A stretch of 64,000 nucleotides of DNA from Anaerolineaceae bacterium oral taxon 439 (GTDB lineage: Bacteria > Chloroflexota > Anaerolineae > Anaerolineales > Anaerolineaceae), in contig CP017039.1 in NCBI GenBank assembly GCA_001717545.1, positions 992,001 to 1,056,000 on the forward strand. The letters are read 5' to 3'. A program made the translations under genes and the position numbers. Every line of letters begins with the position of its first letter. Position 1 is the stretch's first letter. The notes beneath the pieces are model-generated. The model had not been told where the DNA came from. It searched no databases and saw only the letters and a program-made list of their open reading frames with translations. Shown in pieces: positions 1 to 64,000 of this stretch.

Positions 1-945
1 CTGCTGTTCGCGATGAATGTTCTTGATTTCGTCCTGGCCGCGATCGCCGCATGGCTGATTTTCCGCGTTTTTTCACGGCTCCGACCGGATGCGCGCCCCG
101 GATCGCTGCGGACGCTTGCCGCGCTTGGCGCGTCGCTGTTCCTGCTTTCCGGCGTCTCGATCGCGCTGAGCCTCCGTTATCAGGGTCAGCTTGTCCCCGG
201 GTTGGGATATCTTCCGGCGTATCTGGGTTATTACGGGACGGCGATGCTGACGACGGCGCTGATCGGCGCGCTGTCTTCCTGTTTCCGGACGTGGCGCTAC
301 GCTGACCGATGGATCCTGAAGGGGCTGACGGCGGCGTATGTCGTGGTCTTCGTAGTTACGCTGCAGGAGAACCGGAGCGTCCTGAACCTGCTGGACCGGG
401 CATTTTCAGATCCGTATCGGGCCGGCTGCGACGCGCTGGCGGCGGGGATATTCGATTTTCTGCCCGGGAACGCGGCCGTCCTGACGACGAATCCGGGCGA
501 TTATCTTTGGGAAGCGAACTGGAATGAGACCGGAATCGAGGGTGAATTCTGGACGATGGAATCCGGGCGGAACTTCCTGAACGGGACGCTGCGCGCGGGG
601 CGGTTTCCCGCGCCTGGCGAGGCGTTCGCGGATCCCGGCGCGCCTGTTTACGCGTTTGAGTATGGCGGGAACGAGCTCGGGACGTTCGCGAAGTTAGGGC
701 GTGTCGTCGAGGTCCGGACGGAAGCGGACGGCGGACGGAGCGTCCTGACCGACGGCGTGATTTATTTTATGGGCGGGAACTTTTTAAGACGTTCGGACGT
801 TTCATATTTAAACGGAACCGGCGAGTTCATGCGTCTGTCGGGGAAGGCGATGCTGCGCGTCCGGGAGGACCGGCGCGGAACGATTTTCCACCTGCCCGAA
901 GCGGAGACGCTGCGCTTCGAGACGCTTGACGTCGTGGGGTTTTAA
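1..945 (+). CDS. C-terminal part of a polytopic membrane protein (cut by window start)
   Basis: The frame is open from base 1, so the ATG at 13 is probably internal and the gene starts upstream of the window. The visible part has about four hydrophobic segments in residues 1-115 (counting from that ATG), then a soluble domain of about 190 residues rich in Gly, Asn and aromatic residues that would face outside. I do not recognise a family. A plausible guess is the tail of a membrane-embedded surface-polysaccharide enzyme, since another polytopic glycosyltransferase lies at 13-15 kb, but no catalytic motif is visible. The gene ends 178 bp before the next promoter region. Confidence 0.6.
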   Translation: MLFAMNVLDFVLAAIAAWLIFRVFSRLRPDARPGSLRTLAALGASLFLLSGVSIALSLRYQGQLVPGLGYLPAYLGYYGTAMLTTALIGALSSCFRTWRYADRWILKGLTAAYVVVFVVTLQENRSVLNLLDRAFSDPYRAGCDALAAGIFDFLPGNAAVLTTNPGDYLWEANWNETGIEGEFWTMESGRNFLNGTLRAGRFPAPGEAFADPGAPVYAFEYGGNELGTFAKLGRVVEVRTEADGGRSVLTDGVIYFMGGNFLRRSDVSYLNGTGEFMRLSGKAMLRVREDRRGTIFHLPEAETLRFETLDVVGF

Positions 946-1062
946 GGGATTCAGATGCGAAAAGTTCAGGACATGCTTTATGCTGATGATGGCGCCGGCG
1001 GTCCGATCGGGCGGGAAAACGTTTCGTTCAGGAACGGGGTTTTATCCCGGCGGGGTTTATGG

Positions 1063-1092
1063 TACGATTAGAAAATCAGATTCATCAATCTG
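1063..1092 (+). promoter_or_regulatory. Candidate promoter and leader hairpin of the sortase-domain protein gene
   Basis: A -10-like TACGAT lies at 1063-1068 within the context GGTACGAT, which resembles the GGTAnAAT boxes seen before other genes in this window. A perfect 6-bp inverted repeat (CAGATT at 1077-1082, AATCTG at 1087-1092) follows and would form a small hairpin near the start of the transcript. No convincing -35 box is visible. Confidence 0.35.
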
Positions 1093-1138
1093 AACGTTTC
1101 CCTGCCGGTTCGGGGGGAGAGCTATGAAGGAGAGTTGC

Positions 1139-3829
1139 ATGAAAAATCCGCAGATGATACTGAAAAAAGCATGGCAGGCCGTCCTGGCTGTCGCCGTCGT
1201 CGCGCTGATCGCGGCGGGGTCGGTTTTCGCCGCGACCGAGTTCCTGAGCGGCGGGGACTGCAAAGCGTTTCATACGGACGGGATCCTGTTTACCGGAAGC
1301 GTTTCGATAACCGGGACGACGGTTGAAAAATGGCGCGATCGGGTCCTGGTGACGATTACCGATCCGAACGGCGTTGAATACACGACGGGCAACGACCGGG
1401 TCAAGGAGCTGATTTTATACGCCGCTTCGGACAGCACGCCCTACCAATGCCAGCAGCTGTCATCGAATCCGCCGAATCCGCCGAACTCGTTCAGCTGCAA
1501 CAGTTTCCCGAAGAACGGCGTCATCGCACGTGTCGGGATCCGTTTCATCCCCGCTTTCCAGGGCCCGAACCCGACCGACCCGGCGCTTCCGGGAAAATAT
1601 ACGATTAAGATTAACAGTCTGGTCGTTACGACGGATCAGCTGCTCGACGGGCACGCGACGATCGACGCGGTTTCGACGGCTTGCGCTTGGAATATGTCGA
1701 TCCGGGAATGGATCCCGGACCCGGACGGAACGCCGAAGACGGATAAATTCGTGTTTAATGCGAATAAAGAAGCTGCATGCCATGACGGCGGCGTCGTGCA
1801 AACGGCGCAGACGCTCAGTTTTAAGGACGAGCCCGGAAAGGCGTTTACGATCGTCAGCCTGCCGTTGGGCGAGGCGTTTGATACCGGGCGCGTTCGCTTT
1901 TACGGCGATAAGGTGATCAAGGAATTTGATTATAGTATAGAATTGAACTTTAAAAATAATGTTAATGTCGACTATAAAGTAACTTATGCGTATCATAAGG
2001 GTACAAATCCAGCCGATCACTCGGTGAATCCGATAGGTTTTGTCCCTGCCGCGCCTTGGGCGACTGTTCATAACGAACTGCCGCTCCGGTTTGTAGGGGG
2101 AACGATCAAAATCGATGTTGGGGCGCTGCCGTTCGAGAGTCTTCCGACGGTTTCGGATTTCAAGTTTACGTTCTATTATGCGAATAAGAACCCAACGCTG
2201 GGCTACGAAAACTCCATGTTCCATTTTGAACGGGAGATGAGCGTCGTCTTTTCGCGAACGTGCGATGTCGCGACCAACCTGAAATATCGGACCACCAGCG
2301 TCGCTTACGACCCCTGCATCCCGACGAAGCAGGTCGCGTCGATCAGCTTCACGGATGCTACTGGAAACGGGTATAATCCGATAACTTCGGTGCCATCGCT
2401 GGCCGGTTCGGATATGCCGCCGGCGGTTGCCGGCGGTTATATCCCTACGTCGACCTTTGCCGCGGCGCCTTTGCGGAACTGGTACTTTGAGGTCGAACGC
2501 TGCAAGAACGCGACCTGCACGGATAAGGAACGGCAGTCGGACACGTATATCCACCGGATTTACGTCGACGACGCCGAGGTGGATAACCGCTGGTGGCACT
2601 ATAACGCCACTCCTGAAGCCAATATGCGCCGATATACCGGAATCCCGCTGAAGACTTTTCAGGGCGCTGGCCGGCCGTTCGAGATCAAGCAGATGGACGT
2701 GACGATCCGCGGCGCGGGAACGTATTTCGTGCGCGCGATGATGCCGGATATCAGGATGTCCGGTGCCGGAAGCGGACCTTGGTACCCGAACAACGCGATG
2801 ATGGAATTCTACCTGACGGTTCCCGAAAAAGCCGGCGAGAATACCTGCTCGAGCGAGGGCTCGGACGGGATGTATAAGGTGATCTGGGATGGCTGCGGCG
2901 AGAATTACGTTCCCCAGACGCAGAAGTTCGAAGCGGTCAACGAGAAATATGGGTTTATCTCGAATTATTCGGCGCTGACGCTCGAATACCGGTTGAACCC
3001 GTCGAAGTCGAGCCTGACGTCGGTCGCGGAGATCGCGGAGCTGGAATGCGAATGGCAGCTGTTAGCCGAGGGATACACGATCGATGGGTCCGGCTGCTAT
3101 AAGGATAAGATTATTCTCCCGCCGTTCACGCGCGCGATTATCAAGGGCGGGAAGATCGTTATGCCGGTGAAGCCGACGTTTTATCAGAACGATACGCTCA
3201 GCGAATTTGTCATGGCGTATACGCGGCGAACCACGGAACAGAATACTAACCTGTTTATTAACGCCACGGATCAGGAATGCCCGCGCGAGCCGATTCCGGA
3301 TACCGGGTATTCGCTGCGTTCGCCGGCGCCGATGAGCGCGGCGGATCAGTCCGGCTTTATTTTCACGGGCAATACGCTCGAGATTCCGGCGATCGGGCTG
3401 GGGACGGAATACCCGATTGAAATCGTGCATATCAACTATCTGAACGGGAAGGACCTGTCCGGCGGGTATGACCTGAAGGTCTTGGGCGGGTATGTCGGCG
3501 AGCTTGAGGGCGGCGCTTATCTTCCGTATCCGGGGAATACCGTCCTGACGGGGCATTATTATTCTCAGGGCGTCTTCGTCAACCTGACCAGTCTGCATAT
3601 GGAAGATGAAATTATTATCTATGGGACGGACGGATATAAGTACACGTACCGCGTCAACAACTCGTTCTGGACGAAGCCGGACGACGCGTACATGATGTTC
3701 CAGCCGAACGGCGAGCGGTCGCTGACGCTGGTGACCTGCGACGATTATAACTTTATCGACGACGAGTATAAAAAGCGCTATATCGTCCAGGCAACGATTT
3801 CGTCGATCGAACCATATAACAAGGAATAA
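1139..3829 (+). CDS. Large secreted protein with a C-terminal sortase domain
   Basis: The protein has 896 residues. I chose the ATG at 1139 because AAGGAG lies 6 nt upstream; an in-frame ATG at 1124 is possible. Residues 1-32 form a signal peptide. Residues of about 35-700 form a long extracellular region with many paired cysteines and no family I recognise. The last 150 residues are a sortase fold: catalytic His near 806 (TGHYY), Cys near 867 (TLVTC) and Arg near 880. An IPDTG pentapeptide (residues 719-723) precedes that domain, where a sorting signal would look like (L/I)PxTG. The protein probably acts at the cell surface as a transpeptidase or self-attaching protein. It stands alone and ends at a strong bidirectional terminator. 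Confidence 0.8.
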   Translation: MKNPQMILKKAWQAVLAVAVVALIAAGSVFAATEFLSGGDCKAFHTDGILFTGSVSITGTTVEKWRDRVLVTITDPNGVEYTTGNDRVKELILYAASDSTPYQCQQLSSNPPNPPNSFSCNSFPKNGVIARVGIRFIPAFQGPNPTDPALPGKYTIKINSLVVTTDQLLDGHATIDAVSTACAWNMSIREWIPDPDGTPKTDKFVFNANKEAACHDGGVVQTAQTLSFKDEPGKAFTIVSLPLGEAFDTGRVRFYGDKVIKEFDYSIELNFKNNVNVDYKVTYAYHKGTNPADHSVNPIGFVPAAPWATVHNELPLRFVGGTIKIDVGALPFESLPTVSDFKFTFYYANKNPTLGYENSMFHFEREMSVVFSRTCDVATNLKYRTTSVAYDPCIPTKQVASISFTDATGNGYNPITSVPSLAGSDMPPAVAGGYIPTSTFAAAPLRNWYFEVERCKNATCTDKERQSDTYIHRIYVDDAEVDNRWWHYNATPEANMRRYTGIPLKTFQGAGRPFEIKQMDVTIRGAGTYFVRAMMPDIRMSGAGSGPWYPNNAMMEFYLTVPEKAGENTCSSEGSDGMYKVIWDGCGENYVPQTQKFEAVNEKYGFISNYSALTLEYRLNPSKSSLTSVAEIAELECEWQLLAEGYTIDGSGCYKDKIILPPFTRAIIKGGKIVMPVKPTFYQNDTLSEFVMAYTRRTTEQNTNLFINATDQECPREPIPDTGYSLRSPAPMSAADQSGFIFTGNTLEIPAIGLGTEYPIEIVHINYLNGKDLSGGYDLKVLGGYVGELEGGAYLPYPGNTVLTGHYYSQGVFVNLTSLHMEDEIIIYGTDGYKYTYRVNNSFWTKPDDAYMMFQPNGERSLTLVTCDDYNFIDDEYKKRYIVQATISSIEPYNKE

Positions 3830-3845
3830 AGGTTTTATTCATAAT

Positions 3846-3893
3846 TTTACGGTAAAAAAACCGCTCTTCAAAGAGCGGTTTTTTTACCGTAAA
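3846..3893. terminator. Strong bidirectional terminator
   Basis: A near-perfect inverted repeat with arms of about 23 bp has a GC-rich core (CCGCTCTT / AAGAGCGG) flanked by A7 and T7 tracts. It therefore works as an intrinsic terminator in both directions. It separates the convergent sortase-protein gene and the small membrane-protein gene, whose stop codon begins at its edge. Confidence 0.93.
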
Positions 3894-4262
3894 TCAGTCG
3901 TCTTTTTTGATCGCTTCGCGGGCTTTCGCTAAAATATCTTCGACGTCCGCCGCAGCGTCTTTCACGACGTTCTCAGCTTCTTCCGCAGCGTTTTCGGCCT
4001 TTTCGGCGGCGTCGCCGCGGGCGGCGGCCAGCGCGGCTTTCGCGCGTTCAACGCTGTCGTTCGACGACGGCGCGGCGGTTTTCGCCGTTCCGCTTCCGGT
4101 CTGCGCGCCGCTTTTATCGAGGAGATACCCGACCGCCAGTCCGCCGATCAGCCCGATTGTCAGCGCAGTGTTCAGGTTGACCGAGTCGACGAACGTTCCG
4201 ACGGCGTACCCCAAAACGATCCCAACGATGCAGCAAATTATTAAAATCCGATTCGCAGCCAT
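3894..4262 (-). CDS. Small two-TM glycine-zipper protein with Ala/Glu-rich coiled-coil tail
   Basis: The protein has about 122 residues starting MAANRI. The reading frame stays open further upstream, but GGAGG lies 12 nt before this ATG and hydrophobicity begins directly after it. Two membrane segments (about 5-23 and 33-50) contain GxxxG-type glycine spacing. The tail (about 65-122) is rich in Ala, Glu and Lys with heptad-like spacing, so it is probably a charged helix. I do not recognise a specific family; it resembles YtxH-type envelope or stress proteins in general build only. It is divergent from murJ, and their shared upstream region is about 117 bp. Confidence 0.6.
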   Translation of the reverse strand: MAANRILIICCIVGIVLGYAVGTFVDSVNLNTALTIGLIGGLAVGYLLDKSGAQTGSGTAKTAAPSSNDSVERAKAALAAARGDAAEKAENAAEEAENVVKDAAADVEDILAKAREAIKKDD

Positions 4263-4367
4263 GACTTCTATCATCCTCCGATTCCTTAATAGATTCAATC
4301 GACGCTCCTGATTATACTTCATGCGCCGCGATCGCGTCCGTTCGAGCGGGGCGGGCGGCATCCGTGA

Positions 4368-4373
4368 TAAAAT
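4368..4373 (+). promoter_or_regulatory. -10 box of murJ, placed for a leaderless transcript
   Basis: TAAAAT, in the extended context CGTGATAAAAT, ends 6 nt before the murJ ATG at 4380. Transcription from it should start at or within a base or two of the A of the start codon, leaving no room for a ribosome binding site. None is seen. Confidence 0.6.
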
Positions 4374-4379
4374 GAACAA

Positions 4380-5975
4380 ATGCCGGAGAGATCAAGAGAA
4401 CAGGTTCCCTCGAAAGGATCTTCATTTATTAAATCGACCGCAATTTTAGCCGGGGCGATGGTTTTTTCTCAGATTTGCGGGCTGCTCAGTAAGAGCCTGC
4501 TCGGGTCGACGTTCGGAACGTCGGCGGAGCTCGACGCTTATCTGGCGTCGAACCGGCTGACGGAAACGATCTTCAACCTGGTCGCCGGCGGCGCGCTCGC
4601 CAGCGCGTTCGTCCCCATGTTCAGCACGCTGCTGGACCGGGATGACGCGCGCGGAGCCTGGAAGCTGGCGTCGAATATCGTCAATATCCTGATTCTTGTG
4701 CTGCTGGTCCTGACGGCGCTGCTGTACGCGTTCGCCGGGCCGGTTGCGGAGAACTTTCTCGTTCCCGGGTTCAAGGCGCAGGATCCGCTGATGCAGCGGC
4801 TGACCGCCGAGCTGCTGCGGATTCAGCTGCCGTCGATCCTGATTTTCGGTCTCAGCGGCTTGCTGATGGGGATTTTGAATTCGCATGGGAACTTCCTGCT
4901 TCCGGGATTGGCCCCGGCCATGTACCAGATTGGCATCCTGATTGGCGTGACGATCCTGGCGAAGCCGTTCGGGATCCGCGGCCTGGCGTATGGCGCGGTT
5001 CTTGGCGCTGCGCTGCACCTTTCAGCTCAGCTTCCCGGCTTAATCCGGATCCGGACAAAGCGCTATTTCGCTTCGTTCGGGTTCCGCGACAGCGCTGTGA
5101 TCGAGGTGATCCGGCTGATGATCCCGCGGCAGGTCGGCGCGTCCGCGGTCCAGCTGAACTTTCTGGTCAATAATTTTATCGCTTCGTATCTTCCGGCGGG
5201 CTCGATCACCGCTGTGTCGTTGGGCCTGACGATTATGCTCATGCCGCAGGCGGTTATCGCTCAATCGGTCGCGACCGTTTCGCTGCCGCGCTTTTCGGTC
5301 CTGGCCGGGCGCGGCGAGCTGGACAGAATGCGCAGCGCGCTGGCGGATACGCTGCGACTGGTGCTGCTGCTGTCGCTGCCCGCGGCGGTGGGGCTGATTC
5401 TCTTCGGGAGCGAGATTGTGCGGCTGATTTTCGAACGCAGCGCGTTCAATCCGCAAATGTCGGAAATGGTGAATTGGGCGCTGCGCTGGTACAGCGTCGG
5501 GCTGGTATTTCATTGTATCGTTGAGGTCGTATCGCGCGCGTTTTACGCGGTTCACGATACGAAGACACCGGTGATCGTATTGTTCTGCGCGATGGGCCTG
5601 AACATGGCGCTCAGTTTCCTGCTGACCGAAGGATTTTCGCGCGCCGGACTGTATCCGCATGGCGGGGTGGCGTTGGCGAATTCGATCGCGACCGGGTTGG
5701 AAATGGCGGCGCTGCTGACGCTGATGCGCCGGAGGCTGGACGGCCTTTCCGGAAAACGGATCGTCCGCGTGCTGGTTCAGGGCGGGGCCGCGGTCAGCGC
5801 GATGATCGCGTTTATTTTCCTCTGGCGCGCGGCGGCGGGGAAGCTCGCGCCGCTGCTGTATCTTGCCGGAGGGATTGGCGGCGCGGTCTTCGTGTACGCG
5901 GGTGGCTGCCTGGCGGCGAAGGTCGAGGAATCAGCGCTGATCCGCCGCGCCCTTCGCCGTTTTTTCGTCCGATGA
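4380..5975 (+). CDS. murJ: Lipid II flippase MurJ (MviN family)
   Basis: This 531-residue polytopic protein carries the MurJ N-terminal pattern: a short charged start, then a first helix followed by a conserved stretch around residues 30-60 ([22 protein letters not shown]). About 14 hydrophobic segments fill the rest, the usual count and length. MurJ flips lipid-linked peptidoglycan precursors across the cytoplasmic membrane. The start at 4380 has no Shine-Dalgarno sequence, and a -10 box lies just before it. Its 3' end overlaps the convergent FAD oxidoreductase gene by 45 bp, so the two transcripts share complementary tails. Confidence 0.92.
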
Positions 5976-7568
5976 AACGGACTCATGATACGATTTTTCC
6001 GTATTCACGTTCCAGATATTCGCTTTCGTTTCCAGCCCGGCGCATAAATTTTTGACCGCTTCGAACGCGGTGACCATCGAATGGTCCGTGTTGTTGTAAC
6101 GGTGCTGCCCGTTGCGCCCGATACAGGAAAGGTTGGCGATTCCGTCAAGCCAGCCGGTCAGCTCGCCGATCCGGTCGTAGGTATCGAAGTAGGCGGGATA
6201 GGCCTTCTGAACGTGTTCGACATGCCAGTCGAGGACGTCGCCGGCTTCGGCGACGCCGATTTTTTCGAGCTCGCCGATCGCAAACGCGCTGAACGCTTCG
6301 TCGCTCATCGTCCAGAGATCGTCGCCCTCGGCGCAGAAATATTCCAGCCCGATTCCGACGTTCTTTTCAAAATCGCTGATCAGGTAGGGCGACCAGTTGT
6401 TGAAAACCTGGATCCGCCCCATCCGCACATTCGGTTCCTGAACGTAAATCCAGCAGTCGGGAATTCGATCGCCGACGGTCCGGAGCCGCGTCCTGTTCTT
6501 CAGGAGCAGCTTTTTCAGCTGGAGCCCTACGGTAATAAAGTCGCGGTACGGAAGGCCGGCGGCGATTTCGCGGATCGGCGCCGGAACCGCGCCGGGGTTC
6601 GCTCGTTCGATCCCGGCGATCAGGTCTTTCAGCGGCATGGAAGAAAAGACGGCGTCAGCGGCGAGCGTTTCTTCTCCGGCCGGACTCTCAACGATTACCG
6701 AGGCGATCCGTCCGTTCGCGAGCGTCAGCCCTACCGCTTTCCGGTTCATGCGGATTTCGCCGCCCATCGCGCGGATTTCGTCGGCGACCTTTTCCCAGAG
6801 CTGTCCCGGACCCAATTTCGGGTACCAGAAGCTTTCGATCAGCGACGTTTCGACGGTCCGCTTCTTCCGCCAGGCGGACGGGAGGATTTTTGAAAGCATA
6901 TCGGCGAGAATCCTGCGAATCGAGAGCCCTTTGACGCGCTGCGCCCCCCAGTCGGCGGAGATTTCCGACGGGTGGCGCCCCCAGACTTTTTCCGTGTATG
7001 ACTCGAAGAAAAGCGCGTAAAGCTTTCGCCCGAACCGGTTGCAGTAGAAGTTTTCCAGCGAGGTTTCCGGGAGCTTGACAACGTAGGTTTTCAGGTAGCT
7101 GAACCCCGCTTCAAGCGTCCGGATCAGTCCGAGGTTCCGGAAGGTCTGAGCCTTGAACGAAATCGGGTAATCGAAGAATTTTCGGAGCGAATAAATTCGC
7201 GAAACACGGCGACGGAGAAGCATGACGAGGTCGGTTTTCTCAGGGTCAGGCCCGCCGGGAACGTACGGCTTTTCCTCGCCGGGGCCGAGGATCCGGTCGT
7301 CCTTCGCCGGCGCGCCCTGGATCGGGAGCCGCTCTTCCCACCAGCGCATGACGGACGCGTCTTTGGAAAAGAAGCGGTGACCGCCGATATCCATCCGGTT
7401 CCCGTTGTAAACGACCGTTCGGGAAATCCCGCCGATAGCGTCGGAGGCTTCTAAGATCTGGACGTCAAAGCGGTCGCCCGCCGTTTTCAGGATTTCATAT
7501 CCCGCCGTCAGCCCCGCCGGACCGGCGCCAATAATGATTACGCGTTGTTTTTTGGGATCGCTCGTCAT
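5931..7568 (-). CDS. FAD-dependent amine-oxidase-like oxidoreductase
   Basis: The 545-residue protein opens with a Rossmann FAD-binding motif ([16 protein letters not shown], residues about 10-25), followed by a glutamate that would bind the FAD ribose and the amine-oxidase pattern IGGISRT. Near the C-terminus the stretch [16 protein letters not shown] is typical of a family of protoporphyrinogen-oxidase-like or UDP-galactopyranose-mutase-like flavoproteins often found beside glycosyltransferases. Substrate and reaction cannot be read from the sequence. A cytosolic role in sugar-nucleotide or lipid-carrier chemistry is a guess. The gene is convergent with murJ (45 bp overlap) and lies 75 bp downstream of the pseudokinase gene on the same strand. 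Confidence 0.75.
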
Positions 7569-7643
7569 TGCAGTTTGTCCTCGTTTGTGTTTATGGTGTT
7601 TTTTTATTCAGGCAGTTTTCAAGGCCCGATCCCCTCGGACGGT

Positions 7644-10022
7644 TTATTGAACGATGTATTCAGTCCAGAGCGCGCCGCGCTGCTGCGGCCCCAACCCGAA
7701 GGTCATCCCGCTCGGGCTGGAGAGTTTGAAATCGACCCGCTGCGTCCCCGATCCGAAAACGGGGTAGGAAATTGTCACGTCGCCTTCCTGTCCGGGCTGG
7801 ATCGTCGTCCCGAAGCGGAAAAGCCGCTGCGCGCCGGGCTGGAGCCCGGCGGTCGCGACCATGAAATAATCTTCGGCCAGCGGGCAGCTCCCGTCGTTTC
7901 GGAAGCGCCAGGTTTTGGTCATGCGCTGACCCTGCGCAATGGCCTGCCCGTCGGGCGTGACGTCGGCGACGAACCCGACCCGGTCAGTACAGCCCTGCGG
8001 GCGGTCCGGCGCGTCCGTCATCGCGCTCCTTTCGATTGGATCGGGAAGTCCGGAGGCTTTTTCGCCGTCGACTTCGCCGGCGCTGACGGCGCAGCGGAAG
8101 CCGAAGGATTGCGGATTCGCGCCTTCGACGCCAAAGCGCCCAGCCAAAAGCCAGCCGGATTCAAACTGCGCGTCTGCGGCTGAGCCGCCTTTGACCGTTC
8201 GCGTCGTTCCGCTGAGAGGGCCCTGCGGATTTTCCATCCCGGCGGACATGACGCGGTTCTCGCTGTAAAAATCGTTGGTCCATTCAGCAACGTTCCCGCC
8301 CATCGAAAGCGCGCCGTACGGGCTCCGGTCGAAGGTTTCGGCGTCGTCCGCCGGACGGAGCGCGCCTAAAACGGACGCGTCCGCCTGCGAATACGGACTG
8401 TCGTTCCCCCAGGGGAAGAGCGCGCCGTTCGTTCCGCGCGCCGCCTTTTCCCATTCCGCTTCGGTCGGCAGCCGCTTTCCAGCCCAACGGCAGTAGGCTT
8501 CCGCGTCCGCCCAGGCGATCCCGACAGCCGGGAGAGCGTCGTCGGCTGGGAAGCGCGGATCGGTTGGCTCGGCGCAGATCGTCGACTGAGCGCAGCTGCG
8601 GTACTGTCCGGCGCTGATTTCAGTCTGGTCGATCCAGAACGAATCGACGATCGCTTCGGTCATCGGCGTTAAAATCGAGAGATTGAAATCGAATTTCCCG
8701 TCGAGCCCCATCTTGAACGCGCCGCCGGGAACGTAGACCATTTCCTGCCGGTCTTTCAGCCAGACCAGCCCCGCGCCGATTTCCGTTCGAATCGGGAGGT
8801 TTTCCTGAAGCGGGGCAGCGTTCGAGGCTTCGTCGGGAATGGCCTGGTTCTCCGAGACCGAGGCGTTTTCCGGCGTGGCTTCGGCGGCGATCGGCAACGT
8901 GACTTTTTCAGCCAGGACGGTTTGCGTCAGGTTAAGCGCGTCGAGCGTTCCGCGGTAATTCGGGCGATCGCCGACCGGGATTACGCTCAGGTAGCGATAG
9001 AGGAAGAATCCGCCGGCGATAACGCCGATCGCGAAGAACGCGCTCAATACGCCGGCGAGCGAACGCCGCCGGCGGGCCGATTTATCATAGTCTTTGATCG
9101 TGTAGCCTGGGCGCGGCTTCGGTTCGGCGGGCTCTTCCGATTGGATCGGCGCGGCCCCCGCTGGGCGTTCCTTCCCGGCCGAGGGACGCGCCGCCGTTGG
9201 GCGGGGAAGCGCGGCGGCGGGTTCTTCGTTCGTCCAGCGCTCCAGGATGCTCCGGAAGTCGTTGAATACGTCGATCCCCGAAGAAAAACCTTCTTCGCGG
9301 CTGGGGGTCAGGCATCGCAGAATCAGGTCAGAAATATCGCGGGCGGGAAAGCCCTGAAAATTCGCGAAACCCGCTTCGTAGTATTCGTAGTACTGGTTGG
9401 CGTTGCGCCTCGAATCGGCGACGGACGCGCCGTAGGGGATCAGCCCGGTAAACAGTTCGGCGAGAACGACGCCCAGCGCGAAAACGTCGTCGCGTTCGGT
9501 CGGCTCCTGATCGTTCGACGCGGCATGCCGATAGCGTTTCAGCTTCGCGTCGTATTCGGTCGGAAGCGGTAAAAAGGAAACGAGCGCTTCTTCGTTATCG
9601 GCGATCAGGACATGATTCGAGCTCAGCGATCCATGCGCTATGCCCTGCCCATGCAGCGCGGCTAACGCTGAAACGATCGAATAACCGAAGCCCATCGCCC
9701 GATTTATTTCCAACGGCCGCCCGCTTTCTTTTAAAACGTCCGCGAGCGATTTTCCGGGATAATACGCCTGACTCAGGATCAGTCCTTCGGGAAAGACATC
9801 GGGAATGCCGACCGGGATAACGAGCGAATGCCGGAATGCGGATCGTTTCTGGAACGTCAGCTGGAGCGAGAGGAGGGTCGACGCCTGCGGAAAGGCGTTG
9901 ACCGGGATAACGCGCAGGTAGCAGTCAGCCCCGGTTTCGATCCGCGTCGCGCGAAAATAAGATGAATCGTTCGATGGCGCGTATTGCTCTGTAATCCGGT
10001 AGTTCAGAATAACCATGCTCAT
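7644..10022 (-). CDS. Membrane pseudokinase with SUMF1-like and NBR1-like Ig outer domains
   Basis: Of 792 residues, about 1-265 have a protein-kinase fold, but the catalytic loop reads HGSLSSN (residues 130-136) instead of HRDxKxxN, the DFG motif is replaced by VSFLP, and the usual lysine position reads CYLRV. Phosphotransfer is therefore unlikely. The helix-F region (DVFALGVVLAELFTG) is kept. One membrane span (about 322-344) follows a basic stretch. Outside, residues of about 428-660 are a SUMF1/formylglycine-enzyme-like domain without the catalytic cysteine pair of true FGE, and about 680-792 resemble the NBR1-type Ig domain. It may be a receptor that signals through binding. Start sites 10022 and 10016 are both possible; neither has a well-spaced RBS. 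Confidence 0.8.
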   Translation of the reverse strand: MSMVILNYRITEQYAPSNDSSYFRATRIETGADCYLRVIPVNAFPQASTLLSLQLTFQKRSAFRHSLVIPVGIPDVFPEGLILSQAYYPGKSLADVLKESGRPLEINRAMGFGYSIVSALAALHGQGIAHGSLSSNHVLIADNEEALVSFLPLPTEYDAKLKRYRHAASNDQEPTERDDVFALGVVLAELFTGLIPYGASVADSRRNANQYYEYYEAGFANFQGFPARDISDLILRCLTPSREEGFSSGIDVFNDFRSILERWTNEEPAAALPRPTAARPSAGKERPAGAAPIQSEEPAEPKPRPGYTIKDYDKSARRRRSLAGVLSAFFAIGVIAGGFFLYRYLSVIPVGDRPNYRGTLDALNLTQTVLAEKVTLPIAAEATPENASVSENQAIPDEASNAAPLQENLPIRTEIGAGLVWLKDRQEMVYVPGGAFKMGLDGKFDFNLSILTPMTEAIVDSFWIDQTEISAGQYRSCAQSTICAEPTDPRFPADDALPAVGIAWADAEAYCRWAGKRLPTEAEWEKAARGTNGALFPWGNDSPYSQADASVLGALRPADDAETFDRSPYGALSMGGNVAEWTNDFYSENRVMSAGMENPQGPLSGTTRTVKGGSAADAQFESGWLLAGRFGVEGANPQSFGFRCAVSAGEVDGEKASGLPDPIERSAMTDAPDRPQGCTDRVGFVADVTPDGQAIAQGQRMTKTWRFRNDGSCPLAEDYFMVATAGLQPGAQRLFRFGTTIQPGQEGDVTISYPVFGSGTQRVDFKLSSPSGMTFGLGPQQRGALWTEYIVQ

Positions 10023-10047
10023 TGCGTTCGTTCGCCCTTTCAGGAGC

Positions 10048-10079
10048 CCTCCGGATTAAATTATAGTTGAATCCGGAGG
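10048..10079 (-). promoter_or_regulatory. Perfect inverted repeat around the pseudokinase -10 box
   Basis: CCTCCGGATT (10048-10057) and AATCCGGAGG (10070-10079) form a perfect 10-bp inverted repeat with a 12-bp spacer. The spacer holds TATAAT on the minus strand (10065 down to 10060). A dimeric regulator bound here would cover the promoter, so this is a good operator candidate. The distal arm should lie upstream of the transcription start, which argues against an RNA hairpin. Confidence 0.55.
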
Positions 10080-10137
10080 AATCGACGACTCTCGATTTTC
10101 ATTCGAGCAAGAACCCCCGTTTCTCCGTTTCTTTTGG

Positions 10138-10143
10138 TAGAAT
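10138..10143 (+). promoter_or_regulatory. -10 box of the MurE-type ligase gene
   Basis: TAGAAT in the context TTTTGGTAGAAT matches the GGTAnAAT style of other promoters in the window. The start of transcription would be near 10150, about 15 nt before the GTG start at 10165. Confidence 0.5.
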
Positions 10144-10164
10144 TTTGTATAGAAGAATCGTGCG

Positions 10165-11868
10165 GTGCATCGCGCAATCGCCGTCGCGGAAGTTTCGCCC
10201 GGCGTTCAATCTCTATTGAAAAGAGGCTTTCCGTTTGCCGTGAGAGAGTATCAACTCAAGCTGAATCAGCTGATCCCGTTTCTTCCGGAAGTGCGTAGTA
10301 TTTCCGGCAACAAACCGAATATTGTTTATAATGCTGTGACTTTCGATTCACGTGAGGTCAGGCCCGGCGCGATATACGTCGCGCTTCAGGGAACGAGCGT
10401 CGACGGTCACGATTTTATTCCAAACGCGATCGAGAACGGCGCGACCGCGATTATCGGAACGTCCGGCTTAGCGCGAGATACGTTCGACCTCCCGGTCCCT
10501 TATATCCGCGTCAGCGACTCCCGCTGCGCGATGGCCTGGGCGGCGGCGGCGCTTTACGATTTCCCTGCCCGCGATCTGGTTACGATTGGCGTGACCGGGA
10601 CCGACGGGAAGACGACGACGTCTACGATTCTCTATTATATTTTGAAGGAGGCGGGCTTCGCAACCGGAATGATCACGACGGTGGCGGCGATGATCAATGG
10701 GGTTGAAATCGATACCGGTTTTCATGTGACGACGCCGGAGAGCCCTGACGTTCACCGGTTCCTGGCGGAAATGCGCGACAGCGGCGTGACCCATGTCGTT
10801 CTTGAAGTCACGTCGCACGGCCTGGCGCAGCAGCGCGTTGCCGCCGTCGATTTCGATATCGCCGTCGTGACGAATATTACGCATGAACATCTGGATTACC
10901 ATAAAACGCGCGAGGACTACTTTGCGGCGAAGGCGATCCTGTTTGAGGGGCTGGGAAAAAGGACGCGCGCGATAAAACCGCTGGCGATCCTGAATCTTGA
11001 CGATCCGGACTCCTATCGTTTTCTGGAACCGCGGACCGCGGTGAAAAAGGTCTGCTACTCGGCGGAGGCGAAGGATCAGGAGGCATTCGCGACGATCGGT
11101 TCGCTCAAATCTTCGCCGGGCGGGCTGGAGCTGGAAGCGCGCTTCCGCGAGATGCCGAATTCGAGGGATAATCAGGCGATCCGGGTGCATTCGTCGTTGA
11201 TCGGGAAGTATAACGCCGCGAATATTCTTGCGGCGATGTCGGCGGCGATTTACGGGCTTGGCGTTATACCGGAAACGGCCGCGGCGGGCGTTGCAAAATG
11301 CGGCTATATTTCGGGGCGGATGGAACTGATTTCGATGGGTCAGGACTTTTTCGCGATGGTCGACTTCGCGCATACGCCGAACGCGTTGGCGAAAGCGCTG
11401 GATTCTGCCCGCGGGCTGCTCATGGATTATCATCCCGCCCGGCCCGACGCGCGGATTATCGCGATTTTCGGTTCGGCGGGGCTGCGCGATCGGGAAAAAC
11501 GGCGGATGATGCCCGCTGTGGCGGCGAAGAAGGCGGATATCATGATCCTGACGGCCGAGGATCCGCGGACAGAATCACTTGAGGAAATCCTTGGGCAGAT
11601 GGCCGAGGAGGCGGAGGCGAGCGGCGGAAAGCTGAATGAGACGTATTATGTCGAGCCGGATCGGGGAAACGCGATTCGCCTGGGCGTTCGGCTGGCCCGG
11701 GCGGGGGATCTGGTCGTTGCGCTCGGGAAAGGGCACGAGCAGTCGATGTGCTTCGAGCGGACGGAGTACCCCTGGGACGAACGCGTTGCGATGCGCGCAG
11801 CGCTGGCGGAGCGGATGGGGGTTCCGGGACCGGCAATGCCGTACCTGCCGACGTCGGCGGGGAGATAA
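10165..11868 (+). CDS. murE: UDP-N-acetylmuramoyl-dipeptide ligase, MurE family
   Basis: MurE adds the third amino acid to UDP-MurNAc-L-Ala-D-Glu in the cytoplasm. The protein shows the N-terminal UDP-binding part (VTFDSREVRPGAIYVAL), the ATP-binding loop GVTGTDGKTTT, the central-domain signatures EVTSHGL and NITHEHLDYH, and a C-terminal Mur-ligase domain. Where meso-DAP enzymes have DNPR, this one reads EDPR, so the incorporated residue may not be DAP. The annotated start is a GTG at 10165; a later GTG at 10240 would remove 25 residues that are not typical of MurE and may be the true start. It is a single gene with its own promoter and terminator. Confidence 0.87.
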   Translation: MHRAIAVAEVSPGVQSLLKRGFPFAVREYQLKLNQLIPFLPEVRSISGNKPNIVYNAVTFDSREVRPGAIYVALQGTSVDGHDFIPNAIENGATAIIGTSGLARDTFDLPVPYIRVSDSRCAMAWAAAALYDFPARDLVTIGVTGTDGKTTTSTILYYILKEAGFATGMITTVAAMINGVEIDTGFHVTTPESPDVHRFLAEMRDSGVTHVVLEVTSHGLAQQRVAAVDFDIAVVTNITHEHLDYHKTREDYFAAKAILFEGLGKRTRAIKPLAILNLDDPDSYRFLEPRTAVKKVCYSAEAKDQEAFATIGSLKSSPGGLELEARFREMPNSRDNQAIRVHSSLIGKYNAANILAAMSAAIYGLGVIPETAAAGVAKCGYISGRMELISMGQDFFAMVDFAHTPNALAKALDSARGLLMDYHPARPDARIIAIFGSAGLRDREKRRMMPAVAAKKADIMILTAEDPRTESLEEILGQMAEEAEASGGKLNETYYVEPDRGNAIRLGVRLARAGDLVVALGKGHEQSMCFERTEYPWDERVAMRAALAERMGVPGPAMPYLPTSAGR

Positions 11869-11873
11869 AATGA

Positions 11874-11948
11874 GAACGCCCGGCTGGATGAGGTCCTTCC
11901 CGAAGACCTGACTCAGGGGATCGCCTCATCAGCGCGGGCGTCTTTTTT
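11874..11948 (+). terminator. Terminator of the MurE-type gene
   Basis: A long imperfect stem (about AACGCCCGGCTGGATGAGG against CCTCATCAGCGCGGGCGTC) encloses a smaller AGGTC/GACCT hairpin and ends in T6. It lies between convergent genes and overlaps the stop codon of the minus-strand phospholipase-D-like gene. Confidence 0.8.
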
Positions 11949-12993
11949 ATTCATATCCCGACTTCGCTTCAGCGTAAATCTTCTCAAACTCCGCCAGGAA
12001 ATCCCCGGCAATCTCCGACGAGCTGATGAAGAGGATCTGCTCATCGTTAAAGCGGTCGGCGGAACGGGTAAAGTTATACGAACCGGCGGCGACGAACGAG
12101 CCGTCGATGATAACGACCTTCTCGTGCATCAGCGCATCGGCCGACCCATCCATGAAGATCGGCACGCCCTGCCCTTTCAGGAACGGCGCCTCGCCGCCTT
12201 TATCCCTGAACGCTTTTTCGCCTTCGAAAACAACGGCTACGTCAACCCCGTTTTCCCAGCGGCCGACGAGCGCTTTCCCGATCGCGTCTTCCGTAAACGA
12301 ATAGGCGAGGATTCGGACCTCTTTCCGCGCCGCCTCGATAACGGTCGTGATCGTCTTGCCGATATTGTCTTCCGGCGCAAAACGGACGAGGAAACGCGTT
12401 CCGTCTTCGAGCTCGATAATCCCTGGCTCGTCGCTTTTCGGACTTTCCGCGCCGAAGAGGTTATCGAAGAACATCTCGTCAAATTCGGCGCTGAAAATTG
12501 CGTTCGCCTCTTTCGATCGCAGGAAAATCATGAAGTTATTATCGTAAAAAAATGAACTGGGCGTCATGTTGGCGCTGCCGCTGATCGTCGCGTCGTCGTC
12601 TAAAACGATGAACTTCGCGTGCATCAGGCCTTGCCCGTTTGCCTCAAAAATCTCGACGCCGCCGGCTTCCATGTTCCCGACGACGTCTTTTCCCGCGTTT
12701 TCGCCATGAATCACGACGCGGACTTCGAGACCTCGGTCGACAGCGCTGATCAGCGCTTCGGCGACTTTTTTATCCGTGAAATTATACGTCGCCAGGTAAA
12801 CATGATCCTTCGCGGTGTTAATTGCCTCGATAATCATGTCCTGGAGCGTCGTGTCCCGCTTCGGGGCATAGGGGTTATTGAAATAAACTTCCATGAAGCT
12901 TCCGGGTTCGACCGCCGCGGACACCGCGCTGAAGGAGCCGGCGATCAGGATGACGGAAAGGACGGCGAGGATGATCCTGAAAAGACGTTTCAT
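11947..12993 (-). CDS. Secreted phospholipase-D-superfamily protein
   Basis: This 348-residue protein has an N-terminal signal peptide (about 1-27) and two PLD catalytic motifs of the HxKxxxxD type: HAKFIVLD in the first half and HEKVVIID in the second. Both are followed by the Gly-Ser/Asn context of the family (SGSANMT, AGSYNFT). Two complete motifs make an active phosphodiesterase likely. The substrate could be phospholipid or nucleic acid; the compact size and secretion resemble Nuc-like or PLD-like extracellular enzymes. ACGGAGAG lies 6 nt before the ATG. It reads away from the glycosyltransferase gene by 55 bp on the same strand and could be co-transcribed with it. Confidence 0.83.
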   Translation of the reverse strand: MKRLFRIILAVLSVILIAGSFSAVSAAVEPGSFMEVYFNNPYAPKRDTTLQDMIIEAINTAKDHVYLATYNFTDKKVAEALISAVDRGLEVRVVIHGENAGKDVVGNMEAGGVEIFEANGQGLMHAKFIVLDDDATISGSANMTPSSFFYDNNFMIFLRSKEANAIFSAEFDEMFFDNLFGAESPKSDEPGIIELEDGTRFLVRFAPEDNIGKTITTVIEAARKEVRILAYSFTEDAIGKALVGRWENGVDVAVVFEGEKAFRDKGGEAPFLKGQGVPIFMDGSADALMHEKVVIIDGSFVAAGSYNFTRSADRFNDEQILFISSSEIAGDFLAEFEKIYAEAKSGYE

Positions 12994-13048
12994 TTTGGAC
13001 TCTCCGTTAAACGTTAAACTAAAATAAAAATCGAAGCGCCCGCTTTCG

Positions 13049-15133
13049 TTAGCGGCAGCGGTGCAGCGTATACAGTGTCAGATCGGCGAATCGAGCCGCG
13101 AATTCCTCGTCCGGAACGCAGTCGTCAGCGTAAGGCGCCCGTGAGACCGGCGGGTTCGATTCGCCGCGCCAGTCAGTTTCGATCATGAAATACGGGCCGC
13201 CTTCGGAAAGAACGCGCGGCGCGTCCGGCCCGACATAATCCGGGTAGCAGGTCAGACGGAAGCTTTCGCACATTTCATATTCGTAAAAATCGGCGGGCAG
13301 CGGGAAGATCAACGGGGGAGCGTCCGGATGCGTTTCTTTAATATAGGAGAGGACGCGGTTTGGAGCATGGAATGTCGATATGAAATACGGTGCTGCGATC
13401 TGATCAAGGGAGTTTTCCGCGTAGGCGGGACGGCTCCGGTTCAGCCGCTCAGCTTCGACCGAAAACGTCGTGACGACCAGGACGGCGGTCACGAGGATCA
13501 GCCCGACTCGCAGTTCGTTCTTTCGGATCTGATCGAGAAGCGCGGCGAACGCGACCGCGACGATCAGAAGGACCTGCGGTACGAGCGGGAGAAGGTTGCG
13601 GTTGAACGGGACGTACCCGCTCAGCGCGCAGAATCCGATCAGCAGGAGCAGCGTCGAGAGAATGTAGAGGAGAAGGTCTCGGAATTCAGCCGCGATTTTT
13701 CTCCAGCTCAGCGCCGTTCCGACGGCTCCCAGCGCTGCGATCGCGAGAAGCTCGGGCCGCTTTCCGATCAGCGCATGAGCTAAATGTCCGACGCTATTGC
13801 GCAGCATTCGCTGGGCGAGCTGGATCGGGGAGATCTCCGAGGTTGGCTGATGATACCCGCCGGGAGCGTAGACGCGTATTACCTGATCCAGAATCGGGTA
13901 ATACCAGAGAACCGCCAGCGCGATTCCAGCGAGAAACGCCAGGATCATCTGGAACGCTGCGGAATGAAAAGCTTTTTCAGCCGCCGGAAGTCCATCCTTC
14001 TTCAGCAGGTTCGTCAGCCAGTCGACGCCGAGGACGAGCATGATTCCGCCGATAAAAATTGCGTTGAACGGTATCGTGTAAATCAGCATCGCGGTCAGAA
14101 TCGTGATCGCCCAGAAGCGGAAACGGGCGCGATCGGTTTTCACGGAGAGAACGAAATAGATCAGCGCGCTCATCAGCGCCATTGACAGTCCGTATCCACG
14201 CAGCTCGACGCTCCAGGCGTAAAACGGCAGGCTCGTCGCCAGCAGCAGCGGCGCGAGGAGGACGGCGGTTTTCCCGAACCGGCTCGCGGCGAGCGCGCTG
14301 AAGACGAGGGAGAGCGCGGGGAAAACGAGCGTCGCCGCGCGGACCGGGGCGACGTTCAGCGATACGGCGGCGAAATCCTGCATTCCGAAAATCCGTAGGA
14401 TGCGCGCGAGGAACAGGTTGAAGAGGACATGATTATTCGGATAATCGTAAAATACGGCGGGATTCAGCGCGTCCGAGGCGATAACGTAGTTTTTCAGCGT
14501 GTAAATCTCGTCGCACCAGAGCGACTGCGGCAGGAGGAGTTTAACGCTGAGGATCAGGAACGGGAGAACAGCAAGGAGGACCGCGCCGAAGACGCGTCGG
14601 TTTTCACGAAAAGCCTGGAAAAAGGTTTGGAGACCCCGGAGAATTTGGGGGCCGGACGCGAGCGCCAGGAGCAACGCGGCGATCAACGTCGCTGCGTAGA
14701 CGATTTTAACCATGCGCTTCGGCAGGATCTTCGGAAGCGTAATCGCGTAGGCCCGGCCGTTCACGGCCGGATCGCTCGAATCGGTCGCGGAGAACAGGAT
14801 TGTCCCGTCGTTCCAGATCATGAACTCTCCGCCGCCTTTTTCCCGGACCGAATCGCTCGTTGACAGCGGGTCGCGGCGTATCTCAACGCCGTTTTCGGCG
14901 AGGCGAACGTCGAGATCCCGAATCATGACTTCCGCTGGGAAGGGCTGGCTCAGCGCGGCATAACCGCTCTCCTTGCGGATCGTTTCGATGGGAAGCGCTG
15001 TCCGTCCGATCGAAACCTTTCCCATGCGGTTCAGCGTCGCCAGCCATGAAAGAAGAACCAGCGAGCAGAGCAGGATTTTGAGTACCCGTAAGAGGAAATT
15101 TGTCGGAGTCCGCGTGCTTTTTTCGTTTGCCAT
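13049..15133 (-). CDS. GT39-like integral membrane glycosyltransferase
   Basis: The 694-residue protein has one N-terminal helix, a soluble loop of about 100 residues, then about ten further hydrophobic segments. After the second helix group comes LWCDEIYTLKNYV, which fits the acidic motif in the first outer loop of the GT39/PMT/ArnT superfamily (GT-C fold). The following YPNNHVLFNLFLARI also fits. Such enzymes transfer a sugar from a polyprenyl-phosphate donor on the outer face of the membrane. The acceptor is unknown. A C-terminal outer domain of about 150 residues follows. The ATG is preceded at 7 nt by TATAAT and has no ribosome binding site. Confidence 0.75.
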   Translation of the reverse strand: MANEKSTRTPTNFLLRVLKILLCSLVLLSWLATLNRMGKVSIGRTALPIETIRKESGYAALSQPFPAEVMIRDLDVRLAENGVEIRRDPLSTSDSVREKGGGEFMIWNDGTILFSATDSSDPAVNGRAYAITLPKILPKRMVKIVYAATLIAALLLALASGPQILRGLQTFFQAFRENRRVFGAVLLAVLPFLILSVKLLLPQSLWCDEIYTLKNYVIASDALNPAVFYDYPNNHVLFNLFLARILRIFGMQDFAAVSLNVAPVRAATLVFPALSLVFSALAASRFGKTAVLLAPLLLATSLPFYAWSVELRGYGLSMALMSALIYFVLSVKTDRARFRFWAITILTAMLIYTIPFNAIFIGGIMLVLGVDWLTNLLKKDGLPAAEKAFHSAAFQMILAFLAGIALAVLWYYPILDQVIRVYAPGGYHQPTSEISPIQLAQRMLRNSVGHLAHALIGKRPELLAIAALGAVGTALSWRKIAAEFRDLLLYILSTLLLLIGFCALSGYVPFNRNLLPLVPQVLLIVAVAFAALLDQIRKNELRVGLILVTAVLVVTTFSVEAERLNRSRPAYAENSLDQIAAPYFISTFHAPNRVLSYIKETHPDAPPLIFPLPADFYEYEMCESFRLTCYPDYVGPDAPRVLSEGGPYFMIETDWRGESNPPVSRAPYADDCVPDEEFAARFADLTLYTLHRCR

Positions 15134-15140
15134 ATTTTAG

Positions 15141-15146
15141 ATTATA
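15141..15146 (-). promoter_or_regulatory. -10 box of the GT39-like gene, leaderless arrangement
   Basis: TATAAT on the minus strand (15146 down to 15141) ends 7 nt before the ATG at 15133. This spacing puts the transcription start at the start codon. Confidence 0.6.
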
Positions 15147-15342
15147 TCAGCGATGGCCTGCGGCGCGAGGTCTGGGGACGCTTACCGGCGGAGACGAATT
15201 TTTATCCGTGAATCGGTTCGGCGGTTTCCTCAGCGAAATGGCGGAAAAGGAATTGTTTCTTTACCCGTTTTTTTGATAATATTAAGCCAGACGTTTTTCA
15301 CTTCTCTTTATCAGGCACGAAGGATCTGGCCTGGTAAATCCT

Positions 15343-15350
15343 TATAAAAT
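15343..15350 (+). promoter_or_regulatory. Candidate promoter of the kinase operon
   Basis: TATAAAAT lies 73 nt before the first kinase gene. A second candidate, GATAAT at 15275-15280 after a T7 tract, lies further upstream. Neither has a clear -35 box. The 290-bp region 15134-15423 is AT-rich compared with its neighbours and holds no gene. Confidence 0.35.
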
Positions 15351-15423
15351 ACAGTGAATATTCAGGCCGATAAAGGAACGATTCGGTATTGTTGAGCGAA
15401 CGTAACCGGAGGAGAATCTATTA

Positions 15424-17511
15424 ATGAGCGACGACAGTATGAAGACGATCGGGCGGTACATCATCGAGCGGGAGATTGGGCGCGGGGGAATGGCGACCGT
15501 TTATCGTGCGCATGATCCGCAGCTGGACCGGGCCGTCGCGATCAAGCTGATCCGGAAGGGAGCTTTCGCGCCGGAGCAGCTGGCCATGATGATGGAGCGG
15601 TTCCGACGGGAGGCCAAGGCGCTCGCGAAATTGAATCATCCGAATATCGTTAAAGTCCTTGATTATGGCGAGTATCAGAACGCGCCGTATCTGGTTATGG
15701 AATACATTGACGGCGTGACGCTGAAGAGCTTGAAAAAGCCGCTGCGGCTGGACGTGGCGGTACGGCTGCTGCTGCCGATCGGGGAGGCATTGGCGTATAT
15801 TCATGATCAGGGCCTGCTGCATCGAGACATCAAACCGTCGAATATAATGCTGACGAAGGATCGGCGGGTGATCCTGACGGATTTCGGGATTGCGAAATGG
15901 ATCGAGAACGACGGCGGGCAGGTAACGCTGACGGGGACGGGGATCGGAATCGGAACACCGGAATACATGGCGCCTGAGCAGGGCCGCGGACAGCGGGCAG
16001 ACGGAAGTTCCGACGGGTATTCGCTGGCAGTCGTATTTTATGAGCTGGTCACCGGGGTGAAACCGTATCAGGGGGATACGCCGGTTGATATCCTGATTAA
16101 GCAGGCGAACGATCCGATTCCGGATCCGCGCATGATTAATCCGAAGCTGCCTGTCACGGTGAAGCGATTTTTGGATCGGGCGATGGCGAAAAAACCTGCC
16201 GATCGGTATCCGACGATGAATGATTTTTTACGGGACTTCAAGGAACTTCGACTCTCCCCGGTTGGGAAACCGGCGGGACAGGGGAAGGAATCGCGCATCC
16301 GGAATGGCGACACCGGGACGGATCAAATCTGGACCCGATTTGCGGATGATACGCGGACCGGCAGCTCGATCCGACTGGAAAAATCGGATATTCGCAAGGT
16401 TCGCAAGGCGACCGTCGGGCAAAGCCGTTCCCCGCAGGGCAGGGCATGGGAGGGGAAACGAACAGGGGTGATAATTCTGGCGGTGAGTATCCTGATGGGT
16501 TGTATTGTCTGGGTCGGTATCCGCTTCGGTTTCGGAGATTCGCCGGGTGGCGCGACGATGACGGCGCCTGCGCTTGAAGATTCGGGAGAAGGGGAAGTCA
16601 GGCCGGAGCATGCTGCAAGGCCGACGAGGGTCGCGGAGGCGACGAACGATTGGGAGAGGACGAAGTCCACGGCTCAGGAGGTTTCGCTTCCGGATCATTC
16701 CGCGGCGACGCAAACGGCTGTGTCTCAGCGGTCAGAGGAATCCATGCGGGAGACGTCGGAATTTCTGGATCGTCAGGCAACAGAATTGGCTGCTGCGCTG
16801 AGCCGTATCACGGAAACCGCGAATGCTGCGGAGCGAATCCGGTTGACGGAGATTAGCCTGCCTACGGAAACGCCGGAACCAACGGCGACGGAAAGACCGT
16901 TCGCGAAATTACGCGTTGGAGATACGATCGAATTCGGGCGCTATGAGCAGGATAACGAATTCGGAAATGGACCCGAGGCGATCGAGTGGGAGGTTTTAGA
17001 GATCAAGGATGGCAGCGCGCTGATCGTCAGTCGGTATGGCCTGGACGCAAAGTCGTATCATGATATCTATACGGAGATAACGTGGGAGCGCTGCACGCTG
17101 CGAAACTGGCTGAATAACGATTTTTATGATGAGGCTTTCAATGAGGCAGAGAAAAATCAGATTTTATCAACAACGGTAATAAATCCGGAAAATTCGACGT
17201 ACGGGACGAGCGGAGGAGATTCGACAGAAGACCGCGTTTTTCTTCTGAGTTTAGCCGATGCACGGCGTTTTTATGAAACGGACAGGCAGCGGGTTCTCGA
17301 CGCAACCGCATACGCAAAAGCGAATGACGTTTTTATCAGCGAAGACAACGGCAGAACGTTTTGGTGGCTGCGGACGCCTGGACAAACGCGGCTTTACGCC
17401 ACAGGGATCAAGTCGTTTGGAACGCCGGACTATAACGGCGTAAACGTTCAATTCCCTCAGGGCGCGATCCGGCCGGCAATCTATCTGGCGATGGACTCGA
17501 ATCAGGAATAA
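15424..17511 (+). CDS. Membrane Ser/Thr kinase (PknB type) with DUF6273 ectodomain
   Basis: First of three tandem paralogues, 695 residues, start MSDDSMKTIG after GGAGGAG. The kinase domain (about 11-275) is complete: glycine loop GRGGMATV, Lys41, HRDIKPSN (133-140), DFG (153-155), GTPEYMAPE. A basic linker leads to one membrane span (about 348-370). Outside lie a Thr/Ala/Glu-rich stalk and a domain of about 190 residues with the DUF6273 pattern (EFGRYEQDN, LRNWLN, FLLS, WWLR), a fold often attached to bacterial surface proteins. It probably phosphorylates cytosolic targets in response to an outer signal. It heads a three-gene operon; the next start is 54 bp downstream. Confidence 0.9.
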   Translation: MSDDSMKTIGRYIIEREIGRGGMATVYRAHDPQLDRAVAIKLIRKGAFAPEQLAMMMERFRREAKALAKLNHPNIVKVLDYGEYQNAPYLVMEYIDGVTLKSLKKPLRLDVAVRLLLPIGEALAYIHDQGLLHRDIKPSNIMLTKDRRVILTDFGIAKWIENDGGQVTLTGTGIGIGTPEYMAPEQGRGQRADGSSDGYSLAVVFYELVTGVKPYQGDTPVDILIKQANDPIPDPRMINPKLPVTVKRFLDRAMAKKPADRYPTMNDFLRDFKELRLSPVGKPAGQGKESRIRNGDTGTDQIWTRFADDTRTGSSIRLEKSDIRKVRKATVGQSRSPQGRAWEGKRTGVIILAVSILMGCIVWVGIRFGFGDSPGGATMTAPALEDSGEGEVRPEHAARPTRVAEATNDWERTKSTAQEVSLPDHSAATQTAVSQRSEESMRETSEFLDRQATELAAALSRITETANAAERIRLTEISLPTETPEPTATERPFAKLRVGDTIEFGRYEQDNEFGNGPEAIEWEVLEIKDGSALIVSRYGLDAKSYHDIYTEITWERCTLRNWLNNDFYDEAFNEAEKNQILSTTVINPENSTYGTSGGDSTEDRVFLLSLADARRFYETDRQRVLDATAYAKANDVFISEDNGRTFWWLRTPGQTRLYATGIKSFGTPDYNGVNVQFPQGAIRPAIYLAMDSNQE

Positions 17512-17565
17512 AGCGTCCAAAAAGACAATGATGCGCATGGCAGTTAAGGAGTGAGGCGTAAAAAT

Positions 17566-19941
17566 ATGAGCGACGACAGCATGAAGACGATCGGGCGGTA
17601 CATCATCGAGCGGGAGATCGGGCGCGGGGGAATGGCGGTCGTGTACCAGGCGCACGATCCGCATCTGGATCGATCGGTCGCGATTAAGCTGATCCGGAAG
17701 GGAGCGTTTACCGGGGATCAGCTGGAAACGCTCCCGGAACGCTTTCGGCGCGAAGCGCGCGCGTTGGCGAAGCTGGACCATCCGAATATCGTGAAGGTTT
17801 TAGACTACGGGGAGTTTGAAGGGTCGACGTATCTGGTCATGGAGTATCTCGAAGGAATAACGCTGAAGGAGGTGAAAAAGCCGCTGCGGGTAGAAATGGC
17901 GGTGCGGCTGATTCGTCCGATCGCAGAGGCGCTTGAATACGTCCATGATCATGGGATACTCCACCGTGACGTCAAGCCATCGAATATCATGATTACGGCG
18001 ACGAAGAAGGTCATGCTGACGGATTTCGGGATAGCGAAATGGCTGGAAGATCGATCGGATCAGTTTACGCTGACGGGGGCGGGGATCGGAATCGGGACGC
18101 CGGAATACATGGCGCCGGAGCAGGGGTTGGGTAAAAAGATCGACGCGCGGGCGGATATGTATGCGCTGACGGTGGTATTTTATGAGCTGATTAGCGGGAG
18201 AAAACCGTTTTCCGGCGAAACGCCGCTTGAAGTGCTGACGAAACAGGTCAGCGATCCGATTCCTGATCCAAGAACGATTATTCCCGAGCTGAACGAATCG
18301 GTAAAGAAATTCTTAGATCGAGCGATGGCGAAGAAGCCGGAGGACCGGTATCCGACGATGATGGATTATTTACGGGATCTGGACGGGCTGCGGCTGCAGT
18401 CGATCGCAGAGGCGGCGAGCGGAAATACAGGGATTCAGGTCACTTCGCGCAAGGATCCAACGACAAACAGCTCGGTCCGCTTTGGGAAAACAGACATGCG
18501 GAGGGTTCGCGAGGCGGCGGAAGACCGTTCGAGCCAGGCGCCGAAAGCTTCAGGGGAAGACAATACGGGGCGCGTGACGACAAAAGCGGAGGATCATCAG
18601 AATAAAAACGCCGCCGTAAGAAAACCGAATCGCCTGCGCTGGCTCCTTCCTGCGGTGGGACTGCTGGCGATTCTCGTGGGATGGATCGGAATTCAGCGTC
18701 GGGCCGGAAGATTGCCGGTTGAACCGATGGGGACGCCGACTGAGATGATCCTTGGCGTTGAGAGAAGTCAGACGGACATCCCCATGATTGGGATGGAACC
18801 GACGGCTGTCGTTAATCATCAGGGGAAAGAGGCTCCCGTGCAGTCGGGAACCGTCTTTCCGTCGGAATTTATACCGATTGCGATGACCGAAACGGAACCG
18901 GCGATGGGTCAGGGTTTGACGCTGATCGAGCCGCAGCAGGAAATCATTGAAACTCAGTCTCCTGAAAGGAAAATGGCAACGCATACGGCGATCGCAGAGC
19001 AGAAAAAAGCGGCGCTTTACGAAACGGTAACCGCGTTCAATCAGCGGTTAACCGAAACAAAACAAGGTTACTATCCGGCTCGTAATCCGGTTTCTACGCC
19101 CATGCTTGCCGGAACGTCGGTACTGACAATGACGCCAGCCTTTGCAGCAACGCGCCTGGCGCAGGATATGACGTCAACCGCCGCGAAGCTGAATCTTGAG
19201 GGAACGGCGATTGCCGTTCATCAGAAAGAAACGGAGTTGGCGGCGATTGTTACGGAAATGACGCTGACGGCGGTCGCCGCGGAACGGATCCGATTGACGG
19301 AAGAAGAGGCGGCGGCACGGGCGCAGGCGGAGCGGATCCGATTGACAGAGCTTAGCCTGCCTACGGAAACGCCGGAACCAGCTGCGACGCTTTCGGTTGA
19401 TAACCCGTATGCGGATATAAAGGTTGGGAAAATATTGCCGCGCACCGGTTTCGCTCCGGGGCGGATCACGAAACTGCCGGAACAGCCGGCTGCGAAGCTC
19501 TACCAGACATCGAAGCTGCTCATGAAGATTCCGGCCCTGAACCAGTCGCTCGAAATCATCGGCATCTTGCGGGTTGACGGCGAATGGGATATCGCGTGGC
19601 TCGGACAGTACGCCGGCTACCTCGAGGGGTCGGCGTATCCGACCTGGGAAGGTAACTCGATCATCACCGCCCACGTCTGGGCCGCCTACAACAACCCGGG
19701 TCCGTTCTTCGGATTGAAAGACCTGAGATACGGCGACAAGTTCATGATCGAAGCCTATGGCAAGACGTACACGTACGAGATTCGCGAATCCGAACAGCTG
19801 CTCGAAACGGACGTTGAAAAGATGATGACGCGGAAGGAAGGCAGCTGGATCACTTTGATGACTTGCACGACGTATGATGCGAGCGAAGATAGATATAAAT
19901 ATCGCTACCTGGTCCGTGGCGTACTGATTGAAGTGAATTGA
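17566..19941 (+). CDS. Ser/Thr kinase-sortase fusion
   Basis: 791 residues; start MSDDSMKTIG aligns with both paralogues and has GAGG 9 nt upstream (an upstream GTG at 17551 is less likely). The cytosolic kinase domain is complete: Lys41, HRDVKPSN (133-140), DFG (153-155), GTPEYMAPE. A membrane span (about 358-376) and a stalk of about 245 residues with repeated AERIRLTE units follow. Residues 624-628 read LPRTG, and residues of about 650-791 are a sortase domain with His703 (TAHVW), Cys767 (LMTC) and Arg near 780. Topology puts the sortase outside. The sequence from about base 19440 uses more C-ending codons than the rest, as if the sortase module came from elsewhere. I know of no common architecture like this. 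Confidence 0.9.
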   Translation: MSDDSMKTIGRYIIEREIGRGGMAVVYQAHDPHLDRSVAIKLIRKGAFTGDQLETLPERFRREARALAKLDHPNIVKVLDYGEFEGSTYLVMEYLEGITLKEVKKPLRVEMAVRLIRPIAEALEYVHDHGILHRDVKPSNIMITATKKVMLTDFGIAKWLEDRSDQFTLTGAGIGIGTPEYMAPEQGLGKKIDARADMYALTVVFYELISGRKPFSGETPLEVLTKQVSDPIPDPRTIIPELNESVKKFLDRAMAKKPEDRYPTMMDYLRDLDGLRLQSIAEAASGNTGIQVTSRKDPTTNSSVRFGKTDMRRVREAAEDRSSQAPKASGEDNTGRVTTKAEDHQNKNAAVRKPNRLRWLLPAVGLLAILVGWIGIQRRAGRLPVEPMGTPTEMILGVERSQTDIPMIGMEPTAVVNHQGKEAPVQSGTVFPSEFIPIAMTETEPAMGQGLTLIEPQQEIIETQSPERKMATHTAIAEQKKAALYETVTAFNQRLTETKQGYYPARNPVSTPMLAGTSVLTMTPAFAATRLAQDMTSTAAKLNLEGTAIAVHQKETELAAIVTEMTLTAVAAERIRLTEEEAAARAQAERIRLTELSLPTETPEPAATLSVDNPYADIKVGKILPRTGFAPGRITKLPEQPAAKLYQTSKLLMKIPALNQSLEIIGILRVDGEWDIAWLGQYAGYLEGSAYPTWEGNSIITAHVWAAYNNPGPFFGLKDLRYGDKFMIEAYGKTYTYEIRESEQLLETDVEKMMTRKEGSWITLMTCTTYDASEDRYKYRYLVRGVLIEVN

Positions 19942-19960
19942 TAAGTAAAAAGGGAAGTCT

Positions 19961-22213
19961 ATGAGCGACGACAGCATTAAGACGATCGGGCGGTACGAAA
20001 TCAAGCGGGAGATCGGGCGCGGGGGAATGGCGATCGTGTATCAGGCGCACGATCCGCAGCTGGACCGGGTCGTCGCGATCAAGCTGATCCGGAAAAGCGC
20101 GTTCCCGCCGGAACAGTTGGCGCCGATGACGGAGCGGTTCCGACGGGAGGCCAAGGCGCTCGCGAAATTGAACCATCCGAATATTGTAAAGGCGCTGGAT
20201 TATGGCGTACATGAGGGAGCGCCGTATCTGGTCATGGAATATATTGACGGTGTGACGTTGAAGGACGTGAAAAAGCCGCTGCGGGTGGACGCGGCGGTAC
20301 GGCTGCTGCGTCCGGTTGCCGAGGCGCTCGAATATGTCCATGGACAAGGCCTGCTGCACCGGGATATCAAACCGTCGAATATCATGATTACCAGAGACGA
20401 ACGCGTGATCCTGACGGATTTTGGGATTGTGAAGTGGATGGTGGATGAAGACGACCCGTATACGCTGACCGGAACGGGCCTCGGGATCGGGACGCCGGAA
20501 TACATGGCGCCCGAGCAGGGGCGCGGACAGAAGATCGACGCGCGATCGGACGCGTATTCATTGACGGTGGTGTTTTATGAGCTGATTACCGGCGTAAAAC
20601 CGTATCGGGGAGAGACGCCGGTCGATATCCTGATTAAGCAGGCGAATGATCCGATTCCTGATCCGCGCGAGATCGTTCCGGAGCTGAATCCATCGGTAAA
20701 GCGATTCCTTAATTGCGCGATGGCGAAAAAGCCGGAGGCCCGCTATCCGACGATGAAAGATTATTTACGGGACTTCGAGGGACTGCGGCTGCAATCCCTC
20801 GCGCAGGCGGCGAGCGGAAATACCGGGATCCAGGCGTCTCCTCGTACGGATTCGACGACAAACAGTTCGGTCCGTTTTGGAAAAACGGATTTTCGAAGAG
20901 TTCGCGAGGCGGCGGGGGCCCCATCCCGGAAGAATTGGTTCCGCGGCGTCGGGATTTTCGCGGCGGCGCTTCTGATTGTCGGCGCCGCGCTGCTGGGCGT
21001 ATTGCGCACCCGGGTGGAACCGGAGCTTCTGCCCACGGGAACGCCGCGGATCCAGCTCGTCAAGCCGGAAATCACGCCGACGGGGCCTTCCAGTCCGACG
21101 GAAAATCGGCCGGCGACAGCGGCGGCGAGAACGGCCTCGCAATCGGCGTATCGGGAAACAGAAATCGTGGCGGCGTCTATTGAAAGGACTGAAATGGCGC
21201 GCGGGACCGCGATTCAGGGAACCGCGTCAGCGTTAGCGGATCGGGCGACAGAGCTCGCTTCGGTGTCGTTGGCGCTGACGGAACGAGCGAACGCGCCGTT
21301 AGAGACGGAGGTCGCTTCGTTGAGCCGGACGGCCACGCTGCTGGCTGGATCCGGCGGGTCGGAAGGCGAGGCATCTTCGAATTCATTGGACGAGACGGTG
21401 TCAGCTGAACTCCTGATCGAAATCGGATCGCAGGATTCGATTCATATCATCGCTTCGTCGGACGAGGCGGCGCTGACGATGATCGCTGAGTTTCAGCAGA
21501 TCCGGACGCAGGCGGCGCTGATCCAAACGCCGGAGTCGGGAGCGGAAAGCGCGATCGATCTTCAAATTCAGTTCCCGACGGAGACGCCCGCCCGTACGAA
21601 TCGGTTCGCGAACCTGAGCGTCCGGGACACGATCGAATTCGGACGCTATGAGCAGGATAACGACTTAACGAATGGAAGCGAACCGATCGTCTGGCAGGTT
21701 CTGGAGGTTTCCGATGAGAGCGCGATGATGATCACGAGATACGGGCTGGATAAAAAAGGCTATCATGAAAAGTATCTTGATGTCACCTGGGAAACGTGTT
21801 CGCTGCGGAACTGGCTGAATACGGATTTTTACGAGAGCGCTTTTAATGAAGAGGAAAAGCGGCTGATCGAGGAAACGCGTGTCCTGAACGCGGATAATCC
21901 GGTTCACGGGACGCCGGGCGGAAACAGTACGCCCGATAAGGTTTTCCTGCTCAGTCTGGAAGAAGTCCGTCGCTTATTTCCCGGAAATCGGGAGCGCATC
22001 GGCCGGCCGACGTATTACGCGGAAGCCAGAGGCGCCTGGACGTCGAAGGAGGAGGGCTACGTCGGGAACGCGTGGTGGTGGCTCCGATCCGGCGGGCTTG
22101 ACGCCAGGCAGGCGGCGCGCATCTTCGTTGGCGGCGCGCCGGACGTTGACGGCGCTTATGTGAATGACGACCGCGGCGTTGTTCGTCCTGTGATCCGGGT
22201 CACTCTGAATTAG
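19961..22213 (+). CDS. Membrane Ser/Thr kinase (PknB type) with DUF6273 ectodomain
   Basis: Third paralogue, 750 residues, starting 19 bp after the kinase-sortase gene. The kinase domain is complete (Lys41, HRDIKPSN 133-140, DFG 153-155, GTPEYMAPE). The juxtamembrane part shares the motif NSSVRFGKTD with the second paralogue, while its ectodomain matches the first: DUF6273 pattern EFGRYEQDN, LRNWLN, FLLS, WWLRS. The membrane span is about 329-347, followed by a long Ser/Thr/Ala-rich stalk. The mixed pattern suggests recombination between copies. The substrate and the outer ligand are unknown. No phosphatase gene accompanies the three kinases here. Confidence 0.9.
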   Translation: MSDDSIKTIGRYEIKREIGRGGMAIVYQAHDPQLDRVVAIKLIRKSAFPPEQLAPMTERFRREAKALAKLNHPNIVKALDYGVHEGAPYLVMEYIDGVTLKDVKKPLRVDAAVRLLRPVAEALEYVHGQGLLHRDIKPSNIMITRDERVILTDFGIVKWMVDEDDPYTLTGTGLGIGTPEYMAPEQGRGQKIDARSDAYSLTVVFYELITGVKPYRGETPVDILIKQANDPIPDPREIVPELNPSVKRFLNCAMAKKPEARYPTMKDYLRDFEGLRLQSLAQAASGNTGIQASPRTDSTTNSSVRFGKTDFRRVREAAGAPSRKNWFRGVGIFAAALLIVGAALLGVLRTRVEPELLPTGTPRIQLVKPEITPTGPSSPTENRPATAAARTASQSAYRETEIVAASIERTEMARGTAIQGTASALADRATELASVSLALTERANAPLETEVASLSRTATLLAGSGGSEGEASSNSLDETVSAELLIEIGSQDSIHIIASSDEAALTMIAEFQQIRTQAALIQTPESGAESAIDLQIQFPTETPARTNRFANLSVRDTIEFGRYEQDNDLTNGSEPIVWQVLEVSDESAMMITRYGLDKKGYHEKYLDVTWETCSLRNWLNTDFYESAFNEEEKRLIEETRVLNADNPVHGTPGGNSTPDKVFLLSLEEVRRLFPGNRERIGRPTYYAEARGAWTSKEEGYVGNAWWWLRSGGLDARQAARIFVGGAPDVDGAYVNDDRGVVRPVIRVTLN

Positions 22214-22776
22214 AAAGATTGGATTCCGGTCTGGTTCGGAAATATCTGATGCGGCGCGGAGCGGCCGCGAAAAATCGCGGGGAATCAAGCCTGAATAGCT
22301 GAGGCTCCGGGTCATCAGCCCGTTTGAATTTCATGGCGGGCGCCCGTCCGCGCGCCGGGTAGTTTGGGGAAAACGCACTGACTTTTGCACGTGATATTAA
22401 AAAAGGCGTTGATAATAATGTTCTAAGAATGAAGATTCGTAAGGATGCGTATTATGAAAGCCGAACGTTCTTTTCGCAAATAGTAACGGAGCGCGTTTAC
22501 GTGGCTCGTCGTTCTGTTTGTCAGCGGATTTCAAGAGATAGTTGAAGGTTCGCGACCGCTGGCAGGGCGATATCCCAAGGCGTCCGCTGAAGTCGCTCTT
22601 CCCTTCGCAGTTTCCTGAAATTCATCTTCAAAAGCCTGGACCGCATCTTGATAAACCGACAGGACAACAGGCTAAAAAATCTGGCGTGAACCGCTAAAGA
22701 CGGGTATAATTATTTACATGATGTTATGGCGTGGATTGCGCCGCTCTAAACGATAATCAAAAAAAGGAGTAGATGA
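22214..22776 (+). other. 563-bp intergenic region with the ABC operon promoter
   Basis: No convincing gene is present. Near 22265 a CCGCG/CGCGG stem without a T-run may weakly end the kinase operon. From about 22390 the sequence becomes AT-rich and holds a frame open for about 50 codons (stop near 22546) with no recognisable start signal; it could be a gene remnant. TATAAT at 22705-22710 (context CGGGTATAAT) is a good -10 box for the solute-binding protein gene, about 70 nt upstream of its ATG. Confidence 0.5.
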
Positions 22777-24000
22777 ATGAAAAAATCGTTAGTTTTGATG
22801 CTTGCTGTCTTAGCGCTCGTTTCGCTGGTATCAGGGGTTGCTGCCGCTGACGTTACGCTTGTCATGGGTTCATGGCGCGCGGACGATGTCGACGCGATGA
22901 ACGAGCTGTTCGCCGCGTATGAAGCTGCGTCAGGCGTGAAAATTGAATTCAAGCCGACCAACCCGACGGACTACAACGCGACTTTACGCACGCAGCTGGA
23001 AGCCGGGACCGCGCCGGATCTGATGTACGCTCGTTCTTACGCGACCGGCGCCGATCTTTACAAAAGCGGATTTTTCGCGAAAGTGAATGATCTGAAGGGA
23101 TTGGACACGGCGTTTTCGCTCGACTATCTTGCCCCCTGGACGGCTGACGGGGACGTTTTCGCGGTTCCGATTCAGGCCGTCAACGCCGCGGTTTATTATA
23201 ATAAAGACATTTTTGCCGAACTTGGACTGGAAATTCCGACGACGTTTGAAGAGCTTCTTGACGTCGCTCAGAAGCTCCAGGACGCCGGTTACGTTCCGTT
23301 CGCCAACGGTATCGCCGATAACTGGGATGTTCTCGAATGCCTGTTCTTAGGCATGGTTCCGAGTTGGATCGGCGGGTCGGACGTCCGCGCGCAATACGAA
23401 AACGGTGAAAAGCCGATGAACGATGAGGCCTGGGTAAAGGCCTACGCCGATCTTGCGAAGCTCGCTCCGTTCTTCCCGAAGGGTTTTGAGTCCGTTACCT
23501 ATAACGACAGCCAGGCGCTGTTTGCGACGGGAAAAGCGGCGATGTTCGTCGACGGTTCCTGGAATATCAGTGTTTATGACGATGCTGATTTTGATCTCGG
23601 CTTCTTCGCGATCCCGGCGCCTGCGGGAATGGAGACGCGGATGCAGTTCCATCCGGACGCCGCTATCGCGATGAACCCGGCGACGAAATACCCCGAAGAA
23701 GCGCAGGCTTTCCTTGAATGGCTCTGCTCTCAGGATGGGACGGATACCCTCGCGAAATACCTGCCTGCCGGTTTCTTCCCTTACACGCTGAATAAGGTCG
23801 AGCTTGGCGATGCTCGCGCGAAAGAAATGCTTGCGCTCGGCGACGGAAAAGAGAACGACGCCCGTTTCGTCTGGCCGAAGATGATCGACCTGTATACCCC
23901 GATGCTGGAAGCCTGCAACGGCGTTTTGAAAGGTTCGATGGAGCCTCAGGCCGCGGCTGACAGCGTCCAGGCCGCCTGGGAAGCGCTGACGGCGAAGTAA
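22777..24000 (+). CDS. Sugar ABC transporter solute-binding protein (family 1)
   Basis: This 407-residue protein has a signal peptide (about 1-24, ending AAA) and the family-1 pattern: TLVMGSW start, a receptor body with TAPDLMYAR, YNKDIFAELG, and the AMFVDGSW region. It should capture a carbohydrate outside the membrane and deliver it to the two permeases downstream. The start has AAGGAG 7-8 nt upstream. There is no lipobox cysteine, unlike most such proteins in single-membrane bacteria. A stem-loop terminator follows, so the permeases may be expressed at lower level. The sugar cannot be deduced from the sequence. Confidence 0.88.
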   Translation: MKKSLVLMLAVLALVSLVSGVAAADVTLVMGSWRADDVDAMNELFAAYEAASGVKIEFKPTNPTDYNATLRTQLEAGTAPDLMYARSYATGADLYKSGFFAKVNDLKGLDTAFSLDYLAPWTADGDVFAVPIQAVNAAVYYNKDIFAELGLEIPTTFEELLDVAQKLQDAGYVPFANGIADNWDVLECLFLGMVPSWIGGSDVRAQYENGEKPMNDEAWVKAYADLAKLAPFFPKGFESVTYNDSQALFATGKAAMFVDGSWNISVYDDADFDLGFFAIPAPAGMETRMQFHPDAAIAMNPATKYPEEAQAFLEWLCSQDGTDTLAKYLPAGFFPYTLNKVELGDARAKEMLALGDGKENDARFVWPKMIDLYTPMLEACNGVLKGSMEPQAAADSVQAAWEALTAK

Positions 24001-24028
24001 GCTTTTTCCGAAGCGCGATTCATTAAAG

Positions 24029-24079
24029 AAGAGGCTGCGCCGGACGGTCATGTATGACGTCGCCGCGCGGCCTCTTTTC
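24029..24079 (+). terminator. Stem-loop between binding protein and permease genes
   Basis: AAGAGGC (24029-24035) plus GCGC pair with GCGC plus GCCTCTT (24065-24076), giving about 12 pairs followed by a T4 run; the loop contains a second palindrome. It probably lets only part of transcription pass into the permease genes. Confidence 0.7.
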
Positions 24080-24115
24080 TGTCGATAGTTCATGGATAAA
24101 AAAGGGAGATACGAT

Positions 24116-25063
24116 ATGGCTCAACCGGCGGGTTCCCGGCGCAGAAGAATTTTCCGGGGCGGTTCGGATATTAATCCGAGCTGGCACTATTGGATGATTT
24201 ATTTGCTGCCGGGGATACTGATTTATATCTTTTTCATGGCATGGCCGTTGATCGATTCGATTCGGGTTTCGTTTTATCAGACGAACGATGGGATCCGCCA
24301 ATTCGTGGGTTTTTCGAACTATATAACGCTTTTTACCGATCCGATCCTGAAGGAGAGGTTCTGGGGCGCGTTCAGGCATACCTGGATCTTTTTCGCGATT
24401 CATATGTGCGTCCAGAACGTTCTGGGAATGTTATTTGCGACGATCCTGACGAACAAGACGATGCGCGGGGTTCGAGGGTATCAGACTATCCTGTTCCTGC
24501 CGGTTACGTTGTCGATTCTGGTTACCGGCTATCTTTGGAAGCTGCTGCTGAACCCGGTTTGGACCGGCTCAGTTTTTGAAAAAATGGGGCTCGGATTTCT
24601 TTCTCAACCGTATCTGGGGATGGAAAATATTGCGCTTCCGGTTATTTCGCTGGTCAGCTGCTGGCAGTGGGTCGGAATTCCGACGATGATGTTCTTCGCC
24701 GCGCTTCAAGGCATATCCGAGGAGGTTATTGAGGCCGCTTCGCTCGAAGGGTGCAGCGGGTGGCAGATGTTCCGGTTTATTCAGCTGCCGCTGATCATGC
24801 CGATTGTCGGGATTATCGCGATCCTGACGTTCGTTAATAACTTTAACGCTTTTGACGTCATTTACGCGATGGAGGGCCCGAACGGTCCGCCGAATTATTC
24901 AACCGATATTATTGGTACTTTCTTCTATCGTTTAGGGATTGCTGGCGAACATCCGGTCGCGATCCCGAATCCGGGGTTGGGCGCGACGCTGGCGACGGTT
25001 ATTTTTATTATGCTGACGATTTTCGTCGTTCCGACGTTGATCAAGACGCAAAGGGAGGCATGA
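24116..25063 (+). CDS. Sugar ABC transporter permease, MalF type
   Basis: The protein of about 315 residues starts MAQPAGS at 24116, where GGGAG lies 7 nt upstream; the ATG at 24092 lacks a site. It has six predicted membrane helices and the EAA loop (EAASLEGCSGWQMFRFIQLP) that contacts the ATPase. It forms the channel together with the next gene. Its stop codon overlaps the in-frame upstream ATG of that gene. No ATP-binding subunit is encoded nearby, so a shared MsmK/MalK-type ATPase encoded elsewhere is likely. Confidence 0.88.
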   Translation: MAQPAGSRRRRIFRGGSDINPSWHYWMIYLLPGILIYIFFMAWPLIDSIRVSFYQTNDGIRQFVGFSNYITLFTDPILKERFWGAFRHTWIFFAIHMCVQNVLGMLFATILTNKTMRGVRGYQTILFLPVTLSILVTGYLWKLLLNPVWTGSVFEKMGLGFLSQPYLGMENIALPVISLVSCWQWVGIPTMMFFAALQGISEEVIEAASLEGCSGWQMFRFIQLPLIMPIVGIIAILTFVNNFNAFDVIYAMEGPNGPPNYSTDIIGTFFYRLGIAGEHPVAIPNPGLGATLATVIFIMLTIFVVPTLIKTQREA

Positions 25064-25068
25064 CCCAT

Positions 25069-25911
25069 ATGAAAATCTTTAAATCACAACGTGTGCAGAA
25101 CATGCATATTCCGTCGCATATTGTATTGGTCGTCTGGTCTTTTATCGTTCTGTTCCCGATTTATATCATGATCATTAATTCGTTCAAAACGAAATTTTCG
25201 ATCTATGATAATCCTTTCGGGCTGCCGGAGAAATGGAATCTCAAGAATTATCAATACGTTTTCACGAACAGCGACTTCATGGGTTATTTTATGAACTCTA
25301 TTCTGGTCGTTGTCATTTCGCTGGCGTTAACGCTGGCGCTCGGCGCGTTCGCGGCTTACGCCCTGGCGAATTGGAAAGGGAAGGCTTCGAATCTGGTCTT
25401 CTTCTTTATCGTCGCCGGTATGATGCTGCCGATCCGGATCGCCTCGATCCGGCTGATCCAGATTGTGAAAGCGCTTGGCCTGCTGAATACGATCTGGGGC
25501 CTGATCCCGATTTATGTCGCGATGGGGTTTCCGGTTTCGGTCTTTATCATGACGGCGTTTATCCGGTCGGTCCCGGGAGAATTGACGGAATCGGCGTTTA
25601 TCGACGGGGCCGGAAGGCTGAAGATCTTCTTTGTCATTATTATGCCGCTGCTGAAACCGGCGATGGCGACGGTCGCGATTTATAATCTTGTCCCGTTTTG
25701 GAACGATCTTTGGTTCCCGCTGTTATTTATCACGGATGAGAAATCGAAGACGTTGTTGCTCGGCGTGACGCGTCTTTTCGGACAGTATCAAACGGATTGG
25801 AGCCGCGTCCTGGCGGTTCTGACGCTTTCAGCGCTGCCGGTCATCATTCTTTATTTGCTGATGTCGTCCCAGTTTATCAAAGGTCTGACCGCGGGAGCGA
25901 TTAAGGGGTAA
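25069..25911 (+). CDS. Sugar ABC transporter permease, MalG type
   Basis: The second permease has about 280 residues and six predicted helices, with the EAA motif ESAFIDGAGRLKIFFVIIMP and the typical GLTAGAIKG C-terminus of MalG-like proteins. I prefer the ATG at 25069 (MKIFKSQ), 10 nt after GGGAGG; the ATG at 25060, which overlaps the previous stop, lies too close to that site. The gene ends the operon, and a terminator follows at 25967. Confidence 0.88.
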   Translation: MKIFKSQRVQNMHIPSHIVLVVWSFIVLFPIYIMIINSFKTKFSIYDNPFGLPEKWNLKNYQYVFTNSDFMGYFMNSILVVVISLALTLALGAFAAYALANWKGKASNLVFFFIVAGMMLPIRIASIRLIQIVKALGLLNTIWGLIPIYVAMGFPVSVFIMTAFIRSVPGELTESAFIDGAGRLKIFFVIIMPLLKPAMATVAIYNLVPFWNDLWFPLLFITDEKSKTLLLGVTRLFGQYQTDWSRVLAVLTLSALPVIILYLLMSSQFIKGLTAGAIKG

Positions 25912-25966
25912 GTCAGGAGACAAGCCGCGAGGCGTTGCCATCATTCCAAAGGTTTTGTCGGATCGG

Positions 25967-25997
25967 AACCGGCTGCCTCATGGGGCCGGTTTGTCTT
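25967..25997 (+). terminator. Terminator of the sugar ABC operon
   Basis: AACCGGC (25967-25973) pairs with GCCGGTT (25985-25991), followed by a T-rich stretch. Confidence 0.65.
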
Positions 25998-26109
25998 ATT
26001 TCGTTGGAGGGTCGTGAGAGAATGCCGCGCGGGATTTAAAACGCGATTCGGCCATACCGTTCGTGCACTGAAAAAAAGCGGCGTACGGATTTCAACGGCG
26101 GTTTTTTGG

Positions 26110-26115
26110 TAAAAT
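26110..26115 (+). promoter_or_regulatory. -10 box of gatCAB
   Basis: TAAAAT in the context TTTTTTGGTAAAAT. The start of transcription would be near 26122, about 65 nt before gatC. Confidence 0.55.
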
Positions 26116-26187
26116 ACCCAGATAAATCGGTTGTCTTTCAGCGGAAATTCAGCTGACCCCATTCCGAGATACTGTAAAGGTATAAAC

Positions 26188-26514
26188 ATGGCAGAAAAAG
26201 TGATCATTACGAAGGAGATGTTCGAGCAGTTCGCTCAGGTCGGCGAGGTCGAATTGACGCCCGCGGAGGCCGAATCGATGATTGCGAAGATGAACGCGCA
26301 GATAAAGGTCATCGATCAGTTAAGCGCGATCCCGCTGGACGTTGACATGCCCGCGGTCGTGCATGGGAATCCATATCCGCAGGAGATTCGGATCCCGCTT
26401 CGGGAAGACGTATGGACGCCGTTTGAAAACGTTGACGGAATTTTAGCGGAAGCGCCGCGAACGCAGGACGGTTATATTGTCGCGCCGGACGTTCCGCATC
26501 AGAAATTGAGCTGA
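26188..26514 (+). CDS. gatC: Asp-tRNA(Asn)/Glu-tRNA(Gln) amidotransferase subunit C
   Basis: GatC is the small scaffold that holds GatA and GatB together. The 108-residue protein has the family pattern: an N-terminal helix (AEKVIITKEMFEQFAQVGEVELT), then I..QL..I..LDVD, and a C-terminal R.D segment (LREDVWTPF) followed by APDVPHQKLS. The start at 26188 has AAAGG 7 nt upstream; an earlier TTG is less likely. It is the first gene of a gatCAB operon, with gatA starting 3 bp after its stop. Confidence 0.9.
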   Translation: MAEKVIITKEMFEQFAQVGEVELTPAEAESMIAKMNAQIKVIDQLSAIPLDVDMPAVVHGNPYPQEIRIPLREDVWTPFENVDGILAEAPRTQDGYIVAPDVPHQKLS

Positions 26515-26517
26515 CTT

Positions 26518-28104
26518 ATGACAGATTTAACTCATTTAACCGCCCTTGAACAGGCAAAATTGATTCGGGACCGCAAGATCAGCGCCGTCGAGCTTCTGGA
26601 CGCGACGCTCGCGCAGGTCAGGAAGGTTGACGGCCGCCGGGGACAGGTCGGCGCGACGGAGACGGCCGAGGACCTGGAAAAGGTTCATGCGTTTATCCTG
26701 CTGACCGAGCGGGAGGCGCGCGAGAAGGCCTCGGAGGTTGACCGGCGGATCGCCGCCGGCGAAGCGGTCGGTCCGCTGGCGGGCGTTCCGTATTCGGCGA
26801 AGGACGTATTCTGTACGAAGGGAATCCAGACGACGGCCGCGGCGAAAATCCTGGACGGATGGAAGCCGCCGTATAATTCGACCGTGATCGAGAAGATGGA
26901 TCAGGCTGACGCGGTCCTGTTCGGTAAGGTCAACTTAGACGAGTTTACGTTCGGCGGATCGAACGAAACGACGGCGTTTAAACCGACGGTCCGGAATCCA
27001 TGGGACTTCACGCGCGTTCCCGGCGGTTCGTCGGGCGGATCGGCGGCGGCGGTTGCCGCGGACGAAGGGGCGATTTCCCTCGGGACGGATACCGGCGGCT
27101 CGATCCGCGAGCCCGCGGCGTTTACCGGCACGGTCGGATTGAAGCCGACGTATGGACGCGTATCGCGCTATGGCGTTATTCCGTTCGCTTCCTCGATGGA
27201 CACAATCGGGCCATTGGCGAGGTCGGTTGCTGACGCGGCGATCGTCCTGCGCGAGATTTCCGGCGCGGATCCGAAAGACGGTGTGACCGGTCGGGTTGCG
27301 ATCGACGATTATTTAGCTGAAATGGTCAAAGGGGTCAAGGGAATGCGGATCGGGATTTCTCCCGATTATCTTGAAATTACGCATATCGACGCAAACGGCG
27401 AGTACGCCGGGGCGCCGATTGATTCGGACGTCCTTTCCACGTTCAATCAGGCGGTTGAAATATTCCGCGCGCTTGGGGCTGAAATTATTGAGGACGTGCC
27501 GATGAAGAATACGAAGTATTCGGTTCCGGCGTATTTCGCGATCAGCCGGATCGAAGCGTATTCGAATCTCCAGCGCTACGACGGCCTTCGCTTCGGCGTC
27601 CCGACGAAAAGAAGCGTTGCAGATATGTACGATTTGTACTATAAGACGCGCGGCGAAGGGTTCGGGTACCAGACGAAATTGCGTCTCCTGACAGGAATTT
27701 TTATCTCTCAGGAGAAATTTTACGAGAAATATTATCGCAGGGCGCAACAGGCCCGCGGCCTGCTGCGCGCCGATTTTGATCATGCGTTTGATCCGGACGG
27801 AAAGTATCGCCTGGATGTGCTGCTGACGCCGTCGACGCCGTCGCCGGCGTTTGAGTTCGGCGGCGCGACCGCGAAGGATTCGCTGCTGATGCAGTTCGCC
27901 GATCAGTTTACCTCGCCGATGAATTTCGCCGGGACGCCGGGGATCAGCTTCCCCGCCGGCCTGTCGAAGGAAGGGCTGCCGATCGGGCTTCAGGCGGCTG
28001 GTTACGATTATTGCGAATCGAAGATTCTCCGCGCGGCGTACGCGTTTGAGCGGGCGACTGCTGATGAAGAATGGCGATCGGTAAAGCCGATGGCCTTACG
28101 ATAG
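26518..28104 (+). CDS. gatA: Asp-tRNA(Asn)/Glu-tRNA(Gln) amidotransferase subunit A
   Basis: GatA is the amidase that releases ammonia from glutamine for amidation of mischarged Glu-tRNA(Gln) or Asp-tRNA(Asn). The 528-residue protein carries the amidase-signature triad context: Lys in YSAKDVF, Ser in GGSSGGSAAAV, and the nucleophile Ser in GTDTGGSIREPA. Its length is slightly above the usual 480-490, with an insertion near residues 40-60. The gene sits between gatC and gatB; a gatB RBS begins within its last codons. Confidence 0.95.
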   Translation: MTDLTHLTALEQAKLIRDRKISAVELLDATLAQVRKVDGRRGQVGATETAEDLEKVHAFILLTEREAREKASEVDRRIAAGEAVGPLAGVPYSAKDVFCTKGIQTTAAAKILDGWKPPYNSTVIEKMDQADAVLFGKVNLDEFTFGGSNETTAFKPTVRNPWDFTRVPGGSSGGSAAAVAADEGAISLGTDTGGSIREPAAFTGTVGLKPTYGRVSRYGVIPFASSMDTIGPLARSVADAAIVLREISGADPKDGVTGRVAIDDYLAEMVKGVKGMRIGISPDYLEITHIDANGEYAGAPIDSDVLSTFNQAVEIFRALGAEIIEDVPMKNTKYSVPAYFAISRIEAYSNLQRYDGLRFGVPTKRSVADMYDLYYKTRGEGFGYQTKLRLLTGIFISQEKFYEKYYRRAQQARGLLRADFDHAFDPDGKYRLDVLLTPSTPSPAFEFGGATAKDSLLMQFADQFTSPMNFAGTPGISFPAGLSKEGLPIGLQAAGYDYCESKILRAAYAFERATADEEWRSVKPMALR

Positions 28105-28112
28105 GAGTGCGA

Positions 28113-29552
28113 ATGGCGACTGAATACGAAGTAACGATCGGACTCGAGACGCATATCCAGCTGAATACGGTCACGAAAGCGTTTTGCGGTTGTAAAGCGG
28201 ATAGTTGGAACGACGCTCCGAATACGAATATCTGCCCGACCTGCGCCGGGCTTCCCGGATCGCTTCCGGCGACGAATCAGGCGATGGTTGAAAAGGGGCT
28301 GCGCCTCTGTCTGGCGATGAATTCCGAGGTGAACCTGACGTCTCTGTTTGATCGGAAGAATTATATGTACGCTGACCTTCCTTCGGGATATCAGGTTACG
28401 CAGGATACGCGGCCGATTGGCGTCGGCGGTTATCTTGACTTCAATATGGACGACGGGCGGGAAATTCGCGTTCATATTCATAACCTGCATATGGAAGAGG
28501 ACGCGGGAAAGACGAAGAACGAGGGCGGCGTTCGCCTGATCGATATGAATCGCTGCGGCGTGCCGCTGATCGAGATGGTGACGATGCCGGATCTGCATTC
28601 GGCGGACGAGGCGGCGACGTACCTGATGAAGCTGCGGCAGCTGCTGCGCTGGATCGGGGTTTCCGAAGCCAATATGGAGCGCGCCCATTTACGCTGCGAC
28701 GCGAACGTATCGATCGCGCCGAAGGGGTCGAAGGAATTGGGGAAGCGCTGCGAAATTAAGAATATCAACTCGATCGAAGCGGTCCGGTCCGCGATCACGA
28801 ACGAGGTCCAGCGGCAGATCCGGGAAGTTGAGGCCGGAAATAAGATCGAGCAGTGGACGATTGAATGGGATAACGACGCGCAGGTGCTGCGGAAGATGCG
28901 TTCCAAGGAAACCGCGGCGGACTATCGTTACTTCCATGAACCGAACCTGATGCCGGTTGTTATTTCGCCTGAGTTTTACGAAGAGGTCAGGAAAAGTATG
29001 CCCGAGCTTCCGCGCGCGAAACGGGCTCGCTTCATGGACGAGCTGGGGTTGCCGGCGTACGATGCGTCGATTCTGACCGCGGATCGCGAGACGTCCGAAT
29101 TCTTCGAAACGGCGTGCGGGCTGTATGGCGGCGATACGAAGCGCGTCTCGAATTGGATGATGAACGAAGTGCTGCGCGTCGTTAACGAAAAGGGCGTTTC
29201 GCTGGCCGAGCTTCCGATTCGCGCTGAGGATCTCGTCGAGATTATCAAGCTCGTGGACGCGAAGACGATCAATACTTCAACCGGAAAATCGCTCGTCGAT
29301 AAGGTTCTCGAAACCGGGAAAAAACCGGGCGATATCGTCAGGGAACTGGGCCTGGGGCTGGTCAGCGACGAAGGCGCGATCCGGGAGGTCTGCCGGAAGA
29401 TTGTAGACGGGAACCCGAAGGAAGTCGCGGCTTATCGCGGCGGGAAAGAGACGCTGATTGGTTGGTTCGTGGGTCAGGTGATGAAGGAGATGCGCGGGAA
29501 GGCCGATCCGGAAATGGCGAAGGCGATTCTGTCGGAGCTGCTCCGGGGATAG
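28113..29552 (+). CDS. gatB: Asp-tRNA(Asn)/Glu-tRNA(Gln) amidotransferase subunit B
   Basis: GatB binds the mischarged tRNA and carries out the kinase and amide transfer steps. The 479-residue protein starts EYEVTIGLETHIQLNT and has the zinc-binding cysteine cluster CGC...CPTCAGLPGSLP, the YMYADLPSGYQVTQ segment and the C-terminal YqeY-like tail (GWFVGQVMKEMRGKADP). I chose the ATG at 28113, which has ATAGGAG 5 nt upstream, over an earlier in-frame start inside gatA. The presence of GatCAB suggests that this organism lacks GlnRS, AsnRS or both. Confidence 0.95.
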   Translation: MATEYEVTIGLETHIQLNTVTKAFCGCKADSWNDAPNTNICPTCAGLPGSLPATNQAMVEKGLRLCLAMNSEVNLTSLFDRKNYMYADLPSGYQVTQDTRPIGVGGYLDFNMDDGREIRVHIHNLHMEEDAGKTKNEGGVRLIDMNRCGVPLIEMVTMPDLHSADEAATYLMKLRQLLRWIGVSEANMERAHLRCDANVSIAPKGSKELGKRCEIKNINSIEAVRSAITNEVQRQIREVEAGNKIEQWTIEWDNDAQVLRKMRSKETAADYRYFHEPNLMPVVISPEFYEEVRKSMPELPRAKRARFMDELGLPAYDASILTADRETSEFFETACGLYGGDTKRVSNWMMNEVLRVVNEKGVSLAELPIRAEDLVEIIKLVDAKTINTSTGKSLVDKVLETGKKPGDIVRELGLGLVSDEGAIREVCRKIVDGNPKEVAAYRGGKETLIGWFVGQVMKEMRGKADPEMAKAILSELLRG

Positions 29553-29575
29553 TTTCCTCTCTATAAAAGTGTGAT

Positions 29576-29611
29576 GCCGCCTTGTTCCGAATTGAATAAG
29601 GCGGCTTTGTT
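29576..29611 (+). terminator. Terminator of gatCAB
   Basis: GCCGCCTT (29576-29583) pairs with AAGGCGGC (29598-29605), followed by TTTGTT. Confidence 0.85.
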
Positions 29612-29626
29612 CAGGGGGTAAAATTC

Positions 29627-30364
29627 ATGTATATCCACACGTTTGGCCGACAGGATCGTCCGGCGATTCTGTTGCTTCATCCGATGGGGCTTCCGGGCGA
29701 GACGTTATTCGGTATCTTCCGGGAATTTGTGCCTGACGATTATTTCGTAATTTTTCCCGATCAGGGCGGACACGGAAAATCCGGCGGTTATGAGTCGGTC
29801 GAAGCGGAAGCCACGGTGCTGACGGATTGGCTCCTGGAAACGGGGCATTCGCAGATTCAGCTTGTTTTCGGCGCTTCGATGGGCGCGGCGTTGGCGTACG
29901 AGCTGCTGAAGCGGGATGAGATTCGGTTTGAGAGAGTGTGGCTGGAGGGGGCGTCGCTGCTGAATGGGGCGAAAGTGATGCGGCGTTTTCTGCTGGGTTT
30001 TTATTTTATGGCGCTTTGGATAGCCCGACGGAACCGAAGGGCGGTCGTTCGATTCATCAGCAAAGTGTATCCTGAAAAAATCGCGGAAATACTGGTTGAA
30101 AATTGCCTCAAAATTGACGCGGAAAGCGCGAAACGGATTTTTGCCGCATGTTCGGATTACCGGCTGGAGCCGATGCCGATCGGGCTGCAGCGGCGCGTGC
30201 ATATTGAGCTGGATACGACGGAGCGCACACAGCTGAAAGCGATCCGGAGATATTTCCCGAACGTGGATTTTACCCGGCATCCGCACTGCCGGCACTGTGA
30301 AAATATGGCGCAGGATCCTGAACGCTATATCCGGCGGATGCTGGAATGGATGACGCGAGGGTGA
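29627..30364 (+). CDS. Alpha/beta-fold hydrolase
   Basis: The 245-residue protein has the fold's hallmarks: HPMGLPG after the first strand (oxyanion region), DQGGHGKSGG, and the nucleophile elbow GASMG with Ser84. A C-terminal histidine in the cluster HPHCRHCENM could complete the triad. It has no signal peptide, so it is cytosolic. The substrate is unknown. It lies between the gatCAB terminator and the promoter of the RgpF-like gene and so may be transcribed alone. Confidence 0.75.
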   Translation: MYIHTFGRQDRPAILLLHPMGLPGETLFGIFREFVPDDYFVIFPDQGGHGKSGGYESVEAEATVLTDWLLETGHSQIQLVFGASMGAALAYELLKRDEIRFERVWLEGASLLNGAKVMRRFLLGFYFMALWIARRNRRAVVRFISKVYPEKIAEILVENCLKIDAESAKRIFAACSDYRLEPMPIGLQRRVHIELDTTERTQLKAIRRYFPNVDFTRHPHCRHCENMAQDPERYIRRMLEWMTRG

Positions 30365-30411
30365 GTTTGAGGTATGCGCCGTCGAAGATGGGAATCGTAT
30401 CACGCGGTTGG

Positions 30412-30417
30412 TATAAT
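30412..30417 (+). promoter_or_regulatory. -10 box of the RgpF-like gene
   Basis: TATAAT in the context GGTTGGTATAATTAG. It lies 32 nt before the ATG at 30450, which is preceded by AAGGGAG. Confidence 0.6.
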
Positions 30418-30449
30418 TAGGTGACGAGCTTGAAGGGAGTCGGCTGCGG

Positions 30450-32315
30450 ATGAAAAAAAGGCGATTGGGGATTTTCCTGTTTTATGACGCAGATGGAGTC
30501 GTTGACGATTACGTGACCTTCCTTCTGGCCGACTTACGGCGAGTTTTAACCGAGCTGATTGTCATTGTGAACGGCGTTGTTCAGGACGAAGGCCGGGAGC
30601 GTCTTTCCCGCTTCGCCGACACGTTCGTAGTCCGCGAGAACCGCGGATTTGACGCGGGGGCATGGAAAGAAGGCATCGTCGCGATCTGCGGCGAGGCGAA
30701 GCTCCGGACGTTCGATGAGGTCGTATTGGCGAACGATTCGTTTTTTGGTCCGTTTATTCCGTTTCAAACAATTTTCGAACGTATGGAAGAGCGAAAGCTC
30801 GATTTCTGGGGCCTGAGCGTTCATGGGGAGGCTCCGGGAGTACGCAGTCCTTATGGCTACCGGCCCCGCTACCTGCAGACGTATTTCCTGGCCTTCGGTG
30901 AAAAAACGATTCAAAGCGGGGAGTTCTTTCGTTATTGGGAGCGATTCCCTGAGATTATCGACCCGAGAGATTTAAGCGATCGGTTTTGCGCGGTGCTGAC
31001 GAGATATTTTGAAGATCTGGGGTATCGCTGGGGCGCGTTTTCGGATACGGCTGACCTGGAGAGCCCGGATCGGAGAAAAAACTTCGATCCGCATTCGTTC
31101 GCGCTTTACGAACTCCTTTCGAAACGGAATTATCCAGTCCTGAAACGGCGTTCGTTTATGATCCCGCGCAGGCTGGGGCTGCGTTATAACGATGGCTTCG
31201 ATTTCCAGAGGTCGCTGGCGTTTATTCAGGAAACGTATGACTATGACCTCAAACTCGTTTATGATCATCTGCTGCGGAAATATGACGCGGCGGATTTGAA
31301 GGAGATTTTGAACCTGAATTTCGTTCTCCCGGGACGTGGGAAAATCGCGGCGGCGGCCCCGTCCGGGAAAAAAGTCTGCGTCATTGCGCATTTATATTAT
31401 GCAGATTTGATCGAGGATTGCGCCGCGTATCTTCGGAACGTTCCGGCCTGGATCGATCTCGTGATTACGACGGATTCGGAAGACAAAGCGGAGAAAATAC
31501 GCCCGGCTGTCCGCGCTGACGCTGTTATTCGGGTTGTTCCGGCGCGCGGGCGGGAGCTGTCCGCACTGCTGGTTGGCTGCGCCGGCTGGATCACGCGCTA
31601 TGATGTGATCTGCTTCATTCATGATAAAAAAAGCTCACAGAAAGAGTTCAGCTCAGTTGGAAAAGCCTTTGCCGATTCGATCTGGGATGCGACGCTGCAT
31701 AGTTCTGATTATATTGAGAATGTCCTGACCACGTTTGATCAGAACCCGCGGTTAGGATTGTTAGCTCCGCCGCCGCCGTTTTGGGGAACGTATTTCTGGT
31801 CGAGCGTGGACTATTGGACGATCTGCTATGATCAGGTCGCTGCGCTTGGAAAGCGGCTCGGACTTGAAGCGAAGATCGACCGGCGGAAGCGGCTGATCGC
31901 GATCGGGTCGGTTTTCTGGGCCCGGCGCGAAGCGTTGGCGCCGATCCTGGAAGCCGGCTTTACGCTCGAAGATTTTCCGCCTGAGCCGCTTCCGAACGAC
32001 GGAACGTTTCTTCACGCGATCGAGCGTATTTTCCAATTTATCGCCGCGTCTCAGCGTTATTTATCGGGCTGGGTGATGTCGGACGCATATGCGCGCGTCC
32101 TGATATCCGATTATCAGACGATGTTTGACGAGACGAAAAGCGTGCTGAAAGAATATGAGGAGGTCCGCACGAGTACGTTTGATGATTTCCTTTCCTCTAT
32201 TCAAAAAATCCCGCTGCCCGTTCGGTTGGTCCGGAAGCTGAAGGATCGCGTTCGGCAGATGTGCCCGGAAGGCGCGGTTAAGTTATACCGAAGGTTCAGG
32301 TTTAATCGTGGCTGA
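30450..32315 (+). CDS. Rhamnan-synthesis F (RgpF) family protein
   Basis: The 621-residue protein matches the RgpF family in its opening (LGIFLFYDADGVVDDYV, then VVRENRGFDAGAWKEG and VLANDSFFGPF) and in the second half (VCVIAHLYYADL, CFIHDKKSSQK, LGLLAPPPPFWGTYFW). Members act as glycosyltransferases in rhamnose-glucose polysaccharide or similar cell-wall glycan assembly. The exact sugar is not deducible. No signal peptide is present, consistent with a cytoplasmic-face enzyme. The next gene overlaps it by 8 bp, so the two are probably translated together. Confidence 0.85.
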   Translation: MKKRRLGIFLFYDADGVVDDYVTFLLADLRRVLTELIVIVNGVVQDEGRERLSRFADTFVVRENRGFDAGAWKEGIVAICGEAKLRTFDEVVLANDSFFGPFIPFQTIFERMEERKLDFWGLSVHGEAPGVRSPYGYRPRYLQTYFLAFGEKTIQSGEFFRYWERFPEIIDPRDLSDRFCAVLTRYFEDLGYRWGAFSDTADLESPDRRKNFDPHSFALYELLSKRNYPVLKRRSFMIPRRLGLRYNDGFDFQRSLAFIQETYDYDLKLVYDHLLRKYDAADLKEILNLNFVLPGRGKIAAAAPSGKKVCVIAHLYYADLIEDCAAYLRNVPAWIDLVITTDSEDKAEKIRPAVRADAVIRVVPARGRELSALLVGCAGWITRYDVICFIHDKKSSQKEFSSVGKAFADSIWDATLHSSDYIENVLTTFDQNPRLGLLAPPPPFWGTYFWSSVDYWTICYDQVAALGKRLGLEAKIDRRKRLIAIGSVFWARREALAPILEAGFTLEDFPPEPLPNDGTFLHAIERIFQFIAASQRYLSGWVMSDAYARVLISDYQTMFDETKSVLKEYEEVRTSTFDDFLSSIQKIPLPVRLVRKLKDRVRQMCPEGAVKLYRRFRFNRG

Positions 32316-34017
32316 GCTTTATTCGGAAGACGATCTTTTCAGTCTGCCTCTGACGGAGGAGGAGCTGGCGCTGGTATCGATCGTTCGCGATTATGACGAA
32401 CGGGATTGGAATCGGATCGTTCGCGAACGGAAAAGCGCTTTTCTTGCAGCGGAGCTTTTTTCCGAACGCCGCAACGCTGTCTCCTGGTTCGAGCTGGGTG
32501 GGGATAGCCGGGTTCTGGAAATCGGTTCTGGCTATGGAGCGCTGACTGGCGCGCTCGCCGATCGTGCAGGGGCTGTCGTCAGTTATGAAGCATCAGAGGT
32601 CCGCAGCGCAATTAATCGCTTCCGTCAGCGGCGGCGTAAGAACGTAACGATCTGTAATAGTGATTTTAAAGATATTATTGCTCTTGCGTCCGTCCGAAAA
32701 TTTGATGTGATTACGCTGATGGGCGAAGAGGTAGACCTTTCCCGGCTCGCGGAGTACGCCGCCCTGCTTCAGGAGAAGGGGCGCGTGATTCTCGCGCTGC
32801 CGAATCGGTACGGGTTGAAATATTGGGCGGGATGCTCCTATGCTGATAAAAATCGGAATCTGAGCTATTTCCCGTTTGCTTCAGCGTCTTCAGATCTGCC
32901 GTCTTTTGGGGTTACGCGAAAGGAGGTTCTGCGTGCTGCGAACGCCGCGGGGCTTGCCCATGCGAAGTTGTATTATCCCTATCCGGATCATCAATTCGTG
33001 CGCGCCATTTATTCGGACGATTTCCTGCCGGACCGCGGCGCGCTGACGCTGAACTCGTTTTCATGGTCGGGCGAACGCATGCGCCTTTTTGAAGAATCGC
33101 CGGCGTATGAGCGGTTGTTGGCCGATGGCGCGTATCCTTTTTTTGCGAACGCCTTTTTCGTCGTGCTTGAACGAGCGGAGATTGATTCATCAGGAGACAT
33201 GATGATCCATGTTCGGTTCTCGAGTTCAAGGGCCTCTCGGTTTCAGGTTCGAACCGAGATCCGGCTTGGAAGCGACGGACGTCGAATCGTCCGGAAACTT
33301 CCGATGTTCCCGGAGGGTAGTGCGCATATTGAAAACGCCTGCAAAAATGGGTCGTCCCTATGCGAGAGATTTGAGAAGGTGGGCGTAAACGTGGTATCCG
33401 GAGCCTGGAAGGACGGTTTCGCGGAGATCCCCTATCTCTCCGGCATGTCGCTTGGGGATCGATTGGCGGAGCTGGCGCTGTCCGCCGACTGGGCGGGATT
33501 TAACGGCGCGTTCTCAGCCTATTGTGAAAAAGTTCGCGGCATGGCGACGGGCCCGTTTCAGCCGACGAATCGTTTCCGGGAGATTTTCGGCGTCGCGGCG
33601 GTTCCGGCTGGGCTTTCAGCCTGTGATCAGGTCGATATTGATTTCATTCCGCAGAATATCCTGATTGTGGATCATTCATGGCAGGTCGCCGATATGGAAT
33701 GGACCTTCGATTTTCCGGTCCCGGTCGAGTTTATTTTGTATCGTGCGGTTTTCTATTTTGAGCTCGATTACCCAGACGTGGCGCGAGAAATAACCGCGGC
33801 AGGGATCGATTTATTGCGTCTTGCCGGCGTGGAGAAGCTGACACAGCTGTTTGCGGCGATGGAATACTGGTTCCAGAATGAATATGTCGGAATTCGCGAT
33901 CAGAATTTTACGACGCTGCAGTTCGCTGATATCCTCGTCCCGAGCCGGGAGCGGCTCGGCTTCCTGAAACGCTGCCGGCGCTTTATCGGCGTTGCGCGGG
34001 ATCGTATCCGCGGGTAG
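32308..34017 (+). CDS. SAM methyltransferase fused to a kinase-fold domain
   Basis: The 569-residue protein starts with GTG inside the end of the RgpF-like gene. Residues of about 50-190 form a class I methyltransferase (motif I LEIGSGYGALTGAL). The C-terminal half shows an aminoglycoside/choline-kinase-like layout: RKLPMFPEGSAH (possible ATP-binding lysine), EIPYLSGMSLGDRL (hinge), DIDFIPQNILIVD (catalytic-loop-like D....N) and VADMEW (metal-binding-like D). Such two-domain proteins occur in surface glycan clusters and might modify a glycan terminus, but the second activity is inference. It is the last gene before a convergent neighbour. Confidence 0.72.
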   Translation: MAELYSEDDLFSLPLTEEELALVSIVRDYDERDWNRIVRERKSAFLAAELFSERRNAVSWFELGGDSRVLEIGSGYGALTGALADRAGAVVSYEASEVRSAINRFRQRRRKNVTICNSDFKDIIALASVRKFDVITLMGEEVDLSRLAEYAALLQEKGRVILALPNRYGLKYWAGCSYADKNRNLSYFPFASASSDLPSFGVTRKEVLRAANAAGLAHAKLYYPYPDHQFVRAIYSDDFLPDRGALTLNSFSWSGERMRLFEESPAYERLLADGAYPFFANAFFVVLERAEIDSSGDMMIHVRFSSSRASRFQVRTEIRLGSDGRRIVRKLPMFPEGSAHIENACKNGSSLCERFEKVGVNVVSGAWKDGFAEIPYLSGMSLGDRLAELALSADWAGFNGAFSAYCEKVRGMATGPFQPTNRFREIFGVAAVPAGLSACDQVDIDFIPQNILIVDHSWQVADMEWTFDFPVPVEFILYRAVFYFELDYPDVAREITAAGIDLLRLAGVEKLTQLFAAMEYWFQNEYVGIRDQNFTTLQFADILVPSRERLGFLKRCRRFIGVARDRIRG

Positions 34018-34030
34018 CTCCGCGCCGGGG

Positions 34031-34789
34031 TTACTCCGTCTCCAGCGCTTCCGCGTACCAGATCAGGTAGTCGCGCAGGTGCGTTTTCCAATACTCCTCG
34101 TCATGCTTGCCCTCGTTGAGGATAAACGTATGCGGAATTTTCAACGTTTGCAGCTGGTTCGCAAAGACCGCCTCCTCTTCAACATAGAAATCCTCATTCC
34201 CGATATCGATTCGGATTTTCAGCGTAGGCAGGTCGCGGCTATCCTCAAAGATCCGGATCAGGCTGGACGTTGAATAATAGGCGGTCAGCAGGCTATGCTG
34301 TCCCAGGACGCCGAACAGATCGTAATTTTTCAGCGCGATCAGCTGCGACCAGAAGGCGCCGCGGCTGATCCCGCCAATCGCGCGCGCCGATCGAGCCTGA
34401 ATAACCGGGAAATTCCGTTCGACGAACGGGATCAGGTTTTCGATCAGGCGGCGTTCGAAGTCCGACTTCTCGACGTCCTGGAGATAGTTCTCCTCCTGCG
34501 GCATGATAACAATGATCGGCTGGATTCGCTCGCTCAGGATCAGCTCATCGAGCGTTTCGCGGACGCCGAGGCGCGTCCAGAGCGTCACGTCCTGACTTTG
34601 GCCATGCAGCAGGTAGAGAGACGGATAACTCTGGTTTGGCTCGAAGTTCGGCGGCAGGTAGATACTCAGGATCATCGGCTCGTCGAACATCAGGATCTTT
34701 CCCGCCGTCTCGCTTTGTCCCTGCGCCCTGGCGTCCAGCCCCAAAAACGCGAAGCAAAGGACCAGCAGGCAGATTCGTCGTTTCATCAT
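34031..34789 (-). CDS. Secreted alpha/beta-hydrolase esterase (esterase D-like)
   Basis: About 252 residues. The frame is open further upstream, but a signal peptide begins at MMKRRICLLVLCF and TATAAT lies 7 nt before this ATG, so I place the start at 34789 (or 34786). The fold signals are YLLHGQSQD, the nucleophile GGISRGAF, an acidic residue in GNEDFY, and a C-terminal His in NEGKHDEEYW. The family includes feruloyl-esterase-like and siderophore-esterase-like enzymes. The substrate is unknown; an extracellular polysaccharide ester is plausible. It reads in the same direction as the CapA-like gene, 105 bp downstream of it, but has its own promoter. Confidence 0.8.
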   Translation of the reverse strand: MMKRRICLLVLCFAFLGLDARAQGQSETAGKILMFDEPMILSIYLPPNFEPNQSYPSLYLLHGQSQDVTLWTRLGVRETLDELILSERIQPIIVIMPQEENYLQDVEKSDFERRLIENLIPFVERNFPVIQARSARAIGGISRGAFWSQLIALKNYDLFGVLGQHSLLTAYYSTSSLIRIFEDSRDLPTLKIRIDIGNEDFYVEEEAVFANQLQTLKIPHTFILNEGKHDEEYWKTHLRDYLIWYAEALETE

Positions 34790-34796
34790 AGCAAAA

Positions 34797-34802
34797 ATTA
34801 TA
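34797..34802 (-). promoter_or_regulatory. -10 box of the esterase gene, leaderless arrangement
   Basis: TATAAT on the minus strand (34802 down to 34797) is followed by 7 nt and then ATGATG. No ribosome binding site fits between. Confidence 0.65.
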
Positions 34803-34893
34803 GTTGATTCCTGGACAGAAACAATCCGCGTCACGAATTCATAACAGTCGGACGGGAACGTTAAATTTTCCGAAGATTGCGGTTCCCAAGCGG

Positions 34894-36315
34894 TCAGCGC
34901 GCCTCCTCCCGGCTTTCCAGGCATTCCGTCAATGGGAGAATCTCGCTCAGGAGACCGCTCCGTTCCGCGGAAGTCATCGGGACCGGACGCGCGAACTCGG
35001 TCAGCATCGTCGTCTGAATTTCGGTTTGCAGCAGGCGCCCGTCGTAAAAAATATGGCGGTCGAGAAGCTCCTGCCGCGTTCCGACGATCGGGGTATCCAT
35101 CTGATCAAAAAACAGGTTCCCTAAGCCGTAATGCACGATTCGATCTGACGCGACTCCGTATGATTGGGCGAAGTGGCTCTGCGAACCGCTGACGACGGTG
35201 GCGCCGGCCTCAGAGATCCGGTTAAAATCGCGTTTCTGGTAGTCGCCCGGTTTTCGCGAATACGCTTCCCCATACTGAAGCGTTACGATGACGATTTTTC
35301 CCGCTTCGGCGTAGCGCCGGACGTCGGCTTCCAGCTGGTCGAAATCGCAGCGATGGACCCCGGGTAGCGTCCCGGTCACGAAAACATGTTCCGGACCGGC
35401 GCTGTTGCAGCCGAGGAATACGAATCCGTTGCCGTTATGCCGAAGGGTGTACGGCCTGGCGGCCGCTTCGATCGTCCGTCCCGCCCCATAGTAGGGAGCC
35501 CCTTCGCGTTCGAAGAGCTCGAACGTTTCGAGGAGCGGCGGCCAGTCATAATCGCGGAGATGATTCCCTGTCAGCTCGATCAGGTTAACGCCCAGGCTTT
35601 CGAATAAGCGCCAATCTTCGTACGGCGTGCAGAATTGCATCGTTCGGCTCCGGATCGGCTCCGGACATTTCGTCCAGAATGAAGATTCGTTGGAGATATG
35701 CCGGATATCCGCGCTTTCAAATATTTCTTTGACCGCGCTTCCCGCCCAGGCCGCGCCGTGCTGCGCCATGGCGTACGACGTATTCCGCGTCAGCGCGGTC
35801 GTTCCGGTAATCAGGACACGGCTGACCAGCAAAGGATCAAAGCTTTTCTCCGCGAATGGTCCATCCGTCGGCGCTTTCCGATTCAGCGGATCGGCCGTGG
35901 GATCGTACGCTGCGTCCCAGGGCGCGGGGGAAGCGCCCACACGGATCCGTTTCAGCTCGGGCGTCAGCTCGACCGCGGGAATCAGCGCGCAGCCTCGATT
36001 CCCGCCGCGAATTTTCCCGACCGGATCGACAGCGGTGAAGATTGCGCTGGGGTCGGGCGGGCCGAAAGCATCGCTGAATAGCGCGATCGCCTCGGGGCGC
36101 AGCGTCAGATGCGCGATTTCTTCAGTTTCAGCGAGCCCCTTTCGCCAGAGCGCCCTGAGCGCGTCGAAAGACAGCTCGTCGGCGACGGTCGCAAACGGGC
36201 AGGCGACGACGAACGGAACGTCGACGGTTTTAGACGCCGTCTCGGCGAGGGCATGATCGCTGACCAAAAGAAGAACGCAGACGATAAGGATACAGCGACG
36301 GAGAAAAGGGTTCAT
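34894..36315 (-). CDS. Secreted CapA-family protein (poly-gamma-glutamate synthesis type)
   Basis: The 473-residue protein has a signal peptide (about 1-25). Its C-terminal half (about 160-420) shows the CapA metallophosphoesterase-like pattern: LITGTTALTR, HISNESSF, LTGNHLRDY, VIVTLQYGEAYS, GSQSHFAQSY, HYGLGNLFFD. The N-terminal 150 residues look like a periplasmic-binding-like lobe (VDVPFVVACPFATVADELSF), which is less usual. CapA proteins act in capsule or polyglutamate handling, but many homologues are uncharacterised. The ATG is preceded at 6 nt by TATAAT, with no RBS. Confidence 0.78.
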   Translation of the reverse strand: MNPFLRRCILIVCVLLLVSDHALAETASKTVDVPFVVACPFATVADELSFDALRALWRKGLAETEEIAHLTLRPEAIALFSDAFGPPDPSAIFTAVDPVGKIRGGNRGCALIPAVELTPELKRIRVGASPAPWDAAYDPTADPLNRKAPTDGPFAEKSFDPLLVSRVLITGTTALTRNTSYAMAQHGAAWAGSAVKEIFESADIRHISNESSFWTKCPEPIRSRTMQFCTPYEDWRLFESLGVNLIELTGNHLRDYDWPPLLETFELFEREGAPYYGAGRTIEAAARPYTLRHNGNGFVFLGCNSAGPEHVFVTGTLPGVHRCDFDQLEADVRRYAEAGKIVIVTLQYGEAYSRKPGDYQKRDFNRISEAGATVVSGSQSHFAQSYGVASDRIVHYGLGNLFFDQMDTPIVGTRQELLDRHIFYDGRLLQTEIQTTMLTEFARPVPMTSAERSGLLSEILPLTECLESREEAR

Positions 36316-36321
36316 GACCCG

Positions 36322-36327
36322 ATTATA
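36322..36327 (-). promoter_or_regulatory. -10 box of the CapA-like gene, leaderless arrangement
   Basis: TATAAT on the minus strand (36327 down to 36322), then CGGGTC, then the ATG at 36315. Confidence 0.65.
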
Positions 36328-36401
36328 CGCGATCCCGATCGGCGGCGCCTGGAACGGCGAGGAAAAGGCCGCGCGGGGCGGGCATCAGAGGCGAATTAAT
36401 C

Positions 36402-37013
36402 TTAAATCCCCTTCATTTTTTCGTTGTACAGCTTGAAGTCGCAGATCGGATCTCCCCGCCCGATCGTCTGCGTTCGGCCCCAGCGGACGCCGGGAATATT
36501 TCCATACGCGACGTCGTCGCTTTCGCAGAAGATTTCCGTCAGCTCCGGCATTCTGTATTTCTGGAAAACATCGGCATAGAGGCAGCGCCGGCAGTCCCAG
36601 ACCAGCGCGGCGGGATCGTCCCGGGTCCAAACGAAATCCCAGCCGGCTTCGCCGTATTTTGTCCGCAACCCTATTTTGACCATCCGGCGCATCAGCGGAA
36701 AAAAGAACGGGATCTTTCCGATAACCTGGAACAGGCTGGCCGCCGATTTCGCCGCGTTCAGGACGGATTCGCGGATTTGTTCTTTGCTGTCTCCGTTGTC
36801 GGCGCCATGGCTGGTTAATACATCGTGGAACGCGATCGCGGGTAAAATCGCTTTCACCAGGTGATACGCTATCATCTTATTCCCCAAGTCGTTTTCCGAT
36901 AAAAGCTGATCGAAACGACCGATAACTTCTGCCTGGAGCGCCTCGTCCTTTAATTTCTGATAAGCGTTGGCGATATAACTGTTTTTCATGTGTTTCAACG
37001 CGTCGTTTTTCAC
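36402..37013 (-). CDS. L-2-amino-thiazoline-4-carboxylic acid hydrolase-like protein
   Basis: The 203-residue protein resembles the ATC-hydrolase family: an all-helical N-terminal half (YHLVKAILPAIAFHDVL), the GWDFVWTRDDPAALVWDCRRCLY segment with paired cysteines, FCESDDVAYG, and the ending DPICDFKLYNE. True ATC hydrolase makes S-carbamyl-L-cysteine, but most homologues, including this one, have unknown substrates. The start is a GTG with AGAGGAG about 10 nt upstream; an ATG at residue 9 is an alternative. Two tiny ORFs and a promoter lie upstream. Confidence 0.7.
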   Translation of the reverse strand: MKNDALKHMKNSYIANAYQKLKDEALQAEVIGRFDQLLSENDLGNKMIAYHLVKAILPAIAFHDVLTSHGADNGDSKEQIRESVLNAAKSAASLFQVIGKIPFFFPLMRRMVKIGLRTKYGEAGWDFVWTRDDPAALVWDCRRCLYADVFQKYRMPELTEIFCESDDVAYGNIPGVRWGRTQTIGRGDPICDFKLYNEKMKGI

Positions 37014-37107
37014 GATGTTTTTTCTCCTCTCTTCGCGAAATCAGCGGTTCCTGAATCTTGCCGGGATCAACTGAGCCGCGGCGGTCAACTGATTTCCACC
37101 TGCGCTT

Positions 37108-37215
37108 TCATTCCCGCGAAAAAAGGCGGGCAACCCGTTCCCGCGGCATGTCCCGGGGGACGATTTGAAATTTTGCAATCCGCAGGATCCGTTCCCACGT
37201 GTCCGGTTGTTTCAT
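37108..37215 (-). CDS. Possible 35-residue protein upstream of the ATC-hydrolase-like gene
   Basis: An ATG at 37215 opens a 35-codon frame beginning MKQPDTWERI, with Arg-rich composition and no membrane segment. It overlaps the stop of a 13-codon leader ORF as ATGA and has CGGAGA 5 nt upstream, which fits translational coupling. I do not recognise it. It may be a small protein or a regulatory upstream ORF for the gene at 36402. Confidence 0.4.
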   Translation of the reverse strand: MKQPDTWERILRIAKFQIVPRDMPRERVARLFSRE

Positions 37216-37253
37216 CGCAGTCTCCGTTTACGGTTTGCTGAACGATATCCCAT
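37212..37253 (-). CDS. Possible leaderless 13-codon leader peptide
   Basis: The frame starts at ATG 37253, 6 nt after a TATAAT box, and ends in TGA overlapping the next ORF's ATG. The peptide begins MGYRSANRK and is basic. It carries no run of a single amino acid that would suggest classical attenuation. Confidence 0.3.
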   Translation of the reverse strand: MGYRSANRKRRLR

Positions 37254-37259
37254 TGGCAA

Positions 37260-37265
37260 ATTATA
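37260..37265 (-). promoter_or_regulatory. -10 box upstream of the small ORFs
   Basis: TATAAT on the minus strand (37265 down to 37260) followed by TTGCCA and ATG. It is the likely promoter for 37253 down to 36402. Confidence 0.55.
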
Positions 37266-37328
37266 GTTCGCTGTGGCTGATTGCGCCAATGATTCCAGCG
37301 AGATTGACGGTTCGCGGTCCAGTGCGGT

Positions 37329-37334
37329 TATACT
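37329..37334 (+). promoter_or_regulatory. -10 box of the methyltransferase gene
   Basis: TATACT in the context GGTTATACT. An ATG immediately followed by TAG occurs 6 nt downstream, so the transcript may begin with a start-stop pair. The true gene starts at 37384 with AGAGG and GGGA upstream. Confidence 0.5.
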
Positions 37335-37383
37335 TAGCTAATGTAGATAAAGTTGGTACGCAGGTACCGGAAAGAGGCAGGGA

Positions 37384-38010
37384 ATGTCTAATTTTTTTAT
37401 TCGATTCATCATGAAAAACGCGCGGAAGCCTGAAGGTTTTTTCGGTCGGGTTTTCGCGAAGTCAATGGGGAATGGCCATGACCCGATGGCGAAATGGGCT
37501 CTGGGAAGCTTTCGCTTTAACGATGGCGACCGGTTGCTGGATGTCGGCTGCGGCGGGGGGAGGAATATCCAGCATTTATTTGAACTGTATCCCGGGAGCG
37601 CGGTTGACGGCGTCGATTATTCGCCGGAAAGCGTCCGCGTCAGTCGGAAGCTGCACGCCGCCCGGCTGGGCGATCAGTGCCGGATTGAAGAGGGGAACGT
37701 GATGGCGCTGCCGTTTGCGGACGCGACGTATGGCGGTGTAATGGGCTGCGAAACGATTTATTTCTGGCCGGACCTGGTCGGCGGGTTGAAAGAGATCTGG
37801 CGCGTCCTGAAACCGGGCGGACGGATTATTCTGATGAACGAGGTTAACGACCCGAAGGCCGCGAAGATCTGGATGGAAAACTGTCCGGAAATGAGGGTTT
37901 ATACGGAGGAGGATCAGGTTGACGCGCTGAAACAGGCTGGTTTCATGGATGTCGAAGGGAAGACGAAGGACGCATGGTCGGTCGTCAGCGGCGTAAAGGG
38001 ACCGCGGTAA
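37384..38010 (+). CDS. Class I SAM-dependent methyltransferase
   Basis: The 208-residue protein has motif I DVGCGGGRNI, an acidic residue after strand 2 (VDGVDYSPESV), and the VLKPGGRIILMNE segment, as in UbiE/COQ5-like small-molecule methyltransferases. No signal peptide is present. The substrate cannot be inferred; the neighbours are a divergent ATC-hydrolase-like gene and uronate genes with which it shares no operon. Confidence 0.83.
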   Translation: MSNFFIRFIMKNARKPEGFFGRVFAKSMGNGHDPMAKWALGSFRFNDGDRLLDVGCGGGRNIQHLFELYPGSAVDGVDYSPESVRVSRKLHAARLGDQCRIEEGNVMALPFADATYGGVMGCETIYFWPDLVGGLKEIWRVLKPGGRIILMNEVNDPKAAKIWMENCPEMRVYTEEDQVDALKQAGFMDVEGKTKDAWSVVSGVKGPR

Positions 38011-38148
38011 CTTCGAAGCGGTTATCGCTGAAATAAAGCCGTCTTCTGATCGAATTGGTGCGAGTGCCTCCGGTAATCTGGCGTCTTTCGCGCCGTTTTT
38101 CGGAATGGCGGTTTTTCGTTTCTGCGGCCCCGGTATTTGCGGCTTGAT

Positions 38149-38350
38149 GAAACCGTTTCGCGGCGTTTCAGGAAGTATTTCGTAATTCCGAGCTTCGGAC
38201 TCCTGAATCCTCGGGGGCTTCTTGCAATCCTGAAAGAAACGTCATTCAAAACGGCGAAAACCCAGTTTTTTCTTTGCTTTTATCGCGTTTCTGCGTATAA
38301 TAATTCTTACCTGTATAAACGCAGCCGCACGGCGGACCGGCCGCCGTGCG
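38149..38350 (+). promoter_or_regulatory. Promoter, palindrome and leader hairpin of the uronate operon
   Basis: The 370-bp gap 38011-38380 holds no convincing gene. TTGCTT (38274-38279) and TATAAT (38296-38301) with a 16-bp spacer form a good promoter. Downstream, CGCACGGCGG (38326-38335) and CCGCCGTGCG (38341-38350) form a perfect 10-bp hairpin in the mRNA leader, before TAGGAG and the ATG. About 140 bp upstream of the promoter lies the palindrome GAAACCGTTTC (38149-38159), similar to LacI/GalR-family operators. Confidence 0.6.
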
Positions 38351-38380
38351 CCGTTTCAGCGGTATCGCATAGGAGATTTC

Positions 38381-39805
38381 ATGAGTAAAAAATGGCTCTT
38401 CCCGGAGGATCGCTTTTTTGACCCGGACCCGACGCAAAAGAAAAATGCGCTTGAAATTTACGCGCGCGTCCGCGATTTGCCGATCGTCAGTCCGCATGGG
38501 CATGTCGATCCCGCGCTTTTTACCGAAACGGGCACTGGCTTCGGCGATCCGGCGGAAGCGTTAATTATCCCGGATCATTACGTTTTCCGGGTCTTTTATT
38601 CGCAGGGGATGCAGCTCGAGGATTTCGGGATCCGGCTCCGTCCCGGCGTTCCGGGTCGGAGCGAATCGGATCACCGCCTCGTCTGGCGGCGGTTCTGCGA
38701 AAAGTTTTACCTGCTGCGCGGGACGGCGTCGTTTAACTGGTTCAGTTATGAGTTCAAGGTCGTTTTCGGGATCGACGAAATCCCCGATTCGGACAACGCC
38801 GACCGGCTTTATGACGAATTGTCGGAGAAGCTGGCTTCGCCCGAATTTCGCCCGCGCGCGCTGATGGACCGGCTGAATATCGAGACGCTTTGTACGACGG
38901 ACGGCGCGGCTGATTCCTTATCGGCTCATGACGAAATTCGCCGGAGCGGCTGGGAGACGCGGGTCCGCCCGACGTTTCGTCCGGATAGTATGGTCGCGCT
39001 TCGTTCGCCGGAATTTCCTTCGGAGATCGCCCGTTTATCCGAAGCCTCCGGCGTGAAGATCCGCACGTTTGACGGCTATCTCGAGGCGCTGCGGAAGCGG
39101 CGTGCGTTTTTTAAATCGATGGGGGCGGTTTCCGCCGACCATGGCGTTTTCGCGACCGATACGGACCGGCTCCCGAAAGCGGAGATGGATAAGATATTCC
39201 GCCGGGCGCTGTTGGGCGACGTTAACGTTTCGAAGGAACGGGATTTCATGGCGCATATGCTCTGCGAGTTTGCGGCGATGAGCTGTGAGGATGGGTTTGT
39301 CATGCAGCTTCATCCGGGCGTCCTTCGCAACCATAATCAGTTTATTTACGATCGGTTTGGCGCGGATAAGGGCTGCGATATCCCGGTCGAAACCGAATTC
39401 ACGAAGCATCTTCTCCCGCTCCTGAACGAATTCGGCAACCATCCGGATTTCAGGCTCGTCCTCTTTACGATCGACGAGTCGACGTATTCGCGCGAGTTAG
39501 CGCCGCTCGCGGGTCATTATCCCGCGCTCCGACTGGGGCCGCCGTGGTGGTTCAACGACAGCTGGAACGGGATGACCCGATTTTTCGATTCGGTCGTCGA
39601 GACGGCGGGACTGTATAACCTGAGCGGGTTTATCGACGATACGCGCGCGTTTCCCTCGATCCCGGCGCGGCATGACGTTTTCCGGCGCGTTCTGGCGAAC
39701 TGGCTGGCGAAAATGGTTTGCCGCAGCTTTATTGATCTGGACGACGCGCATGAGTTGGCGAAGCTTCTCAGCTATGATCAGCCGAAAGCGATTTATGGGC
39801 TCTGA
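38381..39805 (+). CDS. uxaC: Uronate (glucuronate/galacturonate) isomerase
   Basis: UxaC converts D-glucuronate to D-fructuronate and D-galacturonate to D-tagaturonate. The 474-residue protein is of usual length and has the amidohydrolase-type metal motif SPHGHVDP (His39 and His41), DHYVFR, the conserved W..F....L..G..S..W pattern, and the C-terminal GFIDDTRAFPSIPARHDVFRR. TAGGAG lies 6 nt before the ATG. It is the first gene of a sugar-acid cluster; the next reading frame begins 41 bp after its stop. Confidence 0.95.
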   Translation: MSKKWLFPEDRFFDPDPTQKKNALEIYARVRDLPIVSPHGHVDPALFTETGTGFGDPAEALIIPDHYVFRVFYSQGMQLEDFGIRLRPGVPGRSESDHRLVWRRFCEKFYLLRGTASFNWFSYEFKVVFGIDEIPDSDNADRLYDELSEKLASPEFRPRALMDRLNIETLCTTDGAADSLSAHDEIRRSGWETRVRPTFRPDSMVALRSPEFPSEIARLSEASGVKIRTFDGYLEALRKRRAFFKSMGAVSADHGVFATDTDRLPKAEMDKIFRRALLGDVNVSKERDFMAHMLCEFAAMSCEDGFVMQLHPGVLRNHNQFIYDRFGADKGCDIPVETEFTKHLLPLLNEFGNHPDFRLVLFTIDESTYSRELAPLAGHYPALRLGPPWWFNDSWNGMTRFFDSVVETAGLYNLSGFIDDTRAFPSIPARHDVFRRVLANWLAKMVCRSFIDLDDAHELAKLLSYDQPKAIYGL

Positions 39806-39846
39806 CGCAGGATTCAGATATGGACGGCGGAAAGGAGCTGTTTAGC

Positions 39847-41133
39847 ATGGAAGCCGGCGGGAAGGTATTCGGATTCGGAACGACGGATCCGGCGGGACTT
39901 CTCGGCGAGGAGGAGCTCCGGCGGATTTTTTCCGAGATCATGGCGGCGTATCCGGTCGACGGGAAGCGGATTCTCGTCCTGATTCCGGATCATACGCGGA
40001 CGATGCCGTTGCCGGTTTTTTATCAGCTTTTCTATGAGCTGGTCTGCGAAAAAGCGGCGCGGTTGGACTTCCTGATCGCGCTGGGGACGCATCAGCCGAT
40101 GAGCGAGGATGCGATCGCGAAGGTCCTCGGCGTCACGGTGGATGAGCTGCATGGGAAGTACGCGAGGATGCGCGTTTTGAATCATGAATGGGCCCGTCCG
40201 GAGACGTTCGTCGAAATCGGGACAATCGCGAAGGAGGAGCTGATCCCGTTGACGCATGGGACGATCGATCGCGACGTTAAGATCGAGGTCAACAGGCTGG
40301 CCATGGAGTACGATCGCGTGATCGTTCTGGGGCCGGTTTTCCCGCATGAGGTCATGGGGTATTCGGGAGGAACGAAGTATTTCTTCCCGGGGATCAGCGG
40401 CGCGGACCTGACGAATGCGACGCATTGGGTGGCGGCGATGCAGACCTGTTTCGCGACGATCGGGAAGCCGGACACGCCGCAGCGGCGGCTGATCGAGCGG
40501 GCGGTCGAGAGGATCCCGACGGAAAGGGTGTATCTTTGCACGGTGAACCGGAAGGAGGGTGTCTACGGATTTTTCGGCGGCGCCCCGCTTCCGTCCTGGC
40601 GCGCGGCGGTTGAGCTTTCGAAGCAGGTCAACGTCGTCTATAAGCCGCGGCGTTACCGGCTGGTCGTCGCCTGCATGCCGCTCCTGTACGACGAGCTTTG
40701 GACGGCTGGAAAGGGTATGTATAAGCTGGAGCCGGTCGTCGAAGACGGCGGCGAGCTGATCATCTATGGCGATCATATCCGGGATGTGTCGCTGACGCAT
40801 GACGCTTATCTGAACCGGATCGGATATCACTGCCGCGATTATTTCCTGTCGGACTGGGAGCGCTGGAAGGACGAACCCTGGGGCGTCATCGCGCATTCGA
40901 CGCACGTAACCGGATTGGGGGCGATTGAAAACGGGGTTGAGAAAAAACGGATCCGGGTTACGCTGGCGACGTCGATCCCGAAAGAACGCTGCGAATCGTT
41001 ATCGCTCGGGTACCGCGATCCGGCGACGATCGACGTCGAATCGCTGATGGGCCGCGAGGACGAAGGGATCCTGGTCGTTCCGTACGCGGGCGAAACGCTT
41101 TTCCGGCTCGAAAGCGAACGGGGCGATTTTTAG
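39847..41133 (+). CDS. LarA-superfamily nickel-dependent racemase/epimerase homologue
   Basis: The 428-residue protein matches the lactate racemase superfamily. Counting from ATG 39847: DHTRT (48-52), GTHQP with His82, then FPHEVMGYSGGTKYFFPGIS with His167 and Lys177, and His193 in NATHW. These are the positions that bind the nickel-pincer nucleotide and catalyse proton exchange at C2. AAAGGAG lies 9 nt before this ATG, so an earlier in-frame ATG at 39820 is unlikely. LarA relatives include racemases and a gluconate 2-epimerase. Between uxaC and an SDR gene, mannonate/gluconate epimerisation is an attractive but unproven role. Confidence 0.82.
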   Translation: MEAGGKVFGFGTTDPAGLLGEEELRRIFSEIMAAYPVDGKRILVLIPDHTRTMPLPVFYQLFYELVCEKAARLDFLIALGTHQPMSEDAIAKVLGVTVDELHGKYARMRVLNHEWARPETFVEIGTIAKEELIPLTHGTIDRDVKIEVNRLAMEYDRVIVLGPVFPHEVMGYSGGTKYFFPGISGADLTNATHWVAAMQTCFATIGKPDTPQRRLIERAVERIPTERVYLCTVNRKEGVYGFFGGAPLPSWRAAVELSKQVNVVYKPRRYRLVVACMPLLYDELWTAGKGMYKLEPVVEDGGELIIYGDHIRDVSLTHDAYLNRIGYHCRDYFLSDWERWKDEPWGVIAHSTHVTGLGAIENGVEKKRIRVTLATSIPKERCESLSLGYRDPATIDVESLMGREDEGILVVPYAGETLFRLESERGDF

Positions 41134-41183
41134 CGGACGGAACGAAGGCGGAAATAAGAGTAAGAGAAAAGGGAGAAACGGGA

Positions 41184-42002
41184 ATGATTCCAAGCTTTGA
41201 GATTCAGGGAAAGGTCGTTGTTGTGACGGGCGGCGGCGGCGTGATCTGCGGCGGGCAGGCGAAAATGTGCGGCGAGCTGGGGGCGAAGGTCGCGGTTCTC
41301 GACCTGTTTCAGGAAGCGGCGGACCGGGTCGCGGCGGAAATTAATGAAAACGGCGGGGAAGCGATCGGGGTTGCCTGCAACGTGCTGGAAAAGAGCGACG
41401 TCGAAGCGGCCTGCGCCAGCGTTCTTGAAAAATGGGGGCGGGTCGACGTCCTGATCAACGGCGCGGGCGGAAATAAACCGGCGGCGACGACGAACGCGGA
41501 GCGAAATTTTTTCGACCTGCCCGCCGACGCGCTGCAATGGGTATTGAATTTGAACCTGCTGGGGACGATTCTTCCGAGCCAAGTCTTCGGCAAGGCGATG
41601 GCGGAGAGCGGCGAAGGGACGATCCTGAATCTTTCGAGCATGAATGCGTTCCGGCCGCTGACGCGGATCCCGGCGTATTCGGCGGCGAAAGCGGCGATCA
41701 ATAATTTTACCCAGTGGCTGGCGGTCGATATCGCGATGAATTTCTCGCCGAAGATCCGGGTTAACGCGATCGCGCCCGGGTTCTTCGTCGGGAACCAGAA
41801 TCGCGACCTTCTTTACGTCCCGGGAACGACGGAGCTGACCCCGCGCGGGCGGCAGATCGTTTCGCATACGCCGATGGGCCGGTTCGGCGAATTTGAGGAG
41901 CTGCTCGGAGCGACGCTTTACCTGATCTCGCCGGCGTCGAATTTCGTGACCGGCGTCGTTCTTCCGATCGACGGCGGATTCTCTTCGTATACCGGGGTGT
42001 AA
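41184..42002 (+). CDS. SDR oxidoreductase, probable uronate (fructuronate) reductase
   Basis: The 272-residue protein is a classical short-chain dehydrogenase: VVVVTGGGGVICGG cofactor loop, D in AVLDLFQ suggesting NAD(H) preference, LINGAGGNKP, catalytic Ser in LNLSSMNAF and YSAAK. The C-terminal GRFGEFEELLGATLYL and FVTGVVLPIDGG resemble the SDR-type D-mannonate oxidoreductases found with uxaC in other bacteria. It would reduce fructuronate to mannonate. GGGAG lies upstream of the ATG. It is downstream of the LarA homologue by 50 bp in the same direction. Confidence 0.82.
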   Translation: MIPSFEIQGKVVVVTGGGGVICGGQAKMCGELGAKVAVLDLFQEAADRVAAEINENGGEAIGVACNVLEKSDVEAACASVLEKWGRVDVLINGAGGNKPAATTNAERNFFDLPADALQWVLNLNLLGTILPSQVFGKAMAESGEGTILNLSSMNAFRPLTRIPAYSAAKAAINNFTQWLAVDIAMNFSPKIRVNAIAPGFFVGNQNRDLLYVPGTTELTPRGRQIVSHTPMGRFGEFEELLGATLYLISPASNFVTGVVLPIDGGFSSYTGV

Positions 42003-42145
42003 ATAAGGAAGTACCGGTATAGAGGTACGGCCGGATCAGGCGCGGCCCCGGGATCCAGGAGCGGAACGTCGTCAGCGATGACGATCCGGCGGCCGGGAGA
42101 AGTTTTTGGCCTGACCGTATGATGGACTGTGAAATGGAGACGCTG

Positions 42146-42415
42146 ATGAACCCATCCGATTCGATGGATCCCGAGACCGGGCTCCCCGTGGATCTTTCCT
42201 GTTTTGAGGTTGACCTCCCGTCTTTCCTGAAGGAATCGATCGAGGCGATGAAAGAAGGTCAGGCGAAGCTCGCAAGAGGCGAGAAATATTTTGATTGGGA
42301 CTGCGACTTCTGCGACCTGCAATCCAGTATTAACGTCGCGGAGGTCGAGCAGATCATCAGCCCCGAACAAGCCTGGTACCTCAGGGAGAAGTATTTGGGC
42401 CTCCGGAGAGAATAG
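42146..42415 (+). CDS. Small acidic partner protein of the HipA-like kinase
   Basis: The protein has about 89 residues. I place the start at ATG 42146 (MNPSDSMD), with GGAGA 5 nt upstream; other in-frame ATGs at 42119, 42122 and 42134 are possible. It is acidic and ends with WDCDFCDLQ and INVAEVEQIISPEQAWYLREKYL, a pattern I associate with small genes paired with HipA-like kinases in Firmicutes. It may be the antitoxin. It has no recognisable DNA-binding helix-turn-helix, unlike HipB. The kinase gene follows after 3 bp. Confidence 0.6.
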   Translation: MNPSDSMDPETGLPVDLSCFEVDLPSFLKESIEAMKEGQAKLARGEKYFDWDCDFCDLQSSINVAEVEQIISPEQAWYLREKYLGLRRE

Positions 42416-42418
42416 CTG

Positions 42419-43351
42419 ATGACACACGTTGATTTTACGAACCTGGAGCAGAGGAAAAAGACCTATGCCGGCGCGAACGGCAACAAGATTTCCGTCATTT
42501 ACATGGGCGAATTGTACATGCTGAAATTCCCCGCCAACGCTAAGCAAAACAGGGACATGAGCTATACAAACAGTTGCTTTTCGGAATATCTTGGCTGCCA
42601 AATCTATGATCGTATCGGCGTTCCCGTACAGAAAACGATTCTCGGAACGTACGTCGTTAGAGGCGAGGAAAAGATCGTCGTAGCCTGCAAGGACTTTACG
42701 GAGCCAGGCGTAACGCTTCAGGATTTTGCGTCCCTGAAAAACCGGATGATCGATTCGGTGCGGCAGGGATACGGAACGGAGCTTCCCGACATTTTGCAAA
42801 CGATTGAGGAACAGCAATTAATCGAGCAGGTTAGCCTGATGGAGCGGTTCTGGGATATGTTTATCGTCGACGCCCTGATCGGAAATTGGGATCGCCATAA
42901 CGGAAATTGGGGATTTCTGTATGATGCCCGGATTGACGAGATGACGCTCGCTCCGGTTTTTGACTGCGGAAGCTGCCTGAATCCGCAGGCTGATGAGACG
43001 ATCATGACGGAAGTTCTCACGGTTCAGGCGCAGCTCAACAAGCGCATTTACGACATGCCGGTATCGGCTATTCGTTTGAATGGGAAGAAAATCCGTTATT
43101 TCGACTTTATCTCCTCGCTGCAATATGACGGCTGCAATGAGGCGCTGAAGCGTATTCACCCGCGAATCGACATGGTAGGGATCAGCGAAATTATTGACCA
43201 GACGCCGTTTATCAGCGATTTACAAAAGCGTTTTTATAAGACGATCCTGGCGGAAAGGAAGGCCCGGATTCTCGATTTTTCTCTCAAGCGCTTGAGGAGC
43301 CGGGAAAATGCGGCTCCGGAAGGACAGAACGACGACAACGAAGCAAGGTAG
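42419..43351 (+). CDS. HipA-like Ser/Thr kinase (putative toxin)
   Basis: The 310-residue protein shows the C-terminal HipA kinase core: a lysine in LYMLKFP, the catalytic loop IGNWDRHNGNWGFLYD, and the metal-binding segment PVFDCGSCLN. It lacks the N-terminal domain of full HipA, so it resembles the CtkA/HipT-like short kinases. Family members phosphorylate translation factors or other kinases, and some act as toxins. Its AT-richer, differently worded codons (many AAT/ATT) and its place in the middle of the sugar-acid cluster suggest insertion. The tail after residue 290 is charged. Confidence 0.78.
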   Translation: MTHVDFTNLEQRKKTYAGANGNKISVIYMGELYMLKFPANAKQNRDMSYTNSCFSEYLGCQIYDRIGVPVQKTILGTYVVRGEEKIVVACKDFTEPGVTLQDFASLKNRMIDSVRQGYGTELPDILQTIEEQQLIEQVSLMERFWDMFIVDALIGNWDRHNGNWGFLYDARIDEMTLAPVFDCGSCLNPQADETIMTEVLTVQAQLNKRIYDMPVSAIRLNGKKIRYFDFISSLQYDGCNEALKRIHPRIDMVGISEIIDQTPFISDLQKRFYKTILAERKARILDFSLKRLRSRENAAPEGQNDDNEAR

Positions 43352-43390
43352 CTTGAACTTCTATCGCGTTGGACGCCCTGGCGAGGGGGA

Positions 43391-43402
43391 TATAAATACG
43401 AT
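43391..43402 (+). promoter_or_regulatory. Candidate promoter before the PfkB kinase gene
   Basis: TATAAATACGAT offers one or two -10-like boxes directly after the HipA-like gene, about 25-30 nt before the PfkB start. The kinase and gnd genes could therefore be expressed independently of the inserted pair. Confidence 0.35.
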
Positions 43403-43426
43403 TCTTTTATGATACGAGGTTATTCC

Positions 43427-44503
43427 ATGATACAGCTGCGTGAAAAATATAAATATGGTTTGGTGATTCCGACGAGCATGGGCGTTCGTATGACGCCGCT
43501 CGACCGTCAGCCGGTGCATACGTCGAATCTGTACATGATGCATTCGACGAGCGCGGAATCGAACGTTGGGAATATCGCCGCCACATTGGGCGAGAACGTG
43601 AAGCTGCTGACGGCGTTCGTGAAGGACAGCCCGATCGCCGAGTTCATCAAGGGCGAGCTTCGGCGGCGCAATCTTTCGTACGAGGGACCGGAGGTCGATC
43701 CGGGCGGCCCCTGGGGCTACCGGCACCAGTTTAATATCGCCGACAGCGGCTATGGGCTGCGCGGGCCGCGGGTCCTGAACGACCGCGCCGGCGAAGTCGG
43801 GCGGACGCTGGATATCCGCGATTTTGATACGGAGCGGATTTTCGGAAGAGAGGGCGCTGCGATTGTGCATCTGTCAGGGCTGATCGCGGCACTGTCGCCG
43901 GAAACGGGTCAATTCTGTCTGGCGGCTGCGCGCTGTGCGGCGGCGAACGGGACGCTGATTTCGTTTGACTTGAATTATCGCGCCTCGTTCTGGGAGGGGC
44001 GATCCGAGGAGCTCCGCGCCGTGTTTCAGGAAATCGCGTCGCTCGCCGATATCCTGATCGGGAACGAGGAGGATTTCCAGTTGGCGCTGGGGATCCAGGG
44101 CCCGGAAGCGGGCGGAAAAGAAATCGGCGACAAGATCGAGGGGTTTAAAGAGATGATCACGCGGGTCCGCGCCGCCTATCCGCGGGCGCGGGTTTTCGCG
44201 AATACGCTGCGCGAGGTCGTCAGCGCGAACGAGCATCTCTGGGGCGCGCTGCTGCATGTAGAGGACGAGTGGTTTACGGTTGAACCGCGGCCGATTCCGG
44301 TCCTGGATCGAATCGGCGGCGGCGACGGATTCGTCGGCGGTCTGCTGTACGGCGTTCTTCAGGGCTGGGAGCCGGAAAAATGGGTCCAGTTCGGTTGGGC
44401 GACCGGGGCGATGGCGACGAGCTGCCTGACCGATTATGCGCAGCCGCTCGACGAGGATCAGGTTTGGGCGATTTATCAGGGAAACGCGCGCGTCAGGCGA
44501 TAA
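43427..44503 (+). CDS. PfkB-family sugar-acid kinase (KDG-kinase-like)
   Basis: The protein of about 358 residues starts MIQLREK at 43427, where GAGG lies 7 nt upstream. It has the ribokinase-fold signatures: SNVGNIAATLG near the start, SFDLNYRASFW, GNEEDF, and the C-terminal DRIGGGDGFVGGLLYG with the catalytic Asp. The best family match is 2-keto-3-deoxygluconate kinase. In this cluster it could equally phosphorylate another C6 acid such as gluconate. The sequence alone does not decide. It is followed by gnd after 35 bp. Confidence 0.8.
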   Translation: MIQLREKYKYGLVIPTSMGVRMTPLDRQPVHTSNLYMMHSTSAESNVGNIAATLGENVKLLTAFVKDSPIAEFIKGELRRRNLSYEGPEVDPGGPWGYRHQFNIADSGYGLRGPRVLNDRAGEVGRTLDIRDFDTERIFGREGAAIVHLSGLIAALSPETGQFCLAAARCAAANGTLISFDLNYRASFWEGRSEELRAVFQEIASLADILIGNEEDFQLALGIQGPEAGGKEIGDKIEGFKEMITRVRAAYPRARVFANTLREVVSANEHLWGALLHVEDEWFTVEPRPIPVLDRIGGGDGFVGGLLYGVLQGWEPEKWVQFGWATGAMATSCLTDYAQPLDEDQVWAIYQGNARVRR

Positions 44504-44538
44504 AGGCGACCGAAAGGCGTAAAAGCAGAGAAGGGAAA

Positions 44539-46002
44539 ATGACGGCAATGATGAAAAAGTCGGATATCGGATTAATTGGGCTGGCGGTCATGGGGGAAAA
44601 CCTCGTGATCAACATGGAGAGCAAGGGCTTTACCGTTTCGGTTTATAACCGGACGACGGAGAAGGTCACGAAATTTATCGAAGGCCGCGCGAAAGGGAAA
44701 CAAATCCGGGGCGCATATTCGCTGGAGGAACTGGTTTATCAGCTGGAGCGCCCGCGACGCGTGATGATGATGGTCAAGGCGGGAGCGGCGGTCGACGATT
44801 TTATTGAAAAGTTGATTCCGCTTCTTGAACCTGGGGATATCCTGATCGACGGGGGCAACGCGCATTTCCCGGACACCGAACGGCGGACGAAATACGTCGA
44901 ATCGAAGGGTCTTCTCTACGTTGGAACGGGCGTTTCGGGCGGCGAGGAGGGCGCGCTGCATGGTCCATCGATGATGCCCGGCGGGTCGCCGGCGGCCTGG
45001 CCGTTCGTGAAACCGATTTTCCAGGGGATCTGCGCCAAGGTTGAGAATGGCGCGCCGTGCTGCGACTGGGTCGGGAGCGGGGGCGCGGGGCATTTCGTCA
45101 AAATGGTCCACAATGGGATCGAGTACGGCGATATGGAGCTGATTTCAGAAGTGTATCAGGTCATGCGCGACGTGCTGAAGATGACGAACGGCGAAATGGC
45201 CGAGGTTTTCGCGGCTTGGAACAGGACGGAGCTGGATAGCTACCTGATCGAGATTACGAGTAAGATTCTCGGCTATCAGAACGAAGCGGGCGAGGAGGTG
45301 ATCGATGTTATCCTTGACGCCGCGGGTCAGAAGGGCACGGGAAAATGGACGGCGATTTCGGCGCTGGACGAAGGAATTTCGCTGACCCTGATTACCGAGG
45401 CGGTTTTCGCCCGCTGCCTGAGCGCGGTTAAAGAGGAACGGGTCGCCGCGGCCGCCGCTCTGGCGGGCCCGGCGGCCGGTTTCGACGGCGATCGAGCCGC
45501 GATGATCGAGGATTTACGGAGCGCGCTTTTCGCGTCCAAGATCGTTTCGTACGCGCAGGGGTACGCGCTGATGCGCGCCGCCGCCGAGAGGTACGGCTGG
45601 GACCTGAAATTCGGCGATATCGCGCTGATGTGGCGGGGCGGCTGCATTATTCGATCGGTTTTCTTAGCGGATATCAAGCGCGCGTTTGACGCGCGGCCGG
45701 GGCTGCGGAACCTGATGCTGGACGATTATTTCAGGGCTGCGCTCGAAAAGGCGCAGTCCGGCTGGCGGCGGGCGGTCGCGGCGGCGGTCATGAACGGGAT
45801 CCCTGCGCCGGCGATGTCGGCGGCGCTGTCATATTACGACGGGTACCGCTGCGCCGGGCTCCCGGCGAACCTGATCCAGGCGCAGCGCGATTATTTCGGC
45901 GCGCATTCGTACGAACGGATCGACCGTCCGCGCGGCGAATTTTTCCATACGAACTGGACCGGCGAGGGCGGGACGACGTCCGCGTCGACGTACGTTGTCT
46001 GA
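44539..46002 (+). CDS. gnd: 6-phosphogluconate dehydrogenase (decarboxylating)
   Basis: Gnd oxidises 6-phosphogluconate to ribulose 5-phosphate and CO2, making NAD(P)H. The protein of about 487 residues has the Rossmann start IGLIGLAVMGENLVINM, the IDGGNAHFPDTERR signature, the catalytic Lys and Glu in HFVKMVHNGIEYGDME, and ALMWRGGCIIRS. Its length is that of the long form. The frame is open upstream into the kinase gene, but the ATG at 44539 follows GAAGGGA; ATG 44548 is also possible. Its place after a sugar-acid kinase suggests that gluconate-level intermediates feed it. Confidence 0.93.
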   Translation: MTAMMKKSDIGLIGLAVMGENLVINMESKGFTVSVYNRTTEKVTKFIEGRAKGKQIRGAYSLEELVYQLERPRRVMMMVKAGAAVDDFIEKLIPLLEPGDILIDGGNAHFPDTERRTKYVESKGLLYVGTGVSGGEEGALHGPSMMPGGSPAAWPFVKPIFQGICAKVENGAPCCDWVGSGGAGHFVKMVHNGIEYGDMELISEVYQVMRDVLKMTNGEMAEVFAAWNRTELDSYLIEITSKILGYQNEAGEEVIDVILDAAGQKGTGKWTAISALDEGISLTLITEAVFARCLSAVKEERVAAAAALAGPAAGFDGDRAAMIEDLRSALFASKIVSYAQGYALMRAAAERYGWDLKFGDIALMWRGGCIIRSVFLADIKRAFDARPGLRNLMLDDYFRAALEKAQSGWRRAVAAAVMNGIPAPAMSAALSYYDGYRCAGLPANLIQAQRDYFGAHSYERIDRPRGEFFHTNWTGEGGTTSASTYVV

Positions 46003-46039
46003 TTGAACCGGCGGAGGAAGCCGGAGAGGAAAAAACGTC

Positions 46040-46070
46040 GGGGCGGGTTTTGGTAAACTGAACCCGCCCC
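46040..46070. terminator. Stem-loop between gnd and nox
   Basis: GGGGCGGGTT (46040-46049) and AACCCGCCCC (46061-46070) form a perfect 10-bp stem between convergent genes. The T content after it is modest, so it is a likely but not ideal terminator. Confidence 0.65.
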
Positions 46071-46106
46071 GGCTTTGCTCAGGGCCGCTTTTGGGGGAGC
46101 GCGGAT

Positions 46107-47444
46107 TTATTTCGCGCTCAACGCCGCCATGGTGATATAGTTGTACGGCTGATTAAAATGCGGCAGGAAGAAGATATCCATCAGCTTTAATTTATCGATC
46201 GTGACGCGTTCTTCGATTGCCAGAGAGAACATGTGAATCCCCATATGCATATCGTATTCGGAGGCCATCTGCGCGCCGATAATTTCACGGTTATCCTTCC
46301 GGTAAACGATCCGCAGCCTGACAACCGGGTTCGCGCTCTGGATGAACGCCGGCTTCTGCGTGTCTTCGAATTCCGTGAATTCGACGGGGATCCCAAGGCG
46401 TTCGGCGCGTTCGACGGTCAGCCCGGTGGAGACCATTTTCAGGTCGTAGACGCAGATTCCGTTGGAGCCCTGAACGCCGATATGCTCGAGCGCAGTTCCG
46501 CAGGCGTTATGCGCGGCGATGATGCCGCTGCGGACGGCGTTGGTCGCGAGGGCGATGTACTCGTCGCGTCGCGAGGCGTTATCGAAAACGGAGGCGCAGT
46601 CGCCAATCGCGTAAACGTCGGGGATCGAGGTGCGCTGACGCCGATCGACCGCGTACGCGCCGCTGGCATGATATTTCAGCGCGGGATGGCGGAAGGGGGT
46701 ATTCGGCCTGAACCCGACGCACTGGACGACCATGTCCGCCGGGATCATCCTTTTATCGGTTCGGACGCCGCTGACGTTTCCGTCTTTTCCTTCGTAGCCG
46801 AGGACCTTCTCCCCGAGCGCGAGGCGGATCCCATGCGCTTCAAGATTCTGGATCATGCGTTTCCGGAACGGCTCGTCGTAGTACTGGACGAGGACCGTCG
46901 GCGCGAGATCGACCAGCGCGACGTTCTTCCCGATCCGGCGAAAGGCTTCGGCGAGTTCGACGCCGATATACCCGGCGCCGACGACGGCGATCGTTTTGAA
47001 GGCGTCGTTATTCCCGAGTTTTTCGATGACCTCTTTGGCGTTCTGATAAAGCTTGACGTATTGGATATTTTTGAGGTCCGCGCCGGGGATCGGAAGCTCG
47101 ATCGGTCTGGAGCCGGTCGCGAGGATGAGCTTATCGTACGTGTCCTGACGTTCGTTCGCGCCGGATCGGACGGTAATCGTTTTCCTGTCGAAATCGACGG
47201 CGGTCACCTCGGTCTCCATCCAGACTTTCGCGCCTTTGGCTTCGAAATCTTCTTTGCGGCTGTAAAAAAGGCCGTCGCCGCTGGGGATCTGCTTCCCGAT
47301 CCAAAGCGCCATGCCGCAGCCTAAAAAACTGATGTTGTCGTTGCGGTCGTAGACGACGACTTCGTTCCCGGGATATTGGTCGAGAATCGTATTGATCGCG
47401 GCTGTTCCGGCGTGATTCGCGCCGACGACGATAATTTTGCTCAT
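46107..47444 (-). CDS. nox: Water-forming NADH oxidase / CoA-disulfide-reductase-like flavoprotein
   Basis: The 445-residue protein has the N-terminal FAD motif [11 protein letters not shown], the redox-active cysteine in SFLGCGMAL near residue 43, the NADH motif [13 protein letters not shown], and [11 protein letters not shown] for the FAD ribityl contact. The single cysteine and the LWIGK context match Lactobacillus/Streptococcus-type NoxE, which reduces O2 to water; CoA-disulfide reductase is the main alternative. In an anaerobe it would detoxify oxygen and recycle NADH. CAGGAGG lies 5 nt before the ATG. A palindrome overlaps its transcription start. Confidence 0.87.
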
Positions 47445-47484
47445 GCTTGCCTCCTGAAACGGATCGTGGAACTGTTCCTGATTT

Positions 47485-47501
47485 AAACCGGTTCAATTTT
47501 A
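47485..47501 (-). promoter_or_regulatory. nox promoter with LacI-family-like operator
   Basis: On the minus strand TAAAAT (47501 down to 47496) is a -10 box, and the palindrome TGAACCGGTTTA, with the perfect core AACCGGTT (47486-47493), sits across the expected start of transcription. The core resembles LacI/GalR operators, so repression by such a regulator is plausible. Confidence 0.45.
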
Positions 47502-47566
47502 TCGTATTATTGGCGTTTTGTGGGGACGTTCGGATTATTTCGCGGGAGGGACTGCGAACCCGTCCG

Positions 47567-47586
47567 GCGGGCTGGCCCGCTTTTTT
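47567..47586 (+). terminator. Plus-strand stem-loop with T6 at the amylase 3' end
   Basis: GCGGGC-TG-GCCCGC followed by T6 is an intrinsic terminator only for plus-strand reading. Both neighbouring genes are on the minus strand, so it would stop antisense transcription entering the amylase and cobalamin operon. For minus-strand RNA it is just a hairpin. Confidence 0.5.
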
Positions 47587-49045
47587 ACGCCGTGAAGCTT
47601 CGATCTCCCCAGACCGAGTAGGAGCGGGCTGAAACGGGGAAGTCGGCTGCGCCGTTCTCGTCAAGCGTAATTTTATCGTCGCGGCGGCCGCTGTAGTCGG
47701 CGAAGACGCGGCCGGCGTACGTTGGGCCGAACTCGATACGCATGCGCATTTCGTCATCGCTCGTGCAGACGAGGGTCGCCAGTTTCCCCGGATTTTCATC
47801 GTCGCCATGCTGAATCCAGCCGATCAGGTTGGGATGATCAAAACGGTCTTCCTGGTCGCCGGAGAGGAATTGCCGCCGGATCCGGAGGAGGCGGTCAATT
47901 TCGGACTGGAACCCCGGACGGTCGGGATCGCCGTTGATCCCCCAGTAGTCGCCGGCGAAAACGCAGGGGTACCCGTCCTTCCGGAGCAGGATCAGCGCGT
48001 AAGCGAGCGGCTTGAACCATTCTCCGACCCAGGATTCGAGCGCCTGTCCGGGCTGGCTGTCATGATTATCGACGAACGTTACAGCTAAAGCCGGGTGTTC
48101 CCGGACGACGGTATTATCAAAAACGGTTCGCAGGTCGTATTCTGCGCCGTGCCAGGCGGCTTCGGCGAAATGGAAATGGAGCTTGACGTCGAAGATATCC
48201 ATGTCGTAGTTCGTTTCGTAGAGGTAACGGTTGGTCTCCGAGCTGTCGGTTTTCCAGTACTCGCCGACAAAGTAAAACTGGTCCCCCTGCTGTTCCTTAA
48301 CGTGTTCGACGAAATCGCGCATGAAGTCGGCGCTGATATGCTTAACCGCGTCCATCCGGAAGCCGTCGACGCCGGTTTCCGCGATAAACCAGTCGCTCCA
48401 GCGTTTCAGCTCGTCGCGGACGTCCGGGTGATCCGTGTTGACGTCCGCGAACATCAGGTAATCGAAGTTCCCGAGCTCGCTGGATACGTCCCGCGACCAA
48501 TCTTTGTTGTCGCCGAGGATTTTGAAGATACCGCCTCGATTGGAGATCCGGTCGTAGTCGACGCCGCTGAAATGATTGAAGTTCCATTTAAACGCGGAGT
48601 AGCGGCCGCCGCGGCCGGGGAAGTCAAAGCGCGTCCAGCCTTCGATATCGAACGGGTCGGAAATGACTTCGGTTCGGTCGTCGCGATTGACCTCGACGAC
48701 GCGGAAAAGTTCGACGCCGTCTGCACCGGCTTTATGATTCAGCACGACGTCGGCGTAAACTTCGAGCCCGCGCCGTTTCAATTCGCGGACGCAGTCGAGG
48801 TACTGCGCCTTGGTTCCGTATTTCGTCCGCGTTTCTTCCTTCTGATCGAACTCGCCAAGATCGTAAAGATCGTACGTCCCGTATCCGACGTCAAGCGACG
48901 AGGTCCCCTTAAACGCGGGGGGAAGCCAAAGCGCGGTGAATCCGGCGCCCGCGAACTGGGCTGCCTGATTTCGGATTCGGTCGTAGAACGTGCCGCCGCC
49001 TTCGGTATTCCATTCAAACGCTTGAAGCATGACGCCGTTTTTCAT
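47585..49045 (-). CDS. Cytoplasmic alpha-amylase (GH13, subfamily 5 type)
   Basis: The 486-residue enzyme hydrolyses internal alpha-1,4 bonds of starch, glycogen or maltodextrins. It starts MKNGVMLQAFEWN, typical of intracellular Bacillus/E. coli AmyA-type enzymes, with no signal peptide. The catalytic residues are in place: nucleophile Asp in GFRMDAVKH, acid/base Glu in FVGEYW, and Asp in FVDNHDSQP. AAAGGA lies about 9 nt before the ATG. It begins only 5 bp after the last ABC transporter gene of the cobalamin operon, so it may be part of that transcript although its function is unrelated. Confidence 0.92.
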   Translation of the reverse strand: MKNGVMLQAFEWNTEGGGTFYDRIRNQAAQFAGAGFTALWLPPAFKGTSSLDVGYGTYDLYDLGEFDQKEETRTKYGTKAQYLDCVRELKRRGLEVYADVVLNHKAGADGVELFRVVEVNRDDRTEVISDPFDIEGWTRFDFPGRGGRYSAFKWNFNHFSGVDYDRISNRGGIFKILGDNKDWSRDVSSELGNFDYLMFADVNTDHPDVRDELKRWSDWFIAETGVDGFRMDAVKHISADFMRDFVEHVKEQQGDQFYFVGEYWKTDSSETNRYLYETNYDMDIFDVKLHFHFAEAAWHGAEYDLRTVFDNTVVREHPALAVTFVDNHDSQPGQALESWVGEWFKPLAYALILLRKDGYPCVFAGDYWGINGDPDRPGFQSEIDRLLRIRRQFLSGDQEDRFDHPNLIGWIQHGDDENPGKLATLVCTSDDEMRMRIEFGPTYAGRVFADYSGRRDDKITLDENGAADFPVSARSYSVWGDRSFTA

Positions 49046-49050
49046 CAGGT

Positions 49051-49854
49051 TCAGATCCTTTCTGTTGTTTGCGGGACTGTTGATTCTCCGCCGTTTTTTT
49101 TCGTCAGGAATTCGAGATATTTTCCGCCGAACGCGTTTTTCAGCGCGCCGCTTTTGAGAATTCCTTCCCGCGTCTCCGAAAAAAAAGCGCGGTCATCGTC
49201 TAATACCCAGATCACGTCGGCGAACCGCATGACCAATTCCAGGTCGTGGCTGGAGAACAGGATCGCTTTTTTCTCGGAAACCGCGATCTCTTTTAATAAT
49301 AACAGCGTTTCCATCCGATTCGGCCAATCTAAAAACGCCGTCGGTTCGTCGAGAAAGAGGATCGGGGTTTGCTGCGCCAACGCGCGGGCTATCAGGATTT
49401 TCTGTTTTTCGCCGTCGCTGAGATGAAGATAACGGCGGTCGGCGAGCGGAAGCGCCCCGATTTTTTTCAAAACATCGTACACGATTTCGCGGTCGGCGTC
49501 GGTCAGCCGCCCGAGCCAGTCCGTGTAGGGGAGGCGTCCCAGCTCGACGACCTGAACCGCTTTGAGGTTTCCGACATGGACGCCGCCGGAAAGGACGGCG
49601 CTGACGAGGCGGGCGCGTTTTTCGGGCGGGATCCGATAGAGATCTTCGCCGGCGGCGCTGACGGTTCCGGCGATGGGCTTCTGCAGCCCGGCGAGGGTTC
49701 GGATCAGGGTCGATTTTCCGACGCCGTTCCGTCCGATCAGGCAGCTCAGGCGGTCCGGCGAAAGCGTCAGCGTCAGCCCCTGGAGCAGCGCCCGGCGTTT
49801 CCGGCCATGGAACCCGACGCTGAGGTTCGAAGCGGATAAAATCACGTCGGTCAT
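49051..49854 (-). CDS. ABC transporter ATPase of a FecCD-type importer
   Basis: The 267-residue protein has Walker A GRNGVGKST (about 41-49), Walker B ILFLDEPTAFLD, and the switch His in SSHDLEL. The signature motif reads LSDGEKQK instead of LSGGQ, as in many FepC/BtuD-like proteins. It powers the permease encoded just upstream (2-bp gap). Within a cobalamin operon the cargo is most likely a corrinoid, with iron-siderophore as the alternative. Confidence 0.87.
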   Translation of the reverse strand: MTDVILSASNLSVGFHGRKRRALLQGLTLTLSPDRLSCLIGRNGVGKSTLIRTLAGLQKPIAGTVSAAGEDLYRIPPEKRARLVSAVLSGGVHVGNLKAVQVVELGRLPYTDWLGRLTDADREIVYDVLKKIGALPLADRRYLHLSDGEKQKILIARALAQQTPILFLDEPTAFLDWPNRMETLLLLKEIAVSEKKAILFSSHDLELVMRFADVIWVLDDDRAFFSETREGILKSGALKNAFGGKYLEFLTKKNGGESTVPQTTERI

Positions 49855-49856
49855 GA

Positions 49857-50924
49857 TCAGAAATCCCGACTGAGACTGCGTTTATTCAGGATCACGGCCA
49901 GAATAACCGGACCGCCGACGAGCGCGGTGACGCTGTTGATGGGGAGGAGATACGTCCCGCCGAAGCTCTGCGAAATCATGTCGGCGATCAGCGCGACGCA
50001 GCTTCCGGCAAGGATACAGGCCGGCAGCAGAACTTTATGATCTGAGTCGGCGAAAACGCTGCGGCAGAAATGCGGAATGGCGATACCGATGAAGCCGATG
50101 ATGCCGCAGTGCGCAGTGACGACGCCGGTCAGGACAGACGCGACCGCGATCGTCAGCCGACGGGCGCGGCGCGGGTCGATTCCGACGCTGCGGGCCTGCT
50201 GGTCCCCCAGTAAAAAGGCGTTCAGCGGTTTAATCGTCAGCGCTGAAAGCGCCAGACCGCCGAGGACGACAGGCGCGAAGATTCTGAGCTGGTTCCCCGT
50301 GACGCCCGAGAAGCTCCCGAAGGTCCAGGACAGATACGCCTGGATCGCGTCCGGCGTCGCGTATTGAACGAGGATCCGGACGAACGCATTGACGATCGAG
50401 CCGACGAAGACGCCGGAGATCAGGAGCGTCGCCGGATGGACGCTGCGCGCGAGGAGGATAACCGGAATAAAAACGAGAAGCGAACCGATCGCCGCGGCGA
50501 GGATCAGCCCGACGCTCCCGGTCAGGTCAAGGCTGCCGATCGATCGGAAACCGCCGCCGATTCCCGTCAGGATCACGAGCGCCGCGCCGAGATTCGCGCC
50601 CGACGAAATCCCGAGGATAAACGGGTCCGCGAGCGGGTTATGAAAAAGCGTTTGCATCTGCAGCCCGGCGACGGAAAGCGCCGCGCCGGAAAGCAGCGCG
50701 GTTATCGATTTCGGGAATCGATAATCACGGACGATAACGCTCCAGTTCCGCGGCAGGTTTTCCGCTCCGGTCAGCGCGCGGAAAACTTCGCGGATCGGGA
50801 TCTGAACCGAGCCGACCGTCAGGTCCGCCGCCCAGCAGGCGAAGAACGCGAGGATCAGCGCGCCCCAGAGCCAGCGCGCCTGAGCGGGAGGGCGCTGGAA
50901 CGGTTTTTCGTTATGGGAGTTCAT
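49857..50924 (-). CDS. ABC transporter permease, FecCD/BtuC family
   Basis: The protein of about 355 residues has around ten hydrophobic segments and the family's sequence blocks: LWGALILAFF, LPRNWSVIVRDYRFPKSI, GAALSVAGLQMQTLFHNPLADPFILGISSGANLGA, GIIGFIGIAIPHFCR. I place the start at ATG 50924 (MNSHNEK), which overlaps the end of the binding-protein gene by 14 bp; an earlier start at 50951 is possible. It forms the transmembrane channel for the substrate brought by the binding protein. Confidence 0.9.
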   Translation of the reverse strand: MNSHNEKPFQRPPAQARWLWGALILAFFACWAADLTVGSVQIPIREVFRALTGAENLPRNWSVIVRDYRFPKSITALLSGAALSVAGLQMQTLFHNPLADPFILGISSGANLGAALVILTGIGGGFRSIGSLDLTGSVGLILAAAIGSLLVFIPVILLARSVHPATLLISGVFVGSIVNAFVRILVQYATPDAIQAYLSWTFGSFSGVTGNQLRIFAPVVLGGLALSALTIKPLNAFLLGDQQARSVGIDPRRARRLTIAVASVLTGVVTAHCGIIGFIGIAIPHFCRSVFADSDHKVLLPACILAGSCVALIADMISQSFGGTYLLPINSVTALVGGPVILAVILNKRSLSRDF

Positions 50925-52071
50925 GCGTGTCCAGGCGCCGGTAGTAGACAATATCGTGATCCGGGAGCGCCTCCGGATGGAGGATGCGGATGAGGTCGGC
51001 GAGGACGATGTCCGGATTGACGATCCCGGTCTCGCTGTAAAGATTCGCGCCGTTATCGGCGACGAGCCGATTGTTATTGTAAACGCGGTTATCGGCGAAC
51101 GCCTTGATTCCGGCGTAGCGCGGATCGGCGTTCAATATGTCCTCGGCGGAGCGCCAGGAAAGCGACTGATCGAGCCAGAAATCGGCCTCCGCGCCTTTTT
51201 CGAGAGCCGTTTCAAAGCTGATCGGGAATCGTCCCGACGTTCCGTCGTCCGCCCAGAGATACGCGCCGCCGGCGTCGCGGATATAGGCTGCCTGAACGCT
51301 GTTCCCGCCGGGGACGTTCCATTTTCCGTTCTGATGGAACCCCATGATGACGCTCGGCTTTACTTCCAGTTTGGCGCTGATTTCGGTCAGCGCGAGATAG
51401 CGGCGTTCAATGTCGTCGAAGATCCGTTCCGCTTCGGCCTCCTGATCGAATAAAAGCGCCATGACTTTAATCCATTCGGCGCGTCCCAGCGGCGTTTCTT
51501 CCATGTAGTCCGAAAAGATCAGCGTCTTCATGCCGAGCGAGAGGAGCTGCTGATAGTCGTCTTTCGTCGATTTCCCCATCGCGAACGTCGTCACAACGTC
51601 GGGATTTACGCTGAGTAATTCTTCAAGATCGACGTCGGGTCCGTTCCCGACGGCGGCGATCGTCCCCGCCGCGATTCCCGACTGAACCGTTTCGGAGCTG
51701 ACGTACTGCGGGTTGGCGATGGCCGTGAGGCGGTCGAGGGTTCCGAGCCGTCCTAAAAAGGCGAGATGCGTCGCCGCCAGCGAAGCGACCGACGAAACCG
51801 GCGTTTCGATCCGCTGCGCTTCGGGGTATCCTTCCGGGTCGGGCGTCCCGCGCTTGACGAAAAGATATTCGAAGGTCCGGTCCGCCCCGCGCCAGGGACG
51901 GGTCACGGTCAGCAGCCGGTAGGTATCGAAATTTTGAATCGTGAACGCGGTCGCGTATCTGACGGTGGGCGCTGTCGGCTGCGCCGCGGCGTATCTGACA
52001 GCGGCGATCAGCAGGAGCGCGGCGATGGTCAGGCTCAGGAGGAAGCTGAAAAAGCGGATTGGACGGTTCAT
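50911..52071 (-). CDS. ABC transporter substrate-binding protein (class III, corrinoid/iron type)
   Basis: About 386 residues. The start at ATG 52071 (MNRPIRFF) overlaps the cbiA stop as ATGA; a much longer frame upstream would be antisense-like sequence within cbiA. A signal peptide (about 1-30, ending YAAAQ) has no lipobox cysteine. The body shows the BtuF/FhuD-type pattern: LAFLGRLGTLDRLTAIA, VDLEELLSVNPDVV, ADFWLDQSLSW, NNRLVADNGAN. The genetic context suggests corrinoid binding; iron chelates are the alternative. Confidence 0.85.
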   Translation of the reverse strand: MNRPIRFFSFLLSLTIAALLLIAAVRYAAAQPTAPTVRYATAFTIQNFDTYRLLTVTRPWRGADRTFEYLFVKRGTPDPEGYPEAQRIETPVSSVASLAATHLAFLGRLGTLDRLTAIANPQYVSSETVQSGIAAGTIAAVGNGPDVDLEELLSVNPDVVTTFAMGKSTKDDYQQLLSLGMKTLIFSDYMEETPLGRAEWIKVMALLFDQEAEAERIFDDIERRYLALTEISAKLEVKPSVIMGFHQNGKWNVPGGNSVQAAYIRDAGGAYLWADDGTSGRFPISFETALEKGAEADFWLDQSLSWRSAEDILNADPRYAGIKAFADNRVYNNNRLVADNGANLYSETGIVNPDIVLADLIRILHPEALPDHDIVYYRRLDTHELP

Positions 52072-53480
52072 GCAGCGACGGAAGCTCTCCTTTGGGCACA
52101 TTTCAGAATAAAGGTTTCGGCTAACGACGGGTCCTGCTGAAAATGCAAATGCACGTAGGAGGCGAGGACGTTCGCGCTGCGCCAGCCTTCGGTGGAGACC
52201 GGTCCGTCCGGGTCGCCGACATGACGCTCGTAGGCGGGGGAAACCCCGGCCCGACTTTCGTCCGCGCCGTCCCATTCTGAATAATGGAATTCATGGCCGC
52301 GCAGGAGTCTTCCCTTTTCGGCGAGAAGCGTATCTCCGAGCGGGCGGACCGAACGGTACCCCATTTTCAATCCTGTTCCCATCCGGCAGCGTCCGTCGAT
52401 CGTGCCGACGAACGGAAAGAACGTTCCTTCGTCTTCGAAGCCCTGCGACAGGTAAATCAGTCCGCCGCCCTCCGCGTAAACCGGCGTCCCATCCGCGCAG
52501 CGCGCGCGGAGTTCCGCCAGGAGAGCGGTATTCGCGCTCAGCCGGCGGGCGTAACGTTCGGGAAAGCCGCCGCCAAGGAGAATTCCGTCGGTTCCTTCGG
52601 GAAGGCGAGCGTCGCGAAGCGGGCTGAATTCGACAAGAACCGCCCCAGCGCGTTCGAGCGCATCCAGGTTATCGCGATAGTAGAAACAGAAGGCCTCGTC
52701 GCGGGCGACGGCGATCCGGACCGGCGGTTCCCGTCGATTTTGGTCGGTGTCTTTTGCGGGGACGAGCGTGGGCGGCGGGGAGAAATCCGGCGCCGCGTCA
52801 GCGATCGCGAAGATTTTTTCCAGATCGAGGTATTCGCGGAGCGCGGAGGCCGATTCGGCGACGAACGCTCGCGCTGCGTCCGGGTCTTCGACGACGGTCC
52901 GCAGCCCGAGCTTCCGTTCCGGAAGGTTCAGCGCGTCAAGCCTGGGGACGCAGCCGAGAACCGGGATTTTCGCGTAGGTATCGATAGCGCTCCTGAGCCA
53001 GGCGGCATGATTCGTCTTCCCGACGCGGTTGCAGACGACGCCCGCGATTCGCAGCCCGGGCTCGAACGTGTCGAGGCCTTTCAGGATCGCCGCGGCGGTC
53101 GACGACAGCTTCGCGCAGTCGAGGACGATCACGACGGGACAATCGAGCAGCCTGGCGATCGACGCCGGGCTGCCGCGCATCGGGTCGTCGGCGAATCCGT
53201 CGAAAAGTCCCATAACACCTTCGATTATGGAGAGAGACGCGGACGAGGAGGCTGACGCGAAGATCCGGCGGTTGGTTTCCGCCGGGAGGATCCAGCTGTC
53301 GAGGTTTCGCGACGGCCGGCCGGTCGCTGACGCGTGATACATCGGGTCAATAAAGTCGGGGCCAACCTTGAAACATTGTACCGGGAAGCGCTCCGAAAAA
53401 AGAGCGGCCAACGCGGACGTGATAACGCTTTTCCCGGAACCGCTTCCCGGCGCGGAAATCAGGATACGCGGAATTCTCAT
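52068..53480 (-). CDS. cbiA: Cobyrinic acid a,c-diamide synthase with missing amidotransferase cysteine
   Basis: CbiA amidates the a and c side chains of cob(II)yrinate using ATP and glutamine. The 470-residue protein has the P-loop SAPGSGSGKS (9-18), the GVMGLFDG block and the C-terminal class I glutamine amidotransferase part (LLGGGFPERYA, SYVHLHF). Where the family has YAECGG with the nucleophile cysteine, this protein reads YAEGGG (Gly338; codon 52469-52467 is GGC, one base from TGC). It may use free ammonia, depend on another glutaminase, or be impaired. It overlaps both neighbours by 4 bp. Confidence 0.9.
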   Translation of the reverse strand: MRIPRILISAPGSGSGKSVITSALAALFSERFPVQCFKVGPDFIDPMYHASATGRPSRNLDSWILPAETNRRIFASASSSASLSIIEGVMGLFDGFADDPMRGSPASIARLLDCPVVIVLDCAKLSSTAAAILKGLDTFEPGLRIAGVVCNRVGKTNHAAWLRSAIDTYAKIPVLGCVPRLDALNLPERKLGLRTVVEDPDAARAFVAESASALREYLDLEKIFAIADAAPDFSPPPTLVPAKDTDQNRREPPVRIAVARDEAFCFYYRDNLDALERAGAVLVEFSPLRDARLPEGTDGILLGGGFPERYARRLSANTALLAELRARCADGTPVYAEGGGLIYLSQGFEDEGTFFPFVGTIDGRCRMGTGLKMGYRSVRPLGDTLLAEKGRLLRGHEFHYSEWDGADESRAGVSPAYERHVGDPDGPVSTEGWRSANVLASYVHLHFQQDPSLAETFILKCAQRRASVAA

Positions 53481-54706
53481 CTTTGGATCGTTTTCCCCAG
53501 ATCGCAGCTTAAAACGTATACCGGATTGATCGGATCGAGACGGGTTCCGCCGCCGATCCCGCGCCCGTAAGCGAGACTGATTCCGGCGACGCAGGGATCG
53601 TATCCGGCTCCGCGGAGCGTTTCCAGCGCCAGCGTCAGGTTTTCAAGAATCGTGAAGTTTGCGGCAAGGCGTGCGTTCGGCGCGGCGCGGTTCAGGACGA
53701 AGCGCAGGATCGCCTCCAGTTTTCCGCCGCTCCCGCCGATAAAGACCGCGGTTGGGGCGGGGAGATCCGCGAGCGCTTCCGGCGCGGCGCCTTCGACGGC
53801 GCTGACGTTCAGCGCGCCGAAGCGGTCGACGTTCCGGCGCAGGAAGACCAGCGCTTCCGCGTTTTTTTCGATCGCGAAAACCCGTCCGCGCCAGGCGCGT
53901 TCGCCGATTTCAATCGAAAGCGCGCCGCTTCCCGCGCCGACGTCCCAGACGAGGTCGTCTTCAGCGATTTTCAGTCGATCCATCGTCATCAGGCGCACGT
54001 CCCGTTTGGTGATCATGCCGCGCGGATGCGCATAGGCGTCGTCCGGCCGTGGAACGCCGATGGAGGATGGGACGAACGGTTCGCGCTGAAGCAGCAGAAG
54101 GACGTTCAGCGGCGCGAAGCGCATTCCGCGAATTTCGGATAGACTTCCCGCCAGGATTCGTTCGTCCTTCGTCCCCAGATTTTCGCAGACGACCGCCCGG
54201 CAATCCGGGACTCCGGCGGAAAGGATTTTTTCCGCAATCCAGTTGGGCGGGAACCCTGGTTCGGTCAGCAGCCCGATCTTCGCATGACGGCGGATCAGTC
54301 CCAGCGCTTCGGGAAACGGGCGCGCATGCAGGCTTGTCAGCGCGGCGTCCTGCCAGGGGACGCCGGCTTTCGCGAAAGCGGACTGGAGCGCGGAAACGTT
54401 CGGAACGATCGTTATCTCCTCCGGGGCGAGGATTTCCGAAATCGTCGCGGCGATTCCGTAGAAACCGGGATCGCCGGACGCCAGGACAACGATCCGTCTG
54501 GAACCGCGGGAGCGCAGGCTTTCCAGCTGCGGCCGGAGGGGGGACCGGAATCGGACTTTCTTCGCCGGAATGTCGTCGAATTCGGATAGGAAACGTTCCG
54601 CGCCCCAGAGCTCGTCAGCGCTCTGGATCGCTTGAAGGGCCGAAGCGCTGAGCTCGCTCCTTCCGGACATTCCTGAGCCGACGACGACGATTTTTTCGGG
54701 GACCAT
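53477..54706 (-). CDS. cbiET: Cobalt-precorrin-7 C5-methyltransferase / precorrin-6B C15-methyltransferase (decarboxylating) fusion
   Basis: The 409-residue protein joins CbiE (about 1-200; IVVVGSGMSG, VVLASGDPGFYGI) and CbiT (about 225-409; ITKRDVRLMTMDRL, WDVGAGSGALSIEIG), as in CobL. It methylates C5 and C15 and decarboxylates the acetate side chain at C12. I chose the ATG at 54706, which overlaps the cbiD stop as TGATG and follows GGGGAGG; a GTG at 54709 is also in frame. Confidence 0.92.
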   Translation of the reverse strand: MVPEKIVVVGSGMSGRSELSASALQAIQSADELWGAERFLSEFDDIPAKKVRFRSPLRPQLESLRSRGSRRIVVLASGDPGFYGIAATISEILAPEEITIVPNVSALQSAFAKAGVPWQDAALTSLHARPFPEALGLIRRHAKIGLLTEPGFPPNWIAEKILSAGVPDCRAVVCENLGTKDERILAGSLSEIRGMRFAPLNVLLLLQREPFVPSSIGVPRPDDAYAHPRGMITKRDVRLMTMDRLKIAEDDLVWDVGAGSGALSIEIGERAWRGRVFAIEKNAEALVFLRRNVDRFGALNVSAVEGAAPEALADLPAPTAVFIGGSGGKLEAILRFVLNRAAPNARLAANFTILENLTLALETLRGAGYDPCVAGISLAYGRGIGGGTRLDPINPVYVLSCDLGKTIQR

Positions 54707-55800
54707 CACGCCTCCCCTTCCTCTTTTTCGGCGGGCCGGAACGAACTGGCCAGGAGGTCGCCGGTCAGGTTAAACAGGTAAACGCCGATATCCGTTTGCC
54801 CGCGGCAGCGTTCCCAAACCGACTGCGCGGCCATCTCTGTCAGGATCGGTTCCAGCCGGACCCCGAGCGGCTTGAGAAGCTGCTGCGCCTGACGCGCGGT
54901 CCGGCAGGTCCGGATCGTTTCCGCGTCCCGGGGCTGTGCGCCCGCTTTGACCGCGACGCTGGCCAGAAAATCGAAATCGACTTCGCCTTCGTTGACATGC
55001 GTCTGGAAACGTCCCTGCGCCAACTTTGAAAGCTTCCCGATCATTCCGCCGATGTAAATTCCGCTGAATCCGAACCGCAGCGCGCGGTCGATCGGGAACC
55101 CGATCTCGTCGCCCACGTTGATCAGCTCCAGTTCGTTCGATTTCTGGAGGACGCTTTTCAGGTATTGGAGCGAACGCTTTCCGGTCGCGAACGCGACCGT
55201 CCGCGATCCGTTCTCTTTCGCGACCTTTAGCTCGTAATACAGGCTTGTCCGGAAAGCGGGGACCGAATAAGGATGGACCAGGCCGTCGGTCCCGAGGATC
55301 GAGATTCCGCCGACGATCCCCAGCTTCGGGTTCATCGTTTCCCGCGCGATTCGCTCGCCGTCCGGGACGCAGACGGTCACGCTGAGTCCGATCTCCGGGG
55401 CCAGTCCCAATCGCTCGGTTTCGGTCCGCAGCGCATGCAGGATCAGGCGGCGCGGGCCGGGATTAATCGCGGCTTCCCCGACGGCGACCGAAAGTCCGGG
55501 AAGCGTCACGGTCCCGACGCCGATCCCGCCCTGTATTTCGATCCGCCCTGTCTCCGACGGGCGGACGAGCGCCTGAATCTCGAGTCCGTTGGTGACGTCG
55601 GGATCGTCGCCCGCGTCCTTTATAACGCCGCAGCGGACGCCGTCCCCCTCCCATTCGCAGCGGACGATCGAAAAAGCGACCCCTCGCCGGGTCGGAAGAT
55701 CGATCGCGACGTTCGCTACGGTTTTCCCGCCTGTCAACGCGCGGAGCGCGGCGACCGCGGCGGCGGCCGCGCATGCGCTGGTTGAAAATCCGGTTCTCAT
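54706..55800 (-). CDS. cbiD: Cobalt-precorrin-5B C1-methyltransferase
   Basis: CbiD methylates C1 in the anaerobic pathway. The 364-residue protein begins RTGFSTSACAAAAAVAAL, the family hallmark (usually RTGfTTGtCAAAAA), and carries NPGPRRLILHAL, GGISILGTDGLVHPYS and FGFSGIYIGGMIGKLSKLAQG. CbiD is found only in the cobalt-early route, consistent with CbiK in the same operon. It overlaps cbiC by 4 bp. Confidence 0.93.
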   Translation of the reverse strand: MRTGFSTSACAAAAAVAALRALTGGKTVANVAIDLPTRRGVAFSIVRCEWEGDGVRCGVIKDAGDDPDVTNGLEIQALVRPSETGRIEIQGGIGVGTVTLPGLSVAVGEAAINPGPRRLILHALRTETERLGLAPEIGLSVTVCVPDGERIARETMNPKLGIVGGISILGTDGLVHPYSVPAFRTSLYYELKVAKENGSRTVAFATGKRSLQYLKSVLQKSNELELINVGDEIGFPIDRALRFGFSGIYIGGMIGKLSKLAQGRFQTHVNEGEVDFDFLASVAVKAGAQPRDAETIRTCRTARQAQQLLKPLGVRLEPILTEMAAQSVWERCRGQTDIGVYLFNLTGDLLASSFRPAEKEEGEA

Positions 55801-56444
55801 CTTTCCGACTCTTTTCGTTCGCTTTCGTCCCGCTTTTTATTCGCCAGCCGGAGGAGGGCGTTGAAGATCGCGACGGCGACGGTCGAACCGCCTTTCCGTC
55901 CGGATACGGTTATATAGTCCAGATCGGTCCCGCAGAGCGCTGCCTTGGACTCGGCCGCGTTGACGAAGCCGACCGGAACGCCGACGACGACCGCCGGACG
56001 GATTCCTTCTTCCCGATAAAGGCGAAGGACCTCGAAAAGCGCGGTCGGCGCGTTCCCGATCAGGACCGCCGCGCCGTCCATCTCTCTCCCCAGCAGGCGC
56101 ATTGCCGTTTCCGAACGCGTTTTCCCGGTCCGGGCGGCGATCGCGGCGACGTTTTCATCACTGACGAGGCAGCGCGACCGGCAGCCGAACCGATCCATCA
56201 GCGGTTTCCCGATTCCGGCCTCGATCATCCTGACGTCCGAAAAAACCGGCCTGCCGGCGTGGATTGCGCGGATCGCGCTGTCGATCGCGCCGGGCGAAAA
56301 GCGGATCAGGTCCTGAAATTCGAAATCGGCGGTTGCGTGGACGACGCGCTGAACGATCGGGAGCTCGGTTTCGCTGAACGAATGCGGATGCATTTCGCCA
56401 AGCAGGATTCGGAAGCTTTCGCGTTCAATTTCTTCAGGTTTCAA
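55797..56444 (-). CDS. cbiC: Cobalt-precorrin-8 methylmutase
   Basis: CbiC moves the methyl group from C11 to C12 to give cobyrinate. The 215-residue protein has the catalytic His in RVVHATAD, the stretch FSPGAIDSAIRAIHAGRPVFSDVRMIEAG, and VPVGFVNAAESKAAL near the C-terminus. The last 20 residues are a charged tail (ERKESER). The start overlaps cbiH by 11 bp. Confidence 0.93.
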   Translation of the reverse strand: MKPEEIERESFRILLGEMHPHSFSETELPIVQRVVHATADFEFQDLIRFSPGAIDSAIRAIHAGRPVFSDVRMIEAGIGKPLMDRFGCRSRCLVSDENVAAIAARTGKTRSETAMRLLGREMDGAAVLIGNAPTALFEVLRLYREEGIRPAVVVGVPVGFVNAAESKAALCGTDLDYITVSGRKGGSTVAVAIFNALLRLANKKRDESERKESER

Positions 56445-57204
56445 GCGTTTCTGTCTCCATTGACTGCTTTTGAAGATTGTACCCCCGCGCGGTAATCATC
56501 CTGCCGCGCGCGAAACGGGTCGTGCGGTTCCCGATGATCACGACGCAGTCCATCCCCAGTTCCGCGCCGCGGAGCTCCGCCATCCGACAGCGGCGAACGC
56601 TTTGGCCGTCGCGATACGCGGCGCGGACGATCCCGACCGGCCGCTCGCCGCCGACGATTTTCTCGACCGCGGCGCAGGCCGTCTCGAAGAACGCGCGCCG
56701 TTTTGAGGAAGTCGGATTATACAGGCAGATTACAAAATCCGCCCGCGCCGCCGCTTCGAGCCGTTTCAGGATCGTCGCTTCCTCGACGAGATAATTGCTC
56801 AGGCTGATCGCCGCGAAATCGGACATCAACGGCGCGCCGAGCAGCGCCGCCGCCGCGGTCAGCGCGGTGATCCCGGGAATGACTTCAACGGGGATCCCGT
56901 CGCTGTCGCCGTCGAGCAAGTCAAAAATCAATCCGGTCATGCCGTAGACGCCCGCATCGCCCCCCGAGATGACGGCGACGGTATGGCCTTCCCGCGCGAA
57001 CTGGATCGCTTTTTCGGCGCGCTCGACCTCCTGACGCATTCCGCTTCCAAAGCGCGGCGTATCTGGGAAAAGCGAATCGATCTGCTTCAGGTAGGTATGA
57101 TAACCGACGATGATCGTGGCTTTTCCGAGCGCCGCGAGCGCCGCGGGGGCGCAGAGCTCCGGCGTGCCCGGTCCCGTCCCGATCAGGGTAATCGCCCCGC
57201 TCAT
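56434..57204 (-). CDS. cbiH: Cobalt-precorrin-3 C17-methyltransferase (CobJ/CbiH)
   Basis: CbiH contracts the ring and methylates C17. The 256-residue tetrapyrrole methylase has LIGTGPGTPELCAPAA, VGYHTYLKQI, ISGGDAGVYGMTG, IPGITALTAAAALLGAPLMSDFA and CLYNPTSSKR, all typical of CobJ/CbiH. It overlaps the cbiFG gene upstream by 4 bp and cbiC downstream by 11 bp. Confidence 0.93.
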   Translation of the reverse strand: MSGAITLIGTGPGTPELCAPAALAALGKATIIVGYHTYLKQIDSLFPDTPRFGSGMRQEVERAEKAIQFAREGHTVAVISGGDAGVYGMTGLIFDLLDGDSDGIPVEVIPGITALTAAAALLGAPLMSDFAAISLSNYLVEEATILKRLEAAARADFVICLYNPTSSKRRAFFETACAAVEKIVGGERPVGIVRAAYRDGQSVRRCRMAELRGAELGMDCVVIIGNRTTRFARGRMITARGYNLQKQSMETETLET

Positions 57205-59063
57205 GCGTCCTCCTCAGCCAGCGAGACGGCGACCGTCACGTTCGTGAATTTTCGTTTCCGGATCAGGAGTTTTTGGCTGGCCGCGGCGAGGAGCGCGGCC
57301 GGTTCGGCGACGGCCGGAACCCCGAGCGCTTTCCGCGCCGCGGGAGAGTGCGCGACGAAATCCGCGACGCTTTCGAGTTCCGCGCGCGAAAAGAAACGCA
57401 GCTCCCAACCGGTTTTCTTCGCCAGCGCGACAAGCCCGGGCTCGTCGCGTTTGTCTTCAACGCTCGCGAGGCAACGGATCGCGTTCAGCGAGAGACCGTC
57501 CCCAGCGAAAACGGTTTCGATCGCTTCAAGAATCTCGCTTTCGTCCGTCCCACGGTTGCAGCCGACGCCGACGGTCAACGCGGCGGGATAGAGGATCGCC
57601 GCGCCGTTCATCCTGTCCGGAAAATGACGTTCGAGGCCGCGCAACGTAAAGTAAACCGAGCTTTCCGCGATTTTCGCGGCTCCATGGCCCGGGAGCACGG
57701 CGATTTCCGCCCATGGGACCGTCGTCAGCGCTTTGGGAACCGGCAGCCTGTCGTCAACGAATAAGGTTACCGGACGTCCATTGATCAGCGCGCTCATTAC
57801 GCCCGGGAGGTCGCTGCGCGGATGAAATTTCCAGCCGTGATTTTTCGCGATGACGTCGAGCGGAGGCAGCCCCGCGTTGTCGCCCGCGGTGGTAACGACG
57901 GCCTGACCGCCAGTCATTTCAGCGATCCGGAGGGCGAGCGCGTTTGCGCCGCCTTCGTGGCCGCTGAGAAGGCTGACGGCGAACGCGCCCTGCGGATCGA
58001 GGACGACGACTGCGGGGTCGGCGTGTTTACTGGACAGGACTGGCGCGAGCGAACGGACGACGATCCCGGCGGCCATGACGCAGATCAGGCTTTCAGCGCC
58101 GCGGAATTCGTTTTGGAGCGCTTCGCGGACGCCGTTACGGATCGGGAAGACGCGCTGACCGGCGGTTTCCGCGTCGGCGAAGGACCTGACATGCGCCTCG
58201 GGAATAAAGAGCCGCGCGTTATTGAGTTCATTCAGGAGTTTTTTCCCCAGGCGGATCGCGGGTTCGGTCAGCGCGAAAATTGAACATCCGGCGCGCGGGG
58301 CGCCCCCCGCCTGATAACCGCCGTAAAGGAACGACCGCGGGATGTCTCGGGACGCGTCGAGCGCGGGGCTGACGATTATCAGGCTTTGGCGATCGATCCG
58401 GGCGGCTTGAAGCTGCGCTTCGATCGTTTCGATCGTCCCGCGCAGGATCGCCTGATCCCGCCAGGAAGCGCGGTAAACAACCGCGATCGCGCTATCTTTC
58501 GGATAGCCGGCTTCGGTCAGCTCGCTGACGACCTTCGGGATTAACGAGGAGCTCAGGAAAATTGCGACGCTGCAGCGATGCTTCGCGAGCTCCCGCAGGT
58601 TTTCCTTCTCCGGGACGGGCGTTCGGCCGGACGCGCGCGTCAGGATCAGCGTCTGTGACCGTTCGGGCAGCGTATATTCGATCTCAAGCGCGGCGGCGGC
58701 GGCGAACGCCGAACTGACGCCGGGGATGATTTCGAACGGGACGTTCCGATCGCGGAGCCCGCGCATCTGCTCGTCGATCGCGCCGAAAACGGACGGGTCG
58801 CCAGTATGGAGCCTGGCGACGATTTTTCCCGCCTTTGCGGCTTCGCTCATGAGCTCAAGCTGGCGTTCGAGCGGGAGCCGCGACGTGTCGAAGCGCTCGG
58901 CGTCCGCTCGCGCGTCGGCGAATATTTCTTCAGGGACGAGCGATCCGGCGTAAAGAATCCGGTCGGCCGTGCGGACGATCCGCGCCCCTTTCAGCGTGAT
59001 CAGCTCCGGGTCGCCGGGGCCGGCTCCGATAAAGAAGACTTTTCCGGAAGCGATGTCAGCCAT
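57201..59063 (-). CDS. cbiFG: CbiF-CbiG fusion: cobalt-precorrin-4 C11-methyltransferase and cobalt-precorrin-5A hydrolase
   Basis: Residues of about 1-260 are CbiF (VFFIGAGPGDPELITLKG, LHTGDPSVFGA, PGVSSAFAAAAAL, FLSSSLIPKV). Residues of about 280-620 are CbiG (SIFALTEPAIRLGKKL, CVMAAGIVVRSLAPVL, SLLSGHEGGANALA, TVGVGCNRGTDESEI), which opens the delta-lactone ring and releases acetaldehyde. The two catalyse consecutive steps, so the fusion may channel the intermediate. The gene overlaps cbiK by 8 bp and cbiH by 4 bp. Confidence 0.93.
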   Translation of the reverse strand: MADIASGKVFFIGAGPGDPELITLKGARIVRTADRILYAGSLVPEEIFADARADAERFDTSRLPLERQLELMSEAAKAGKIVARLHTGDPSVFGAIDEQMRGLRDRNVPFEIIPGVSSAFAAAAALEIEYTLPERSQTLILTRASGRTPVPEKENLRELAKHRCSVAIFLSSSLIPKVVSELTEAGYPKDSAIAVVYRASWRDQAILRGTIETIEAQLQAARIDRQSLIIVSPALDASRDIPRSFLYGGYQAGGAPRAGCSIFALTEPAIRLGKKLLNELNNARLFIPEAHVRSFADAETAGQRVFPIRNGVREALQNEFRGAESLICVMAAGIVVRSLAPVLSSKHADPAVVVLDPQGAFAVSLLSGHEGGANALALRIAEMTGGQAVVTTAGDNAGLPPLDVIAKNHGWKFHPRSDLPGVMSALINGRPVTLFVDDRLPVPKALTTVPWAEIAVLPGHGAAKIAESSVYFTLRGLERHFPDRMNGAAILYPAALTVGVGCNRGTDESEILEAIETVFAGDGLSLNAIRCLASVEDKRDEPGLVALAKKTGWELRFFSRAELESVADFVAHSPAARKALGVPAVAEPAALLAAASQKLLIRKRKFTNVTVAVSLAEEDA

Positions 59064-59859
59064 TCGCTTTCGTGTCCCAGGCTGTTTTTGCGTGGCGGAC
59101 GTAGATTTCGCGGATCGCGGCGAGCTCGCCCAACCCGGTCAGCCGGGTCCGGACTTCGAAGCCGTTCGCCGTCAGGATCGATTTCCAGCTGTCCGGATTA
59201 TCGCTGGCCATGTCGTTATGCGCATGGTCGCCGGCAACGAGCATGAACGGCATCAGGACGACGCGCCGGACGCCGCCGGTTTTCATCTCTGGAACGATAT
59301 CCTCGAGAACCGGCCTGCCTTCGACCGTCGCCAGATAAACGCGGCGGAGCCCGGCGCGCTCAAGCGTCTGCGTCATGCGCTCGTATGCCTGGTTGGCGGC
59401 GTGTCGGGAGCCATGGCCCATCAGGAGCAGCGCCTGATCTTTCTGGAGCGCCGCGGCGATGGGGCGGATCGCTTCAGCGACGGCGGGAAAATCGTCGTCG
59501 TCCGCTAAAAGCGGCTTCCCGACGACGAGACGTTCGAACGAATCTGCCCGGAGCGCGGCTTCGCGTTCAATTTTCGCATATTCGAATCCCGGGATCAGGT
59601 GAAGCGGTTGAACCAGGACCTCGCGGTACCCGTCTTTCGCGAGAGCGGCGAGGACCTCGGAAACGAATTCTCCGGAACGTTCGCCGTCGTTCCGCGCCGA
59701 TGAAAGCTGATGCGACGTGATTGCGCGCTTGAGCGCGAAATCCGGGAACGCGTTCGCGAGGTCGGTTTCGGTCGCTTCGATCGCTTCGCGGCGCGCTTCC
59801 TGAAAACTGGTGCCGAAGCTGACGGCGAGGAGGGCTTTTTCTGATGATGGTGTGCTCAT
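59056..59859 (-). CDS. cbiK: Anaerobic sirohydrochlorin cobaltochelatase
   Basis: CbiK inserts Co2+ into sirohydrochlorin, the entry step of the cobalt-early route. The 267-residue protein has AVSFGTSFQEARREAIEATE at the start, VQPLHLIPGFEY, the metal-binding histidines in LLMGHGSRHAAN and MLVAGDHAHNDMA, and two similar halves, as expected for the class II chelatase fold. No signal peptide is present, so this is the cytoplasmic form. The CbiMNQO cobalt importer is encoded upstream in the same operon. Confidence 0.93.
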   Translation of the reverse strand: MSTPSSEKALLAVSFGTSFQEARREAIEATETDLANAFPDFALKRAITSHQLSSARNDGERSGEFVSEVLAALAKDGYREVLVQPLHLIPGFEYAKIEREAALRADSFERLVVGKPLLADDDDFPAVAEAIRPIAAALQKDQALLLMGHGSRHAANQAYERMTQTLERAGLRRVYLATVEGRPVLEDIVPEMKTGGVRRVVLMPFMLVAGDHAHNDMASDNPDSWKSILTANGFEVRTRLTGLGELAAIREIYVRHAKTAWDTKANG

Positions 59860-59868
59860 GCGTTTCTC

Positions 59869-60423
59869 CTAAAAGTCGATACCCTTTTGCGCTGGGATTT
59901 GCTGGAGACGGAACGGATGCCTGACTTCGCGCATCTCGGTGACCATATCGGCATATTCGACGAGCTCATCGGGCGCGTTCCGCCCGGTCAGGACGAGATG
60001 GAGCCGGTCGGGCTTGTTCGCCTTGAGCCAGGCGACGACCTCGCCGGTGTCGAGCCAGCCGAACGTCAGCGGATAGGTAAACTCGTCGAGGATAACGACG
60101 TCGGTCCCGCCTCCGGAAATCAGCGCTTTCGCCTTTTCCCAGGCAGCGAGCGTCGCCTGACGATCCTGCCCCCCTTTCTCGGGGTTAAAAACGAACCCGG
60201 TCCCGAGGCTCTCGAACGGGACCCCCAACCGCCGCGCCGCGTCGGCTTCTCCGTACGCGCGTTCGGGGCTCTTGATGAATTGGAGGACGGCGACGCGCAG
60301 GCCGTGCCCCCTGGCCCGGGTCATGACGCCCATCGCCGCCGAGGTTTTGCCTTTGCCGTTACCCGTGAAGACGACGACAAGACCTTTTTGCTTGCTGGTT
60401 TGTGACTCTCCCGTTTGATGCAT
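59869..60423 (-). CDS. cobO: Corrinoid adenosyltransferase (CobO/BtuR/CobA type)
   Basis: The enzyme attaches the 5'-deoxyadenosyl group to cob(I)alamin or cob(I)yrinate a,c-diamide. The 184-residue protein has the P-loop VFTGNGKGKTSAAMG, VLQFIKSPERAYGE, DVVILDEFTYPLTFGW and LVLTGRNAPDELVEYADMVTEM. The ATG lies 5 bp after the stop of cbiO; cbiK follows after 9 bp. Confidence 0.93.
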   Translation of the reverse strand: MHQTGESQTSKQKGLVVVFTGNGKGKTSAAMGVMTRARGHGLRVAVLQFIKSPERAYGEADAARRLGVPFESLGTGFVFNPEKGGQDRQATLAAWEKAKALISGGGTDVVILDEFTYPLTFGWLDTGEVVAWLKANKPDRLHLVLTGRNAPDELVEYADMVTEMREVRHPFRLQQIPAQKGIDF

Positions 60424-60428
60424 TCTGA

Positions 60429-61145
60429 TTATCCGTACCTTTCCGGCAGCTCGCTGCCTTGAAATACTTCTTCCGGCGTTCCGGCGCGAAGAACTTTTCC
60501 GTCTTCAAGCCAGTATACCTCTTCCGCCCATGAACGCGCCATGTCCCAGTCATGCGTCGCGAGCAGGACGGTATTCCCTCGCGCCGTCCAATCGCCCAGG
60601 ATCTTCAGCACCTGCGCGCGCATCCATGGATCGAGGGCGTTCGTGATCTCGTCGGCGAAAAGGAACCTCGGGCGCATCGCGAGGATTCCGGCGAGGGCGG
60701 CCCGGGTTTTTTCGCCGCCGCTGAGCGCGTGCGTCGGGCGGTCAAGGAGTTCGGTCAGCCCGCAGAGCGCGGCGACTTCGGCGACACGCCGGCGCGCTTC
60801 TTCGGGCGTCAGCCCGATATTGAGCGGTCCGGCGCTGATATCCTGGAAGACGGACGCGCTGAAAAGCTGGTCTTCCGGGTTTTGCAGCACGATCCCGACG
60901 CGTTCGCGGAGAAAGCGGCTTTCGCGTTTGCCTTTGCCGACGACGCGGCCGTCGAAAATGATCCTGCCTTCGGCGGGAAAGAGGATCCCGTTCGCGATCT
61001 TCATCAGCGTGGATTTACCGCTGCCGTTGCGTCCGATCAGCGCGGCGCGTTTTCCGCTTCCGAGCCGGAGCGTCAGCGCGTCGAGCGCGTTCCGTTCTGT
61101 CCCGGGGTATTTATATACGACATTCTGGAAAATAAAATCCGTCAT
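60429..61145 (-). CDS. cbiO: Cobalt ECF transporter ATPase
   Basis: The 238-residue ATPase has Walker A GRNGSGKST, the Q-loop LQNPEDQLFS typical of CbiO/EcfA, signature LSGGEKTR, and Walker B FLFADEITNALDP (Ala where Leu-Asp-Glu-Pro is usual: ADEITN). It powers cobalt uptake with CbiM, CbiN and CbiQ. It lies between cbiQ (4-bp gap) and cobO (5-bp gap). Confidence 0.92.
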   Translation of the reverse strand: MTDFIFQNVVYKYPGTERNALDALTLRLGSGKRAALIGRNGSGKSTLMKIANGILFPAEGRIIFDGRVVGKGKRESRFLRERVGIVLQNPEDQLFSASVFQDISAGPLNIGLTPEEARRRVAEVAALCGLTELLDRPTHALSGGEKTRAALAGILAMRPRFLFADEITNALDPWMRAQVLKILGDWTARGNTVLLATHDWDMARSWAEEVYWLEDGKVLRAGTPEEVFQGSELPERYG

Positions 61146-61149
61146 ATGG

Positions 61150-61902
61150 TTATGTCCCGGTGGAATTCGCGGCTCCGGGGGCGTTTACTTCCCGCCAGAG
61201 CGAGCGGGGCGATTCATAGTCGCGGGGAAGGACGCGAAACGACCCGTTCCAGCAGCGCCCTTCCAGGGCGATCTGGAGCCGCTGGCTGCGTCGATAGGCG
61301 TCGATAAATAAACTGGCGGCGATATCGGCGCTGGACCGGAAGGCGTTTCGAAACGTCCGGAAGCCGAGCCGGGCCTCTTTGGCGACGATCATGCGGTCGA
61401 GACAGTCCAGGAGCGTGAAAATAAACCGGTAAATCAGCGTCAGGATATCGATCAGCGAGTCGGGAACCTTCATTCGCGTCATCAGGTCGATCAGGTCGAC
61501 CATCGGGGTCGTCAGCGCCAGCAGGTTCATCGCGCTGACGCAGGCGAGCGAGCGCAGGAACAGGCCGCCCGCGGCGGCGAGCGATTCCTGCGTTGCCGAG
61601 AACCACAGCCCGAAAAAAAAGCGCGCGTTTGCGCTTTGGATCGTGGAGACGCTGACGGCGACCGTTCCGACGCTGAGGACGAGGAATCCGGCTTCCGTGA
61701 ACAGGATTTTCAGGAACGGTCCGAGCGGGATCCCGGCGAGAAGAACCGTTATCAGCGCGACGGCCGTCAGGCAGGCGGCGCTGAACCCCGCCCGGTTGAC
61801 GGTCAGGCAGCTGAGCAGCAAGAGCAGGCTGAACCCGGCTTTCCAGGCCGGATCCAGCTTGCGAATGCGATTGTTATACGCGAACCGGTCAATCAGGCGC
61901 AT
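61150..61902 (-). CDS. cbiQ: Cobalt ECF transporter transmembrane component
   Basis: The 250-residue protein has about five hydrophobic segments, an N-terminal LIDRFAYNNRIRKLDPAWK as in CbiQ/EcfT, and the cytoplasmic coupling helices with A-R-G-like motifs (SADIAASLFIDAYRRSQRLQIALEGRCW). It couples CbiO ATP hydrolysis to CbiM. The gap to cbiN is 15 bp. Confidence 0.9.
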   Translation of the reverse strand: MRLIDRFAYNNRIRKLDPAWKAGFSLLLLLSCLTVNRAGFSAACLTAVALITVLLAGIPLGPFLKILFTEAGFLVLSVGTVAVSVSTIQSANARFFFGLWFSATQESLAAAGGLFLRSLACVSAMNLLALTTPMVDLIDLMTRMKVPDSLIDILTLIYRFIFTLLDCLDRMIVAKEARLGFRTFRNAFRSSADIAASLFIDAYRRSQRLQIALEGRCWNGSFRVLPRDYESPRSLWREVNAPGAANSTGT

Positions 61903-61917
61903 TTTTGGGACGCGGTA

Positions 61918-62205
61918 TCAGCGATTTTTCGCTTTGCTTTGCGACTGGCCTTTTTTCAAACCAATATAGTAAGCGATAAACCCGGCGCCGAGCGCGGCCT
62001 GAAGCGCGAAGAGGAGACTTTCGATTTCGCCGGACGGCGGCTCGAAAAGCGGTTCCGCCCAAGGCTCGTAATCAGGGTTGATATCGCCGATCGCGCTTTC
62101 GGCGAGAACGTCCGCGCCTTCGAATTCAGCCCCTCTCGATAAGAAAAGCGGAACGACCGCCAACGCGACGACGAGCAGGATCAAAATCCAGGTTGAATTT
62201 TTCAT
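61918..62205 (-). CDS. cbiN: Cobalt transport accessory protein CbiN
   Basis: The 95-residue protein has two membrane helices (about 5-25 and 62-82) separated by an acidic outer loop ([23 protein letters not shown]), the standard CbiN plan. CbiN helps load Co2+ into CbiM. Its ATG overlaps the cbiM stop by 4 bp. Confidence 0.92.
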
Positions 62206-62960
62206 GATTTACCTCCTTCGAATCCGAGCGCTTTCAGCTCGGCGGACGCGTTCTGTTTCAGCGCGTTGAAGATCAGGACGGTCAGGATTCCCTCGCTGAT
62301 CGCTAACGGGATTTGGGTTATGGCGAAGATTCCGCCGAATTTTACGAAGGAAGCGGCGAATCCCCCGGCGGTATCCGGATGCGCCAGCGCGAGCTGGACG
62401 GAGGTCACGACGTACGTCAGCAGGTCGGCGGCAGCGGCGGCAAGGAAGATGACCCAGGATTGCGGAAGCTTATCCTTCAACGCCTTCCAGATTCCCCAGG
62501 CGATCAATGGTCCGGCGATCGCCATGCTGAACGCGTTCGCGCCAAGCGTTGTTAATCCACCGTGCGCTAAGAGGATCGCCTGAAAAAGGAGGACGACCGT
62601 TCCGACAACCGCCATCGGGAACGGCCCGAAGAGCATCGCGCCGAAGCCGGTTCCGGTCGGATGGCTGCAGGAGCCGGTCACCGACGGAATTTTCAGCGCG
62701 CTCAGGACGAACGTGTACGCGCCGGAGAATCCGAGAAGGAGCCGGCTTTCGGGTTTTTCCGCGACGATTTTTCGAATCTGGATCATCCCGACGACCCAAA
62801 ATGGGATCGAGACCGCGAACCAGAAAATCGCCCAACCGATCGGCAGGAAGCCTTCCATGATATGCATGGCTCGGACGGGACGGATCCCGAAGCCCAGGAT
62901 CAGGGCTAAGAACAGGTACAGAACGGATTTGGATTTGAGATGATTCTTGAAAACATTCAT
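62202..62960 (-). CDS. cbiM: Cobalt ECF transporter substrate-binding component
   Basis: The 252-residue protein has a signal peptide (about 1-31) whose cleavage would leave MHIMEGFLP as the new N-terminus, the Co2+-binding element of CbiM/NikM. Further signs are [34 protein letters not shown] and about six helices. It is the first gene of the cobalamin operon. ATAGGAGG lies 5 nt before its ATG and can pair with a CCTCCT in the leader, below the riboswitch. NikM (nickel) is the alternative identity, but riboswitch and context favour cobalt. Confidence 0.93.
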
Positions 62961-62965
62961 AACAA

Positions 62966-62997
62966 CCTCCTATCGGTTAATGTCTCGAGACAGGAGG
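62966..62997 (-). promoter_or_regulatory. Ribosome-binding-site-sequestering hairpin before cbiM
   Basis: On the minus strand CCTCCT (62997 down to 62992) can pair with the Shine-Dalgarno sequence AGGAGG (62971 down to 62966). The loop contains the palindrome TGTCTCGAGACA. This fits a translational expression platform controlled by the upstream cobalamin riboswitch. Confidence 0.6.
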
Positions 62998-63103
62998 CGG
63001 AACCGATCCCTGATGATATGGAAACAGACAGCGTCAGAGACTGCGACAGCGATTGGGGTTCAGGCCGGTCTCCTTGCTCGAGAAGACGACGATAAAACGC
63101 TGC

Positions 63104-63228
63104 AAGGCAGGTTTCCTGGCTTCGAACCGGCTCCGATTCGTTACAGTTGCGGCACAGCGCCGGTCTTTCACCGGCTTCCACCTTTTAAGCCCTGACATCC
63201 GGGCATCGGGTCACCTTGCTATAATGTT
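63104..63228 (-). ncRNA. Cobalamin riboswitch
   Basis: Read on the minus strand, the leader contains the conserved order of the cobalamin aptamer: an A-rich GGTGGAAGCCGGTGAAA segment, then GCGCTGTGCCGCAACTGTAAC (the family's GCCACTG-like region is slightly changed), and the B12 box AAGCCAGGAAACCTGCC (63120 down to 63106 region). The aptamer lies between a TATAAT promoter and cbiM, so it controls the whole minus-strand operon. With vitamin B12 bound, expression should fall. Confidence 0.93.
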
Positions 63229-63237
63229 CTGGTCCTG

Positions 63238-63243
63238 ATTATA
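63238..63243 (-). promoter_or_regulatory. -10 box of the cobalamin operon
   Basis: TATAAT on the minus strand (63243 down to 63238), context AAGCTATAAT. Transcription would start near 63231, just before the aptamer. Confidence 0.65.
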
Positions 63244-63287
63244 GCTTAGTTTCAGCGGTTTGGGGAGGTTCGGGAAAAGCGAAAAGC

Positions 63288-63785
63288 TTATTCCCGCGGG
63301 TCGTTTCGCGATTTTTGAAGCTCGGTCAGGATCGACTGAATCGGGAGGTTCGTGTCGCGCGCGATCCGTTCGAGCTCGTCGGATTCCGGCCGTTCGGAGA
63401 AAAGCCGCCCGTCGAGGAATTTCCGTTTGTACCGGACGCTGCCGAAGACGGTTTCACGGACGATTTCGTCGCGTTCGGCGGTATAGCGCGCGCAGTCTTT
63501 AACGCGGACGCCGAGCGTCGACGTTTCCCGGAGGATCAGCTCGGCGAATCTGGCTTCGTCTTCTTTCCGCGCCAGGACGGTAAAGAGAACGGCGGGCCGG
63601 TTTTTTTTCATCTGAATCGGCGTGAACCAGGCGTCGAGCGCTCCGGCGTCGAGCGCGCGCGTCAGCGCCAGCGCCAGCGTTTCGGCGCTCTGATCGTCAA
63701 TATTGGCGCAGAGCTCGACGCAGGCGCCGTCTTCCTTATATATATGATCGGGCTGATTTGGGGCGGACGTCCCGGAAGTTTTCAT
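63288..63785 (-). CDS. larC: LarC C-terminal-half protein (nickel-pincer cofactor assembly, DUF111)
   Basis: The 165-residue protein matches only the C-terminal part of LarC: LCANIDDQSAE, the GALDAWFTPIQMKKNRPA block, LILRETSTLGVR and a V.ET.FG.VRYKRK segment. LarC inserts nickel into the pyridinium pincer nucleotide used by LarA-type enzymes. In Lactobacillus larC is read as two parts by frameshifting. Here no N-terminal half precedes it: AAAGGAG lies 5 nt before the ATG and a TAAAAT promoter lies about 50 nt upstream. It may work with an N-terminal half encoded elsewhere, possibly for the LarA homologue at 39.8 kb. Confidence 0.83.
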   Translation of the reverse strand: MKTSGTSAPNQPDHIYKEDGACVELCANIDDQSAETLALALTRALDAGALDAWFTPIQMKKNRPAVLFTVLARKEDEARFAELILRETSTLGVRVKDCARYTAERDEIVRETVFGSVRYKRKFLDGRLFSERPESDELERIARDTNLPIQSILTELQKSRNDPRE

Positions 63786-63836
63786 GTCGTCTCCTTTGGA
63801 TCGGCGGGCCGGATCGGATCGCGGTTCGATGACCTG

Positions 63837-63842
63837 ATTTTA
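63837..63842 (-). promoter_or_regulatory. -10 box of the LarC-like gene
   Basis: TAAAAT on the minus strand (63842 down to 63837), context AATGATAAAAT, about 52 nt before the ATG. Confidence 0.5.
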
Positions 63843-63902
63843 TCATTGCCCGATCGCCGTGATCCGGACTTTTTCGTTTGGCTTACGCGGGCGGCGATCT
63901 GA

Positions 63903-63908
63903 TATAAT
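63903..63908 (+). promoter_or_regulatory. -10 box of the gene at the right window edge
   Basis: TATAAT in the context CTGATATAATCGG, 42 nt before the ATG at 63951. The start has GGAAGGAGG 9 nt upstream. Confidence 0.65.
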
Positions 63909-63950
63909 CGGTTTATATCGAAAGCTTCCAACGGAAGGAGGTCCGCGGGG

Positions 63951-64000
63951 ATGCGACGGGGATTCAGGCTGAAACTGATTGGGCTGATGATCGCGGCGGG
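63951..64000 (+). CDS. Start of an exported or membrane protein (cut by window end)
   Basis: Only about 16 codons are visible. They read MRRGFRLKLIGLMIAAG, a basic start followed by a hydrophobic run, which is the beginning of a signal peptide or membrane anchor. A strong RBS and -10 box support the start. Function cannot be judged. Confidence 0.65.
   Translation, partial: MRRGFRLKLIGLMIAA

Follow-up and report, generated by a model that had tools for sequence, protein, structure and literature searches.

A kinase gene that ends in an LPxTG site and a sortase domain: a candidate self-sorting tail of the order Anaerolineales

Sortases are the enzymes that staple proteins to the cell wall, and they are known as separate enzymes which act in trans on many substrates. 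What, then, is a sortase doing at the end of a protein kinase? The question is raised by a gene of Anaerolineaceae bacterium oral taxon 439, found in the window that we analysed, a stretch of 64,000 nucleotides (contig CP017039.1, positions 992,001 to 1,056,000). In a single frame with no internal stop, this gene encodes, in this order, a kinase of the PknB type, a single membrane span, a stalk, the peptide LPRTGF, a linker and, at the end of the protein, a sortase domain (Table 1).

Table 1. Coordinates in the window of the kinase-sortase gene, its parts and related genes
Feature	Position	Strand	Basis or remark
Kinase-sortase gene	17566..19941	+	791 codons plus stop
Ser/Thr kinase domain, residues 12-262; Lys41, HRDVKPSN 133-140, DFG 153-155	17599..18351	+	Pkinase (Pfam) 174.5 bits, cut-off 31.7; motif positions
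Cytosolic juxtamembrane segment, residues 263-356	18352..18633	+	Placed between kinase and span; partly common to sister genes
Single membrane span, about residues 357-377	18634..18696	+	Hydropathy
Extracytoplasmic stalk, residues 378-623	18697..19434	+	End shared with neighbouring kinase gene 15424-17511
LPRTGF, residues 624-629, proposed in-cis sorting site; predicted cut Thr627/Gly628	19435..19452	+	
Linker from LPRTGF to sortase core, residues 630-652	19453..19521	+	Near-constant length in close relatives
Sortase domain, residues 653-787	19522..19926	+	His703 19672-19674, Cys767 19864-19866, Arg780 19903-19905
Second window protein ending in a sortase	1124..3829	+	IPDTGY upstream of core; divergent, same design
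Tandem paralogue: kinase, span, stalk, DUF6273 ectodomain	15424..17511	+	
Tandem paralogue: kinase, stalk, DUF6273 ectodomain	19961..22213	+	Kinase 75% identical, residues 1-318

An initial annotation had read the frame as a complete kinase joined through a membrane span and a stalk to a sortase, and Pfam matches, motif positions and hydropathy agree with it. The catalytic residues of the kinase are all in place, and the predicted span is the sole strongly hydrophobic segment found in the protein. LPRTG (residues 624-628) lies beyond that span, near the C-terminus; since the kinase is cytosolic, the motif would be outside the membrane. An alternative GTG start at 17551 would add five codons, but we take the ATG at 17566 as the start because both flanking paralogues open with the same peptide, MSDDS. 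No PASTA domain is present among the Pfam matches of the protein at E 0.01, and its best NCBIfam kinase match, the PASTA kinase family NF033483, scores 326 bits, below the cut-off of 450. A scan for promoters and terminators gave signals at or below the level of shuffled DNA.

The sortase domain is intact in sequence. It scores 67.7 bits with the Pfam sortase family PF04203 (cut-off 26.6), and in an alignment of 95 modules the columns of His703, Cys767 and Arg780 are conserved in 95, 94 and 93. Modelled with AlphaFold2, residues 611-791 (mean pLDDT 61, pTM 0.64) take the sortase fold that had been expected there: the 50 Foldseek rows listed are all sortases (best E 5e-10), and VIA-align superimposes the model on solved sortases with Z up to 14.7 and 2.2 A over 126 residues. 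Profile score, beta-barrel and the His/Cys/Arg residues together place the domain in PF04203, as an intact, predicted transpeptidase. It also matches TIGR01076 (46.7 bits, NCBIfam cut-off 39.35). Class C is the nearest sortase class by NCBIfam score, at 54.1 bits with the class cut-off of 160 not reached, and class C sortases are among the best PDB sequence matches. There is no C-terminal membrane span of the class C type; the protein ends four residues past the Pfam match, with no hydrophobic segment.

A feature that the initial annotation does not mention is LPRTG itself, at 19435-19449, just before the sortase. Across the 95 aligned modules its residues are kept as the catalytic ones are: P in 94, T in 90 and S in four more, G in 93 and the following F in 93. 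The first residue is Leu in 68 of the 95 and elsewhere Ile, Val, Met, Ala, Thr, Pro or Asn, and the x position is free (3.2 bits). Residues 615-623 are not conserved, so that conservation sets in abruptly at the motif. Judged by sequence, P-x-T/S-G-F with x left free is what one expects of a site that a sortase recognises.

How firmly is the motif tied to the sortase? We collected 113 distinct modules, a count which excludes sortase matches below 45 bits and repeat copies. Where more than 200 residues precede the core, 99 of 102 have xPxTG 15-60 residues upstream of it and the other three have LPASGF, LPTSGF and IPSSGF; where the N-terminal part is shorter or cut, five of 11 have xPxTG. In the 102 long-frame modules the 6,120 residues that immediately precede the cores contain the fuller motif [LIVM]PxTG[FY] 95 times, and the 66,082 residues that lie before these in the frames contain it not once; on this count we reject a chance LPRTG. 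A profile that contains the motif could have made such counts circular. This is countered by the same count on matches of PF04203, which lacks the motif, in 101 genomes of the order. Among the matches listed, 41 lie in frames of at least 440 aa, and 40 of these have an upstream [LIV]PxTG, the exception being L211; in 32 it stands 24-29 residues before the core, as [LIV]PxTG[FY], and in eight it is an LPGTG at 153-212 residues. Of the matches in frames shorter than 440 aa we inspected the 30 best loci, 15 further short frames and L212. The 30 best, with frames of 134-433 aa (those of L167 and L169 truncated where the contig ends), are all stand-alone sortases and none has an upstream LPxTG, while one (L176) has TPATG at -117. 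Fourteen of the 15 further frames have no LPxTG, and in the fifteenth, L254, which lies at the end of a contig, there is a distant upstream LPGTG; L212 (427 aa) has LPETG at -141. We define a self-sorting LPxTG-sortase module as an LPx[TS]G-type site placed about 20-30 residues upstream of a C-terminal sortase core, or before a membrane hairpin upstream of it, and the kinase-sortase protein fits this definition.

The genome of the kinase gene encodes seven sortase domains, one stand-alone (a 308-aa frame, L001) and six in long frames. In a whole-genome comparison three giant proteins (frames of 3233, 2652 and 3628 aa) matched the kinase tail with 77, 64 and 61% identity, over a stretch that starts at residue 623 or 624 and ends at 790. 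These giant proteins carry Cna_B domains, and one also has a SpaA-like match under its cut-off; two of the three have a hydrophobic N-terminal segment. In the wider set the cargo of the module includes Cna_B, SpaA-like, DUF11 and beta-helix domains, with nothing but the sortase in four of 13 proteins scanned. A search of genome contigs with the single protein returned four relatives, three with the upstream motif (L037-L039) and one partial core (L040); a search of viral contigs gave 45 pattern stretches and no relative among them. All four close LPRTGF modules of this genome have Arg at x, though x is free across the order. The second sortase protein of the window forms a divergent subgroup with L089 and L090, in which IPxTGY stands 41-53 residues before the core, against about 26 for LPxTGF. 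Elsewhere the site itself has been multiplied: in L065 the LPSTGF segment before the sortase is doubled as a 22-residue direct repeat, and L075 has LPDTGF and LPNTGF in tandem.

On balance we favour a self-sorting tail as the reading of the C-terminal 168 residues of the kinase: a sortase and the LPxTG site that it recognises, in one chain. Outside the membrane, LPRTG would move into the catalytic site of the sortase joined to it, in the manner of the class C lid. Cys767 would then cleave the Thr627-Gly628 bond, and the acyl bond would go to an amine, for which peptidoglycan or lipid II is the likeliest source and a different surface protein a possible one. Peptidoglycan is likely to be there, because MurE and MurJ are encoded in the window, both over their family cut-offs, and the genome has five Mur ligase matches. 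In secreted, adhesin-like proteins the tail would take the place of the usual LPXTG-membrane-KR end. In the kinase, where it replaced a DUF6273 ectodomain, it would leave the stalk covalently bonded to the wall and make a wall-tethered receptor, and kinase activity might be affected in turn. The distance is plausibly no obstacle to the motif reaching its own active site: the Pro of LPRTG is 78 residues from His703, and in SrtC2 of GBS the Pro of the lid is 71 residues from the catalytic His (PMC3493515).

The same likeness to class C can be read differently. LPRTGF could be an uncut pseudo-substrate lid that holds the sortase inactive; displaced by another protein, it would free the enzyme to act on other substrates. 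The class C lid lies in the active site where LPXTG binds, mimics that motif and is called a pseudo-substrate (PMC3493515), and an uncut pseudo-substrate would also fit the fixed spacing, the Phe conserved directly behind the motif and the place that the lid has in class C. Most VIA alignments with class C sortases begin at model residues 14-16, inside the motif (the exceptions are 3re9 at 39, 4d7w at 34 and 4g1j at 3), and most with classes A and E begin later, at 29-38 (2kw8, at 13, is the exception). In the model the motif stretch has a pLDDT of about 30, so that its placement over the active site is not fixed by the model. Residues 611-655 contain no DP-aromatic lid motif; LPRTGF is there instead. 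We nevertheless hold a lid to be rather unlikely, for several reasons. Resemblance to a substrate would suffice for a lid, yet P-x-T/S-G with a free x has been kept.

A second reason comes from the eight proteins with a far LPGTG, which together with L212 make a lineage of nine. Here an upstream part is followed by LPxTG, a membrane span, a short loop, a second span, a linker and the sortase, so that the motif precedes a span as a sorting signal does. DUF11 repeats lie upstream in the two proteins scanned. The nine form one side of a branch with SH-aLRT 96 in a tree of few columns and many unresolved forks, which we use for this clade only. The design resembles a sorting signal of the usual kind with a membrane-anchored sortase behind it, such as fusion of a substrate gene with its sortase gene might produce.

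A lid would also call for substrates in trans, and none was recognised by profile, nor by the LPxTGF pattern in the genome of the kinase. The Pfam LPXTG anchor PF00746 has no credible match in that genome (best E 0.9); it is over its cut-off in one of 14 genomes of the genus and in none of ten further genomes, the best match outside the genus being that of G073 (E 0.006, 18.4 bits, below cut-off). Because the profile may be blind to the anchors of this phylum, we give these negatives a supporting role: the LPGTG-hairpin proteins of two genomes (G028 and G065) were not listed by it, and it passes its cut-off in only two of 14 control genomes. A DNA pattern for LPxTGF matched the genome 16 times, with 12 true LPxTGF readings. 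Four are the sortase modules, and the other eight, short or mid-frame readings, have no membrane span after the motif in the stretch inspected. A wider LPxTG pattern gave 210 matches, against 127 in a reversed control.

Finally, the number of copies would be odd for an enzyme that acts in trans. The module profile matches every one of the 14 genomes of the genus at 1e-6. Counting stand-alone types, a single genome has up to 47 matches and five genomes (G305, G251, G306, G303 and G302) have 22-47 each, numbers far above those usual for sortases. In the order the profile matches 251 of 301 genomes at E 1e-8, stand-alone sortases included; for 250 of the 251 the best E-values are 1e-40 or better in 153, between 1e-40 and 1e-15 in 38 and weaker in 59. 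In a draw of 400 genomes from the phylum, 92 match at 1e-15. The strong matches of the order mostly begin at profile position 2, where LPxTG (positions 2-6) begins, and lie in long frames. Outside the order no match begins before position 6 (four begin at 6-8 and all others from 16 onwards), and the frames are of 184-433 aa, with the exception of one of 816 aa with an internal stop (G490). On these sequence matches the LPxTG-sortase tail is common in the order Anaerolineales.

Could the motif be a true sorting site that is cut by some other sortase, either the stand-alone enzyme of this genome (L001) or further module copies? This genome has a stand-alone sortase of about 300 aa, as do, among the matches listed, most of the 101 genomes of the order, so the means would be at hand. 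We find this improbable all the same. In the common class the spacing between the site and the core of its own sortase hardly varies. Moreover, two genomes, G073 (97% complete) and G127 (92%), have a single PF04203 match each, which for G127 lies in a frame truncated by the end of the contig, and we take these single matches to be the fused modules that the module profile finds in them.

The initial annotation saw in the sortase an output or a sensor of the kinase, which would tie phosphorylation to the sorting of other surface proteins. Both domains do lie in one membrane-crossing chain, and the fusion itself stands. The proposed role has fared worse, and we would now give it only a slim chance, since the same module ends proteins that have no kinase. 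A kinase is found in the same frame in one of the 113 distinct modules and in none of 50 further sortase frames and 20 more loci, counts which a distant kinase domain could escape because many of the sampled loci had only 1.5 kb upstream. The sister kinases bear DUF6273 where this one bears the sortase. When kinase and sortase places were compared by eye among the matches listed, no second fusion was seen in the genus. A search for the combined architecture, within a sample of the phylum, thus finds the fusion in one species only and the sortase module widespread; on this sample the kinase fusion is a lineage-specific use of a common module. Because the module ends giant adhesin-like and many other long proteins, and brings its own LPxTG, we regard the sensor and trans-acting readings as less likely than a self-attaching tail. 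The remark that no system of this kind was known agrees with our search of the open-licence literature, with Chloroflexota to Anaerolineales included, in which we found no description of a kinase-sortase or of an in-cis, fused or self-sorting sortase. Of two papers, one (PMC7203096) discusses sortases of Gram-positive phyla, and the other (PMC1586193) reports one sortase-like Chloroflexus protein, without evidence of function.

How did the kinase acquire its tail? Both neighbours of the gene are its tandem paralogues, encoded on its own strand and separated from it by 54 and 19 bases. Against gene 15424-17511, stalk residues 501-624 are 36% identical in protein and codons 588-608 are 90% identical in DNA; the homology ends at codon 608 in DNA and at residue 624 in protein. 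The blastn similarity to the nearest copy of the module, that of the 3233-aa frame, begins at codon 625. Because homology breaks at the motif, the exchanged unit appears to have been LPRTG plus sortase, put where the sisters have DUF6273. The kinase itself belongs to a subfamily whose five closest copies are 61-75% identical to it, and which is confined to this species among the 14 genomes of the genus (best elsewhere 48%).

It may be that a chance shuffle copied the tail into a kinase gene without any particular function, and the restriction of the fusion to one species, as of the kinase subfamily among the 14 genomes, would agree with that. Selection speaks against it. Between the modules of the kinase and of the 3233-aa protein dN is 0.18 and dS 1.07, values that indicate constraint and no recent copying; dN/dS on the kinase branch is about 0.16, by a three-point estimate which may span time before the fusion. 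The catalytic and motif residues are intact. A functionless shuffle is therefore very doubtful. An assembly chimera or a frameshift, the error that could have undone the initial annotation, is hardly credible, because the frame is open, the genome (2.95 Mb) is in one contig, the junction joins a stalk homologous to that of the sister gene to a module, and the sortase segment differs in DNA by at least 25% from its three nearest copies in the genome. The composition profile has no clear break at the gene.

The self-sorting tail may be set beside known systems. Class C (pilus) sortases, the nearest class by score, share with it an N-terminal segment that resembles the substrate at a similar spacing; the kinase tail differs in having neither a DP-aromatic lid nor a C-terminal span, in carrying a full LPxTG and in being attached C-terminally to long proteins. 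LPXTG wall-anchored proteins such as Cna_B/SpaA adhesins (PF00746) are alike in that module proteins often have a hydrophobic N-terminus, several have Cna_B, SpaA or DUF11 domains, and LPxTG lies near the C-terminus. Unlike them, the module proteins have a sortase domain in place of the span and KR tail, and a separate sortase may be unnecessary. PASTA kinases (PknB, PrkC, Stk1) have the same N-terminal kinase, single span and wall-facing ectodomain. PASTA domains bind muropeptides; the protein described here, with a stalk, LPRTG and a sortase and no PASTA found, would bind the wall covalently rather than by affinity. Self-processing in cis is itself familiar from the FrpC-type RTX module, where, as in the proposed tail, the chain is cleaved in cis and the new C-terminus is passed to an amine, though by Asp-Pro chemistry with calcium and without a sortase fold.

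More speculatively, the sorting of surface proteins in this order may largely have moved into the substrates, each with its own LPxTG and a single-use sortase, so that a protein would staple itself and release the sortase part. The kinase of one species would then be built into the wall in the same way and could serve as a sensor of wall tension, of wall turnover or of whether it is attached. We offer this as a possibility, somewhat short of an even chance. If it is correct, the union of enzyme and substrate in a single chain would amount to another principle of cell-surface construction, with one enzyme spent per protein, and it could explain the many sortases of bacteria without recognised LPXTG anchors. 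The order-wide module is the larger finding and the wall-tethered kinase its most striking use: the module may be useful as a one-piece protein ligation tag, and on the kinase it offers a receptor design that can be tested.

Two other genes deserve mention. One (L036, G000:C1:431000-433200, + strand) is a 377-aa frame with the first residues of the kinase family, a juxtamembrane segment, span and a DUF6273-like ectodomain, from which the kinase domain is missing. The other, at 7644-10022 on the - strand of the window, combines a weak Pkinase match (29.3 bits, cut-off 31.7) with FGE-sulfatase and N_BRCA1_IG domains and looks like a receptor based on a pseudokinase.
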